This document shows positions 1 through 39,864 of a DNA stretch of 39,864 bases, one piece after another. A model generated the notes under the pieces. The model saw only the letters and a list, made by a program, of their open reading frames with translations, had not been told where the DNA came from and did not search any database. The position numbers and the translations under genes were made by a program. Origin of the DNA: a virus; the IMG/VR virus record IMGVR_UViG_3300021963_006995, positions 1 to 39,864 of that record. One strand, written 5' to 3'. Every line of letters begins with the position of its first letter. Position 1 is the stretch's first letter.

Positions 1-62
1 CTAGTAACTTCGTATGCTCTTCCCCACGGGTAGCTCTTTCTCTCAATACTTGCGTTTTCCAA
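1..62 (-). CDS. Possible 5' end of a further gene (partial)
   Basis: Just downstream of the 156-aa gene, a TTG at 62 opens a frame that stays open to the window edge (20 codons, beginning M-E-N-A-S-I-E-R-K-S). The spacing after the previous stop would suit an operon. Too little is present to name a product and the start is weak, so this may be chance. Confidence 0.3.
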   Translation of the reverse strand, partial: MENASIERKSYPWGRAYEVT

Positions 63-65
63 ATT

Positions 66-536
66 TTAGATATGTGATATTGTCCATTGATATAAATCAG
101 AAAACCAATGGGTGTAGTGCTGTATTATAATAACGGAAGTCCAGAAAATCAATCTGGTAGAAATCCACCATTTGGTAAGATCCCTAAAATATGGATAATA
201 AACAAGGAGGTATGATGTTGAATCTGGTATCTCTTTGTATTCCGGAATTATAATTTCATGCAGATTTAGCGATGTTAAATATTCGTTCAGTCCCTTTGAT
301 TGGTCTATCAAATAAGCAGGCCACAATTCTTTAGGTAGATCTGGTGACATTGTTACCTCCGGGGGTAGATTTACAACGGTGTAAATTCTACCGATCCAAT
401 CGACCCTTAAATTATTTTTTACCCACAGTGGGGAATTCACCATTTCAGTCTTAGTTATTTTTCTAAGATAAATGTAATTTTTGATGTCTCTGATAACACC
501 GAAGATTTTAAAGATGCTAAAGAATAGTGATTTCAT
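66..536 (-). CDS. Hypothetical protein, 156 aa
   Basis: I do not recognise this protein. It has a basic, hydrophobic N-terminus (about residues 4-26), a soluble middle with several Pro/Glu-rich turns, and an aromatic C-terminal third rich in Trp, Tyr and Ile (about 115-156) that contains a hydrophobic stretch around 130-138 and could sit at a membrane. The ATG lies 2 nt after the sigma-factor stop, so the two genes are probably co-transcribed and translationally coupled. Codon use resembles its neighbours. No catalytic motif is visible. Confidence 0.7.
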   Translation of the reverse strand: MKSLFFSIFKIFGVIRDIKNYIYLRKITKTEMVNSPLWVKNNLRVDWIGRIYTVVNLPPEVTMSPDLPKELWPAYLIDQSKGLNEYLTSLNLHEIIIPEYKEIPDSTSYLLVYYPYFRDLTKWWISTRLIFWTSVIIIQHYTHWFSDLYQWTISHI

Positions 537-537
537 A

Positions 538-1161
538 TTAGTCGATAAAATTTAATTTAATACCTGGAAACATTTCACGGATTTTAATTCTTGCTCTACG
601 AATTCTAGTAGCTACTGCTCTTTTCTTCATATCATATTTATCAGCTATCTCTTGATACTTCATTTTATGAATTTCTCTGTCCATTAAAATATCTTTATAG
701 ATAGCAGGAAGCTGTTCCATTTTTTCAAGAACTACTTCATATAGATCATCAAATCCGCCTTCTTGATTATTTATTTCCCATTCAGGCTCGGAGAAAATAT
801 CTTCTGGTGTAATATCTGATAGTGGAATAAATTCATCATAATCCCTACCCTCGAGTTCAACTGATTCGTAAACTAGCGGAGTAAATTTTTTGGAATTCTT
901 TTTAATAAGCAAAGATTCGTTTCTAGCAATGTTATACGCCCATGTAGAAAAATTACCACGTGCGGGATCGTATTGAGCAACCTTAACCCAGATCTTTTCG
1001 AATGTTTTAGATACTGCATCCTGTGCAACCTCCTCGTCAATCAAAATTGATTTACAGTGATTCAATAAACCGGGCTTAATTCTATCATACAGATACTTGA
1101 AATCTTTCTCTAATGATGTTTCTAAAAATCTCTCTGCTAATTCCTGGATGCTCTTTGCCAT
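538..1161 (-). CDS. ECF-like sigma-70 family RNA polymerase sigma factor
   Basis: This is a 207-aa two-domain sigma factor. Region 2 lies at about residues 25-90, with the core-binding helix followed by the GNFSTWAYNIARN segment typical of ECF region 2.3/2.4. Region 4 lies at about 150-196, as a helix-turn-helix (YQEIADKYDMKKRAVATRIR). A long acidic linker (about 95-145) separates them, and regions 1.1 and 3 are absent, as in ECF sigmas and in the small T4 late sigma gp55. By analogy it should recruit host RNA polymerase to a class of phage promoters, probably late ones; the recurrent ATATATA boxes in this window are candidate targets. The family call is firm; the late-gene role is inference. 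Confidence 0.88.
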   Translation of the reverse strand: MAKSIQELAERFLETSLEKDFKYLYDRIKPGLLNHCKSILIDEEVAQDAVSKTFEKIWVKVAQYDPARGNFSTWAYNIARNESLLIKKNSKKFTPLVYESVELEGRDYDEFIPLSDITPEDIFSEPEWEINNQEGGFDDLYEVVLEKMEQLPAIYKDILMDREIHKMKYQEIADKYDMKKRAVATRIRRARIKIREMFPGIKLNFID

Positions 1162-1173
1162 TTCGTGTTTGGT

Positions 1174-1647
1174 TTAAGGTTGTAAGTTAATATAAATTAT
1201 TTCAATCCCAGCTTGGTTAAGCAAATCCAAAGAATCTATCTTTCTGTAAAGTTCAGAAAAGACTATTCTTTTAATTCCTGATTGAATAATAAGTTTTGAA
1301 CAATCAAAGCAAGGGGATAAAGTAACATACATCGTACTTCCGTTAGATGTAACAGTATTCATTGCAAGCTTTGTTATAGCATTAGCTTCGGCGTGTAAGA
1401 CCGAAGATAAAGTTTGATTATTTTCATCTTCGCAAATATTAGGAAATCCTGTCGGAGTTCCGTTATATCCGTCTGAAATAATCGTTTTATCTTTTACCAC
1501 TAAGCATCCGACCTGACTTCTTTTACAGTGTGAGTTTGATGCCCACACCTGAGCCATTTTTAAATACACAGTATCTAATTTAAATTGCTTTAGATCTGGG
1601 CAGTTCTCCTCGGAATGCTCTTTATAGTTTTTACTGTTGTTGTTCAA
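1174..1647 (-). CDS. cd: dCMP deaminase
   Basis: This 157-aa zinc enzyme of the cytidine/deoxycytidylate deaminase fold converts dCMP to dUMP, supplying thymidylate synthesis. The zinc site is complete: HAE at residues 85-87 (His ligand plus proton-shuttling Glu) and PCFDC at 112-116 (two Cys ligands). The QVGCLVV and GYNGTPTGFPN segments upstream are typical of the dCMP branch. Its start overlaps the end of the preceding 82-aa gene by 17 nt, showing tight operon packing. With the hydroxymethylase-like protein at 24987-25766 and the HAD nucleotidase at 24148-24690, it forms a nucleotide-pool set. Confidence 0.93.
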   Translation of the reverse strand: MNNNSKNYKEHSEENCPDLKQFKLDTVYLKMAQVWASNSHCKRSQVGCLVVKDKTIISDGYNGTPTGFPNICEDENNQTLSSVLHAEANAITKLAMNTVTSNGSTMYVTLSPCFDCSKLIIQSGIKRIVFSELYRKIDSLDLLNQAGIEIIYINLQP

Positions 1648-1879
1648 TTTCTTCTACTTTTAAATTTCCTTTAAATGAATCAATTATCGGATATACCAAA
1701 TAAGCAGGAAATTTACCCAGTAGAGAAATTATCTGATTGATTTCTTCCTCCGTAAAGGAATTTTTGCTCTTCAGCATTTCTGTACATTCTTTCGTGGTAT
1801 CGAAAGGATTTTCTAAAAATTCCAAAATCTTATCTGAAAGATCCTTGGAAATAACATAGACTTTTGGGCTCTCTGACAT
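1631..1879 (-). CDS. Hypothetical protein, 82 aa
   Basis: I do not recognise this protein. It is small and acidic, probably helical, with a KILEFLENPF...EEEINQIISLLGKFPAYLV body and a glutamine-rich end. Its last codons overlap the dCMP deaminase start. The leader from 1880 to 1936 holds an AT-rich stretch (GGTATATTTGTGTAGTATAC on the minus strand) that could carry a promoter. Coding by position and composition; function unknown. Confidence 0.65.
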   Translation of the reverse strand: MSESPKVYVISKDLSDKILEFLENPFDTTKECTEMLKSKNSFTEEEINQIISLLGKFPAYLVYPIIDSFKGNLKVEEIEQQQ

Positions 1880-1936
1880 CTCTTTTTAAGTATACTACAC
1901 AAATATACCTAAAAAGTTTCGTAACAAAAAATGTAA

Positions 1937-3691
1937 TTAGGTGAACTTTGAAGTACTCTCTGTAAAGATTAACGGTCCTTGTAAGGTTTTTAGTACTTCC
2001 TTCATAACCTTTAATAAGTCATCGTTACTTGCGCCAGCCTCTTTATTTGTAGTATCCTCGGCTGGTTTTGTTTCGGCAGCGGGGGTTTCTTTGATTTCTG
2101 TCCCGGTTGTTTCTTGCTTGCTCTCCATGGGGGTTTGTGAAGATTCTCCTGGAGTTTCCACAGATGCAGAGGCCTCTTGAATTTCTGGTTTTGGAGCGGG
2201 TGCTTGCTCAGCTATTTTAACAGGCTCCGAGATTTTCGTTGCAGTGGCAACGTTGGTTGCCTGTTGTGCTACCCTTTGTGCTTGCTCTGTCGTGGTATTT
2301 GTTATTTTTTCGATCACTGTTGATCCAGCTTGAGCAGGGATAAACTGAGCAGGATTTTCTGGTTGTGCTGAACCCATTTCCGTTGGCTGAGATTCAGAAC
2401 CAAATGTCAGATCTAATCCTTTTTGCAAATTGTCCTCTTTACCAGCAAACATTTTAGCTATGTCATCAGGCTTCATTCCCATGCTTTCACCCAGCATTTT
2501 CAATAAAGGTGTTTCATCATCGGAAACTGAGCTCTCTGTTCCCATCGCATCTGGAGGGGTTTCAACATTTTTAGCTTCTATCGGTGGATTAGTTGATGCT
2601 GGATTTGCATCTTGTCTTGCAACTGCAGGGGCTGGGGTTTCCTGCTTCGTAGCTGCAGGGGTTGGAGCAGTTTGTTTTACCTCCTGTGGTTTAACTGCGG
2701 TTTCAGATTTTAATATAGGTGCAGGTTTTGCATCAGTTTCCTGTGAAACTGAGACAGCATTATTAGTTACGTTGTTGGTTACGTTGGTTTGTGATTGTTC
2801 TATTACTGTCGGAGGGGGTGTAGCTTGTTCGGCTGGTGTCTGTGCGGTAACTGGGGTTTCTGCTGCTTTAATTCCCTCTGGTTTTGCCTCTTCTTTTTTG
2901 GTTTCTTGAACAATCTTTGCTCCTGTTTTACTGGTCATCATGGAATCCATCAGAGCATCTTCTCTTTTTGCTTTTTCCAATCTAGCCATATACTCAGGAT
3001 CATCCTTTGTGTTTAGCTTGGATTCCTCTACAGTTTTAGGAGCAGTTGTTTCCACTTTAGCAGCAAGTTCTTTCGCTTTTGTAAATGATTCTTCACCTCT
3101 ATCTAATATAGGCTTATCGCTAGCTTCGTCCGTTCTCTTTAGTCCTAGCTCTTTTATAAATTTAAGAACTGTTGAATCCAATATATTTTCTATGTCATCT
3201 GGATTTAACTTACTCAGTACAGGACTATCCTCAAAGGGATCATCCGCAGTTTTATCATCAGCCCTGATTGCAGATTTTATTTCTTGTAATCCATCCCTAA
3301 CTGTTGCAAAGGACATTTTAGTTGCCCCTGTTAATTCATTCACTGCAACCGAATCGTCAAATCCCTTGTACGTGTCTATACCTTTTTGCATTAGGTCCTC
3401 GGGATCATCCTTTTTTAAGCTACTTATGAAATTAGCAGAACCGAATAATACCCTTCCCGCTGCTATTCCTATTCCCATTTCGTCTCCTGGATTTTTGGAA
3501 CCTTCAGAAAATGATACAAGGCCAAATGGAGGAAACACGTTCTGCTGTGCATACTGTCTTGCCATGTCAAAAGCTTTTGGAGGTGCTTCTGCCATGTCAG
3601 GATCTTCCTTTTTAAATTCCTCTACCTTTTTGTTATAAAGCTCGACCTTTTTGGTTTCCGTACTTAGGTCGATTTGTTGATCTTCTGCCAA
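1937..3691 (-). CDS. Pro/Ala/Thr/Glu-rich low-complexity protein, probably structural
   Basis: This is a 584-aa protein that I cannot assign to a family. Residues 1 to about 225 are ordinary soluble sequence, with charged helices and a Gly-rich patch near 60-85. Residues about 260-555 are a long low-complexity region of P, A, T, Q, E and V with spaced short repeats (TPAEQ, TNVTNN, APKPE types). The last 30 residues form an amphipathic helix (LLKVMKEVLKTLQ). Long disordered segments of this kind occur in phage head-core and tail-associated proteins, and it lies next to the gp26-like gene. That suggests, but does not prove, a virion or assembly role. An ATATATAG box lies about 17 nt upstream of the ATG. 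Confidence 0.75.
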   Translation of the reverse strand: MAEDQQIDLSTETKKVELYNKKVEEFKKEDPDMAEAPPKAFDMARQYAQQNVFPPFGLVSFSEGSKNPGDEMGIGIAAGRVLFGSANFISSLKKDDPEDLMQKGIDTYKGFDDSVAVNELTGATKMSFATVRDGLQEIKSAIRADDKTADDPFEDSPVLSKLNPDDIENILDSTVLKFIKELGLKRTDEASDKPILDRGEESFTKAKELAAKVETTAPKTVEESKLNTKDDPEYMARLEKAKREDALMDSMMTSKTGAKIVQETKKEEAKPEGIKAAETPVTAQTPAEQATPPPTVIEQSQTNVTNNVTNNAVSVSQETDAKPAPILKSETAVKPQEVKQTAPTPAATKQETPAPAVARQDANPASTNPPIEAKNVETPPDAMGTESSVSDDETPLLKMLGESMGMKPDDIAKMFAGKEDNLQKGLDLTFGSESQPTEMGSAQPENPAQFIPAQAGSTVIEKITNTTTEQAQRVAQQATNVATATKISEPVKIAEQAPAPKPEIQEASASVETPGESSQTPMESKQETTGTEIKETPAAETKPAEDTTNKEAGASNDDLLKVMKEVLKTLQGPLIFTESTSKFT

Positions 3692-3708
3692 TTTGGGATT
3701 TATTTACT

Positions 3709-3718
3709 CTATATATTG
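3709..3718 (-). promoter_or_regulatory. Candidate phage promoter box (CAATATATAG)
   Basis: CAATATATAG on the minus strand ends about 17 nt upstream of the ATG at 3691. It belongs to the recurrent ATATATA family seen before several genes here. It resembles a T4-type late promoter -10 in form only. Confidence 0.35.
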
Positions 3719-3727
3719 ATAGGATTA

Positions 3728-3988
3728 CTACTTACCTAAATTAAATATAGATACCACTCCATCTTTTTCCTGAAGTATTTTTTGGTTGTTTTCTTCGATA
3801 TCTTCATTAATCTTATCTAAAATTATCTGAAATTCGAAGTATGGCATTCGCTCAAGCTCGCTGAAACTGATATTAAAATCCCTAGAGAATTTATACTTGA
3901 TATCAAAGTAGTTGTCCAAAGATATCTGAAACAATGTAAAGGGATCTGATTCCGCCGCGAAATCGAATAGGAGCAGTGACCTCGGCAC
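3728..3988 (-). CDS. C-terminal extension of the gp26-like protein, in the +1 frame
   Basis: This frame overlaps the end of the 327-aa gp26-like gene by 86 nt and lies in its +1 frame. The only start is a GTG at 3988 without a ribosome site, and the frame is open upstream to about 4036. The peptide (DPFTLFQISLDNYFDI, then SFSELERMPYFEFQ and an acidic tail) looks like authentic protein, more so than the 18 residues ending the upstream frame. A +1 slip of tRNA-Phe from UUU to UUC at codon 309 of the upstream gene (3962-3960) would join them into one 385-aa product. Re-initiation at GTG or a sequencing indel are the alternatives. Confidence 0.65.
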   Translation of the reverse strand: MPRSLLLFDFAAESDPFTLFQISLDNYFDIKYKFSRDFNISFSELERMPYFEFQIILDKINEDIEENNQKILQEKDGVVSIFNLGK

Positions 3989-4886
3989 TGCATTTTGAAC
4001 ACTGAACAGATAGAGTGTTTTTAGTTGCGAAAGTTATTTGTTTTGAAATGGTATCGGCCAAAACAAACTGGGTATATGTCCATCCTTTTGAGATTCTTTC
4101 ATATTCATCATACGATGATTCTGTCAAATCTCTCCAATTTGGAATTATGAAAGGGGACATACTAGCAAAAGATTCGTCATACTTTTTACCTTTGTTAACC
4201 TTATCTCTTAGAATTTTTCTGATCTTTTGAGATACTCCTATAGTTGGAATGAATAGATTAATTGCAGGATCACCATTTTTTGGAACCAATTGAAAACACC
4301 CATTCTCTGAATCGTAGTATTTCTTTAACTTTGGATCTAATTTAAAGTTTGAAAGAATAGCTGATGTCAGTTCTATATCCTGTGGAATAGGACATTCATC
4401 TTTATCGCATGTTTTTTGAACCGGAATGTAAATTCTGTTTTCTCCCTTTACAAATGTCAGATCCCTAACGGACATAAAAATGTAAAATCTATCTTCCTGA
4501 TAAATGTCCATGTGATTTAGAATTCCTTCTTTCCATCTCATCACACAGCATTTGGAAATTATATGATTTATTTTATCATCAATATCAATGGGATCATTCT
4601 CGTCGATCGTCGAAAAATGTCGGATTTCTCCAACCTCTGCAGATCTAATTGTTATTTCAGTTTCTGGAGGATATCCAAAACCTTCTGATGGTAAATTTGT
4701 AAGAGGAATCTTTTTCCATGGCGATTCCATACCCAATGCAGTTTCCTCAATCTCTTGAACGAATGAAGCTTTACCTAGCGATTTAGGAGGTTCCTGGATT
4801 TCTGGAACATCGTCATATTCTAATCCGCTTGCACTTTCCTTTTGTGACAAATGTTTTAAAGCTATCTCGTCTAAATTATCTTCCAT
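3903..4886 (-). CDS. T4 gp26-like baseplate hub / tail assembly protein
   Basis: This 327-aa protein has the layout of T4 gp26-family baseplate proteins: an acidic N-terminus (1-55), then PLTNLPSEGFGYPPETEITIRSAEVGEI at about 61-90, a long helical middle, and a near-C-terminal Cys pair (C296, C299) in QCSKCSAE. In T4, gp26 acts in assembly of the central hub of the baseplate. Its last 18 residues (after F309) look unlike the rest, and the +1 frame continues with a better-looking C-terminus at 3728-3988. Such chaperone-like extension is reminiscent of the frameshifted tail chaperones of other phages. Family call moderate; frameshift is inference. Confidence 0.65.
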   Translation of the reverse strand: MEDNLDEIALKHLSQKESASGLEYDDVPEIQEPPKSLGKASFVQEIEETALGMESPWKKIPLTNLPSEGFGYPPETEITIRSAEVGEIRHFSTIDENDPIDIDDKINHIISKCCVMRWKEGILNHMDIYQEDRFYIFMSVRDLTFVKGENRIYIPVQKTCDKDECPIPQDIELTSAILSNFKLDPKLKKYYDSENGCFQLVPKNGDPAINLFIPTIGVSQKIRKILRDKVNKGKKYDESFASMSPFIIPNWRDLTESSYDEYERISKGWTYTQFVLADTISKQITFATKNTLSVQCSKCSAEVTAPIRFRGGIRSLYIVSDIFGQLL

Positions 4887-4968
4887 AAAACTTTTTATAT
4901 TTTATCTATATCTATACTATTCTAGTATCCAAGACAAAATATAATTCAGAATTTTGGGAAAATTTGCC

Positions 4969-5202
4969 CTATTTTTTACTTAAACGCCTCGTAAGCAAGA
5001 TATAAGACAACCAGAAACATCCTGAAATTGAATAGAAAATTATATCTGCTACCCAGTATGAACCACTTAAATCCATGATCAACTTGAACAATGCGTCGTA
5101 CCCCAATGGGAGAAAGAACATTGCTAACATTAGAGAGGTATCTTTGTAGAAAGTTAGCCTCTTCTCTTTTTCTTTGTATTTTTTGATTGTTTTTACTATC
5201 AC
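4969..5202 (-). CDS. Small two-helix membrane protein
   Basis: This 77-aa frame starts at GTG with a basic head (VKTIKKYKEKEKR) and has two hydrophobic helices (about 25-45 and 52-71) ending in positive charges. This is a convincing membrane protein. A second frame (4976-5215) overlaps it, starting at an ATG preceded by AAAAAGGAATAG; its product is less protein-like. The real start may use that upstream ATG with a frame change, or the GTG alone. Function unknown. Confidence 0.55.
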   Translation of the reverse strand: MIVKTIKKYKEKEKRLTFYKDTSLMLAMFFLPLGYDALFKLIMDLSGSYWVADIIFYSISGCFWLSYILLTRRLSKK

Positions 5203-5253
5203 CGGGATCGTCCATGTTGGAATTCTATTCCTTTTTAGATATTAAACCAAATA

Positions 5254-5282
5254 AAAAGGCTTATCGGTAAGATAAGCCTTTT
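5254..5282 (-). terminator. Rho-independent terminator after the tail-tube genes
   Basis: A perfect 12-bp inverted repeat, AAAAGGCTTATC / GATAAGCCTTTT, has a 5-nt loop and a T-run on both strands. It lies 21 nt beyond the stop of the second tube gene, so it probably ends the tail block transcript. Confidence 0.9.
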
Positions 5283-5303
5283 ATATATCATTTTAAACGT
5301 TTT

Positions 5304-5882
5304 TTAGTTGAATATATCTTCAAAATAATCAGCTCTAAATTCTGCAGCAATTGTGTACATATTCGCCCCGTTGTCATATGTTAAAGGCATCGGATCGATT
5401 GCTTTAGTTGGGAAACAATTTAAGAATTTCATTCTTCTGAAAACATCTCCTTGTTTATTAAAGATACTAACTAAGATATATGTTCCGCCTGCATAGTTAG
5501 ATTTGATGCCCATAGCGCCTGTTAATGGGTTGTAAACTAAATCACTCCACTGTCTAAGAGTTTTGTGAACGTAGTTAGAGTTATTGTCGTCTAGGTTTGT
5601 TTGAAAGTTAACTGTGATTTTAACACCAGTATCATCTACTGCTGCTCCAGCATATCTTCTTCCTGCAAATTTGTAGTTTTGCATAACTGGGCTAGGAGTT
5701 TTATCCACTGCTAATCCACCTATTTGTGTTACATTCTCCACCATTAGGGTTCTTCCCGCAGTACCAGCTGGGTTAGAAACCGCAGCAGGAGGCTGAATAA
5801 TAACCTCGAACTGGTTTAAATATACCGGTTCGTAAAGGCTTACTGCCGCTTTTGCACTAGTAAAATGTGGTAATCCTGCCAT
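5304..5882 (-). CDS. 19: Tail tube protein (gp19-like), copy 2
   Basis: This 192-aa protein belongs to the T4 gp19 tail-tube family, whose hexameric rings stack to make the inner tube through which DNA passes. Features are the N-terminal MAGLPHFTSAKAAV, then NQFEVIIQPP, the conserved HKTLRQWSDLVYNPLTG near the middle, and a closing ADYFEDIFN. It is clearly paralogous to the gene just upstream (5892-6464): both start MAGLPH(F/Y)TS(A/S)KAAV and share RQW(S/A)DL(V/I)YNPLTGA. It is the last gene of the sheath/tube run and is followed by a terminator. Either copy could be the main tube protein. Confidence 0.9.
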   Translation of the reverse strand: MAGLPHFTSAKAAVSLYEPVYLNQFEVIIQPPAAVSNPAGTAGRTLMVENVTQIGGLAVDKTPSPVMQNYKFAGRRYAGAAVDDTGVKITVNFQTNLDDNNSNYVHKTLRQWSDLVYNPLTGAMGIKSNYAGGTYILVSIFNKQGDVFRRMKFLNCFPTKAIDPMPLTYDNGANMYTIAAEFRADYFEDIFN

Positions 5883-5891
5883 TTTTTATTT

Positions 5892-6464
5892 TTATATAAA
5901 TACGTCGTCGAAATAATCAACTGCCCATGTAACTCTTAAAGCAAATAAGTTAGTGTTGGTGTAGTTTAAATCCATTTGTGATAATGGGGTCATAATAAAG
6001 CAATCTTTACATGTTATTCTTCTGTGAACGTCTCCTGCTTTATTAAATACACTAACAACTATATTTCCAGTATAGTCCTTTTTAAGCCCTAAAGCTCCCG
6101 TTAATGGGTTATAGATTAAATCTGCCCATTGTCTCATCGTTTTGAAAACATACATTGAGTTGTTTTCGTCCAAGTTAACCTCAAAGTTTATGGTAAGATC
6201 AAGACCGGTTCTTTGTGGTCTTGCCCCTGCATAATATCTTTTAGCGTTTTTGTACTGCTGAGTGATCTCACCTGGGTTTTGATCAACTGCTAATCCCTCT
6301 ATACTCTTCACATGCTCTAAAAGTATGTTCCCGTTATTAGGATTTCCCTGTGGGGGAACTACAGCAGTAGGCGGGGTGATTAATACCTCGAACTGATTCG
6401 TGAAAATCGGTTCAAATTTATTAACCGCCGCCTTAGAAGATGTATAATGTGGTAATCCTGCCAT
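5892..6464 (-). CDS. 19: Tail tube protein (gp19-like), copy 1
   Basis: This 190-aa gp19-family protein lies directly downstream of the sheath gene, the position of T4 gene 19. It shares with copy 2 the MAGLPHYTSSKAAV start, the NQFEVLITPP strand, KTMRQWADLIYNPLTGALG and the VDYFDDVFI end; the loops after residue 30 differ. The gene starts from an A-rich leader (AAATAAAAAATGGC) without a Shine-Dalgarno. The two copies may form different tube segments, or one may act as a tube cap/initiator (as T4 gp54 and gp48 do with gp19-like folds); the sequence does not decide. Confidence 0.9.
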   Translation of the reverse strand: MAGLPHYTSSKAAVNKFEPIFTNQFEVLITPPTAVVPPQGNPNNGNILLEHVKSIEGLAVDQNPGEITQQYKNAKRYYAGARPQRTGLDLTINFEVNLDENNSMYVFKTMRQWADLIYNPLTGALGLKKDYTGNIVVSVFNKAGDVHRRITCKDCFIMTPLSQMDLNYTNTNLFALRVTWAVDYFDDVFI

Positions 6465-6504
6465 TTTTTATTTTATATATTTCCTTTCGGATTTTTATAT
6501 CAAA

Positions 6505-9500
6505 TTAACTAAATTGAATGAATCCTCCTGAAGCAATACCCCCAGTTCTAGCAACAGTTACTCTGTTGATGAACTTATGGATACCTCTAGCTGGTTCGAT
6601 AATAATATCGATAATACCGATGTTTTGGTCGATAATAGCTGGAGTATTGTTTGAAGAATCCATGATAGTTAAGAAGTTGTAAATACCACCTACGTTTTTA
6701 ACGCCGCTTAAGTAGTTGTCTACTATTGTCTTAATTTCAAGTCTGATTGAATCTTCATTGAAGTCAAACACATAGTTAGCTAAGATATCTTCTACACTCT
6801 CTTCAAGTGTGATTAATAAATCTCTAACGTGTAAGTTATTGAATGCTGAGTTAGTTCTTTGATATCCTGTTTGGTTACCGAAGATCACTAATCCAATATT
6901 TCTCTTTCTTATGATCGGGTTAATTCCGAAAGGTTCTAGGTAATCTCTATCTTCTTGTGAGAAGTCATACTCTAAACCTACTAGGTTTGAACCTGATAGT
7001 ACACCTCTTTTCTGTCCAGCTACGATTGAATAAGGTTCTCCTGTAACAAACTTTCTGATAAAGTTGTTACTTACGTGTGCTGCTGGAGGTATATTGAAAT
7101 TCTTTCCGTTCTCTCTAATAGTTAAGAAAGGTCCAAATACACCGCAGAATTTAGCGCCGCTATCTTCATCAGGTAATGTGAATCTGAATGAAGGATTCAA
7201 TTCTAAGTTACCACCATCTGCAATGTACTTCGCGTTTAATAATGGTGAAGGATTAGTTGCTGAAGGGGATTCTGTAAATCTAGGATCTACTGAATTTTTA
7301 AACTTCTCTATGGAAGGTGCATTTATAATTGCTAAACATTTTTGTCTGTTTTTAGCAAGCAATGCTAATTGGTGCTTAGAGTTAGTTTGTACTTGACCAT
7401 CGAATGTATCAACCACATATCTGAATGTGATGATGTTTCTGTCCGCTAATGTTCTAGAAATGTTAGTTTCTGTTAAAACATCAAGGATTTGATCTAATCT
7501 ATCGTCGCTTCCGTTTGGCTTATGGCTAGATTTTAATTGGAATCCCGGAAGATACGTAAATTTAAATGTATTAATGAATTGGTGAATAGGTCTAAACTTA
7601 TTAACCTTTCCTGCAAATAATTTAATAGGTCTGTCAGTCTTAACGTAGATAGTGTAATTGCCAGGTGATCCTGGTACTGCAACTCTCTTCGCTTCAACGA
7701 TCTTTGTCAATCTGTGTAGATAATTTCCTACGCTATTGCTAAATAGATCAGTTTCTTCAGAAACAAGATAATCGCCAACTTTTAATCCAGAGTTTGCAAC
7801 CTGTGTTGTTGTCATTTCAACCTGGTTGATCACGCCGCCATCTGTTATAGGTCCAACGATATCTACATATTCGTTTAGGTTACCTATTAAAGAGATGATA
7901 TTTAAACCTACTGTTTTTGTAATGTGATTTTCTACAGTGTCTCCCGATCCGTTAGAATTGATCATGTAACTAGCGTTCCAAGCTACCGCATTTTCTAAGG
8001 TGGTGAAAGCATCGTCAACATAGGTTTTCATTTCTATAACTTTGAAATCATCTCTGTCTATAGATTTTTCAAACTTAACGTACTGTACATCTGATCCATC
8101 GTATGCTTTATGAATAACGTCGCCAGTGCTAATCACACCTTTGTCATAATCTCTATACATTGAAGAATCCTCATATCCGAAATATGCATCAAATCCTGTG
8201 TTTACATCTTCGATAAGATCAAAGTAGTCTGATTTACAGAATTGATATTTATTGTCAGACAAGCTAGTTGCTGAATAAGGACTAACTAATGGAGCAGAAG
8301 CTGTAAATAAAGGATGTGACCATTTGATTCTTAATTGAATATTTCCTGGTGAAACTGTTACCTCTTTAACTTCAACTACTTTCAATTTAACTAAATCACC
8401 ATTTGCAAAATTTTCTAATGCTTGTGAGTTGCCTGTTAAATCTCCAGTTACTTTACCGATTATAAATTTAGGTGCAAGCGATACTGCTGTGTTAGCTAAG
8501 AATGCTTTAAGATCCGCGATCTTAGCAGCTTTTGTAGGTCCACTGATAGCTGTTTGTAAATATGGATATCCACCATCTAAAGCAGAACTGCTGTATGTAA
8601 CAAATTCTTCATCATCGATACCGTTTGTTGATGGTGATTCAAATTCTGAAGAGAATACTGTAGCTACCTCGTTTAATTCTTCACCTACGTTGTTAAGATC
8701 ATTCACATAGTTTGGTTCATCTATTTGATATGTAAGATCTGCAGATAATGGTGAGCTATAGCTTAAGAAATCTATTTCTGTGATTGCAGGATTGGAAGGA
8801 TCCAATGCTCCTGTTAAGTGGTGACCAACCAAGTCAAGGTAAGAATACTCACCAGACTCAAGATCGTCTAATCCCTCTTCGTTAACAGCACATAAAATAC
8901 CAGTGCTTCCGATCTGATTGTTGATTAATGTTTTAATGTATTGGGTAATTCCGTTTTGATCTATGAAATCAGGAATTAAACATCCAGTGATTGTGAAAAC
9001 CACGTTTACCTCTTTAAGAGATAAGAAGTTGTCTATTTGATCCTTGATAAATCCTTTGGATGTAAAATAGCTAGAGTATAATGGGTCCAAAGATAATTTT
9101 GAATAATCAGCCCAATTTCCACTAACTGCAATAACATCTACGAAATAATCGGAGATATAATCGTTAGGATTCACGAAGGAAGGAACGTTGTTAGCTCCAA
9201 AATATTCTCTAGCAGTGATATCAAATCCTTTAATAGGTAATCTAGAATCTACTGATTTCTTAACAATTACACTTATCGGATTTTGGCTTAGGTTAACCAA
9301 GCTAAATAATTTTGATCTATCCGTTGTATGTACTGTGGCAAGAAGCATATTCGGATCAGGAAACCAAAATTTCTCTTTGTTGTAATATGAAGATACTAAT
9401 TTATCCTGGTTAGGGAGATTAGCGTTCACTCTTGTATATTCTTCTGTTGGATTTAAACCATTCACTTCAGCTGTATCTAAAGAGAAAGCTCTATATCTCG

Positions 9501-9849
9501 CAACATCAGCACCATTTGCTACATCAGGTTCTGATTGCTCAGTAACTGTGTTATTTAATTTAAGTAGATTCAGAGCAAAAACAGGACCGCTGTTTAAGCA
9601 AGTGAATATTGATCGATGAAAGAATGATCCTTTTTTCTCTAAAGATCTGTCGATATCACCAAAAACTTTAAGTGCTGTCTGAACGTCGGGTACATAAACC
9701 GGAGTGTTGAAAGGTCCTTTAGTTGAAAAACCAACTACCAATCTAACAGTCTGCGGATTTACTACAATATTTTCAGAAGCATCAAATTCTAAGGTGTAGA
9801 CACCAGAACTTTTAAAAACGGATAGATCCAGAGTTAACTTCTTTGCCAT
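6505..9849 (-). CDS. 18: Contractile tail sheath protein (gp18-like)
   Basis: This 1114-aa sheath subunit lies between the terminase and the tube genes, as in T4. The N-terminus (VFKSSGVYTLEFDASENIVV...VVGFSTKGPFNTPVYVPD) is the usual sheath entry into the first beta domain. The C-terminal 300 residues carry the conserved core: the LLAKNRQKCLAIINAPS region, then NVGGIYNFLTIMDSSNNTPA and IIIEPARGIHKFINRVTVAR, ending in Gly-rich GGIASGGFIQFS. T4 gp18 is 659 aa, so roughly 450 extra residues sit in the middle (about 250-800). These probably form outward-facing domains. Contraction drives the tube through the cell envelope. Confidence 0.93.
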   Translation of the reverse strand: MAKKLTLDLSVFKSSGVYTLEFDASENIVVNPQTVRLVVGFSTKGPFNTPVYVPDVQTALKVFGDIDRSLEKKGSFFHRSIFTCLNSGPVFALNLLKLNNTVTEQSEPDVANGADVARYRAFSLDTAEVNGLNPTEEYTRVNANLPNQDKLVSSYYNKEKFWFPDPNMLLATVHTTDRSKLFSLVNLSQNPISVIVKKSVDSRLPIKGFDITAREYFGANNVPSFVNPNDYISDYFVDVIAVSGNWADYSKLSLDPLYSSYFTSKGFIKDQIDNFLSLKEVNVVFTITGCLIPDFIDQNGITQYIKTLINNQIGSTGILCAVNEEGLDDLESGEYSYLDLVGHHLTGALDPSNPAITEIDFLSYSSPLSADLTYQIDEPNYVNDLNNVGEELNEVATVFSSEFESPSTNGIDDEEFVTYSSSALDGGYPYLQTAISGPTKAAKIADLKAFLANTAVSLAPKFIIGKVTGDLTGNSQALENFANGDLVKLKVVEVKEVTVSPGNIQLRIKWSHPLFTASAPLVSPYSATSLSDNKYQFCKSDYFDLIEDVNTGFDAYFGYEDSSMYRDYDKGVISTGDVIHKAYDGSDVQYVKFEKSIDRDDFKVIEMKTYVDDAFTTLENAVAWNASYMINSNGSGDTVENHITKTVGLNIISLIGNLNEYVDIVGPITDGGVINQVEMTTTQVANSGLKVGDYLVSEETDLFSNSVGNYLHRLTKIVEAKRVAVPGSPGNYTIYVKTDRPIKLFAGKVNKFRPIHQFINTFKFTYLPGFQLKSSHKPNGSDDRLDQILDVLTETNISRTLADRNIITFRYVVDTFDGQVQTNSKHQLALLAKNRQKCLAIINAPSIEKFKNSVDPRFTESPSATNPSPLLNAKYIADGGNLELNPSFRFTLPDEDSGAKFCGVFGPFLTIRENGKNFNIPPAAHVSNNFIRKFVTGEPYSIVAGQKRGVLSGSNLVGLEYDFSQEDRDYLEPFGINPIIRKRNIGLVIFGNQTGYQRTNSAFNNLHVRDLLITLEESVEDILANYVFDFNEDSIRLEIKTIVDNYLSGVKNVGGIYNFLTIMDSSNNTPAIIDQNIGIIDIIIEPARGIHKFINRVTVARTGGIASGGFIQFS

Positions 9850-9866
9850 TTTGTATTTTTTACTTG

Positions 9867-9874
9867 TATATATC
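9867..9874 (-). promoter_or_regulatory. Candidate phage promoter box (GATATATA) before the sheath gene
   Basis: GATATATA lies 17 nt upstream of the sheath ATG, and a second copy sits at 9914-9921. The sheath is a highly expressed late gene, so a strong dedicated promoter is expected here. Confidence 0.45.
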
Positions 9875-9931
9875 TTTTCGAGGCTAGAACTTTAGGGTGT
9901 CCTGCTCTTTAACTATATATCAAATATTTCA

Positions 9932-11740
9932 TCAAAAGAAGTCCTTAAAAACGTTATAAGTTTCCATTTCCCTTCCTCCGGCATCCCCGGTAAGCCCTCC
10001 TTCACCCGATTCTGCTATCTTTTTGTTGATAGCATTCTTGTATTTTTCAGGGACCGTGTCATAAATATCCATTACTGAATACATGAAATCTTGATATTCA
10101 AAAACTGAATTTGCATTCACCAGTGTCATTGCTATGTCATCCTTTCCTATCTGACTTTGATAGATTCCCTTGCTAGTTTCACCAAAATTGCTCAGTTCTA
10201 GGATGGTGTTTATCTCTGTTGGGATTATTCTTGCATTTCTGGTGTTGATCTTTAAGTCCTCGCAGTATTTTTCTTTGGTCTTTGGTGTAACCTTAACCCC
10301 AGGCTTCATTTGCCTTGAGCTCTCTGTGTGTTTTGTGTAAACAAACATTTCTGAAAATAACTTCTCACCACTTAATAATTTTTCTATTAGATACTCCCCT
10401 CTATAGTCAACCTCCATCACTATCTTTATCTGCTCGGGATTAAATACCTCAGTACATAATATCTCTAAGAAAACCTTTAGCTCCTCTATTTGGATCATAT
10501 TAGATCTAAATAAACCAACTTGCAGAAGAGAGAAAAAGTCAGATTCGTCCTCGAAAAATTTCTTTTCCTCTATTAGAGCCAGTGGTTTGGGTGATATCTT
10601 TAATATATTAACAGCACTATAATCTCCTCCCCCTCCACCTGCTGTGTCTATTGATATGATAAACCTCTTGTTTTCTCCCTCTTCCCATAGATTGGATGGA
10701 TCAAAGCTTGGGTGCCAGGTAAGATCTGAGTAGTCTATTATTGAATTCTGAAATGGCAAAAGCTCCTTGTGTACAAATTGAACCTCGGTTTTCTTCAGCT
10801 TTTTTAGTGTATATGAATCTAGCAATAATTTAGAAGAGCTTAAAAACTGATTACCATATTCCTGGTTAAAATCTTCCTCGGATCCTAAATTGGCTATTTC
10901 TTTTCTTTTCCATTCCTCATCTCTTCCGGGAACCTGCCACCAATCCACTCTTATTGGGTTAAATTCATTTTGTCCTTCGATAGCTGATTTATAGATCTCG
11001 TAGAATTTATTCATTCCATTTGGGGTGGATGTGATAATAATTCTGGATATTTTGGAAGATGAAATGGTCGGATATACAGATTTAAAGAATTGTCCTATGA
11101 AATTTGGGTTAATGTGGGCAAACTCATCCATGTATAAGAAGTGCACAGTAAAACCGATAGAGGACTGTTTAGTTGTCGTCTTAGCCATTATTCTACATCC
11201 GTTATCAAACTTCATGGTCATAACGTTGTATACAAATACGCCGGGTTTTAAGAAGAATGGCAGACCCTTCATGATGATTTTGATCTTATCCATTAATTCT
11301 GTTGCAGTATCACCGATATTTGCAAGAATCATGGCGTTCTTATCAAAATTGAAAAGTAAATACCACAATAAAAATATGGAAGAGGTTACGGTTTTTCCAC
11401 TTTGTCTCGGACTTAGAAAGATATTAAATCGATGTTCTTGATATTGGCTTAGGATCTGCTCTTGATAATCTCTTAAAGTGATTTTTCTAATACCCTCATC
11501 GGTCATGGCATTACAATAGGTGTTAGCAAAATATCTAACATCAGATGCACATTTTTTGAATTCCTCTACTTCCCACTCGGTGTATTCAAACAATATACCA
11601 CCTCTTCTCAGCTCAGGATCGTTTTCGTGAAACGGATTATCGACATCTTTGAAATCAACTCCGTTTTCGTCAGCATTCTGGATTATTTTATTGACCCTCT
11701 CTGTGGTCCAATAATTACTTTGTTGTTTTTCTTCAGCCAT
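9932..11740 (-). CDS. 17: Terminase large subunit (gp17-like)
   Basis: This 602-aa packaging motor is the same size class as T4 gp17 (610 aa). The ATPase domain carries Walker A SPRQSGKT at 110-117, Walker B FLYMDE at 201-206 (catalytic E206) and the coupling motif TSTP at 237-240. The RNase H-fold nuclease has its acidic triad at D365 (ISIDTAG), in the MEVDYRG segment (about 443-445), and at D534/D535 (KDDIAMTL). A Gly-rich run follows D365. It cuts concatemeric DNA and pumps it into proheads through the portal. The gene starts 3 nt after the putative small-subunit gene, in T4 gene order. Confidence 0.97.
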   Translation of the reverse strand: MAEEKQQSNYWTTERVNKIIQNADENGVDFKDVDNPFHENDPELRRGGILFEYTEWEVEEFKKCASDVRYFANTYCNAMTDEGIRKITLRDYQEQILSQYQEHRFNIFLSPRQSGKTVTSSIFLLWYLLFNFDKNAMILANIGDTATELMDKIKIIMKGLPFFLKPGVFVYNVMTMKFDNGCRIMAKTTTKQSSIGFTVHFLYMDEFAHINPNFIGQFFKSVYPTISSSKISRIIITSTPNGMNKFYEIYKSAIEGQNEFNPIRVDWWQVPGRDEEWKRKEIANLGSEEDFNQEYGNQFLSSSKLLLDSYTLKKLKKTEVQFVHKELLPFQNSIIDYSDLTWHPSFDPSNLWEEGENKRFIISIDTAGGGGGDYSAVNILKISPKPLALIEEKKFFEDESDFFSLLQVGLFRSNMIQIEELKVFLEILCTEVFNPEQIKIVMEVDYRGEYLIEKLLSGEKLFSEMFVYTKHTESSRQMKPGVKVTPKTKEKYCEDLKINTRNARIIPTEINTILELSNFGETSKGIYQSQIGKDDIAMTLVNANSVFEYQDFMYSVMDIYDTVPEKYKNAINKKIAESGEGGLTGDAGGREMETYNVFKDFF

Positions 11741-11743
11741 ATA

Positions 11744-12538
11744 TTAAAATAAATCGTCGTCTAGCTCTATTTTAGTCTCGTCTTCGATTTGCTGCTTTAA
11801 TTCGTTTTCTGGGGTTATTAGATCTTTCATCTTAGGATCTATCAGGTTTTTGTCTACGTCTTCAATTATTTGTGCCTTTTTAACTATGACCTCTGTTTTG
11901 ATTACGTTTTGTAATCCCTCCATAAGAGTTTTGTTACCTCTAACTTTTACTGATCCACCTTCACCATTAATTCCCGGTATGGTAACAGGATTTCCTTCGC
12001 TGTCTACTATTTCTCTTTGTTGTATATTACCGGAATTTCTAGCCTCGTTATTTAAGTCTTTATATGTCTTTTCCATCTTGGAAAGATACTCCTGGAATTT
12101 TATAGGCATCTGCATCAATTGGTTCTGCATCTGCGTTAATACCTCAAAATTTCTAGCTTGATATTGTCCTCCAGCATCTATCTCATCAAGCATTTTAGTA
12201 ACGGCGTGTTGTGCTGTTCTTATTTGAAACGCCATCGTTGAAATACTCAGTGCATCTATTTTAGCTCTGTAGTTTACATAATCATCTTCGCTGATGATAT
12301 CAGTATCCATGTGAAATTTAATCAGCGATGTTAAAATAGCTTTAGATTCTGCTTCAACCTCAGTTTTTAGAGCATCGAAATTCATGATCCTTTCCGGCTT
12401 CATTGCGGGGATATCAGGAGCTGTTAGACCATCTAAAGTATCGTTCGAAAAAATTAGATCCTCCAATTGCTGTTTTTTTCTAAGCGCTTCTTCTACGTTT
12501 GGCTTAGTTGATGTATTTTTAGGGGGTCTTCTTGGCAT
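11744..12538 (-). CDS. Putative small terminase subunit or packaging-associated protein
   Basis: I chose the ATG at 12538 (MPRRPPKN), which lies 4 nt after the upstream stop, over an earlier ATG at 12589 inside the neighbouring gene. The 264-aa product has a basic Pro-rich head, a long helical and probably coiled-coil middle (about 45-185), a short Gly-rich hinge (PGINGEGGSVKV), and a very acidic end (EIELDDDLF type). Its position immediately before gp17 is that of the small terminase gp16, which is also helical and oligomeric, but T4 gp16 is only 164 aa. The assignment rests on synteny only. Confidence 0.5.
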   Translation of the reverse strand: MPRRPPKNTSTKPNVEEALRKKQQLEDLIFSNDTLDGLTAPDIPAMKPERIMNFDALKTEVEAESKAILTSLIKFHMDTDIISEDDYVNYRAKIDALSISTMAFQIRTAQHAVTKMLDEIDAGGQYQARNFEVLTQMQNQLMQMPIKFQEYLSKMEKTYKDLNNEARNSGNIQQREIVDSEGNPVTIPGINGEGGSVKVRGNKTLMEGLQNVIKTEVIVKKAQIIEDVDKNLIDPKMKDLITPENELKQQIEDETKIELDDDLF

Positions 12539-12542
12539 AAAT

Positions 12543-14705
12543 TTATCGGTTTTTAGCAATCTTAGGTAATTTAAGAACAGGCTTAGCATTATCTATAATA
12601 ATCGCTAATTGTGAATCTCCAACTACGTTCTGATTCAAGATTGCTGATTGTTTTTCTTTTTCTATCATGTTTTGGAAGATCCTTAAGTTACTTAAATATA
12701 AAGGTCCCCCAAGAACTTTGTATGAATTATTATCAGTATTCCAAGTTACTCTTTGATTGTCAGTTTCTAGGTCTGAAGTTAGTGCGTATGTATATTTATC
12801 GGTATTTAATCCCTCTTTATAGTGAACCATTCCTAGATCTGATGTCTGTGCTTCCGAATTTTCCGGGTCGTATAGCATTTGCCAAACGTTAATCGAGTGT
12901 TGTTTAAATATATTAGAAAAGTTAAATACAAATCCATACCATTCGTCAAGAGACGGAATGAAATATCCATTTGCTGATGGTGTTCCTGCACCGAACGGAG
13001 ATAGAATTTCCAGGTTGTTAATTAAAATTCTGAATGACCCAGTTTGAATGTACTCAGTACTTGATGTAGTTGTATTAGTTCCAGACCAGATCATTTGAAT
13101 CCATATTCCTTGATTATGAACATTTCTTCCGTATACCAAAGTTCTAGCCTGAGCTTTTTGTACCTTCCATGTGGCAAGGGATGCTGTTATTTCAGTTCCG
13201 TTATCTTTCACTTTAAAAGTGTACTCATCTGGAATTTCCAATACTTTAAAACCACCAGATCTTGGTGCATCAGCTAATACCGAAACGTAATTATCTCCTG
13301 TAGTCAATTTGTGAAGATTTGGCCAGGTTGAATACGTTATAAATCCGTCACCTTGTGTATATGAAGATATAGAAACCTTTGGTGCTGGTCGATTAACCAA
13401 TTTTGTTTTATCCACATAATTTCTGGTTTTAAACCAACAAGTAAATGACAATTCCTCTGTCTCGCTTAGGGATGGAATTGATTTATATCTTACAGCTTCT
13501 CTTTCCACCTCAGATTTACTAGCAGAATCTGGATCATCATATGTAAATCTTTCTAGATCATAATAACTATTAAAAACTATAGTCCAGTTATTATTCAAAT
13601 CAAATTCTATAATAGGAACATACTCATCGATATAAGCTCTGGTTGGATCCTCATTTCTTCTTTGCGATGATACGAAATATTGCTGTTTCTTTGTTACCTT
13701 TTCTATCTCGCTTTTGGTCTCTTCTCCAAATAGATCTGTCGTATTTACTGTGTAATCTAAAAGTTCCTGCTCTGCAACTTTATTGATGAACTGGGTGTTT
13801 TGCTTAACCTCATACTTCATCAATTGGCATTTAAAGTATACAGGATATAAATTAAAGTCCCTGTGCAGATATGTAGATTCTATCTGATAGATTCTATTGG
13901 TAAGTGGGAAGAAAATAATATCTCTTTTTCTTGGTGCTGCACCTTTACCGAAAATTCCTTCAAAATATTTTCTATCAATATCGATTTCTAAAGGCTGTTC
14001 AAATTGTATACCGAATGTATCGTATATTGGTTTATTGTCTGGAAATTTATTTCCAGGAACCATTACTTTAATACATTTTTCAGCAACAACATCAAATAAG
14101 CTGTACTCTTTAAGAACTACATCCTTACCTCTTCCATTAGGTTGAACCGAATAATAATTAACCTCATGCCCAAATAGTGTGTTTACTGCCTTACTTAAAT
14201 CTTGGTAGATGTTAATCCCTCTATTTACGTCATACGGTTTAAAGAGCTTATCTGCGGAGCAATCATTAAAAATAATAGATTTTGTGTACATCTCCTTAGA
14301 GCATAGAACAGCAGGTTTAGTTGCATAATCCCTGTAATCTATAACTCTGTATTTAAGATCCAGATCAAAATTATTTAAAACTATCTGGGGGTGCAAATTT
14401 GTTCCCTCTGAAAGATGCGGGCTTGCATCCTCGTCTGAATGAGCAGTGAATTTAAATTCTAGATAAAGATCCTTATCTGGGTTTAATTCTAATCCCTCTA
14501 TAACCTCTTGTTGAAGTGGCATCCACAAAGACCAGTTACTATTATTGATGCTCCATCTGAATTCCTTTAATAAATAACTGCTGGGTTCTTGCTCTTCCTC
14601 GGTTTCTATAATCCACCCATTAAAATTCTCAACGCCTTTAAATGGAGCATTATAGCTGATAATTCTATAGTTACCTATAGACGTAAATATAATAGGATCT
14701 GTCAT
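12543..14705 (-). CDS. Large virion structural protein, 720 aa
   Basis: I do not recognise a family. The protein is rich in aromatics and beta-forming residues, without signal peptide or membrane helix. The N-terminal third (1-240) contains FRWSINNSNWSLWMPL and LDLKYRVIDYRDY. The C-terminal half (about 400-690) has the ordering of a concanavalin/laminin-G-like sandwich (SFTCWFKTRNY, then GIWIQMIWSG, GSFRILINNLE, WYGFVFNFSNI, and GGPLYLSNLRIF). This layout often binds glycans. It sits between gp15-like and terminase genes and is co-transcribed with them, so a neck, collar or tail-attached role is likely. The domain reading is by eye only. Confidence 0.75.
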   Translation of the reverse strand: MTDPIIFTSIGNYRIISYNAPFKGVENFNGWIIETEEEQEPSSYLLKEFRWSINNSNWSLWMPLQQEVIEGLELNPDKDLYLEFKFTAHSDEDASPHLSEGTNLHPQIVLNNFDLDLKYRVIDYRDYATKPAVLCSKEMYTKSIIFNDCSADKLFKPYDVNRGINIYQDLSKAVNTLFGHEVNYYSVQPNGRGKDVVLKEYSLFDVVAEKCIKVMVPGNKFPDNKPIYDTFGIQFEQPLEIDIDRKYFEGIFGKGAAPRKRDIIFFPLTNRIYQIESTYLHRDFNLYPVYFKCQLMKYEVKQNTQFINKVAEQELLDYTVNTTDLFGEETKSEIEKVTKKQQYFVSSQRRNEDPTRAYIDEYVPIIEFDLNNNWTIVFNSYYDLERFTYDDPDSASKSEVEREAVRYKSIPSLSETEELSFTCWFKTRNYVDKTKLVNRPAPKVSISSYTQGDGFITYSTWPNLHKLTTGDNYVSVLADAPRSGGFKVLEIPDEYTFKVKDNGTEITASLATWKVQKAQARTLVYGRNVHNQGIWIQMIWSGTNTTTSSTEYIQTGSFRILINNLEILSPFGAGTPSANGYFIPSLDEWYGFVFNFSNIFKQHSINVWQMLYDPENSEAQTSDLGMVHYKEGLNTDKYTYALTSDLETDNQRVTWNTDNNSYKVLGGPLYLSNLRIFQNMIEKEKQSAILNQNVVGDSQLAIIIDNAKPVLKLPKIAKNR

Positions 14706-14725
14706 CGCTTCTATATATCAGCGAA

Positions 14726-15523
14726 TTATTTAATGGTCTTTTCAGAAACAATGTTAATTCCTTTTAAAATTGTGGAATTATCCTCAGGAACCACCCCAAT
14801 CTCTGTTTTTACTTTGATACCTCCTTGCATCAGATTACCTCTAAATCTTTCAGTTGTTAGATCTAATTGTGGAAGATAGGTTTCAGTGTTAACCGAAAGG
14901 GTTAGAGTTATTCCCTCGCCTCTTGTGCTTCCGTAGCTGAATGCGAACTGATTTGGTGTTTTTTCTGGTACGGTATCTGGTAAAGAAACCTGAACCGGGA
15001 TTCTAAATCCGTTGTATTCGAAATAGTAGATAAAGTTTTTGAATAAAACCTCAATTACTCTTGCTTGTATTTTTAGTGCATCGGTTGTTGTGTCTACTTT
15101 GATTTTAAGATTAAATGTTGCATCTATTGGTATAGGAGACAAATAAGCAGAATATGCTCGCATTTCTGATCCTCCGCTATCTTGCATTATTTCTTTTTCG
15201 TAGGTTCCTCTAACATATTTGTTTGTCGATGATGCTGTGTTTACTCTTGATCCTGAATATTCTAGTATACCCCTCGGAATAACGTCATAATTACCTTCTG
15301 CAAAAGCAGGATTGCCATCACAATCTCCATAATTCAGATAAAAATCTTGCAGGAAAGATTCGTCTCCTGCTAGTGAATAAAAGAACGGGATGTAGATTTC
15401 TTGAATATTACCACCGCTAGTTGTTTGAAAATATGTTATTTTCTCGTTTAGTGCTTTTAACATACCTATGATAAGTCCTCTAAAGAAGATGTCATCGCTG
15501 TTAAATTTGTCTAAAAAATTCAT
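14726..15523 (-). CDS. 15: Tail terminator / tail completion protein (gp15-like)
   Basis: This 265-aa protein closely follows T4 gp15 (272 aa) in layout. It has an N-terminal helix then NIQEIYIPFFYS, a VIPRGILEYSG strand (T4: LPRINLHLVDFSY), the YLSPIPIDATFNLKIKVDTT hairpin (T4: YNPSPIKMIYELSIFTR), a long helix (IQARVIEVLFKNF), FRIPVQVSLPD, and a closing EGITLTLSVNTETYLPQ (T4: WSLTFEVNGWMYPP). In T4, gp15 forms the hexameric ring that caps the finished tail and joins it to the head. It stands upstream of the terminase/sheath genes, agreeing with the T4 order. Confidence 0.8.
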   Translation of the reverse strand: MNFLDKFNSDDIFFRGLIIGMLKALNEKITYFQTTSGGNIQEIYIPFFYSLAGDESFLQDFYLNYGDCDGNPAFAEGNYDVIPRGILEYSGSRVNTASSTNKYVRGTYEKEIMQDSGGSEMRAYSAYLSPIPIDATFNLKIKVDTTTDALKIQARVIEVLFKNFIYYFEYNGFRIPVQVSLPDTVPEKTPNQFAFSYGSTRGEGITLTLSVNTETYLPQLDLTTERFRGNLMQGGIKVKTEIGVVPEDNSTILKGINIVSEKTIK

Positions 15524-15528
15524 AAATT

Positions 15529-15849
15529 TTATCTTATGTTCCTACTTTCCTCTACCAAAACATCTATTACTGGGAGTTCTGTATATTTGAACTCTATAGG
15601 TAAATTTTTCTGATTCGTGTACTTAGGATGCAAAAATGATCCCTGTCTGTAAAGATTCTCACTAAGCTCGTAAACATTTGTGACATATTCGTCGGTTAAA
15701 AATGCCTTACCTCTACTGGAGGAAACTGGATTTTCAAACCTGTAAATAAAGAATTCACTAGCTGGAAGCTTGGAAAGGGATCTTTTGTTGTTTTTAGTAA
15801 CAAAGAAATAAGAGTATTTTTCTATATCGTTTCTAGATGATATCGCCAT
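15529..15849 (-). CDS. Hypothetical protein, 106 aa, first gene of the tail block
   Basis: I do not recognise this protein. It is a small soluble protein with FFVTKNNKRSLSKLP and a beta-rich middle (EFFIYRFENPVSSSRGKAF). It ends 6 nt before the gp15-like gene and has AGGAG close to its ATG, one of the few Shine-Dalgarno-like sites in the window. Co-transcription with the tail genes suggests a minor neck or tail component. Confidence 0.7.
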   Translation of the reverse strand: MAISSRNDIEKYSYFFVTKNNKRSLSKLPASEFFIYRFENPVSSSRGKAFLTDEYVTNVYELSENLYRQGSFLHPKYTNQKNLPIEFKYTELPVIDVLVEESRNIR

Positions 15850-15869
15850 ACTCCTATATATTGAAATTC

Positions 15870-17534
15870 CTATACCTTCTCTATAAGAAGATCCGAGAAG
15901 TTGTTTCTTTTTTGAATCTCCATCTTGTAATCAAATATTTCGGTAGGCATAGGTGCATGGTTTATAACAAACACATTTAAGCCAAGATCGTCACATATTT
16001 TTCTCAGCGTGTTTAATATCGTATAAACGCCATCAGGATCTACTGAGCTAAAGATTTCATCGAGGAATAGTAGATTTATGGAGCTAAATCTTATTTTCAT
16101 TAATTTAATAACGGAAAGAAGGACTGCGAAATCCACTTTTTTCATCTCCCCAGTACTGAGTGTGGATGTTGATATCTCCTCTCCCATATGAACCACAGAT
16201 GCGTTAAAATCCTCGTCGAAAGTAACTGTATAGGGAAGATGCAAAGAATTCATTAATTCTGAGATATTTCCATTTAATGACGGTAAAATAGTCTTTAGTG
16301 CAAGTTGTTTTACCCCTTTATCACCAAGAACGTCTTCTATTTTCTTAATCCATTCATTTTTCTTTTCCTCCTTTGCTTTATCCTGTGTAAATTCTTGAAC
16401 TGATTCTCTAGTTTCCTCTGCAATTCTTTTCAGAGAATCCAACCCCTGTGACGAAGGAGCATTCTTCAATCTTTTAAGTTCTTCCTTTGCAGAATTTATA
16501 TTGATTGATATCTTGTTTCCTTTTTCTGTGATGGCGGATTTTTCTTTTCTCAATTCTCCCTCTTGCTTAAGAGAATCGTCATAACTTTTTTGATTCTCCT
16601 CTAGATCTTTTTTAAATCCATCCAATTGTCTGTTTAATTCATCTTTCACACTCTGGTGAAACGATCCAGATAAATCAGATTCGCATGTTGGGCATTTATC
16701 ATTATCGTAAAGCTTAATCTTCTTCTCTACAGTTCTGATAGATTCGTTACTATTGGTAATGATTCTGTACAACTTCCTAGTTTGATCGCTAACCTCAGAT
16801 TCGGTCTTGTTAAACCCTTCCATTTTTTCTTTATGGATAGTCGCTAGCGATGAGAATTTAGATATTTTATCCTCCAGAGTTTTTATTTCATCCTTTGATG
16901 TTTCTTTTATCTTTTCGGACAAAGACTCCATTTCGTTCTGGGTTTTTAATATAGTCTTTGATAGAGCTTCTATTTCACCATTGATGCGGATGATATTTTC
17001 CCTAATGCCTTTAGATTCTTCTTTTAAAAGATCTCTCATCTCATTAATGACATAGAATCCAAAGATCTTGTCTATGATAGATTTTTTATCTGCAGGTGAC
17101 ATTTTAAGAAAGCTCTTAAAATCATTGATAGAGAGGGAGATTGTGTTGTTAAAAACGTAATTAGGAATTTGAATGATGTCATCGGTTAGATATTCCTGAA
17201 CAGATCTCGATCCTGCTTTATCGTATAGATCTCCATTAACATACAAATTAAATAGAGAAGGATCTAATCCTCTCTCTACCATATATTCTTCACCATTAGA
17301 AACAAAGGTTATTTTAACCCACGCATTTCCGTTGATTCTATTCGGGATATCTTTTAATTTTTTTCCATCTAGCTTTCCATATAATCCGAATGTTATAACA
17401 TCAGAGATTGTGGATTTACCTGCTCCATTTTCTCCGACAACTAAATATAGACCAGTATTTTCATCAAGTGTTAAGGATTGTATCTTATTTCCATAAGATG
17501 CAAAATTTCTCCATTCAATCTTGGTTAATTTCAT
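15870..17534 (-). CDS. 46: Recombination nuclease ATPase subunit (gp46-like, SbcC/Rad50 family)
   Basis: This 554-aa SMC-like ATPase partners gp47 in DNA end resection, host DNA breakdown and recombination-dependent replication. Walker A GENGAGKS is at 34-41. Two coiled-coil arms (about 180-280 and 290-400) flank the zinc hook CPTC at 281-284. The ABC signature LSTGEMKK is at 459-466, Walker B NLLFLDEIF at 487-495, and the switch His at 526 (INHA). Its ATG overlaps the gp47 stop by 4 nt, so the subunits are translationally coupled. Length matches T4 gp46 (560 aa). Confidence 0.96.
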   Translation of the reverse strand: MKLTKIEWRNFASYGNKIQSLTLDENTGLYLVVGENGAGKSTISDVITFGLYGKLDGKKLKDIPNRINGNAWVKITFVSNGEEYMVERGLDPSLFNLYVNGDLYDKAGSRSVQEYLTDDIIQIPNYVFNNTISLSINDFKSFLKMSPADKKSIIDKIFGFYVINEMRDLLKEESKGIRENIIRINGEIEALSKTILKTQNEMESLSEKIKETSKDEIKTLEDKISKFSSLATIHKEKMEGFNKTESEVSDQTRKLYRIITNSNESIRTVEKKIKLYDNDKCPTCESDLSGSFHQSVKDELNRQLDGFKKDLEENQKSYDDSLKQEGELRKEKSAITEKGNKISININSAKEELKRLKNAPSSQGLDSLKRIAEETRESVQEFTQDKAKEEKKNEWIKKIEDVLGDKGVKQLALKTILPSLNGNISELMNSLHLPYTVTFDEDFNASVVHMGEEISTSTLSTGEMKKVDFAVLLSVIKLMKIRFSSINLLFLDEIFSSVDPDGVYTILNTLRKICDDLGLNVFVINHAPMPTEIFDYKMEIQKRNNFSDLLIEKV

Positions 17535-18628
17535 GCTTCTGTTTCTTTATCTGTTGTTCTTTTATATAGGATCTTAATTGTCTTTTTCATCTTCTCTTTC
17601 ACTTCGTCTGGCTCATTAAGAGAATTAATATACTCATCAGCAAAATCTACGATGGAGAAATTTCTTCCGTCCAAGCTGAAAAGAGCTTCTTCTAAATTTT
17701 GATCATTCTCAGTGTTATCCTTGATCGGCGTAAACGTTGTTTTAAGCTGCGTGGCTACCATTTCGGTTAATACCCCTAATGAAGCTTTGACTGCTATTTT
17801 TGGATCTATTAAAACGTCTACAAAGTTGTTTCTAAACATATCTTCAAGTTCCGCTGGAGTTTTTTCTAGAACCTGATCAAATCCAATTTTAATGAACCTA
17901 GGAGAGAATTCATTTTCAAAAAGAATCTCTTCCTCTGTTTCCAAATCTAGTAATAGGATTGCTTTTTTATTGTCCATATCAGATCTCGTTAGCTGATAAG
18001 GTGATCCTAACATTCTAACTTTTCCGAAATTCTGAGAGTAGTGTATATGTCCGGAATAAACTCTTCCGAAGTTCTCCAGCTTATTGTATCCTATTCCATC
18101 CTCGATCTTTGTAAACTTGTTAAAGCTAAGTCCCCTGATATCTGAGTGGCAAAAAAGATAATCGTGCTTTTCAGTCTCTGCTAAAAGCTCAGCAGCAACG
18201 TGTTCATTAGATCTCCATGGCATCATAAATGCTGTTCTTTTTCCAAACGTCATGGATATCGGATCCTCGAATATGTTAATGTTTGGAATCCACTTCAAAG
18301 AAGCTAGAGAATTTATCTCATTAGATTCTTTAGTGTATATGTCATGGTTTCCAACTATAACATAAACTCCATCTGTGAATACTTTTGACAATTCGCCAAA
18401 AACCTCTACACAAAGATTGAGAACTTTTAAATTAATGCTTTGTCGGGAATCGTAAACATCGCCAAGATGAATTAAAATATCTCCGGGCTTGTACTCCTTT
18501 TTAACTAGCGGAATGAACCATTCAAAAAAATATTTTCTCATGATTTGTATCCATTCCTCTGAGCTGTTTCGGACACCTAAATGAGTGTCCGTTATCATCC
18601 ATAATCTTTTTGCTTTCGCTATGTTCAT
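17531..18628 (-). CDS. 47: Recombination nuclease subunit (gp47-like, SbcD/Mre11 family)
   Basis: This 365-aa calcineurin-fold phosphoesterase has the Mre11 metal motifs complete: DTHLG at 14-18, GDVYD at 56-60, GNHD at 93-96, H161 (CHSD) and GHIH at 193-196. Two metal ions, usually Mn2+, are bound. The C-terminal 150 residues form the cap and the segment that docks onto gp46. It lies in an operon with gp46 downstream (4-nt overlap) and the 152-aa gene upstream. It acts as a heterotetramer with gp46, feeding single strands to UvsX. Confidence 0.95.
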   Translation of the reverse strand: MNIAKAKRLWMITDTHLGVRNSSEEWIQIMRKYFFEWFIPLVKKEYKPGDILIHLGDVYDSRQSINLKVLNLCVEVFGELSKVFTDGVYVIVGNHDIYTKESNEINSLASLKWIPNINIFEDPISMTFGKRTAFMMPWRSNEHVAAELLAETEKHDYLFCHSDIRGLSFNKFTKIEDGIGYNKLENFGRVYSGHIHYSQNFGKVRMLGSPYQLTRSDMDNKKAILLLDLETEEEILFENEFSPRFIKIGFDQVLEKTPAELEDMFRNNFVDVLIDPKIAVKASLGVLTEMVATQLKTTFTPIKDNTENDQNLEEALFSLDGRNFSIVDFADEYINSLNEPDEVKEKMKKTIKILYKRTTDKETEA

Positions 18629-18629
18629 T

Positions 18630-19088
18630 CTAGAATATTTTCTTGATCTTCTTTTTGGATACTATTCCAAATTTCTGATCCATTTCGTTAACTATTAATT
18701 CCTTATATTTCATGTGAATCAATTCGTAAGCCTTTAAATATCCAACGTTCATGAAATCACATATTGCAACAAACTTTTCAACCGTGGTGAATTCAGTTTC
18801 TGCCATCTCTTCTAATAGATCCTGAAATAAAAAAGGTATCAGATCTTTTGGTATTTTTTTGTTTGGACCTAATGCACACCATCTGGATCTGTGAAAAATA
18901 TCATAAACAAGATCGTTTAAAGCTGAAAGATGTAGATAATCTTCATCATCTTCATCTCTTGATGCCTTGAAGGATCTGTAATCTTTTGTTGTGTCTTCAA
19001 TTTGAAGATATTCAGCATACGAAGGATCTATTGGTATTGCTTCTGTTTCGGGAACCTCTACTTCCTCGATTAGCTTCTTTTGTTTCAT
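18630..19088 (-). CDS. Hypothetical replication-operon protein, 152 aa
   Basis: I do not recognise a family. The N-terminal 50 residues are acidic and look disordered; the rest (about 55-150) is helical, with LNDLVYDIFHRSRW, a DLIPFLFQDLLEEMAETEF helix pair, and a lysine-rich tail (SKKKIKKIF). It starts at the last base of the gp41 stop and ends 1 nt before gp47, so it lies strictly inside the replication operon. A helicase accessory or loader role would fit the position, but no sequence similarity to T4 gp59 is evident. Confidence 0.7.
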   Translation of the reverse strand: MKQKKLIEEVEVPETEAIPIDPSYAEYLQIEDTTKDYRSFKASRDEDDEDYLHLSALNDLVYDIFHRSRWCALGPNKKIPKDLIPFLFQDLLEEMAETEFTTVEKFVAICDFMNVGYLKAYELIHMKYKELIVNEMDQKFGIVSKKKIKKIF

Positions 19089-20392
19089 TAATTTTCATTC
19101 ATTATTTGGGAGTTGGGATCCTCTGTGATCCTCATATGGCTATAATCTACAATAAATTTTTTATATGAATTTTTATATCCTTCATCTCTATTAGCAAGTA
19201 CTTTGATCTTATATTCATTATTTGAATACATTAAAGGATCCTGTATAATACCAAACATACCATCGACTGTTGCAACCAATCCAGAAGATTCGGATGCTGA
19301 GTTCATCGAAAGATCGGTAGCATCAAATTCTGATTGTTTTGTTTGGGTTGCAGTGACAATTGCCCATTCGTTTCTTTGCCCCATTGCTCTTAGATCCTCT
19401 GCGATCTGTTTAATCTTCATATAGGTATTTTCACTGTTTGGATTTCTCCAGTTTTTCATGATATTGATATAATCGATAACTATGATCTTAAATCTAATAC
19501 CCTTTACCTCTTCGACCTTTCTAAGCCATTTTTCAACATCTAATACTGATGCCTGGCTCGTTCCAAATTCTTTAACATACAGTTGACCTGGTGTTGCCAG
19601 ATTATCGAATGCTAAATTTCTTATCTTCTTTTTGATAACCTCGCCATCCTCAGTTGCTCCATTATACTCTGACATTTTAATTCCAAGAAGATTTGATCCT
19701 ATTCTCTTCATGTATTTTCTGTCACTTAATTCCAGGGTTACCACTGCAACATTACTTGATGCTCTAATTGCCTGTGCAGCAATGTTACCGAGCCATAATG
19801 TTTTACCAACTTTAGGCTGACCTAAAAACACGTAAAGATTCTTGGCAGAAAATCCACCGCCAAGAACTAGATCTATAAAATCGTATCCGGAAGAGAATGT
19901 GTTAGATTTAGGTTGTTTGTGATTTTCAGGATCTGTGAAATCCAATCCAAGATCGAAAGAAAAGTCTAAACTATTTCTTTCGTTGACTATTGTTTTGAAT
20001 GTGTTAACTACATCCTTGATATTCTCTGGGCTAACCTCTGTGGACTTGATGTATGTGATAGCATCCATTGCGCTTTGCTCCAGATTCTTCCATTCAATCC
20101 AAGACTCCGTGTTTTCCCTTAGCCATTCTGGATCATATTCACTTAGTTTTATATCAAAGATAGTGTCAACCTGATTTTCTGGCAATTTATCGCCAAGCTT
20201 AAGCATTCTTACAATTTCCTTTACCTGCTGGGTTGAAGGAATTTGTGAATATTTTTTCCAGAATGATTTTACGATCTTAAATGCTTCCTGATATCTAACG
20301 TCCTTGAAAAACGAGGGCTTAGCTGATTCAACATAAATTGCATCAGAAACTATACTACAGAACCATACATTTTCTAAGTGAGAATTAACCAT
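19088..20392 (-). CDS. 41: Replicative DNA helicase (gp41-like, DnaB/SF4)
   Basis: This 434-aa ring helicase has a helical N-terminal domain (about 1-150) and a RecA-fold motor. Walker A GQPKVGKT is at 191-198, the catalytic Glu region at VVTLELSD (about 217-224), Walker B IIVIDY at 303-308, and the motif-3-like IVTATQTKQ at 345-353, followed by the NSASESSGLVATVDG region. Such helicases unwind the lagging-strand template 5'-3' and recruit primase. It lies in an operon with UvsX and gp46/47. Length is near T4 gp41 (475 aa). Confidence 0.94.
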   Translation of the reverse strand: MVNSHLENVWFCSIVSDAIYVESAKPSFFKDVRYQEAFKIVKSFWKKYSQIPSTQQVKEIVRMLKLGDKLPENQVDTIFDIKLSEYDPEWLRENTESWIEWKNLEQSAMDAITYIKSTEVSPENIKDVVNTFKTIVNERNSLDFSFDLGLDFTDPENHKQPKSNTFSSGYDFIDLVLGGGFSAKNLYVFLGQPKVGKTLWLGNIAAQAIRASSNVAVVTLELSDRKYMKRIGSNLLGIKMSEYNGATEDGEVIKKKIRNLAFDNLATPGQLYVKEFGTSQASVLDVEKWLRKVEEVKGIRFKIIVIDYINIMKNWRNPNSENTYMKIKQIAEDLRAMGQRNEWAIVTATQTKQSEFDATDLSMNSASESSGLVATVDGMFGIIQDPLMYSNNEYKIKVLANRDEGYKNSYKKFIVDYSHMRITEDPNSQIMNEN

Positions 20393-20394
20393 AA

Positions 20395-20688
20395 TTAATA
20401 ATGGGGGTTGTCTTTGATTTTATAAACTGTTTTAGTGCTTTGTTTTGTCTTTTGTTTTTCGAACGTTCCCTTTTCTATAAGGGCTTGCACCAATTCGCCG
20501 TGTCTGTTTTTTTCCCAACCCGAAGGGAAGAAAGAGTTAAATGTCTGTTCGGAAAACTCACCATGTGGTCTTCCGTCTCGAATTAAATAGCTATTAAGTT
20601 CGAATATAACATCTTCCTCAGTAGGGTATGCTGGAAGTTCTTTCCAGATACCCATATGATATTTCATTTTGATTTTATTCTTCTCCAT
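20395..20688 (-). CDS. Hypothetical protein, 97 aa, between gp41 and uvsX
   Basis: I do not recognise this protein. It has the look of a small winged-helix fold: TEEDVIFELNSYLIRDGRPHG, then SGWEKNRHGELVQALIEKGTFEKQ, then the strand TKTVYKIKD. The start overlaps the uvsX stop by 14 nt; a later start at residue 8 (MKYHMG) would remove the overlap. It ends 3 nt before the helicase ATG. A DNA-binding accessory of replication is plausible from context only. Confidence 0.7.
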   Translation of the reverse strand: MEKNKIKMKYHMGIWKELPAYPTEEDVIFELNSYLIRDGRPHGEFSEQTFNSFFPSGWEKNRHGELVQALIEKGTFEKQKTKQSTKTVYKIKDNPHY

Positions 20689-21856
20689 CCTCTTCTGTTT
20701 CTTCTTCTCCGTTAACTATAGCATCAAGCTCGTTCATGTCGAATAGATCTGGTAATAGGAAATGTGGCTTAATCGCCTTCTCGTCTATTTTTCTTAGCAC
20801 ATCTTCGGTGAAAACCTCCGGTGTAAATAATTGTGAAGAAAAGATTGATTTACCCAAATGAGCAACTGCCCATTTTGTAGACGATGCACTAGCAGTAAAT
20901 TCTAATTCTCCTGTCTTTTTATCAACCTCTAATTTTCCTCTTTCAATTCCGCAAACATCCCAAGAAATAAATTCCTCTAAACCAACGTATGGATTCATAC
21001 CATTAATGAATGAAATATGGAATTTAGTAGCATATGGTCTGGTAAATCTTGTTTTCTTTGGGGTTGATGTAACAATAATACCTGTTTTCTTATCGTTGCT
21101 ATCTTTAAGTTGTGCTTTAGATAACATGATCACATTACTCATAGAGAAGATTGGACCATCACCACCGGAAGCTTCTTTGGTTGTCATAAAACTTCCAATG
21201 CCTGCTGTGGTTGTGTGGTTGGTACAGATTAAAGGAATTCTAACACCTGTTAGATCCAATGTGATTTCTCTGAATAAACCTCTCATTTCCTTAGATCTAA
21301 TACCCATATCCATTGCTGTTTTGCCCTTTAGTGCATCAGCGGATTCTTTCATTGTGGTAAGCATTCCTAATGAATCTAAAACTAGCAGGATCTTAGGATC
21401 TGCTCCTTCTTTTCTTGCTTTCTTGATTTGATCGACAAGATTTGCAACAAATATTTTAAAATCGGAAATAGATTTGATAGGTTGATATCTAACAGTGTTT
21501 GTGTCTATACCAAATTTCTTTGCCATTGATCGGTCAATAGCTCCTTCTGTGTCACAATAAATCACGTTATATCCTTGTTTTTGTGACTCTCTCACAATGT
21601 TCATACAAAGAAAACTCTTGCCAGTTTGTGGATCTCCGGCAATTCCCATTGATCTGTTATTGGCTACACCTCCGAAAAGACTTCCGGAAAGCTGAGCGTT
21701 TAAAACGTAATTACCGGTTCCGATCCATTCGGTAACCTCTGAGAATTCATTTTCTTCTAAAATAGATCCTGCTTCAAATCCCTCAATTTTCGAAAGTTGT
21801 TTATCCAGATCAAGAAAAGAGAATTCCTTCTTTGATGTTGATTTTTCTTTAGCCAT
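20675..21856 (-). CDS. uvsX: RecA-like recombinase UvsX
   Basis: This 393-aa protein, same length class as T4 UvsX (391 aa), forms filaments on single-stranded DNA and carries out strand exchange, starting recombination-dependent replication. Walker A GDPQTGKS is at 74-81, the catalytic Glu in CDTEGAID (101-108), and Walker B ILLVLDSLG at 156-164. A loop with LICTNHTTTAGIGS follows. The C-terminus is strongly acidic, as in RecA and UvsX, where it tunes DNA binding. It is the first gene of the replication operon; no obvious ATATATA box was seen immediately upstream, where a terminator separates it from the lipoprotein gene. Confidence 0.95.
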   Translation of the reverse strand: MAKEKSTSKKEFSFLDLDKQLSKIEGFEAGSILEENEFSEVTEWIGTGNYVLNAQLSGSLFGGVANNRSMGIAGDPQTGKSFLCMNIVRESQKQGYNVIYCDTEGAIDRSMAKKFGIDTNTVRYQPIKSISDFKIFVANLVDQIKKARKEGADPKILLVLDSLGMLTTMKESADALKGKTAMDMGIRSKEMRGLFREITLDLTGVRIPLICTNHTTTAGIGSFMTTKEASGGDGPIFSMSNVIMLSKAQLKDSNDKKTGIIVTSTPKKTRFTRPYATKFHISFINGMNPYVGLEEFISWDVCGIERGKLEVDKKTGELEFTASASSTKWAVAHLGKSIFSSQLFTPEVFTEDVLRKIDEKAIKPHFLLPDLFDMNELDAIVNGEEETEEDGEE

Positions 21857-21935
21857 AATTCATTAATTATTTAATCATTATAGACAATAGAGTGATTAGA
21901 TTTCCGATTTTATTCAACCATTTTCTTTACCCCAC

Positions 21936-21963
21936 AAAAAAAGCAGGCAAAACCTGCTTTTTT
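21936..21963 (-). terminator. Rho-independent terminator between lipoprotein gene and uvsX
   Basis: The perfect hairpin AAAAAAGCAGG / CCTGCTTTTTT has a 5-nt loop and terminal T-runs on both strands. It lies 17 nt beyond the lipoprotein stop and insulates the uvsX operon. Confidence 0.9.
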
Positions 21964-21979
21964 AGTTTTCTTAGATCAG

Positions 21980-22150
21980 TTATTTAATCTCCGTTCCTTC
22001 TGCTGGAATTTCAGCAGTTGTGGAGTCAGTTGCAGTTACTGCAGTTGAATCAACTTGAACAGCTGTTGAATCTGTAGTTGTTTCTTTAGTGGATCCGTTT
22101 CCGCATGCCGTTAATGCTAAAACAGATAAAATTGCTAATGCTTTTTTCAT
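21980..22150 (-). CDS. Small lipoprotein, 56 aa
   Basis: This short gene encodes a lipoprotein: basic head MKKALAILSVLAL, lipobox LTAC with Cys16, then a Ser/Thr-rich mature part with repeats of the form D-S-T-A-V and A-T-D-S-T-T and an acidic end (EGTEIK). The mature chain is about 41 residues, with no folded domain visible. It has its own candidate promoter (GATATATA 22 nt upstream) and its own terminator, so it is a monocistronic unit. A surface-exposed lipoprotein made by a phage could mask a receptor or exclude superinfecting phage, but this is inference. Confidence 0.82.
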   Translation of the reverse strand: MKKALAILSVLALTACGNGSTKETTTDSTAVQVDSTAVTATDSTTAEIPAEGTEIK

Positions 22151-22172
22151 AATTGTTTTTTAATTTAAGTAT

Positions 22173-22180
22173 TATATATC
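22173..22180 (-). promoter_or_regulatory. Candidate phage promoter box (GATATATA) before the lipoprotein
   Basis: GATATATAATAC sits 22 nt upstream of the lipoprotein ATG. The gene has a terminator right behind it, so a dedicated promoter must lie here. Confidence 0.45.
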
Positions 22181-22197
22181 TTTCCCCAAGACTTGTT

Positions 22198-22653
22198 TCA
22201 CCTGCAAAGCTCATTAGCAACGCTAATTGCTATAAGGGTTTCTGGTTTTATTGCATAGTTATATCCCATGCTTTCCATATATCCAATAGCGGTCTTTACA
22301 ATCACGTTAGATCTGTATCTGGGGTTATTGTTGTAATCCAGATCTATTTGATGTATATTAATACCTCCTTCCACCTTAAGGTAACCCGCAACATCGATAG
22401 ATCTTTGCAATTCTCCCCAAAGTTTTGTCCATAAATCTTTGATTTTTGGGAGAACCTCTCTTTTATAGATAACATGAGCACCCCTGTTTTCGTATCTAAA
22501 AACAACGGTCGTCACATAAACAGTTTTGCTAGCATAGCTTTGACTGTCGCATCCCACGTAAATCTTTGTGTCCGGCTTTTCCTCCAGAATGTTTTTAACA
22601 TATTGAAGTAGGTCCACAGTCTCATTACTCCCTATTTTTCTAAAAGCCCTCAC
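22198..22653 (-). CDS. RNase H-like protein, YkuK (DUF458) family
   Basis: This 151-aa protein matches the YkuK-type RNase H-like family: an N-terminal helix (VDLLQYVKNILEE), then the first acidic strand TKIYVGCDSQSY (D36), a second strand pair VYVTTVVFRYENRG with a KRE motif, a long helix, and the strand GINIHQIDLDYN, closing with VIVKTAIGYMESMGY. The fold suggests a metal-dependent nucleic acid hydrolase or binder; the family's activity is poorly known. The next gene starts upstream by 15 nt (22669-22938), and the two are probably co-transcribed. Confidence 0.75.
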   Translation of the reverse strand: MRAFRKIGSNETVDLLQYVKNILEEKPDTKIYVGCDSQSYASKTVYVTTVVFRYENRGAHVIYKREVLPKIKDLWTKLWGELQRSIDVAGYLKVEGGINIHQIDLDYNNNPRYRSNVIVKTAIGYMESMGYNYAIKPETLIAISVANELCR

Positions 22654-22668
22654 CTGTATCAGTTATTT

Positions 22669-22938
22669 TTATTTCCTCGTGAATTTTTCCTGGAATATAT
22701 GTCCAGCCACGAACCATTGGGAATCATCGTCATTCTTCTTTAAAAAGAATGTTGCTTCGCTTATTTGACCGATTAAAGTGTATTCTTCGTTCTCGTAAAC
22801 AAATGTTGTATCCAGATCTGACATCTTATATGGCCATTTCCAAATGAATTTTGTAGCATTTCTTTCGAAATAATCCCTGTAATACTTTTCTAACGTTTTC
22901 TCGATGTTCTTAACCCTTCTGAAATTACGATCTGCCAT
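22669..22938 (-). CDS. Hypothetical protein, 89 aa
   Basis: I do not recognise this protein. It has a basic helical head (RRVKNIEKTLEKYYRDYFER) and a beta-rich body (TTFVYENEEYTLIGQISEATFFLKK, then QWFVAGHIF). It could be a small SH3- or OB-like fold; no catalytic motif is visible. It is the first gene of a unit with the YkuK-like gene and lies behind a terminator. Confidence 0.65.
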   Translation of the reverse strand: MADRNFRRVKNIEKTLEKYYRDYFERNATKFIWKWPYKMSDLDTTFVYENEEYTLIGQISEATFFLKKNDDDSQWFVAGHIFQEKFTRK

Positions 22939-22965
22939 GTTTTTTATATTTAACTATTATACAAT

Positions 22966-22995
22966 AAAAAAGCCCCGGGGTTTCCGAGGCTTTTA
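22966..22995 (-). terminator. Rho-independent terminator
   Basis: Hairpin AAAAGCCCCGG / CCGAGGCTTTT with one C-A mismatch and a 5-nt loop, flanked by A/T runs. It ends the 125-aa gene's transcript (stop at 23013). Confidence 0.8.
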
Positions 22996-23012
22996 AATAT
23001 TAGTTGAAAAAA

Positions 23013-23390
23013 TTAATCTTTATACTTGTAATAGTTAAATACCTCTTCCACATCATCAGCAGATGTTGTGATGTGATCCACTGCCCATTGCTCAACCTTA
23101 CCAGAAGCTTGTACCATGCTAATCAATTGATTTGCTTGATCTGCTATCTTTTTAAGATTAGTTATCACCATATAAGGTCTTGGAGCGTTAGCCTCAACCT
23201 CTAAGTGCGTAGGGACTTCAGCAGAGAATGTATCAGTCGATGGTTCGTCCGCAGGGAATTCGTCAGTAGAATCATCTTCTGGCTCCATGCCCATATCATC
23301 AGCCATATCAGCTACATTTAGATCGTCTTCTTGAGTTGCTTTGGAGAGTTTATCTTTTTTGTAATCCTCCATTGGTTTTAAGTTCTGCAT
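23013..23390 (-). CDS. Acidic hypothetical protein with C-terminal helical domain, 125 aa
   Basis: The N-terminal 65 residues are strongly acidic and disorder-prone (Asp/Glu/Ser/Pro rich). The C-terminal 55 residues form a compact helical domain (ITNLKKIADQANQLISMV, then VEQWAVDHITTSADDVEEVF). Short helical modules with a W..(D/S)-(H/K)-I-T-x-A-x-D pattern occur in other T4-like phage proteins, where their role is unclear. The gene is monocistronic: a candidate promoter lies 24 nt upstream and a terminator follows. Confidence 0.7.
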   Translation of the reverse strand: MQNLKPMEDYKKDKLSKATQEDDLNVADMADDMGMEPEDDSTDEFPADEPSTDTFSAEVPTHLEVEANAPRPYMVITNLKKIADQANQLISMVQASGKVEQWAVDHITTSADDVEEVFNYYKYKD

Positions 23391-23414
23391 AGAATGTTTT
23401 ATATTTCTTTACGT

Positions 23415-23425
23415 CTTATATATTC
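23415..23425 (-). promoter_or_regulatory. Candidate phage promoter box (GAATATATAAG)
   Basis: GAATATATAAG on the minus strand, 24 nt upstream of the ATG at 23390. It belongs to the same ATATATA family as the boxes before the sheath and lipoprotein genes. Confidence 0.4.
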
Positions 23426-23457
23426 CCCACTTGAATAATTTTCCTCAAAAAAGGGGA

Positions 23458-23694
23458 TTATTGTTCGGATTTTTTTAAAATAGAATAAATAAGAGCACAT
23501 TTCTCATACTCTTCTGTGCTTTTAAAGTGATCTATCATGGATTCCAGGGTTTCCCTAGAATCCCTTCTATTGGCTATAGAATAATGATTTTGGGATTCCA
23601 AACATCTGTATAAATCATTATATGCCTCTGTTATAGAATCGTCGATGGAGGAATCAAAAAGATCACTCTCCCTTAAATTGTTTAGATTTTCCAT
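23458..23694 (-). CDS. Hypothetical protein, 78 aa
   Basis: I do not recognise this protein. It is small, acidic and helical (SITEAYNDLYRCLESQNHY, then RETLESMIDHFKSTEEYEKC). The TPR-like spacing of aromatic and Ala/Leu residues at about 20-75 is suggestive only. It follows the terminator at 23735-23760, so it has its own transcription start or depends on read-through. Confidence 0.6.
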   Translation of the reverse strand: MENLNNLRESDLFDSSIDDSITEAYNDLYRCLESQNHYSIANRRDSRETLESMIDHFKSTEEYEKCALIYSILKKSEQ

Positions 23695-23734
23695 AGTCCA
23701 AATGTATTAGCATTTTTCGAAACAAAAAAATGAA

Positions 23735-23760
23735 ACAAAAAACCCACCGATTTGGTGGGG
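23735..23760 (-). terminator. Rho-independent terminator
   Basis: The 6-bp GC-rich stem CCCACC / GGTGGG, loop GATTT, is followed on the minus strand by T6. It sits 14 nt after the stop of the 141-aa gene. Confidence 0.8.
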
Positions 23761-23774
23761 CTAGATAGTTGGTT

Positions 23775-24200
23775 TTAAATCCCGGATTCTGAAATCGACA
23801 TTATTTGTTGATGGACCCTACCTAGTGAGGATGTCAATTTGAAATTAATTTTTCTTTCCACCCCTCTTTTTCTGGACTCTAAGTGATTTAGGAATCTTTT
23901 AGTGAGATCGTATGCTATAACTGTGGGAATTGATATATCGTAAGAGTATAAGCCATTGGTAACGATGATTCTATCACTTTCTATTCTACAAATTACCTCT
24001 TTATATTCTATAAAGAATGTGCCGGAAAGGACAGAATAAACCAATTTAGAATCTGTGTGAGATATTAGATAATTTGCAATCTCAACTATTTTTGATTGAT
24101 TCTCTTTGAGTTCTTTTAATGCTTTTTTAAGATCCGATTTTCTTCTTTTACTCAGATACCTCTTTATTCTGTGCAAGATTATTGATTTGATCCTCTTCAT
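23775..24200 (-). CDS. Hypothetical basic protein, 141 aa
   Basis: I do not recognise this protein. The first 40 residues are very basic and helical (HRIKRYLSKRRKSDLKKALKE), suggesting nucleic-acid or membrane-surface binding. A beta-rich middle follows (KLVYSVLSGTFFIEYKEV, ESDRIIVTNGLYSYDI), then a basic helix. Its start overlaps the 5'-nucleotidase gene by 53 nt, an unusually long overlap here; no later Met gives a better start. It is the last gene of the unit. Confidence 0.6.
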   Translation of the reverse strand: MKRIKSIILHRIKRYLSKRRKSDLKKALKELKENQSKIVEIANYLISHTDSKLVYSVLSGTFFIEYKEVICRIESDRIIVTNGLYSYDISIPTVIAYDLTKRFLNHLESRKRGVERKINFKLTSSLGRVHQQIMSISESGI

Positions 24201-24690
24201 TAGTGGTTTCTTTAGTTAGTAAATAGTCCAAAATTTCTTTCCATGACTGGAATTTTCCAGTTCCAAAATGTATATGCTCTCCCTCAAAATCAGCTACCCC
24301 GTTAGCAATCCTATCATCTATTAGATAATCCCCTCTAAGTAATCCCTTGTTGTGAGAGAGAATTAATTTTTTATTTGCACTTTTTCCAAGATATTTTTGA
24401 ACCCAGATTCTTTTATCGGTCCAAGCATAGGTATTGGACCACATTGCTGTTGAAAGAATATACGTGTCGTATTTTTCCTGGAGGGATTGCCAAGCTTCTA
24501 TAGCTCCTGGCAATGGATCTAAATCTTTAAAAGCGAATGCGTGATTGAAAGCTTGGAATTGATTTATTCCTTTTGCCATTAATTCTTCGTGCCTTTTATC
24601 AAAGTCACATAATACCCCGTCCATATCAACATAGACTATGGGTTTTCCTGTTTTTAGAGATGCTCTAAGATATGATGGGCTATCACTCAT
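24148..24690 (-). CDS. HAD-family 5'(3')-deoxyribonucleotidase
   Basis: This 180-aa protein belongs to the HAD NT5C-like family that dephosphorylates deoxynucleoside monophosphates. Motif I is YVDMDGVLCDF (19-29, nucleophile Asp and acid/base Asp). Motif II is LSTAMW, with the Ser/Thr at about 97-98. Motif III/IV spans KLILSHNKGLLRGDYLIDDR, where the terminal DD coordinates Mg2+. The cap region contains PLPGAIEAWQSLQ. Together with dCMP deaminase and the hydroxymethylase-like protein it would adjust the dNMP pool. It overlaps its upstream neighbour by 8 nt. Confidence 0.85.
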   Translation of the reverse strand: MSDSPSYLRASLKTGKPIVYVDMDGVLCDFDKRHEELMAKGINQFQAFNHAFAFKDLDPLPGAIEAWQSLQEKYDTYILSTAMWSNTYAWTDKRIWVQKYLGKSANKKLILSHNKGLLRGDYLIDDRIANGVADFEGEHIHFGTGKFQSWKEILDYLLTKETTNEEDQINNLAQNKEVSE

Positions 24691-24931
24691 TGTTATCTTT
24701 TTTTAGTCCTTTATAATTTTCATAATCGGAAAATGTCGAATTTCCCTCATCGTCATCGTGTATGACAAATAATTCCCCGTGATCGCTCTTTGCTACACCA
24801 AGCATTCCACATCCTTCACAAAGGCAGGATTCAAAAAACCCAGGTTCGAGAGATTCGTGAATTTTATAAACATCTATGTCCGGAATTCCAAATCCCAATT
24901 CTTCAGCGCATTTATTGCAAAAATCAGCCAT
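24683..24931 (-). CDS. Small zinc-binding protein, 82 aa
   Basis: Four Cys in two knuckles (C5-x2-C8 in FCNKCAEELGFG and C36/C38/C41 in SCLCEGCGML) suggest one bound zinc. An acidic tail follows (HDDDEGNSTF). The N-terminal knuckle plus the ELGFG turn looks like a zinc-ribbon adapter. There is no further family hint. It overlaps the nucleotidase start by 8 nt and probably shares its transcript. Confidence 0.68.
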   Translation of the reverse strand: MADFCNKCAEELGFGIPDIDVYKIHESLEPGFFESCLCEGCGMLGVAKSDHGELFVIHDDDEGNSTFSDYENYKGLKKDNNE

Positions 24932-24986
24932 TTATTTTTATTTTAGACGTAAATGTAAAAAGATTAAATGAAGGATAAAAATGCTT

Positions 24987-25766
24987 TTACTTTTTCTTTA
25001 ATAGAAATTTTTCGTGCTTGAATGCATGTAATGATGTTATATGCATCGTATACATACCAGGCTTAACGTCATTCCATGAATCTGGATCTTTCTCTCTTAA
25101 TCTTTCAAGTAGCCAAATAACCTTCCTACAAGCTAAATATATGTCGTCTCTGAAATGTCTAAAGAAATCGCAGGATCTTATATAGTAAACTATGTGAAGG
25201 TAATTGTGTCTCCTAATGAAATGATACCCAATCGTGCACGGAACTCTTTCTCCGTTAGCACCTCCCGTGTCTTCAGGAAACCAAATGGGTAAAAATGCTT
25301 GTCTGGTGAAGGGTTCCTTGACCATTAAATCTATAACATCGCTAAAATCCCCGTAGTTAAATCTTATCCCTTTATAAGGATCTTTTGCATCGTCTGCATA
25401 TTTAGGCCACATCCTTTCCGGATACGTATGGGAGAATTTAGTAGTTCCCCCGAATTCTGCATTATTCTTTTGAGCGAATGGCCACCAATTATGTGAGGGG
25501 GGAGGATTTAACGGTTTGCCTCCAACCCTTTCTTCGAAATGATCGTCTGCCCAAGGAAGATTGGGACTAATCTGTTTGACCAATTCTGGTATATCTTCCA
25601 CCATAGTACATGTAAATGAATGATTTAGGATTTCTATCATGGCGAACTTGTCGTCATTTTTTATATCCTTTCCCTGCCATTTTTCAGTGTGAACCTCATA
25701 GCAGAAGTCATTCATTTTCTCCTTAGTCCAATCAATAGCTGCATTAAATTTTCCGAAAGCCTTCAT
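24987..25766 (-). CDS. 42: Thymidylate-synthase-family protein, probable dCMP hydroxymethylase
   Basis: This 259-aa TS-fold enzyme aligns by eye with T4 gp42 (246 aa). The catalytic Cys is C177 in VPCTIGYHFIRRHNYLH (T4: MCTNTVQYLIRDKKIN). The phosphate loop is RSCD at 197-200, followed by FFRHFRDD, where D208 takes the place of T4 Asp179 (RSNDVVFGFRND). In TS proper this position is Asn and reads dUMP; Asp reads dCMP. The SLH motif (TSLHAFKHE) matches T4 GSLHVYSRH. The ARG-equivalent strand is FTRQAFLPIWFPE. It would make hydroxymethyl-dCMP using methylene-tetrahydrofolate. It is the first gene of the minus-strand unit, facing the plus-strand operon. A dUMP-specific hydroxymethylase remains possible. 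Confidence 0.75.
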   Translation of the reverse strand: MKAFGKFNAAIDWTKEKMNDFCYEVHTEKWQGKDIKNDDKFAMIEILNHSFTCTMVEDIPELVKQISPNLPWADDHFEERVGGKPLNPPPSHNWWPFAQKNNAEFGGTTKFSHTYPERMWPKYADDAKDPYKGIRFNYGDFSDVIDLMVKEPFTRQAFLPIWFPEDTGGANGERVPCTIGYHFIRRHNYLHIVYYIRSCDFFRHFRDDIYLACRKVIWLLERLREKDPDSWNDVKPGMYTMHITSLHAFKHEKFLLKKK

Positions 25767-25836
25767 TATAGTGTATTATCTTGTATTTCTATCCCAAAAA
25801 TGAGAAAATATTTCGAACACTCGTTGTTTATTTTTT

Positions 25837-25844
25837 GATATATA
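25837..25844 (+). promoter_or_regulatory. ATATATA box before the plus-strand operon
   Basis: GATATATAAACAAATG: the box ends 5 nt before the ATG of the first plus-strand gene. So close a position would give an almost leaderless message, so it may be part of the translation start rather than the promoter. Confidence 0.3.
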
Positions 25845-25849
25845 AACAA

Positions 25850-26668
25850 ATGAGAAAGGTTTTAAACTTTAAAGGATTTTTGAATGAGAGCTCTTTTGGA
25901 TCTCTTAGCGCATTTGTATTTGTCCCGGTTGACAAAAATTTCAAATCTTTAGATAAAGATATAGCGAATTCAAAGCTTTCTCTTCCCTCCCAAAGAAGTA
26001 ACTCAGGGGTAGCGGGATATTTGGTAGTTCCCGCAACTGTAGAAACTAATGAGCTATTGAAAAGTCCGTATTTTTCTGGAGGCAACAATTCTGGGGTCTC
26101 AGGTCGCATCGGATACACGAAGACAACATCTAAGGATGGGATTATAGTTATGAATGCGGGCGAAGAATTCAAATCTGGATCAGCAACTGGGGTAGCTTCG
26201 ATAACTGCGGAAGTTCCTGGATTTGGTCAAAATTCAGCATACTACTTTAAGTCAGGTAATGCTTTGATATTAGAGACCCTGATGAAAAAAGAGTACTGGG
26301 ACGAAGAAACAATTGCAGACATAAAGGGGAGAAAGATAGGAAACGGGTTTCCGTCGAATACCACTTTAACGTATCAAGCATTTGGTGGGATAGAGGAAGC
26401 TGCTAAATTGATCAAAGAATTATTTGCAGCAAGCTCTGGAGATATTGGATTGAAATTCGAAGACCCTGAAGTTGAAAAAAAATATGACACCACAGATTTT
26501 CTTTTACAAATATTCACAAAGAGCCCAGCAGAATTTGTTGAACTAAATTTTTCAGAGGGGACTTTCGAAAAGATATCAGCACTAGCAAAAGAATCAGGAA
26601 CTGAAGAGGTTTCAAACACAATAGACAATCTTAGCGATTTAAAATCTGCAGGATTTTTCGAAGATTAA
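25850..26668 (+). CDS. Hypothetical protein with T4 capsid-targeting-like N-terminus, 272 aa
   Basis: I start at 25850 (MRKVLNFKGFLNESS) and not at the in-frame ATG at 25781, because the latter lies ahead of the ATATATA box and has a poor leader. The N-terminus has the M-basic-x-x-NFxxF-x-x-E/S pattern also found on the next two genes, and resembles the propeptide of T4 internal head proteins (MKTYQEF type). The rest is soluble, with Gly/Ser-rich beta segments (GVAGYLVVPATV, GIIVMNAGEEF, ASITAEVPGFG) and an alpha-helical C-terminal third. No family recognised. It is the first gene of the operon with the MoxR and VWA genes. Confidence 0.75.
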   Translation: MRKVLNFKGFLNESSFGSLSAFVFVPVDKNFKSLDKDIANSKLSLPSQRSNSGVAGYLVVPATVETNELLKSPYFSGGNNSGVSGRIGYTKTTSKDGIIVMNAGEEFKSGSATGVASITAEVPGFGQNSAYYFKSGNALILETLMKKEYWDEETIADIKGRKIGNGFPSNTTLTYQAFGGIEEAAKLIKELFAASSGDIGLKFEDPEVEKKYDTTDFLLQIFTKSPAEFVELNFSEGTFEKISALAKESGTEEVSNTIDNLSDLKSAGFFED

Positions 26669-26680
26669 CAAACAAAATAG

Positions 26681-28171
26681 ATGAAAAGAATACAAAACTT
26701 TAAAACATTTAGCTCTGTAAACGAGGCAAATCTTTTTTCAAGAGGTTTAGATATTGCAAAAAAAGCTGGCAATTGGCTAATGAATTTAGTAAAAGCCCAG
26801 GACAAAAATGAAATTCCTGTCAGGGATAAGAAGTATAATCCTGAATCAGAAAGCTTTGACGATCAATCAAGTCCTGAGCCTTTCATAAAGATACATCTTC
26901 CGGAAGGTTCGAAAAGCGGAGATTATAAATTCACCAGAAAATTTGAAAACGAAATGAGCGAATCAGAACCCGCTTGGAAAATTGCACAAAAGACACAGGA
27001 TCCAGAAATAGATGATGTTAGCGCTCCTGAACTTAAAAAAGAGTTAACATACCATTTTAAAAATCCAGAATCTGGAAGACCCCTTTTAATATGGGGTGCT
27101 CCTGGTATCGGTAAAACATCCATAGTTAAATCCTTTGGATTAGAGGATATGGGTGTTCCTGTTATTGAGGTAATTCTTAGTTTAATGGAACCAACGGATG
27201 TCGCTGGTTTACCTGGTGCTGAGGCTGATAAGAAATACGGTGACGTTAAAAGATCCGTTAACTATCTTCCTATGATATGGCCATTAGATAATGGACCAGA
27301 TGGTAAAGGTGGTATTATATTCTTGGACGAAATCAACAGAGCGCATCCATCAGTACAAGCAGCAATGCTTAAAGTCGTACTTGATAGAGAAATTGCAGGA
27401 GCTAATTATAAAATACCTAGTAAATGGTTAATCCTTGCTGCTGCAAATAGACCAGAAGATGAACCAGGCGGTTTAATCAGACCAATGAGCTTTGCACTTG
27501 CTAATAGATTTGCACAGGTGAATCTTATATCAGATCCCTCAAGTTGGACAGGATGGGCAAGAAAGAAGGGATTAAGCGACGATGTGGTTTCATTTGTTGA
27601 GTTGATGCAGGAATATTTCTATATGATGCCAGGTTCATTATCCACATACGATACAACAATGGGGGTTACACCAAGAGCTTGGGACTATGCAGCCAAAGAA
27701 TATCAAGACAGAAAAGACGAGGCAGAAGCAAATGGTACACAACTAAGTGAATTGGAAATATCCAAAATATTCAATAAGCATTTGGGTAAAAAGGTATCCT
27801 CTGTTATCACAGACTTCCTGGAGACAACTAAGGTTTGGCCTATCAATAGAATAACTAAGATCTTTAAAGATCCAACAGATCCTTCAATAGAATTACCAAT
27901 GTCAGCATCAGGTAAATATGATTTAAGAAAATCGTATGCTGTTATGTATATGGTATCTAAATACAATTCTGGACAACAATTAACCAAAGACGAATTCACA
28001 AATTTCATCACATATCTAACAAATTTAAATTCCGGAGAAATCGCAATGAGTGGATTAAATATGATTAAAAGAACTCATCCGGAAGTTAAGAATTATCTAG
28101 GTGATACTTCTCTTGAGCAATATGTAACCCCATTTGTTAACAAATATAAGGGCTTCATGAAGGAAATCTAA
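26681..28171 (+). CDS. MoxR-family AAA+ ATPase
   Basis: This 496-aa protein has a roughly 120-residue N-terminal part beginning MKRIQNFKTFSSVNEA (capsid-targeting-like) and a MoxR-type AAA+ core. Walker A GAPGIGKT is at 139-146, Walker B IIFLDEINR at 212-220, sensor 1 AAANRPED at 253-260, and the ALANRF motif, with its Arg finger, at about 272-277. MoxR ATPases usually pair with a VWA protein and act as chaperones that activate or remodel a partner. The next gene encodes that partner, 1 nt away. The N-terminal targeting-like motif hints that the pair could be packaged in the head. Confidence 0.93.
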   Translation: MKRIQNFKTFSSVNEANLFSRGLDIAKKAGNWLMNLVKAQDKNEIPVRDKKYNPESESFDDQSSPEPFIKIHLPEGSKSGDYKFTRKFENEMSESEPAWKIAQKTQDPEIDDVSAPELKKELTYHFKNPESGRPLLIWGAPGIGKTSIVKSFGLEDMGVPVIEVILSLMEPTDVAGLPGAEADKKYGDVKRSVNYLPMIWPLDNGPDGKGGIIFLDEINRAHPSVQAAMLKVVLDREIAGANYKIPSKWLILAAANRPEDEPGGLIRPMSFALANRFAQVNLISDPSSWTGWARKKGLSDDVVSFVELMQEYFYMMPGSLSTYDTTMGVTPRAWDYAAKEYQDRKDEAEANGTQLSELEISKIFNKHLGKKVSSVITDFLETTKVWPINRITKIFKDPTDPSIELPMSASGKYDLRKSYAVMYMVSKYNSGQQLTKDEFTNFITYLTNLNSGEIAMSGLNMIKRTHPEVKNYLGDTSLEQYVTPFVNKYKGFMKEI

Positions 28172-28172
28172 T

Positions 28173-29774
28173 ATGAGAAGATTAAGAAATTTTCAGGAGT
28201 ATCAATTATTAAAAGAGAGCTTTTCTAACTACGGAATGACCGAAGAGAACTACGAAAAATCGGTCATGAGAGTAAAAAGATGTATTTCTAAAATCCTGAT
28301 GAAAGGTGGATTTTTCGGAAATGTGCTATCTGAAATTCCAGTAGCAGTTTCTAAAGAATGTGAATTCTTTTCAACCGACGGAACTGTCTTTATATTCAAT
28401 CCAGAAAATATATTAGAAATGAGCGATGATGAGGTCATCTGGGCAATCAATCAAGGAATTATACATCTTGCTCTGCAACATTTTGACAGAAAGCAGGATA
28501 AAGATCAATCTATCTGGAACAGAGCATGTGACATAGCTGCGGAGCCTTATTTAGAGGGTATCGGGAAATCTATCCTTCCCTCCAAATACAAAGATCCTAA
28601 ATTTGGAGGAAAATCTGCTGAAGAAATATATGCAGAATTAGAAAAAGCAGGAGAAGACACGTTTTATAAATCATACTGTGATGTTCTAGAACCTGGTGAA
28701 ATCGATACGGAAAAAACAACAGAGACTGTAATGGGGGAGATTGATTCCGTTAGAGGTGAGGAAGAACACAGGTTAGACAAGAAAGAATTCAAAGATAAGA
28801 GGGAAGAAACTGAAGACGAAGAGGGTGAAGAAAAAACACCAGGTGAAGGGGATGAGAAAAGCCCAGGAGAAGATGGGGAAGGTGAGAATCAGGAAGGAGA
28901 ACCAGGCGAAGATGGGGAGGGAACACCAGGAGAAGGAGGAGAAACCACAGACAAAGAAGGAAAGGATCAAAGAGGTGAGACATCAGACGAGGAAGGTGAA
29001 CCTAGTGAAGAATGGGGAGAAGGCGGAGATGGAGAAGATAAAAAAGACTGGGACGAAAAAATAGAAAAGAAAGAACCAGTAAACAAAAAAGAAATCTCCA
29101 AGAAAATACAAGAGATAACGGAGAGAGCAGCCAATAAAGGAACTGGCGGAGGAGGTGTTTCTCCAGCTCTTAGAAAATTCATAGAGGATTTGGTAAATCC
29201 ACAGGTTGATTGGAGAAAGATCTTACAAAGATACGTATCTGAATCTGATGATGATCCTACGATGTATAAGATACCTAATAGAAGATTCGCTTCTAGAGAT
29301 TTATATCTTCCAGGATTAAAGGGGAAAGAAGAAGGATTTGGAACAGTAGTTATTGCAGTTGATACCTCAGGGAGTATAGGGCAGGATGAATACAATACAT
29401 TCTTGGCAGAATCTAGAAGTGTATTAAAAACCTTTCAGCCAAAGGAGATATACATTATCTACTGTAGCGATGGGATGGAACCTCCTTCAGGTGGAATTGA
29501 CAGATTAGCATCTGCAGCTCAGCCTTTAGATAAATCCAAACAAATGTCTACGGGAGGTAATGGCGGCGGATTTGATCCACCGATCAAATGGGTAGAAGAA
29601 AATCTAATCAAAAAAGGCAAGGATTTAGCTTGTATGATATACTTTACCGACGGTGGTGCAGAAGATCCTGAGAAACCAAAATGGCACAGAAAGATGATAT
29701 GGGCAATGACTACTAGTCATAAAATGCCTTTCGGTAAACATGTGAATGTTCCGGTTAATAAATTAAGAAAATAG
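28173..29774 (+). CDS. VWA-domain protein with degenerate metallopeptidase-like domain (DUF2201 type)
   Basis: This 533-aa MoxR partner begins MRRLRNFQEYQLLKES, sharing the head-protein-like N-terminus. The N-terminal metallopeptidase-like domain carries QGIIHLALQH at 94-103 and IWNRACDIAAE at about 114-124; the family's HExxH is degraded to QGxxH, so zinc catalysis is probably lost. A roughly 90-residue acidic Gly/Glu/Pro linker (about 205-295) follows. The C-terminal VWA domain has MIDAS DTSGS at 397-401 and is preceded by VDWRKILQRYV and the IPNRRF...LYLPGL segment typical of this family. It ends KHVNVPVNKLRK, followed by stop TAG. MoxR/VWA pairs serve as metal- or protein-insertion machines. 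Confidence 0.88.
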   Translation: MRRLRNFQEYQLLKESFSNYGMTEENYEKSVMRVKRCISKILMKGGFFGNVLSEIPVAVSKECEFFSTDGTVFIFNPENILEMSDDEVIWAINQGIIHLALQHFDRKQDKDQSIWNRACDIAAEPYLEGIGKSILPSKYKDPKFGGKSAEEIYAELEKAGEDTFYKSYCDVLEPGEIDTEKTTETVMGEIDSVRGEEEHRLDKKEFKDKREETEDEEGEEKTPGEGDEKSPGEDGEGENQEGEPGEDGEGTPGEGGETTDKEGKDQRGETSDEEGEPSEEWGEGGDGEDKKDWDEKIEKKEPVNKKEISKKIQEITERAANKGTGGGGVSPALRKFIEDLVNPQVDWRKILQRYVSESDDDPTMYKIPNRRFASRDLYLPGLKGKEEGFGTVVIAVDTSGSIGQDEYNTFLAESRSVLKTFQPKEIYIIYCSDGMEPPSGGIDRLASAAQPLDKSKQMSTGGNGGGFDPPIKWVEENLIKKGKDLACMIYFTDGGAEDPEKPKWHRKMIWAMTTSHKMPFGKHVNVPVNKLRK

Positions 29775-29777
29775 AAT

Positions 29778-30389
29778 ATGAAAAGAATTTTTTCAATGAT
29801 CGCTGTTGTGATTTTATTTGCAATAACAGCAAAAGCGCAAGAAGATGTTAAAGTTAAGAATCAAGTTTTTGAGATACTTTACTCCCAAAATCTAGAACAG
29901 CCAATCTGGATCAAGTATAGATCTACTAACAGACCAACAAACGTGAACAGAGGTTCTATGGATTTTTACAAGGAACCTAATATCAAAACATCGGATGCAG
30001 ATGATTATAGAACAAATGTATACGACAAAGGACACGGGGCTCCTGCTGCAACCTTCTCTGATAATATGGAAAATCTAAAACAAACATTCTCCTATCTAAA
30101 TAGCATATTACAAAATCAATATCTTAATAGAGGATCTTGGAGATTGTTAGAAGAACAAATACGTAAATGGGACGATTCAGAGAATATCACAGTTATAATT
30201 AATTTATCCTTCGATAATCCAGCAAAAAGAGTTCCTACGAATGCTGCAATACCATCTAAATTAGACAAACACGTTTATTTCGAAACACAGAAAAAATGGA
30301 AATGCTTTTCTTTCCCTAATGAAAAACCTCTAGTTGAATGGGAAAAATCCGAAATCAAGTGTACCAATAAAGAGATACATTCTAAATAA
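29778..30389 (+). CDS. Secreted non-specific endonuclease (NUC1/EndoG family)
   Basis: This 203-aa protein has a signal peptide (MKRIFSMIAVVILFAITAKA, cleavage after residue 20) and a betabetaalpha-metal nuclease domain. The active site is DKGH at 83-86 (family DRGH; catalytic H86), followed by GAPAATF. The metal-binding Asn is at about 117 in YLNRGSW, and the ensuing WRLLEEQIR resembles WARLEDQER of Serratia nuclease. The Arg of DRGH is Lys here, which may lower activity. The C-terminus has no membrane anchor. It follows the VWA gene by 3 nt and has a terminator behind it. It should act in the periplasm or outside. Possible roles are degrading DNA of competing phages or free DNA. Confidence 0.88.
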   Translation: MKRIFSMIAVVILFAITAKAQEDVKVKNQVFEILYSQNLEQPIWIKYRSTNRPTNVNRGSMDFYKEPNIKTSDADDYRTNVYDKGHGAPAATFSDNMENLKQTFSYLNSILQNQYLNRGSWRLLEEQIRKWDDSENITVIINLSFDNPAKRVPTNAAIPSKLDKHVYFETQKKWKCFSFPNEKPLVEWEKSEIKCTNKEIHSK

Positions 30390-30405
30390 ATAAATCAACA
30401 AAAAT

Positions 30406-30435
30406 AAAACCCAGATCTTTTAGGTCTGGGTTTTT
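30406..30435. terminator. Bidirectional terminator between convergent units
   Basis: Stem AAAACCCAGATC / GGTCTGGGTTTT with a short loop, lying between the plus-strand nuclease gene and the minus-strand tRNA-like element. The stem is nearly the same as the one at 34533-34564. Confidence 0.88.
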
Positions 30436-30439
30436 AGTG

Positions 30440-30597
30440 CTGGTCAGGAAGGATTCGAACCTCCATGCGGCAATTCAATAAATGGCACTTATGCTTGCAA
30501 GCGTGTGGTCAACCCATTACCATCTATCTGTCTTGTTATCCGCGCCCCCGAGACAGGAGGGTATGTCTGCCGTGCGTACGCTTTTCATCACCGACCA
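30440..30597 (-). ncRNA. tRNA-like element A (158 nt)
   Basis: Outer stem TGGTCGG / CTGACCA makes a 7-bp acceptor, discriminator G, followed by CA. The T-arm is normal (GGAGG, loop TTCGAAT, CCTTC). Between them are about 130 nt instead of the usual 50, GC-rich in part and with internal hairpins (AGACA...TGTCT, CTGTCT...AGACAG). I could not place a convincing anticodon arm; CTTGCAA would give UGC but lacks a stem. It is a tRNA with an inserted or degraded interior, or a tRNA-like RNA. It is too short for tmRNA. It lies 6 nt beyond a lipoprotein gene. Confidence 0.6.
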
Positions 30598-30603
30598 GTG
30601 TAA

Positions 30604-30726
30604 TTACCATTTATATATTTTATGAGTGTGATAGCTGTGTGTCTTGTGATGATAATGTCTTTTCTTCACAATCACACATCCGCTCATAAAAGAAATAATG
30701 ATAATTAATAACGCAATCCTTTTCAT
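30604..30726 (-). CDS. Small His-rich lipoprotein, 40 aa
   Basis: This short ORF starts 2 nt after its upstream neighbour's stop. It has a basic head (MKRIALLIIIIS), lipobox MSGC (Cys at 17), and a mature part of 24 residues with six His and many Lys (HYHHKTHSYHTHK). Such a tail could bind divalent metals or nucleic acid, or simply associate with the envelope. It is probably translated with the 76-aa membrane protein upstream. Confidence 0.7.
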   Translation of the reverse strand: MKRIALLIIIISFMSGCVIVKKRHYHHKTHSYHTHKIYKW

Positions 30727-30728
30727 TG

Positions 30729-30959
30729 TTAAACTCTCGTATTAGTGCCTCTACGCCTTGCTTCTTCAGCTTCCTTATATATTCTGATCCAAGTTAACGA
30801 TACGTCCACTAATGTCAAGAATGGAGCCAATACGACAACCATAATAGTATCCAATCCAGGAGATGTACCTATTCCCCCTCCAAGATCGTTTCTCCTGTGT
30901 CTCTTTCTTAATTGAAATAAGCAATAAATAATGCTTAAAATGTAAATAATAAAAATCAT
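30729..30959 (-). CDS. Small membrane protein, 76 aa
   Basis: Two hydrophobic helices (about 1-18, MIFIIYILSIIYCLFQL, and about 38-60, DTIMVVVLAPFLTLVDVSLT) flank a basic, Gly-rich loop (RKRHRRNDLGGGIGTSPG). The C-terminus is Arg-rich (EEARRRGTNTRV). It forms a two-gene unit with the lipoprotein downstream. A membrane/lipoprotein pair could act as a spanin, but the shape of this protein is not that of an i-spanin. Function unknown. Confidence 0.7.
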   Translation of the reverse strand: MIFIIYILSIIYCLFQLRKRHRRNDLGGGIGTSPGLDTIMVVVLAPFLTLVDVSLTWIRIYKEAEEARRRGTNTRV

Positions 30960-30978
30960 ACTAAATTTATTTTATAAA

Positions 30979-31018
30979 AATAAACCAGAACAGTTTATTA
31001 GACATATTCTGGTTTATT
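30979..31018 (-). terminator. Inverted repeat upstream of the 76-aa gene, downstream of tRNA-Gly
   Basis: ATAAACCAGAA / TTCTGGTTTAT, 11 bp, with a 16-nt loop and flanking A/T runs. It lies just after the tRNA-Gly 3' end, where it would end the tRNA transcript. Confidence 0.75.
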
Positions 31019-31021
31019 ATG

Positions 31022-31094
31022 AGCGGGAGACCAGGCTCGAACTGGCCACCTATAGCTTGGAAGGCTATCGCTCTACCGAATGAGCTACTCCCGC
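31022..31094 (-). tRNA. tRNA-Gly(UCC)
   Basis: Acceptor GCGGGAG / CTCCCGC, T-loop TTCGAGC, anticodon loop CTTCCAA (UCC). CCA is not encoded. It lies apart from the main cluster, upstream of the glycosyltransferase gene stop. Confidence 0.95.
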
Positions 31095-31110
31095 TTTTTT
31101 GTGTGTTGGA

Positions 31111-32322
31111 CTAAAGTAGTCCTGTTGTTTTTTCAAATCTAAATCCGGTTAGGTCCTGATATAATTTTTCGCCCTTTGACAATTGATTCATATTATAACC
31201 CTCAGGATAGATTTTTTTGTAATATTCATAAATGCTTCTAACGTATTCATCTCCGAAGTTTTTTACAATATATCCTATCACAATTGCTTGAAAAATTTCA
31301 GACCATTTATAAAATGTTAAATGAGAAAGACCGTAAAAATTAAAATCGAACAATTCCTTAATTTCATCTATCGAATTGATTTTACTTGTCCTCCCGTAAT
31401 GCTCATGATATTCTTTAGCTCTTGTGTATAATACTCCATTAACCCGAATTGTTTCATCTATTTCAGAATCTAGATGTGAGTTGTGTATCATGGTAAATGG
31501 AAACTTCAATTGATCTGCGTGTGATTTAATTCCTCCGTCAATCATGAGGGGTGAATTTTTTAAAATAAACGTATTTTTAGATTCCACGTCCTTTCTGTAT
31601 TTCTCACTTATCTCAAGCATGTTCATATGGATCATTAGCTGTTCTATATAGCATTCCCCATTTTTCGTGCTGTCTATTATCCCTTTATTTCTTATATAAT
31701 GCTCCAAAGACATTTGCGATGCATCGTTAAAATTTGAGTAATCATTGACAGCTACTATGTTCATATTAGGGACCTGACTTATCTTGATGCTTCCTATCTT
31801 AAAATCAGAATGATCGTTGATTAGCCGATTAAAAAGACCTAGATATGTTACTTCAGAAGCATTGAAAAAATAGTCAGTTTTAGTCAGTGCAGGATAATCA
31901 TTAAAGATCTCTTCTAACTTATCATCGCCGCTTTTGTACAAAGGAGGCTTAATATCTGGATGAGAATATAAAACGGAGGAATTGTATTTGGAAAAATCTA
32001 TCTTATTGTATATAAGGGTATCTGTATCTATATGAACGAAAGGTTCTTTTATCTCCCTATAGATTCTAAGCTTAGGTATACAAAACAAATCTGATGTTGT
32101 ATCCTGCAGTATATCGGTGTCTATTTCGGAATATGGTACACCAATATCAAGAATCTGCTTTTTGATCGTATTATTTGTGTAGAGTGATATTTTTCCATAT
32201 TCTCTTTTTGCAAGGAGAACACTCAGCATTTGGACGTACATTAGGCTTTTCCAGATCACATTCTCGTGCTTTGGCTTACCCAAATCGAATTTATTTGGTA
32301 CAAACGTATGAATCAACTTCAT
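31111..32322 (-). CDS. Glycosyltransferase-like protein, 403 aa
   Basis: This resembles nucleotide-sugar transferases of the GT-A kind. It opens MKLIHTFVPNKFD, then SVLLAKREYGKISLYTNN and a beta strand ending in HIDTDT (97-102), a DxD-type metal/nucleotide-sugar motif. The rest has long helical segments without membrane helices; the C-terminus is helical (WSEIFQAIVIGYIVKNFGDEYV). The acceptor is unknown. Given the hydroxymethylase-like gene, DNA glucosylation is a possibility. It is equally plausible that it modifies a host or virion glycan. It ends 10 nt before the PhyH gene and shares its direction. Confidence 0.6.
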   Translation of the reverse strand: MKLIHTFVPNKFDLGKPKHENVIWKSLMYVQMLSVLLAKREYGKISLYTNNTIKKQILDIGVPYSEIDTDILQDTTSDLFCIPKLRIYREIKEPFVHIDTDTLIYNKIDFSKYNSSVLYSHPDIKPPLYKSGDDKLEEIFNDYPALTKTDYFFNASEVTYLGLFNRLINDHSDFKIGSIKISQVPNMNIVAVNDYSNFNDASQMSLEHYIRNKGIIDSTKNGECYIEQLMIHMNMLEISEKYRKDVESKNTFILKNSPLMIDGGIKSHADQLKFPFTMIHNSHLDSEIDETIRVNGVLYTRAKEYHEHYGRTSKINSIDEIKELFDFNFYGLSHLTFYKWSEIFQAIVIGYIVKNFGDEYVRSIYEYYKKIYPEGYNMNQLSKGEKLYQDLTGFRFEKTTGLL

Positions 32323-32332
32323 GAAAATAGAA

Positions 32333-33109
32333 TTATTGGAGTTTTTTAACCTCCCAATGTTTTAATTTTAGTTCATAAACATCAATTGGTTCCCTTTTCA
32401 TATGCTCTCCCTTTCTAAATTGACACCCCTTGGATGTGTATCCGCTTAAAACAGACCTTCTGTATCTGTCGCTTTTATTTTCATTGGATCCGTGAACTAT
32501 ATTAGAATGCAAAAATACTGCCTGTCCTTTTTTTGTGAACGGTGTTATCTTATTAAAATTGTGACCCTCTGGCATCACACACGCTTTACCCCTTTCATTT
32601 CTCCATCTTATTGGGTTAAGCTTAGCTCTTTCCTCGTCTATTTCTATTGGTAAAATCGGTAATAGATGAGATGCTTCATAGAACCAAATACCACCGTTAG
32701 ATTCATCTGTATCATCCAATGAGATGCTAACATTTGCTGTTTTATTCCACGGGGTTTGTGCGTAGAAAGAATCCTGATGTGCATCTCTCCCTAATTCTCC
32801 GGGTGGTTTAAAATATGCCCATGTTTGTATTCCTTGTATTTCTGAATTCATTACGAACTCCATGGCCTCTAATATCTTAGGATGTCCTAGAACTTTTTCT
32901 ACCAATTCGGATTCTCTATGTGGATGAATATATGGATCATATTCTCCATATTTGTCATCTATAGAATTTCTTTTCTTTCTTAGCTCGTCCAAATTTTCTG
33001 ATATTAGATCCGCTTCCTCCGGTGTTATCAGATCTATAACAGAATACCCTTTATACTTCCAATCAAATGAAAGTTGCTGTACCTCTTCTTTGCTAAGATA
33101 TTTAAACAT
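32333..33109 (-). CDS. PhyH-family Fe(II)/2-oxoglutarate dioxygenase
   Basis: This 258-aa protein has the phytanoyl-CoA dioxygenase fold. The metal triad is HQD (H111, D113) in DAHQDSFYAQTPW and H206 in HSNIVHGSNEN. The 2-oxoglutarate-binding Arg lies 10 residues on (RYRRS, R216-R219). A long N-terminal helix pair leads in (TPEEADLISENLDELRKKR). The substrate is unknown; phage relatives hydroxylate small molecules, nucleobases or sugars. It is paired with the glycosyltransferase gene and faces away from the SGNH gene across a shared promoter region (33110-33183). Confidence 0.85.
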   Translation of the reverse strand: MFKYLSKEEVQQLSFDWKYKGYSVIDLITPEEADLISENLDELRKKRNSIDDKYGEYDPYIHPHRESELVEKVLGHPKILEAMEFVMNSEIQGIQTWAYFKPPGELGRDAHQDSFYAQTPWNKTANVSISLDDTDESNGGIWFYEASHLLPILPIEIDEERAKLNPIRWRNERGKACVMPEGHNFNKITPFTKKGQAVFLHSNIVHGSNENKSDRYRRSVLSGYTSKGCQFRKGEHMKREPIDVYELKLKHWEVKKLQ

Positions 33110-33127
33110 GCGATTTTTCTTATTTTC

Positions 33128-33135
33128 TATATATA
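33128..33135 (-). promoter_or_regulatory. Candidate phage promoter box (TATATATA)
   Basis: TATATATAG on the minus strand, 18 nt upstream of the PhyH ATG, inside the 74-nt divergent region that also serves the plus-strand SGNH gene. Confidence 0.4.
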
Positions 33136-33183
33136 CGAATTGAAATATTACGATTTTAGCGTCTATAGTAATATATTAATTAT

Positions 33184-33816
33184 ATGTCTAACACACTTTG
33201 GTCTTTTGGCGATTCCTATACCGAGGGTTTCGTATCTGATTGGGCTAACGATTATATAAAATGGAAAGGCTATAAGCCAGAAGGATTTTCTGACCTTTTG
33301 TCCAGGGATCTTTCTCTTTATCAGAAAAATTTAGCAATAAGCGGGGTGAGCAATTATAGCATTTTTGAATCAGTATGTAAAAATATAGATCAGATAAATG
33401 AAAACGATTTTGTAATAATAGGGTGGACCAGCACTTCAAGATTTAGGTTAGTTGACGAAAACGATAATTGGGTCAATCTAATTCCTTTAATCGATGAAAA
33501 TCTTCCATTATTTAATATTATTTCTAAGAGAACAGTAGAGGAAACCATAGCAAATAGGGGATCCATTCGGTTTTCGCAAGAAATTGATTCGTGGATAAAA
33601 ATAATAAACAAGGCGCTTCCAAAAACAGATATAATTCACTGGACCCCATTTGAATGTCAAATGAAAAATTGTGATTTTATAAAATGTACCACAATAGAGG
33701 AGGAATCTGGTTCAAAAATAAATGATCGTCATTACGGCGAAAAAGGACACCGGGATCTTTTTGATGTTTTTAAAAATAGATACACTAAACCTATAATCAA
33801 AAAATCTTTAATTTAA
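33184..33816 (+). CDS. SGNH/GDSL-family hydrolase
   Basis: This 210-aa protein opens with the block I motif FGDSYTEG (nucleophile S11). Block II is GVSNYSI (about 54-60), block III IIGWTSTSRF (about 78-87), and the C-terminal block V DRHYGEKGH (181-189) holds the catalytic Asp/His pair. The family deacylates lipids, glycans or peptidoglycan. No signal peptide is visible, so it is cytoplasmic or virion-borne. It is the only plus-strand gene in this region and is followed by the tRNA cluster on the other strand. Confidence 0.82.
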   Translation: MSNTLWSFGDSYTEGFVSDWANDYIKWKGYKPEGFSDLLSRDLSLYQKNLAISGVSNYSIFESVCKNIDQINENDFVIIGWTSTSRFRLVDENDNWVNLIPLIDENLPLFNIISKRTVEETIANRGSIRFSQEIDSWIKIINKALPKTDIIHWTPFECQMKNCDFIKCTTIEEESGSKINDRHYGEKGHRDLFDVFKNRYTKPIIKKSLI

Positions 33817-33822
33817 TAATTG

Positions 33823-33896
33823 CGGGATGTACGGGATTCGAACCCGTGACCTCCACCGTGACAGGGTGGCATTGTGACCAACTCTACTAACATCCC
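33823..33896 (-). tRNA. tRNA-Asp(GUC)
   Basis: Acceptor GGGATGT / ACATCCC, discriminator G. Anticodon loop CTGTCAC. T-loop TTCGAAT. CCA not encoded. Confidence 0.95.
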
Positions 33897-33903
33897 ATAA
33901 GAG

Positions 33904-33974
33904 ATGCCCGATCAGGACTCGAACCTAAACTAAATGGACCAAAACCATTTGTGCTGCCATTACACCATCGGGCA
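33904..33974 (-). tRNA. tRNA-Gln(UUG)
   Basis: Acceptor TGCCCGA / TCGGGCA. Anticodon loop TTTTGGT. T-loop TTCGAGT. Confidence 0.93.
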
Positions 33975-34059
33975 ATTTAAATCGGAGAATTTTTAAAAAG
34001 TGTGTGTTGTTGTCAAACCAATTTTGATGAAGTAACACTTCTTACCGCTTCCAATTTAG

Positions 34060-34184
34060 TGAGTTAAGGAGGATTCGAACCGTGTGATCTGTCGTACTGC
34101 AGGTATCAGAATCACTTACTAACCTTGATCTTGCGATGCCTGATTTACCGGCAGGCTCCAGTTCCCACGCTGGACAGTTAACTC
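34060..34184 (-). ncRNA. tRNA-like element B (Tyr-like, long variable region, 125 nt)
   Basis: Acceptor GAGTTAA / TTAACTC is a perfect 7 bp, discriminator A. The D-arm has a normal loop (AGCGTGGGAACT) on a 3-bp stem. The anticodon arm CCTGCCGGTAAATCAGG is 5+7+5 and reads GUA (Tyr), but U33 is G and the innermost pair is lost. A region of about 55 nt then takes the place of the variable arm, with hairpin GTGATTCTG / CAGATCAC. The T-loop TTCGAAT is present but its stem holds only 2 bp. Next to a normal tRNA-Tyr, it looks like a diverged duplicate. Confidence 0.6.
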
Positions 34185-34189
34185 ATATG

Positions 34190-34270
34190 TTGGGGTAGAC
34201 GGACTCGAACCGCCGAACTCAATGAGAGCTGATTTACAGTCAGCCGCAATTGCCACTATGCGATACCCCA
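34190..34270 (-). tRNA. tRNA-Tyr(GUA)
   Basis: Acceptor TGGGGTA / TACCCCA. Anticodon loop CTGTAAA. A long variable arm is present, as in bacterial tRNA-Tyr. Confidence 0.95.
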
Positions 34271-34275
34271 ATTTG

Positions 34276-34347
34276 TACTCCCAACGGGATTCGAACCCGT
34301 GCTACATCCGTGAAAGGGATGTGACCTAACCACTAGTCGATAGGAGC
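34276..34347 (-). tRNA. tRNA-Glu(UUC)
   Basis: Acceptor GCTCCTA / TGGGAGT with a terminal G-U pair. Anticodon loop CTTTCAC. T-loop TTCGAAT. Confidence 0.94.
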
Positions 34348-34377
34348 ATTTTATACTATGTCAAAGAACCTTCTTCG

Positions 34378-34451
34378 TCGCGAGAATGAGATTCGAACTC
34401 ATCACCTCTGGGTTATGAATCCAGTGTTCTCACCGAATGAACTATCTCGCA
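34378..34451 (-). tRNA. tRNA-Met(CAU) or tRNA-Ile(k2CAU)
   Basis: Acceptor TGCGAGA / TCTCGCG. Anticodon loop TTCATAA. A second CAU tRNA occurs at 35230, so one of them may carry lysidine and decode AUA. Confidence 0.92.
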
Positions 34452-34454
34452 ATG

Positions 34455-34526
34455 CGGGGATGGAAGGGTTCGAACCTACGACCTAGTCATTAACAGTGAC
34501 CCGCTCTACCACTGAGCTACATCCCC
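34455..34526 (-). tRNA. tRNA-Asn(GUU)
   Basis: Acceptor GGGGATG / CATCCCC. Anticodon loop CTGTTAA. T-loop TTCGAAC. Confidence 0.95.
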
Positions 34527-34532
34527 AAATAA

Positions 34533-34564
34533 AAAACCCAGACCTTATATAAGATCTGGGTTTT
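34533..34564 (-). terminator. Terminator within the tRNA cluster
   Basis: Stem AAAACCCAGA / TCTGGGTTTT with a loop of about 12 nt. It lies between the small ORF at 34585 and tRNA-Asn, and shares its stem with the terminator at 30406. Confidence 0.85.
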
Positions 34565-34584
34565 CAAAATATATTTAAAAAATG

Positions 34585-34668
34585 TTATCCCAGATCATTG
34601 ACCATATAATCTCCCTCATTACCTTGTTCAGGCATTTGGTAATAATTATATTGATTCTGGTTTCTCAT
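34585..34668 (-). CDS. Small ORF, 27 aa
   Basis: ATG at 34668 opens a Asn/Gln/Tyr-rich peptide (MRNQNQYNYYQMPEQGN...) with no membrane segment. A GATATATA box sits 18 nt upstream and a terminator follows, giving the layout of a tiny separate unit. An earlier in-frame ATG (34695) would place the box inside the ORF. Real expression is not certain. Confidence 0.45.
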   Translation of the reverse strand: MRNQNQYNYYQMPEQGNEGDYMVNDLG

Positions 34669-34686
34669 TTTGTTTGATTGAATATT

Positions 34687-34694
34687 ATATATCA
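34687..34694 (-). promoter_or_regulatory. Candidate phage promoter box (GATATATA) before the 27-aa ORF
   Basis: GATATATAATATTC, 18 nt upstream of the ATG at 34668. Confidence 0.4.
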
Positions 34695-34724
34695 TTTTTG
34701 GATTTTGTTTCTCGAAGATGTTGA

Positions 34725-35033
34725 TTATGAAAGCCAAATATGTAAATAATATGCTAATTTATATCCGGCGAAAGCTCCAAGTGCCGACGGGATCGGAAAC
34801 ACTATCATTTTTCCAAGTGATGTAACATACTTAGGTCTGTTAACGATTTTTCCCATGAAAAAATAATATGTTAAATATCCAGCTAACACTGCAAAATCCA
34901 TTCTTGTTGATATGAATACTACCAACGTTGCACCCAGAAATCCAAAAAGAAAATTATCTCTAACCCCTTCGAATATTTCATATCCAGTTGCGTCTTTGTA
35001 TTCCTTTACTATTTTTTTAAATCTTTTTGACAT
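34725..35033 (-). CDS. Small membrane protein, 102 aa
   Basis: A basic, soluble first 28 residues (MSKRFKKIVKEYKDATGYEI) are followed by three hydrophobic segments (about 29-43, 46-60 and 75-98). The GxxxGxxxA-like runs (FGFLGATLVVF, GAFAGYKLAYYL) favour helix packing. It lies among tRNA genes, which is unusual for a protein gene, and has no recognisable family. A holin-like function is possible by size and topology, without further support. Confidence 0.7.
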   Translation of the reverse strand: MSKRFKKIVKEYKDATGYEIFEGVRDNFLFGFLGATLVVFISTRMDFAVLAGYLTYYFFMGKIVNRPKYVTSLGKMIVFPIPSALGAFAGYKLAYYLHIWLS

Positions 35034-35066
35034 TTATTTACCGAATTCCAATAAAGGATTATATTG

Positions 35067-35148
35067 TGACCCCCGAGAGACTCGAACTCTCACGTCTTGC
35101 GACACCAGATCCTAAGTCTGGCTTGGCTACCAATTACAACAGAGGGCC
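35067..35148 (-). tRNA. tRNA-Leu(UAG)
   Basis: Acceptor GGCCCTC / GGGGGTC. Anticodon loop CTTAGGA. A class II variable arm is present. T-loop TTCGAGT. Confidence 0.93.
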
Positions 35149-35157
35149 ATTTGAGTA

Positions 35158-35225
35158 AGATCGAACGCGTTTCGCTTACCGAGACCTCGTCGTTGGATTT
35201 CTCCAGAGCGTACCGAGACACTATT
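35158..35225 (-). other. Structured spacer with direct repeat
   Basis: Between tRNA-Leu and tRNA-Met lies a GC-rich spacer with a direct repeat of GTCTCGGTA (minus strand) and a 9-bp hairpin GTAAG-CGAA / TTCG-CTTAC. No ORF and no complete tRNA fold. It may be a decayed tRNA or a small structured RNA. Confidence 0.4.
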
Positions 35226-35229
35226 TTTG

Positions 35230-35303
35230 TGGACCAGCCTGGGCTCGAACCAGGGACCTACTGATTATGAGTCAGGCGCTCTAACCAACTGAGCTACAAG
35301 TCC
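35230..35303 (-). tRNA. tRNA-Met(CAU)
   Basis: Acceptor GGACTTG / CTGGTCC with one mismatch. Anticodon loop CTCATAA. T-loop TTCGAGC. Confidence 0.93.
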
Positions 35304-35349
35304 TTTTTTATTTCTTCAAATGTATATTAAAACATTGAAAATAAAAAAT

Positions 35350-35437
35350 GTAGAGGAAGAGAGGCTCGAACTCTCGCGGCTTTAACACCCTAACGATTTA
35401 GCAAACCGTCCCCTTCACCAGCTTGGGTATTCCTCTA
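35350..35437 (-). tRNA. tRNA-Ser(GCU)
   Basis: Acceptor TAGAGGA / TCCTCTA. Anticodon loop TTGCTAA. A long variable arm is present. T-loop TTCGAGC. The discriminator reads C, unlike the G usual for Ser. Confidence 0.9.
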
Positions 35438-35448
35438 TAATCTTTTGG

Positions 35449-35525
35449 TCGGGTAGGCAAGATTCGAACTTGCGAGTTGTCTTGGTCCCAAACCAAGCCG
35501 GGTGACCTGACTCCCGAACTACCCG
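35449..35525 (-). tRNA. tRNA-Pro(UGG)
   Basis: Acceptor CGGGTAG / CTACCCG. Anticodon loop TTTGGGA. T-loop TTCGAAT. Confidence 0.95.
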
Positions 35526-35532
35526 AATAGTG

Positions 35533-35606
35533 GTTGAACGACCGGGATCGAACCGGCGACATCTAGCGCCACAAGCTAGTGCTCTGCCAACTGAGCTACG
35601 TCCAAC
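35533..35606 (-). tRNA. tRNA-His(GUG)
   Basis: Acceptor TTGGACG / CGTTCAA with G-1 opposite C73, the identity element of tRNA-His. Anticodon loop TTGTGGC. Confidence 0.94.
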
Positions 35607-35615
35607 ATTTCAACG

Positions 35616-35689
<74 letters not shown>

Positions 35690-35698
35690 AATATAGTA

Positions 35699-35783
35699 AT
35701 CTACCCAGGGTCGCAGCCGCCTCTCCTATTGGGTAGATCTAACCTGAGGCCGACGCAAAATGCGGCGTGACGCTAGCCTTAGG
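35699..35783 (-). other. Structured spacer with two hairpins
   Basis: Two stems lie back to back: ATCTACCC / GGGTAGAT (35699-35738), and CCTGAGGC / GCCTTAGG (35743-35783), the second enclosing a small GC-rich hairpin. There is no ORF. It is an RNA-like spacer, unusual in an AT-rich genome. Confidence 0.5.
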
Positions 35784-35786
35784 GTG

Positions 35787-35872
35787 TACCTGGGGCGGGA
35801 ATCGAACCCGCACGGACTTTGCAATCCAACAGATTTTAAGTCTGTCTTGTCTACCAGTTTCAACACCCAGGC
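35787..35872 (-). tRNA. tRNA-Leu(UAA)
   Basis: Acceptor GCCTGGG / CCCAGGT. Anticodon loop CTTAAAA. A class II variable arm is present. T-loop TTCGATT. Confidence 0.95.
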
Positions 35873-35881
35873 AAAATAAGG

Positions 35882-36000
35882 TGCCGGTGGAAGGGCTGTT
35901 TACCTTCACGGTGTCCATTTCGGATTCACCACCTATCTAGAATACGGGACGTCTAATAATCTCTATTCGAATTCGAGATCATTCATTCCGCCACACCGGC
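35882..36000 (-). ncRNA. tRNA-like element C (Leu-like, D-loop hairpin insertion, possible CUA anticodon)
   Basis: Acceptor GCCGGTG / CACCGGC, a perfect 7 bp. The D-arm resembles tRNA-Leu (GCG...CGT), but a 9-bp hairpin AATGATCTC / GAGATTATT is inserted in the D-loop. The anticodon arm, with a bulged G, gives loop TTCTAGA, i.e. CUA, which would read UAG. A good class II variable arm (GGTG..TCC / GGA..CACC) and a 5-bp T-stem (GAAGG / CCTTC) follow, but the T-loop is TAAACAGC, not TTCRANY. A pseudo-tRNA or a tRNA-like RNA. UAG is an ordinary stop in this window. Confidence 0.6.
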
Positions 36001-36005
36001 ATATG

Positions 36006-36092
36006 CAGAGAGAAAGGGATTCGAACCCTTGTTACGATCGCTCGTAAACACGCTTTCCAAGCGTGCTCCATCAGCCTCTCGGACACCTCTCT
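36006..36092 (-). tRNA. tRNA-Ser(GGA)
   Basis: Acceptor AGAGAGG / TCTCTCT, discriminator G. Anticodon loop TTGGAAA. A long variable arm is present. Confidence 0.93.
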
Positions 36093-36097
36093 AATTA

Positions 36098-36189
36098 TAG
36101 ACCCGACCACCATTTCAGCGTTTCCGCGTGCTTTCAGTATGGCATGAACGTTACGTCCATACTGGTGGCGCCAGCCTCTGCGGGGTCTA
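36098..36189 (-). ncRNA. tRNA-like element D (multi-branched, 92 nt)
   Basis: Outer stem TAGACCC / GGGTCTA is a perfect 7 bp. Inside are a D-arm-like hairpin (CGC AGAGGCTG GCG), a second stem CCACCA / TGGTGG, a hairpin GTATGG / CCATAC and a GAAA-tetraloop hairpin GCG-GAAA-CGC. There is no TTCGA T-loop and no plausible anticodon arm. It is a stable branched RNA flanked by tRNA-Ser and tRNA-Thr. Confidence 0.55.
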
Positions 36190-36201
36190 ATAAGCTTGCT
36201 A

Positions 36202-36238
36202 ACGAACTTTTCGTACGCTAACAGATATTATGTTAGCG
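36202..36238 (-). other. Two adjacent hairpins in tRNA spacer
   Basis: ACGAA / TTCGT (loop 3) and CGCTAACA / TGTTAGCG (8 bp, loop 7) lie between element D and tRNA-Thr. The GCTAAC / GTTAGC core recurs around them. No ORF. Confidence 0.45.
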
Positions 36239-36259
36239 TGCGGTTTCTACGTTAGTATG

Positions 36260-36332
36260 AGCCTCCTATCGGAATCGAACCAATGACCTACTGATTACAA
36301 ATCAGTTGCTCTACCTGCTGAGCTAAGGAGGC
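36260..36332 (-). tRNA. tRNA-Thr(UGU)
   Basis: Acceptor GCCTCCT / AGGAGGC. Anticodon loop TTTGTAA. T-loop TTCGATT. Confidence 0.95.
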
Positions 36333-36337
36333 AATTG

Positions 36338-36424
36338 CGGAGAGTCAGGGATTCGAACCCCGGATACCGTTTCCAGTATGCCAGTTTTCAAGACTGGTGT
36401 ATTCAACCGCTCTACCAACTCTCC
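36338..36424 (-). tRNA. tRNA-Ser(UGA)
   Basis: Acceptor GGAGAGT / ACTCTCC, discriminator G. Anticodon loop CTTGAAA. A long variable arm is present. It is the first tRNA of the cluster in transcription order. Confidence 0.95.
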
Positions 36425-36458
36425 TTTTTAATTTTCCAACACATCAAAGAACCCAATA

Positions 36459-36496
36459 AAAAAGCCTAGATCTTTTTGAAGAGATCTAGGCTTTTT
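36459..36496 (-). terminator. Rho-independent terminator upstream of the tRNA cluster
   Basis: The 15-bp inverted repeat AAAAAGCCTAGATCT / AGATCTAGGCTTTTT with an 8-nt loop closes the 30-aa ORF's transcript (stop at 36522) and separates it from the tRNA cluster. Confidence 0.92.
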
Positions 36497-36521
36497 AGAT
36501 GAAAATGAATTTAAGTTTCTC

Positions 36522-36614
36522 TTAGTTGCCTAGAATCTCCACAGGAGTTATCGGTCTTCTTGATGAAGATAATAACGTACTATGAAGCGGCAATATGTTG
36601 AAGCTTTTGTTCAT
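36522..36614 (-). CDS. Small ORF, 30 aa
   Basis: ATG at 36614 opens a peptide that begins MNKSFNILPLHSTLLSSSRR and ends VEILGN. A GATATATAA box ends 7 nt before the start and a strong terminator follows the stop, so it looks like a separate minimal unit. Short length makes this uncertain. Confidence 0.5.
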   Translation of the reverse strand: MNKSFNILPLHSTLLSSSRRPITPVEILGN

Positions 36615-36688
36615 TTTGATTTATATATCGTTTAACTATTTAAATTGTACGTAAAAATAGAAAAATGTTTCTATCTATTGTGATATTT

Positions 36689-38407
36689 TTAAACAATACA
36701 TGCAAGACTGCAAGAGGTAAACGATCCATAGGTGTTCGTTAAGATAGGAACAGGTCCAGATGAGGCTGTCGAGCTTCCTATTCTGTAAGCGTTACCATCG
36801 GGTCCTCCTATAGGTATATAAAATCTGTTAGGAGTTACTGGGGTTCCTGCTGCGAATGCTACCACTATAGTATCAATGGATTCGCTACAATTACCACAAG
36901 AAAACACGTCTGCTGTGTAATAATCGTATTCTCCCGATGGTGCAGGGGTTGGAGCAGGAGTTGGTGCAGGAGGTCCTGGTGTAGGCCCTGGTGTAGGCCC
37001 AGGAGTTATGAATATAGGTTTTATACTTGCATATAATCCATGATAAACATTGATTGTTGAATCATAACTTACAGTTGTGACGTTACCATCAAAATCAGTT
37101 CCTTCCCAGCGATAGAATACTATAGGATAATCAGGAGCTGCATCTAATGTTATATAAGAAACATCAGGATTAAAATCATAATCTCCATAACCACTTGCTG
37201 CTGTTGGATATGATGATGATACTGTTCCGTTAGCTGAGGAGGTAACACCAATCTTAGCTTGACAGGTTCTTAATGCATAGCCTACACCAAATTCATTTGT
37301 GATAGCGTATTTTCCATTTCTTGCTATATACCCTGCGGAAACCGGCCTTGTTTTTTCTGGATCTAACCACACCGTACCCGGAGCGACGATAGGTGCAACT
37401 ATTGGATCCAATGCAGAATAAAATTTAGCTTTATATTCTGATACGGTATCATACATTACTCTGAATTCAATCTTGGTAAATACTAAATCAGTTGTTAATG
37501 TTCTTCTGGATTTATTCCATGGCCAATCTGTCCAAACGTGTTGAAACTGAGGAATAGATATTACAAAAGGTATTTCAAATCTAACCCTTTCTGAAGTGAA
37601 TAATGGATAATCATAGTAAATACCAAAATCGTTACTTCCGGAAACTAATCCTTCCGTTCCGTTTCCTGGAGAAAAATCCAACCATTTATACTGAGAATTG
37701 AAATTGTTACCTACTGCATTGGCTGTTGTGCCATTTAAACTCCATTCATAGATCCGACCTGTATTAAATATTCTACCGCTTTTTGAATAATTGTACGTCT
37801 TAGGTGTGTCGTTTCTGAAAATTGATGTTGTGCTATTAGAATCCCCAAGTAATTCTGTTAAGCATAAGTCACACTTTGAATATTCCCAATAGCTAACATC
37901 TTTAGTGAAATTTCCCCAATTAGAACCACTAATATTAAATCCTCCCGAAGGCCATGATTCCATATAATAACCATCAGATCTATTTATAAATCGGATCTTC
38001 GATTTAAACATTTCTGATTCAGTCCATTTCCCAGTAATCCATCTTCCCGCTTCACCCGTGAAAATGTTATTTGACTGATTCATGTTGTAATAATTGTTAA
38101 ATGTCCTGAAAAATGGAACTATGATTAGACGTTTAACAAAAGTGTTAGTACTCGATATACCTAATAATTCATTCATTGATGCATCAAGAGAAATTGATGC
38201 TCCGTTTCCCTCAGTTATTCCGTTGTATTGATCATCGGATCTTGAGACTTTAAAAAGACTACCCTCTGCAACAGTCTGTGCTGTATGACCACTAATAGTA
38301 CTATCACTAAAAAAATAAGAGGTTGCTCCATTGGGATTAAACTGCCATCTTTTCAGTGGGTTGGTTTTTGTAAAATCAAATGTTATTGTTGTTGTGGTTG
38401 CTGCCAT
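36689..38407 (-). CDS. Putative tail fibre/adhesin protein with Pro-rich linker, 572 aa
   Basis: The N-terminal 380 residues are Ser/Asn/Tyr-rich and beta-prone. Residues about 385-468 look like a Gly-rich bacterial repeat (GVTSSANGTVSSSYPTAASG ... PIVFYRWEGTDFDG), the kind found in cell-surface proteins. A Pro/Thr/Gly linker follows (469-492, PGPTPGPTPGP...). The last 80 residues hold four Cys (CGNC, SC, AC), probably disulfide- or metal-linked. The N-terminus has no signal. It lies with other fibre genes and probably binds the host surface. Assignment is by composition and context. Confidence 0.65.
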   Translation of the reverse strand: MAATTTTITFDFTKTNPLKRWQFNPNGATSYFFSDSTISGHTAQTVAEGSLFKVSRSDDQYNGITEGNGASISLDASMNELLGISSTNTFVKRLIIVPFFRTFNNYYNMNQSNNIFTGEAGRWITGKWTESEMFKSKIRFINRSDGYYMESWPSGGFNISGSNWGNFTKDVSYWEYSKCDLCLTELLGDSNSTTSIFRNDTPKTYNYSKSGRIFNTGRIYEWSLNGTTANAVGNNFNSQYKWLDFSPGNGTEGLVSGSNDFGIYYDYPLFTSERVRFEIPFVISIPQFQHVWTDWPWNKSRRTLTTDLVFTKIEFRVMYDTVSEYKAKFYSALDPIVAPIVAPGTVWLDPEKTRPVSAGYIARNGKYAITNEFGVGYALRTCQAKIGVTSSANGTVSSSYPTAASGYGDYDFNPDVSYITLDAAPDYPIVFYRWEGTDFDGNVTTVSYDSTINVYHGLYASIKPIFITPGPTPGPTPGPPAPTPAPTPAPSGEYDYYTADVFSCGNCSESIDTIVVAFAAGTPVTPNRFYIPIGGPDGNAYRIGSSTASSGPVPILTNTYGSFTSCSLACIV

Positions 38408-38418
38408 TTTAAATTGTT

Positions 38419-39264
38419 TTACAATAAGTTACAAGCTCTTTGACCCGTTACATTACTAAATGCACCAGCGTATTCCGTTACCATTGATGATTTTCCTTTA
38501 AATTCGTAGCTTATTCCAAATTTTATAGGATAGTCAGTTATTGACAGCGAACCCGTTCCATATGCGCTAATTGCTAAATTTTTACTGAACTGCAAAACAC
38601 TATTTTCAAACACCTCTAGAATTAATGTTCCTCCGGTAGGCCAAACTGACGGTGGAACCAAACTAAAGTTGACCAAATTTCCAAGTCTAATATTTCCTGA
38701 TAAATCGGTTGATCCAACGCTGGATCTTGAATATGTTGCTGTTGGTGTTGTCCCGCTTTTCCCGACAGTTAAAGTTGAGGTAAAAAGACCCTGATCTGCT
38801 CTATTGTTAGTTATACGTATTGTCTTGTTATAAACATCCAGCGCAGGAGATACTATGGTATCATGAAATCTAGCATCTACCCCGTAATGTGTCATCCTCT
38901 TTTTATCACTGGGTACCACACTATTAATGTATTCTATAGTTCCTCCCAGTGGCTGTATTCCCCCTACCGCAGGCAAACCTACAAATCTTTCTATTGTTTC
39001 AGTTGCGTTTATAAACCCAGGAATAGGACCGTACATTTCAGGACCAATATATGCCTGTCTTATTACAAATCCTTCGCCGTTTTCACGGTCAAATGGACTG
39101 CCGTCTATATAAGCCAACTGAGCAATCTCTTCCCTGCTTAGAACTCTATTGATAAGAAGACCTGAATTCTCTATTCCAGATCCTGGTCGAAGCAGTATCT
39201 CTCCGTTATTGGCCATGTCTATCAAATCCTGTCTGGTAATTAGTGCTTTTGTTGCTCTTGCCAT
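38419..39264 (-). CDS. Putative virion/fibre-associated protein, 281 aa
   Basis: I do not recognise a family. The first 40 residues are helical (KALITRQDLIDMANNGEILL). The rest is beta-rich with many Gly, Ser and Thr, including GPIPGFINATE and STLTVGKSGTTPTAT. It ends in VTGQRACNLL. The gene starts 2 nt after the chaperone-domain fibre gene and is followed by the 572-aa gene, so all three form a fibre operon. A fibre tip or attachment role is likely. Confidence 0.65.
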   Translation of the reverse strand: MARATKALITRQDLIDMANNGEILLRPGSGIENSGLLINRVLSREEIAQLAYIDGSPFDRENGEGFVIRQAYIGPEMYGPIPGFINATETIERFVGLPAVGGIQPLGGTIEYINSVVPSDKKRMTHYGVDARFHDTIVSPALDVYNKTIRITNNRADQGLFTSTLTVGKSGTTPTATYSRSSVGSTDLSGNIRLGNLVNFSLVPPSVWPTGGTLILEVFENSVLQFSKNLAISAYGTGSLSITDYPIKFGISYEFKGKSSMVTEYAGAFSNVTGQRACNLL

Positions 39265-39266
39265 TT

Positions 39267-39863
39267 TTAAGAATTCTTAATTTTGTCCACTTCCTCTTTT
39301 AAATTAAGAACCATTGAATGCAAATCTTTAATAGCTTCAATAAGAAGTGCAACTATCTTTTCATATTTAACGGCTTTGTATCCGTTATCTCTAGTGGTTA
39401 CAAGTTCTGGTAGGATCTTTTCTATTTGCTGTGCGATTACCCCGACATCATGTCCTTCATTTGAGTGAATACCTATATTAGGGATCCAATCAAATTCGTA
39501 ACCTCCTATCTGATTCATCTTTTCCAAAGATCCTTGGATTGATTTGATATTTTCCTTTAATCTCTCATCGGAAGAATAATATCCTATGATATCATTTGTT
39601 GCTATAATGGATCCTGTGGTTCCTGATGCTGCAACACCAACACCTAAAGAGTTAACCTGTGCATTTGAGTTTGTTGTGAATCCACCGGCTGCTCCTTGTG
39701 CTCCTGTGTCACCTTTAGCTCCTTGTGCTCCTGCTGGCGAAGGTTCACCTATTGATCCTTGTGCTCCTGTGTCTCCCTTAGATCCTTGTGCTCCTGCTGC
39801 TCCTTGTGCTCCTGCTGCTCCTTGTGCTCCTGTGTCACCTTTAGCACCTTGTGCCCCTGTGTC
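39267..39863 (-). CDS. Tail fibre C-terminal part: collagen-like repeats and endosialidase-type chaperone (partial)
   Basis: The gene enters from the right edge (5' end missing) and 199 codons are present. The first part is Gly-X-Y repeats (GAQGAKGDT, GAQGAAGAQ), with one break at GEPSPAGAQ. A short beta region follows (VNSLGVGVAASGTTGS), then SDERLKENI, the start of the intramolecular chaperone domain (S74 family), with GYEFDWIP, HDVGVIAQQIEKILPELV and a C-terminal coiled coil (IEAIKDLHSMVLNLKEEVDKIK). The domain trimerises the fibre and cuts itself off. An internal Met (39527) is not the true start because the frame stays open upstream. Confidence 0.9.
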   Translation of the reverse strand, partial: DTGAQGAKGDTGAQGAAGAQGAAGAQGSKGDTGAQGSIGEPSPAGAQGAKGDTGAQGAAGGFTTNSNAQVNSLGVGVAASGTTGSIIATNDIIGYYSSDERLKENIKSIQGSLEKMNQIGGYEFDWIPNIGIHSNEGHDVGVIAQQIEKILPELVTTRDNGYKAVKYEKIVALLIEAIKDLHSMVLNLKEEVDKIKNS

Positions 39864-39864
39864 T

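Follow-up and report, generated by a model that had tools for sequence, protein, structure and literature searches.

Putative T4-like capsid-targeting sequences on a MoxR-VWA pair and its upstream neighbour in an uncultured large phage

A peptide of about ten residues that steers proteins into the head of phage T4 has been known since 1996 (PMC9026906). This capsid-targeting sequence (CTS) is borne by the T4 proteins IPI, IPII and IPIII (Mullaney & Black 1996, as reviewed in PMC9026906), where residues 4 and 7 act in targeting, and residues 8 and 10 in processing (PMC9026906). Head and ejection proteins of SPN3US and phiKZ have N-terminal propeptides that are cut by the prohead protease (PMC5694885). 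In phages, Iyer et al. 2021 described a MoxR-vWA pair that includes a metallopeptidase domain, and proposed that it has a role in virion assembly (PMC7824862).

The stretch of DNA analysed here, a window of 39.9 kb from an uncultured large phage, contains three + strand ORFs in a row. The first, ORF1 (25850..26668, + strand, 272 aa), had an automatically assigned TTG start at 25781; we used the ATG at 25850 instead, because this start is kept in all relatives. ORF1 gave zero Pfam or PHROG matches, no relative in GTDB genomes or the phage collection and nothing meaningful in the PDB; its homologues are found in close relatives only, and an AlphaFold2 model from five sequences was unusable (pLDDT 47). 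The second ORF encodes a MoxR-type AAA+ ATPase (26681..28171, + strand, 496 aa; phrog_1297, 8e-56; Pfam AAA_5/AAA_3 above cut-off) with an N-terminal extension of ~110 residues, and the third a DUF2201_N and DUF2201 VWA-like partner (28173..29774, + strand, 533 aa; PF13203, 2e-27; PF09967, 3e-10; phrog_1314, 6e-68). The ATPase has both GAPGIGKT and FLDE, and the partner has the MIDAS motif DTSGS, so that the AAA+ Walker A/B and MIDAS motifs identify a MoxR-VWA pair. In the adjacency of the two genes and in these motifs, the locus resembles the MoxR-vWA (DUF2201) pair of group 2.2 jumbo phages (PMC7824862), from which it differs in that both proteins have presumed removable N-terminal tags and the VWA protein of the window has lost the metallopeptidase-like HExxH. 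The latter is replaced by INQGIIH, whereas the LR756500 orthologue keeps it intact (IMHEVLH); HExxH in DUF2201_N is a trait of the phage version, and not of all MoxR-VWA pairs. Downstream of the VWA gene lies an untagged DNA/RNA non-specific endonuclease gene (29778..30389, + strand; Pfam PF01223, 2e-19), whose orthologue in G001 (IMGVR_UViG_3300032331_003609, a 245-kb relative with a MoxR 95% identical to that of the window) has the signal-peptide-like N-terminus MKKILALLLIITLSIGVNAED.

The first-pass annotation had pointed out that the three consecutive genes share a T4-like N-terminus, and the N-termini are indeed as it quoted them. The tags are MRKVLNFKGFLNE followed by S in ORF1 (25850..25888, + strand; presumed cut after E13), MKRIQNFKTFSSVNE followed by A in the MoxR extension (26681..26725, + strand; presumed cut after E15) and MRRLRNFQEYQLLKE followed by S in the VWA protein (28173..28217, + strand; presumed cut after E15), which gives the predicted cut sites FLNE↓S, SVNE↓A and LLKE↓S. 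Orthologues of the MoxR tag read MKRIQDFKTFTGVNE and MKRIKGFQEFNRLNE, each followed by A, and the VWA tag reads MKYIKSYENFIFE in LR756500 (orthologue 32% identical overall) and MRKIRNFAEYGILLE in G005, a 219-kb relative, each followed by N. In ORF1, F7/F10/L11/E13 occupy P7/P4/P3/P1, with spacing identical to that of Y4/F7/I8/E10 in T4 IPII/IPIII; T4 residues 4, 7, 8 and 10 correspond to the conserved P7, P4, P3 and P1 of the tag. Pairing residues 4/7 of T4 with residues 4/7 of the tag was rejected, since alignment on the cut site pairs T4 Y4/F7 with tag F7/F10. The MoxR and VWA tags miss the strict seven-residue motif because two extra residues separate the cut from the aromatic pair, and for MoxR such a separation has a T4 counterpart in MKTFKEF...TITE↓A; the V at P3 of the MoxR site is a conservative departure from (L/I)xE.

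Among four orthologues per gene, tag residues 4 (V/I/L), 7 (F), 10 (F/Y) and the E preceding the presumed cut are fixed, while the intervening residues vary and the codons of conserved residues vary synonymously. As read from these sequences, tag conservation acts at the protein level. To count tags we used the register M..[ILVYFMA]..[FY]..[FYWILM] plus an early basic residue, with expectations from shuffled N-termini. In the window, 3/43 gene starts match (0.15 expected), all of them operon genes, and the earlier statement that the motif is not seen on other genes holds at this scale. It fails genome-wide, with matches at 16/271 gene starts in G001 (0.8 expected, shuffle maximum 4), 11/227 in G005 (0.7 expected) and 34/630 in LR756500 (2.3 expected, shuffle maximum 9). 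Scanning beyond the window, which had been proposed as a check, thus uncovered a large tagged set among related giant phages, in which dozens of otherwise unrelated genes carry the tag. In PTm1, MaF61, Lak-A1 (part), PAU and the gp21-bearing G049, the tag suite is not above shuffles. Chryseobacterium phage MA9V-1, a cultured phage, has three candidate tags: MKNFFSFINE↓A, MKTFTCFINE↓A and MKTFFNFVNE↓S. These comparative counts largely refute chance likeness, descent of the three genes from one ancestor or an mRNA-level translation-initiation signal, which we regard as very improbable: the genes are adjacent and the pattern was picked by a reader after seeing it, but Pfam and PHROG searches show the three proteins to be unrelated apart from the tag, the enrichment persists in genomes that played no part in the choice of pattern, and the synonymous changes fall at conserved residues.

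The cut site provides a further test, in which genes were picked by residues 1-10 alone and (L/I/V)xE was then sought next. In G001, it follows the tag in 10/16 tagged genes vs 24/255 other genes (p=1e-6), and it is also enriched in G005 (p=3e-5), LR756500 (p=2e-12) and LR756501 (p=3e-5). Internal cut sites are depleted in tagged proteins (observed/expected 0.68 vs 1.21; permutation 0.0002). The protease and capsid genes are known from relatives, the window's own contig being without them and too short to show the protease: a gp21-type protease (phrog_207) is found in G001 (2e-35), G005 and G009, and the gp23-type capsid protein of G001 has LNE↓S at the expected place, a presumed cut that matches the tag cut sites. 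The prohead protease and cut site that the first-pass annotation proposed to look for are accordingly represented by this enzyme in relatives and by (L/I/V)xE after the tags. In addition, a matrix built from LR756500 tags only ranks IPII and IPIII as the top 2 of 250 T4 genes (12.9 bits; next 6.6).

Like the T4 CTS, the tag is short, N-terminal and carried by unrelated cargo genes, has two hydrophobic/aromatic residues three apart and then (L/I)xE↓A/S/G/N, and occurs alongside a protease of the gp21 type and a capsid protein of the gp23 type. It differs in that about 5-6% of all genes are tagged in these phages, compared with a handful in T4, in usually having three more N-terminal residues (E13, not E10), and in a cargo that includes an AAA+ machine. 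The internal head proteins of SPN3US and phiKZ share the N-terminal propeptide for a prohead protease (presumed here), but several of their propeptides exceed 100 residues, with no shared short motif, and only that of gp45 is ~20 residues long (PMC5694885).

In this phage group and in four megaphages (LR756501, LR756502, LR756504 and LR745206), the protease-scaffold protein contains a 14-residue repeat (YSEYLAEN) with the same core as the tag, aromatic-x-x-aromatic-(L/I/V)-x-E, whereas in T4 this motif shows no such explicit repeat. The protease-scaffold holds 14/31 proteome copies of [FYW]xx[FYW][LIV]xE, those of the four megaphages hold 11-14 copies, and the protease-scaffold ranks first for internal matches to a tag-derived matrix in four genomes. 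The tag resembles a single scaffold repeat attached to the N-terminus of a cargo protein, although LR756500, with abundant tags but degenerate scaffold repeats (2 strict copies), counts against this reading. Short amphipathic N-termini are able to bind membranes, and an endolysin-like protein and metabolic enzymes, which are not classic head cargo, are among the tagged set; the motif could then be a signal unrelated to the head, serving for docking to a membrane or compartment or for stability, with (L/I/V)xE a coincidental part of a helix. We consider this improbable, given that cut sites follow the tag yet are depleted inside the same proteins, that the seven-residue motif recurs in the protease-scaffold, and that the tag matrix matches IPII/III. 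That the N-termini are capsid-targeting propeptides like that of T4, as proposed earlier, has strong support from these observations, from the gp21-type protease and from the joint absence of the tags in the relative G008.

Directly upstream of the operon lies the element GATATATAA (25837..25845, + strand), a candidate late promoter; the 8-mer GATATATA has its sole + strand copy in the window at this position. In G001, the same 8-mer precedes the tail sheath, portal and protease-scaffold genes and many tagged genes. Tagged genes are preceded by it more often than other genes are in G001 (7/16 vs 23/255, p=6e-4) and in G005 (6/11 vs 23/214, p=8e-4), with no such enrichment in LR756500 or LR756501. 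This shared element suggests late expression of the operon, and in both G001 and G005 tagged genes directly follow the capsid gene. That the element also stands before head and tail genes, together with the virion-assembly role proposed by Iyer et al. 2021 (PMC7824862), would fit a function of MoxR-VWA and ORF1 as an assembly chaperone, brought into the prohead by the tags for capsid or scaffold remodelling and not delivered to the next cell. We judge this possible but rather unlikely. In the relative G008, MoxR-VWA is kept (MoxR up to 71% identical), but ORF1 and both tags are jointly absent, and the tags are missing from most MoxR-VWA pairs of phages, which argues against the tag belonging to a conserved role in assembly. 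Most other tagged proteins are also unlike chaperones (LRR proteins, a nucleotidyltransferase, PPK2, methyltransferases). Against the capsid-targeting reading itself, many gp21-bearing phages have an untagged MoxR, so MoxR need not be in the head. A PADLOC scan of the tagged proteins gave a single clear defence-family match (mad2, 8e-19), so we do not propose that the set as a whole acts in counter-defence.

The three N-termini are thus probably capsid-targeting sequences of the T4 kind, resembling scaffold repeats and cut by a gp21-type protease, with the cargo retained in the head. During head assembly, the tag would let ORF1, MoxR and VWA enter the scaffold core like extra scaffold repeats; the gp21-type protease, fused to the scaffold, would cut after E in both scaffold and tags; and as the scaffold disintegrates, the freed cargo would remain inside the head together with the DNA. 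It might then be ejected into the next host, as the T4 internal proteins are. Loading of tagged proteins into the prohead is well supported, and we infer scaffold binding and cleavage of the tags. The idea of the first-pass annotation that MoxR-VWA travels in the virion and reaches the cell along with the DNA is tentative, and a prohead role during assembly would leave identical sequence marks; ejection into the host and action of MoxR-VWA there are the least certain parts of this explanation.

The exact binding site of the T4 targeting peptide is not named in the reviewed literature, and the scaffold repeat is a likely partner; if true, scaffold mimicry would also explain the importance of positions 4 and 7 in the T4 tag. 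The tag offers a sequence handle to predict head-travelling proteins among the unknowns of giant phages, and the AAA+ machine is a candidate delivered effector. On balance, we lean towards the view that tens of proteins, MoxR-VWA included, are loaded into the heads of this giant-phage lineage by means of a portable scaffold-repeat copy, and that the protease that dismantles the scaffold would free this cargo.

Three consecutive plus-strand genes of the window begin with a short N-terminal tag resembling the T4 capsid-targeting sequence, as the first-pass annotation had claimed: ORF1 (25850-26668; MRKVLNFKGFLNESS), which matches no known family, a MoxR-type AAA+ ATPase (26681-28171; MKRIQNFKTFSSVNEA) and a DUF2201_N/VWA protein (28173-29774; MRRLRNFQEYQLLKES). 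The tag is the sole feature common to these otherwise unrelated proteins, and its register occurs in 3 of the 43 gene starts scanned in the window, against 0.15 expected from shuffled N-termini, being absent from every other gene start there. The metallopeptidase-like HExxH of the VWA protein is gone (INQGIIH); the orthologue in LR756500, an uncultured 462-kb phage genome, keeps HEVLH. The 39,864-base sequence, an IMG/VR virus record by itself, also codes for a terminase, tail sheath, tail tube, UvsX, a DnaB-type helicase, gp46/47-like proteins and a sigma factor, and is thus a fragment of a T4-like myophage.

In the tag of T4 internal protein IPIII, targeting depends mainly on residues 4 and 7 and processing on residues 8 and 10, and gp21 cleaves after L/I-x-E (PMC9026906). 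When aligned on the cut site, T4 Y4, F7, I8 and E10 correspond to F7, F10, L11 and E13 of ORF1, and to Y7, F10, I/L11 and E13 in LR756500. In the tags of MoxR and VWA the cut lies two residues further on, a longer spacing that T4 also offers in MKTFKEFTSTTTPVSTITE/A (slash, presumed cut). A weight matrix derived from 22 LR756500 tags alone, applied to 250 T4 genes, gave ranks 1 and 2 (12.9 bits; next 6.6) to internal proteins II and III. On this sequence evidence the window tags are probably of the T4 type, in line with the initial proposal of an internal-protein-type propeptide.

IMG/VR yielded three close relatives of the window phage, the largest of which, G001 (244,850 bp), was read piecewise over its whole genome; genes were called mechanically from the first ATG throughout the analysis. 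A search pattern requiring M..[ILVYFMA]..[FY]..[FYWILM] and a basic residue near the start fits 16 of its 271 gene starts against 0.8 expected (300 shuffles, maximum 4), and 13 once orthologues of the three window genes are excluded. This pattern was picked after viewing the three window sequences, the fair test being the relatives except G001-G003: it fits 11 of 227 gene starts in the relative G005 (219 kb; 0.7 expected) and 34 of 630 in LR756500 (2.3 expected), where the commonest tags are MKYIKEYEEFILE/A or near variants. A genome-wide scan, as suggested at first pass, reveals an excess in all three genomes, and the claim that the motif is limited to the three genes holds within the window and fails in the relatives. 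Pattern-free counts of aromatics peak at residues 7 and 10 in G001, G005 and LR756500, and at residues 5 and 8 in LR756501 (735 kb; first 381 kb read), whose shifted form, MIKKFxxFxxE, is found in about a tenth of gene starts (48 of 485, 6.0 expected; positions 1-381000).

Tagged genes of LR756500.1 cluster around 11700-17000, 180000-201800 and 312900-332600, with several near-identical tags and some genes resembling one paralogous family (…LELIAKLAKVS…). At ~209888-211500 G005 (IMGVR_UViG_3300008110_010000) encodes an additional MoxR, a paralogue tagged in its own right (MPSIKKFDQYVNE/D), and behind it a gene with a tag-like start; G011 shows this arrangement too. Where the window has seemingly only an ~80-bp gap (~23694-23775), G001 has two divergent tagged genes (105170-106564), which suggests that tagged cargo has been gained or lost between these close relatives. 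In Sphingomonas phage PAU, MKTxxxLYEA, perhaps another tag variant, stands at the start of both gp152 (112151), annotated as a scaffolding protein, and gp154 (113313), annotated as an 'internal capsid protein'.

A prohead protease gene and a presumed cut site, which the first-pass annotation had proposed to look for, were both found, the protease gene in relatives. With tagged status assigned from residues 1-10 only, [LIV]xE[GASNQED] within residues 10-25 occurs in 10 of 16 tagged against 24 of 255 other genes in G001 (p 1e-6), 8 of 11 against 29 of 216 in G005 (p 3e-5), 21 of 34 against 58 of 596 in LR756500 (p 2e-12) and, for the shifted form, 19 of 48 against 60 of 437 in LR756501 (p 3e-5). 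Deeper cut sites stand at 0.68 of the composition-based expectation in tagged proteins and 1.21 in untagged ones (permutation p 0.0002), a scarcity expected where proteins encounter the protease. A gp21-type protease is encoded at 161872-163953 of G001 (L023:9872-11953; phrog_207, 2e-35), and all long relatives with a tagged MoxR (G001, G005, G009) have one. G001 also codes for two portal genes, full-length and side by side (145351-148680, both phrog_213), and for a gp23-type capsid protein with LNE/S at the position where T4 gp23 is cleaved.

A long tail fused to the G001 protease consists of some fifteen repeats of 14 residues, KNISYSEYLAENLD; each (YSEYLAEN...) has LAE/N or a near variant, a presumed self-cut site. 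The motif [FYW]xx[FYW][LIV]xE, derived from the T4 tag and those of the window and relatives, has 31 copies in the G001 proteome, 14 in this protease-scaffold (0.15 expected) and 4 at gene starts. Similarly laid-out fusions, previously unexamined, hold 14 copies in LR756501 and 11 apiece in LR756502, LR756504 and LR745206. The LR756500 matrix places the protease-scaffold first in number of internal matches among all proteins of G001, G005, LR756501 and LR756502, though the scaffold of LR756500 itself is degenerate. Since the capsid protein cut site lacks the two aromatics, these are not merely a protease requirement. The most economical interpretation makes the tag a copy of one scaffold repeat, by which a tagged protein would join the scaffold core. 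A 1691-aa protein at 21458 of LR756501.1 (L208) has seven FVKYL(A/I)E-like repeats ~60 residues apart that fit the same motif.

The commonest 8-mer ahead of genes in G001 and G005 is GATATATA, which precedes many tagged genes as well as those for tail sheath, portal and protease-scaffold. In both genomes it is over-represented ahead of tagged genes (p 6e-4 and 8e-4, respectively). Its single plus-strand copy in the window, at 25837, lies immediately 5' of ORF1. The element may be a late promoter, although some copies sit very near the ATG and LR756500 and LR756501 show no such enrichment.

A Pfam search of 93 tagged proteins matched, among others, LRR (6), AAA_5 (3), DUF2201_N (2), nucleotidyltransferase-like (2), PPK2, thioredoxin, PNK3P phosphatase, methyltransferase, DeoC aldolase, CHAP and GNAT. 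The main rival for function is that MoxR-vWA acts in assembly inside the head, a role in assembly having been proposed for the phage pair by Iyer et al. (PMC7824862). Diversity of cargo, as with the diverse internal proteins of T4 (PMC3012670), is easier to reconcile with delivered effectors than with structural parts, short of proof, the virion location being a prediction from sequence. A search of open-access literature turned up discussions of capsid-targeting sequences for T4, SPN3US and P1, and none of this tag set or of the scaffold-repeat match.

The tag behaves as a separable module. MoxR of distant phages (about 25-37% identity) usually starts at the ATPase domain, untagged. The LR756500 orthologues of MoxR (MSFKNFTQYSEHISINLLAE) and VWA (MKYIKSYENFIFE/N; 32% identical) keep the tag pattern with changed residues and an unalignable linker. 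In the relative G008 (IMGVR_UViG_3300044638_008123; MoxR best segment 71% identical) the MoxR-VWA operon has the position and upstream element of its tagged relatives, and ORF1 and both tags are jointly missing, with starts corresponding to residue ~93 for MoxR and ~21 for VWA, while other G008 genes are tagged. The tag is thus dispensable for MoxR-VWA as such, and appears to decide the destination of the ORF1-MoxR-VWA set.
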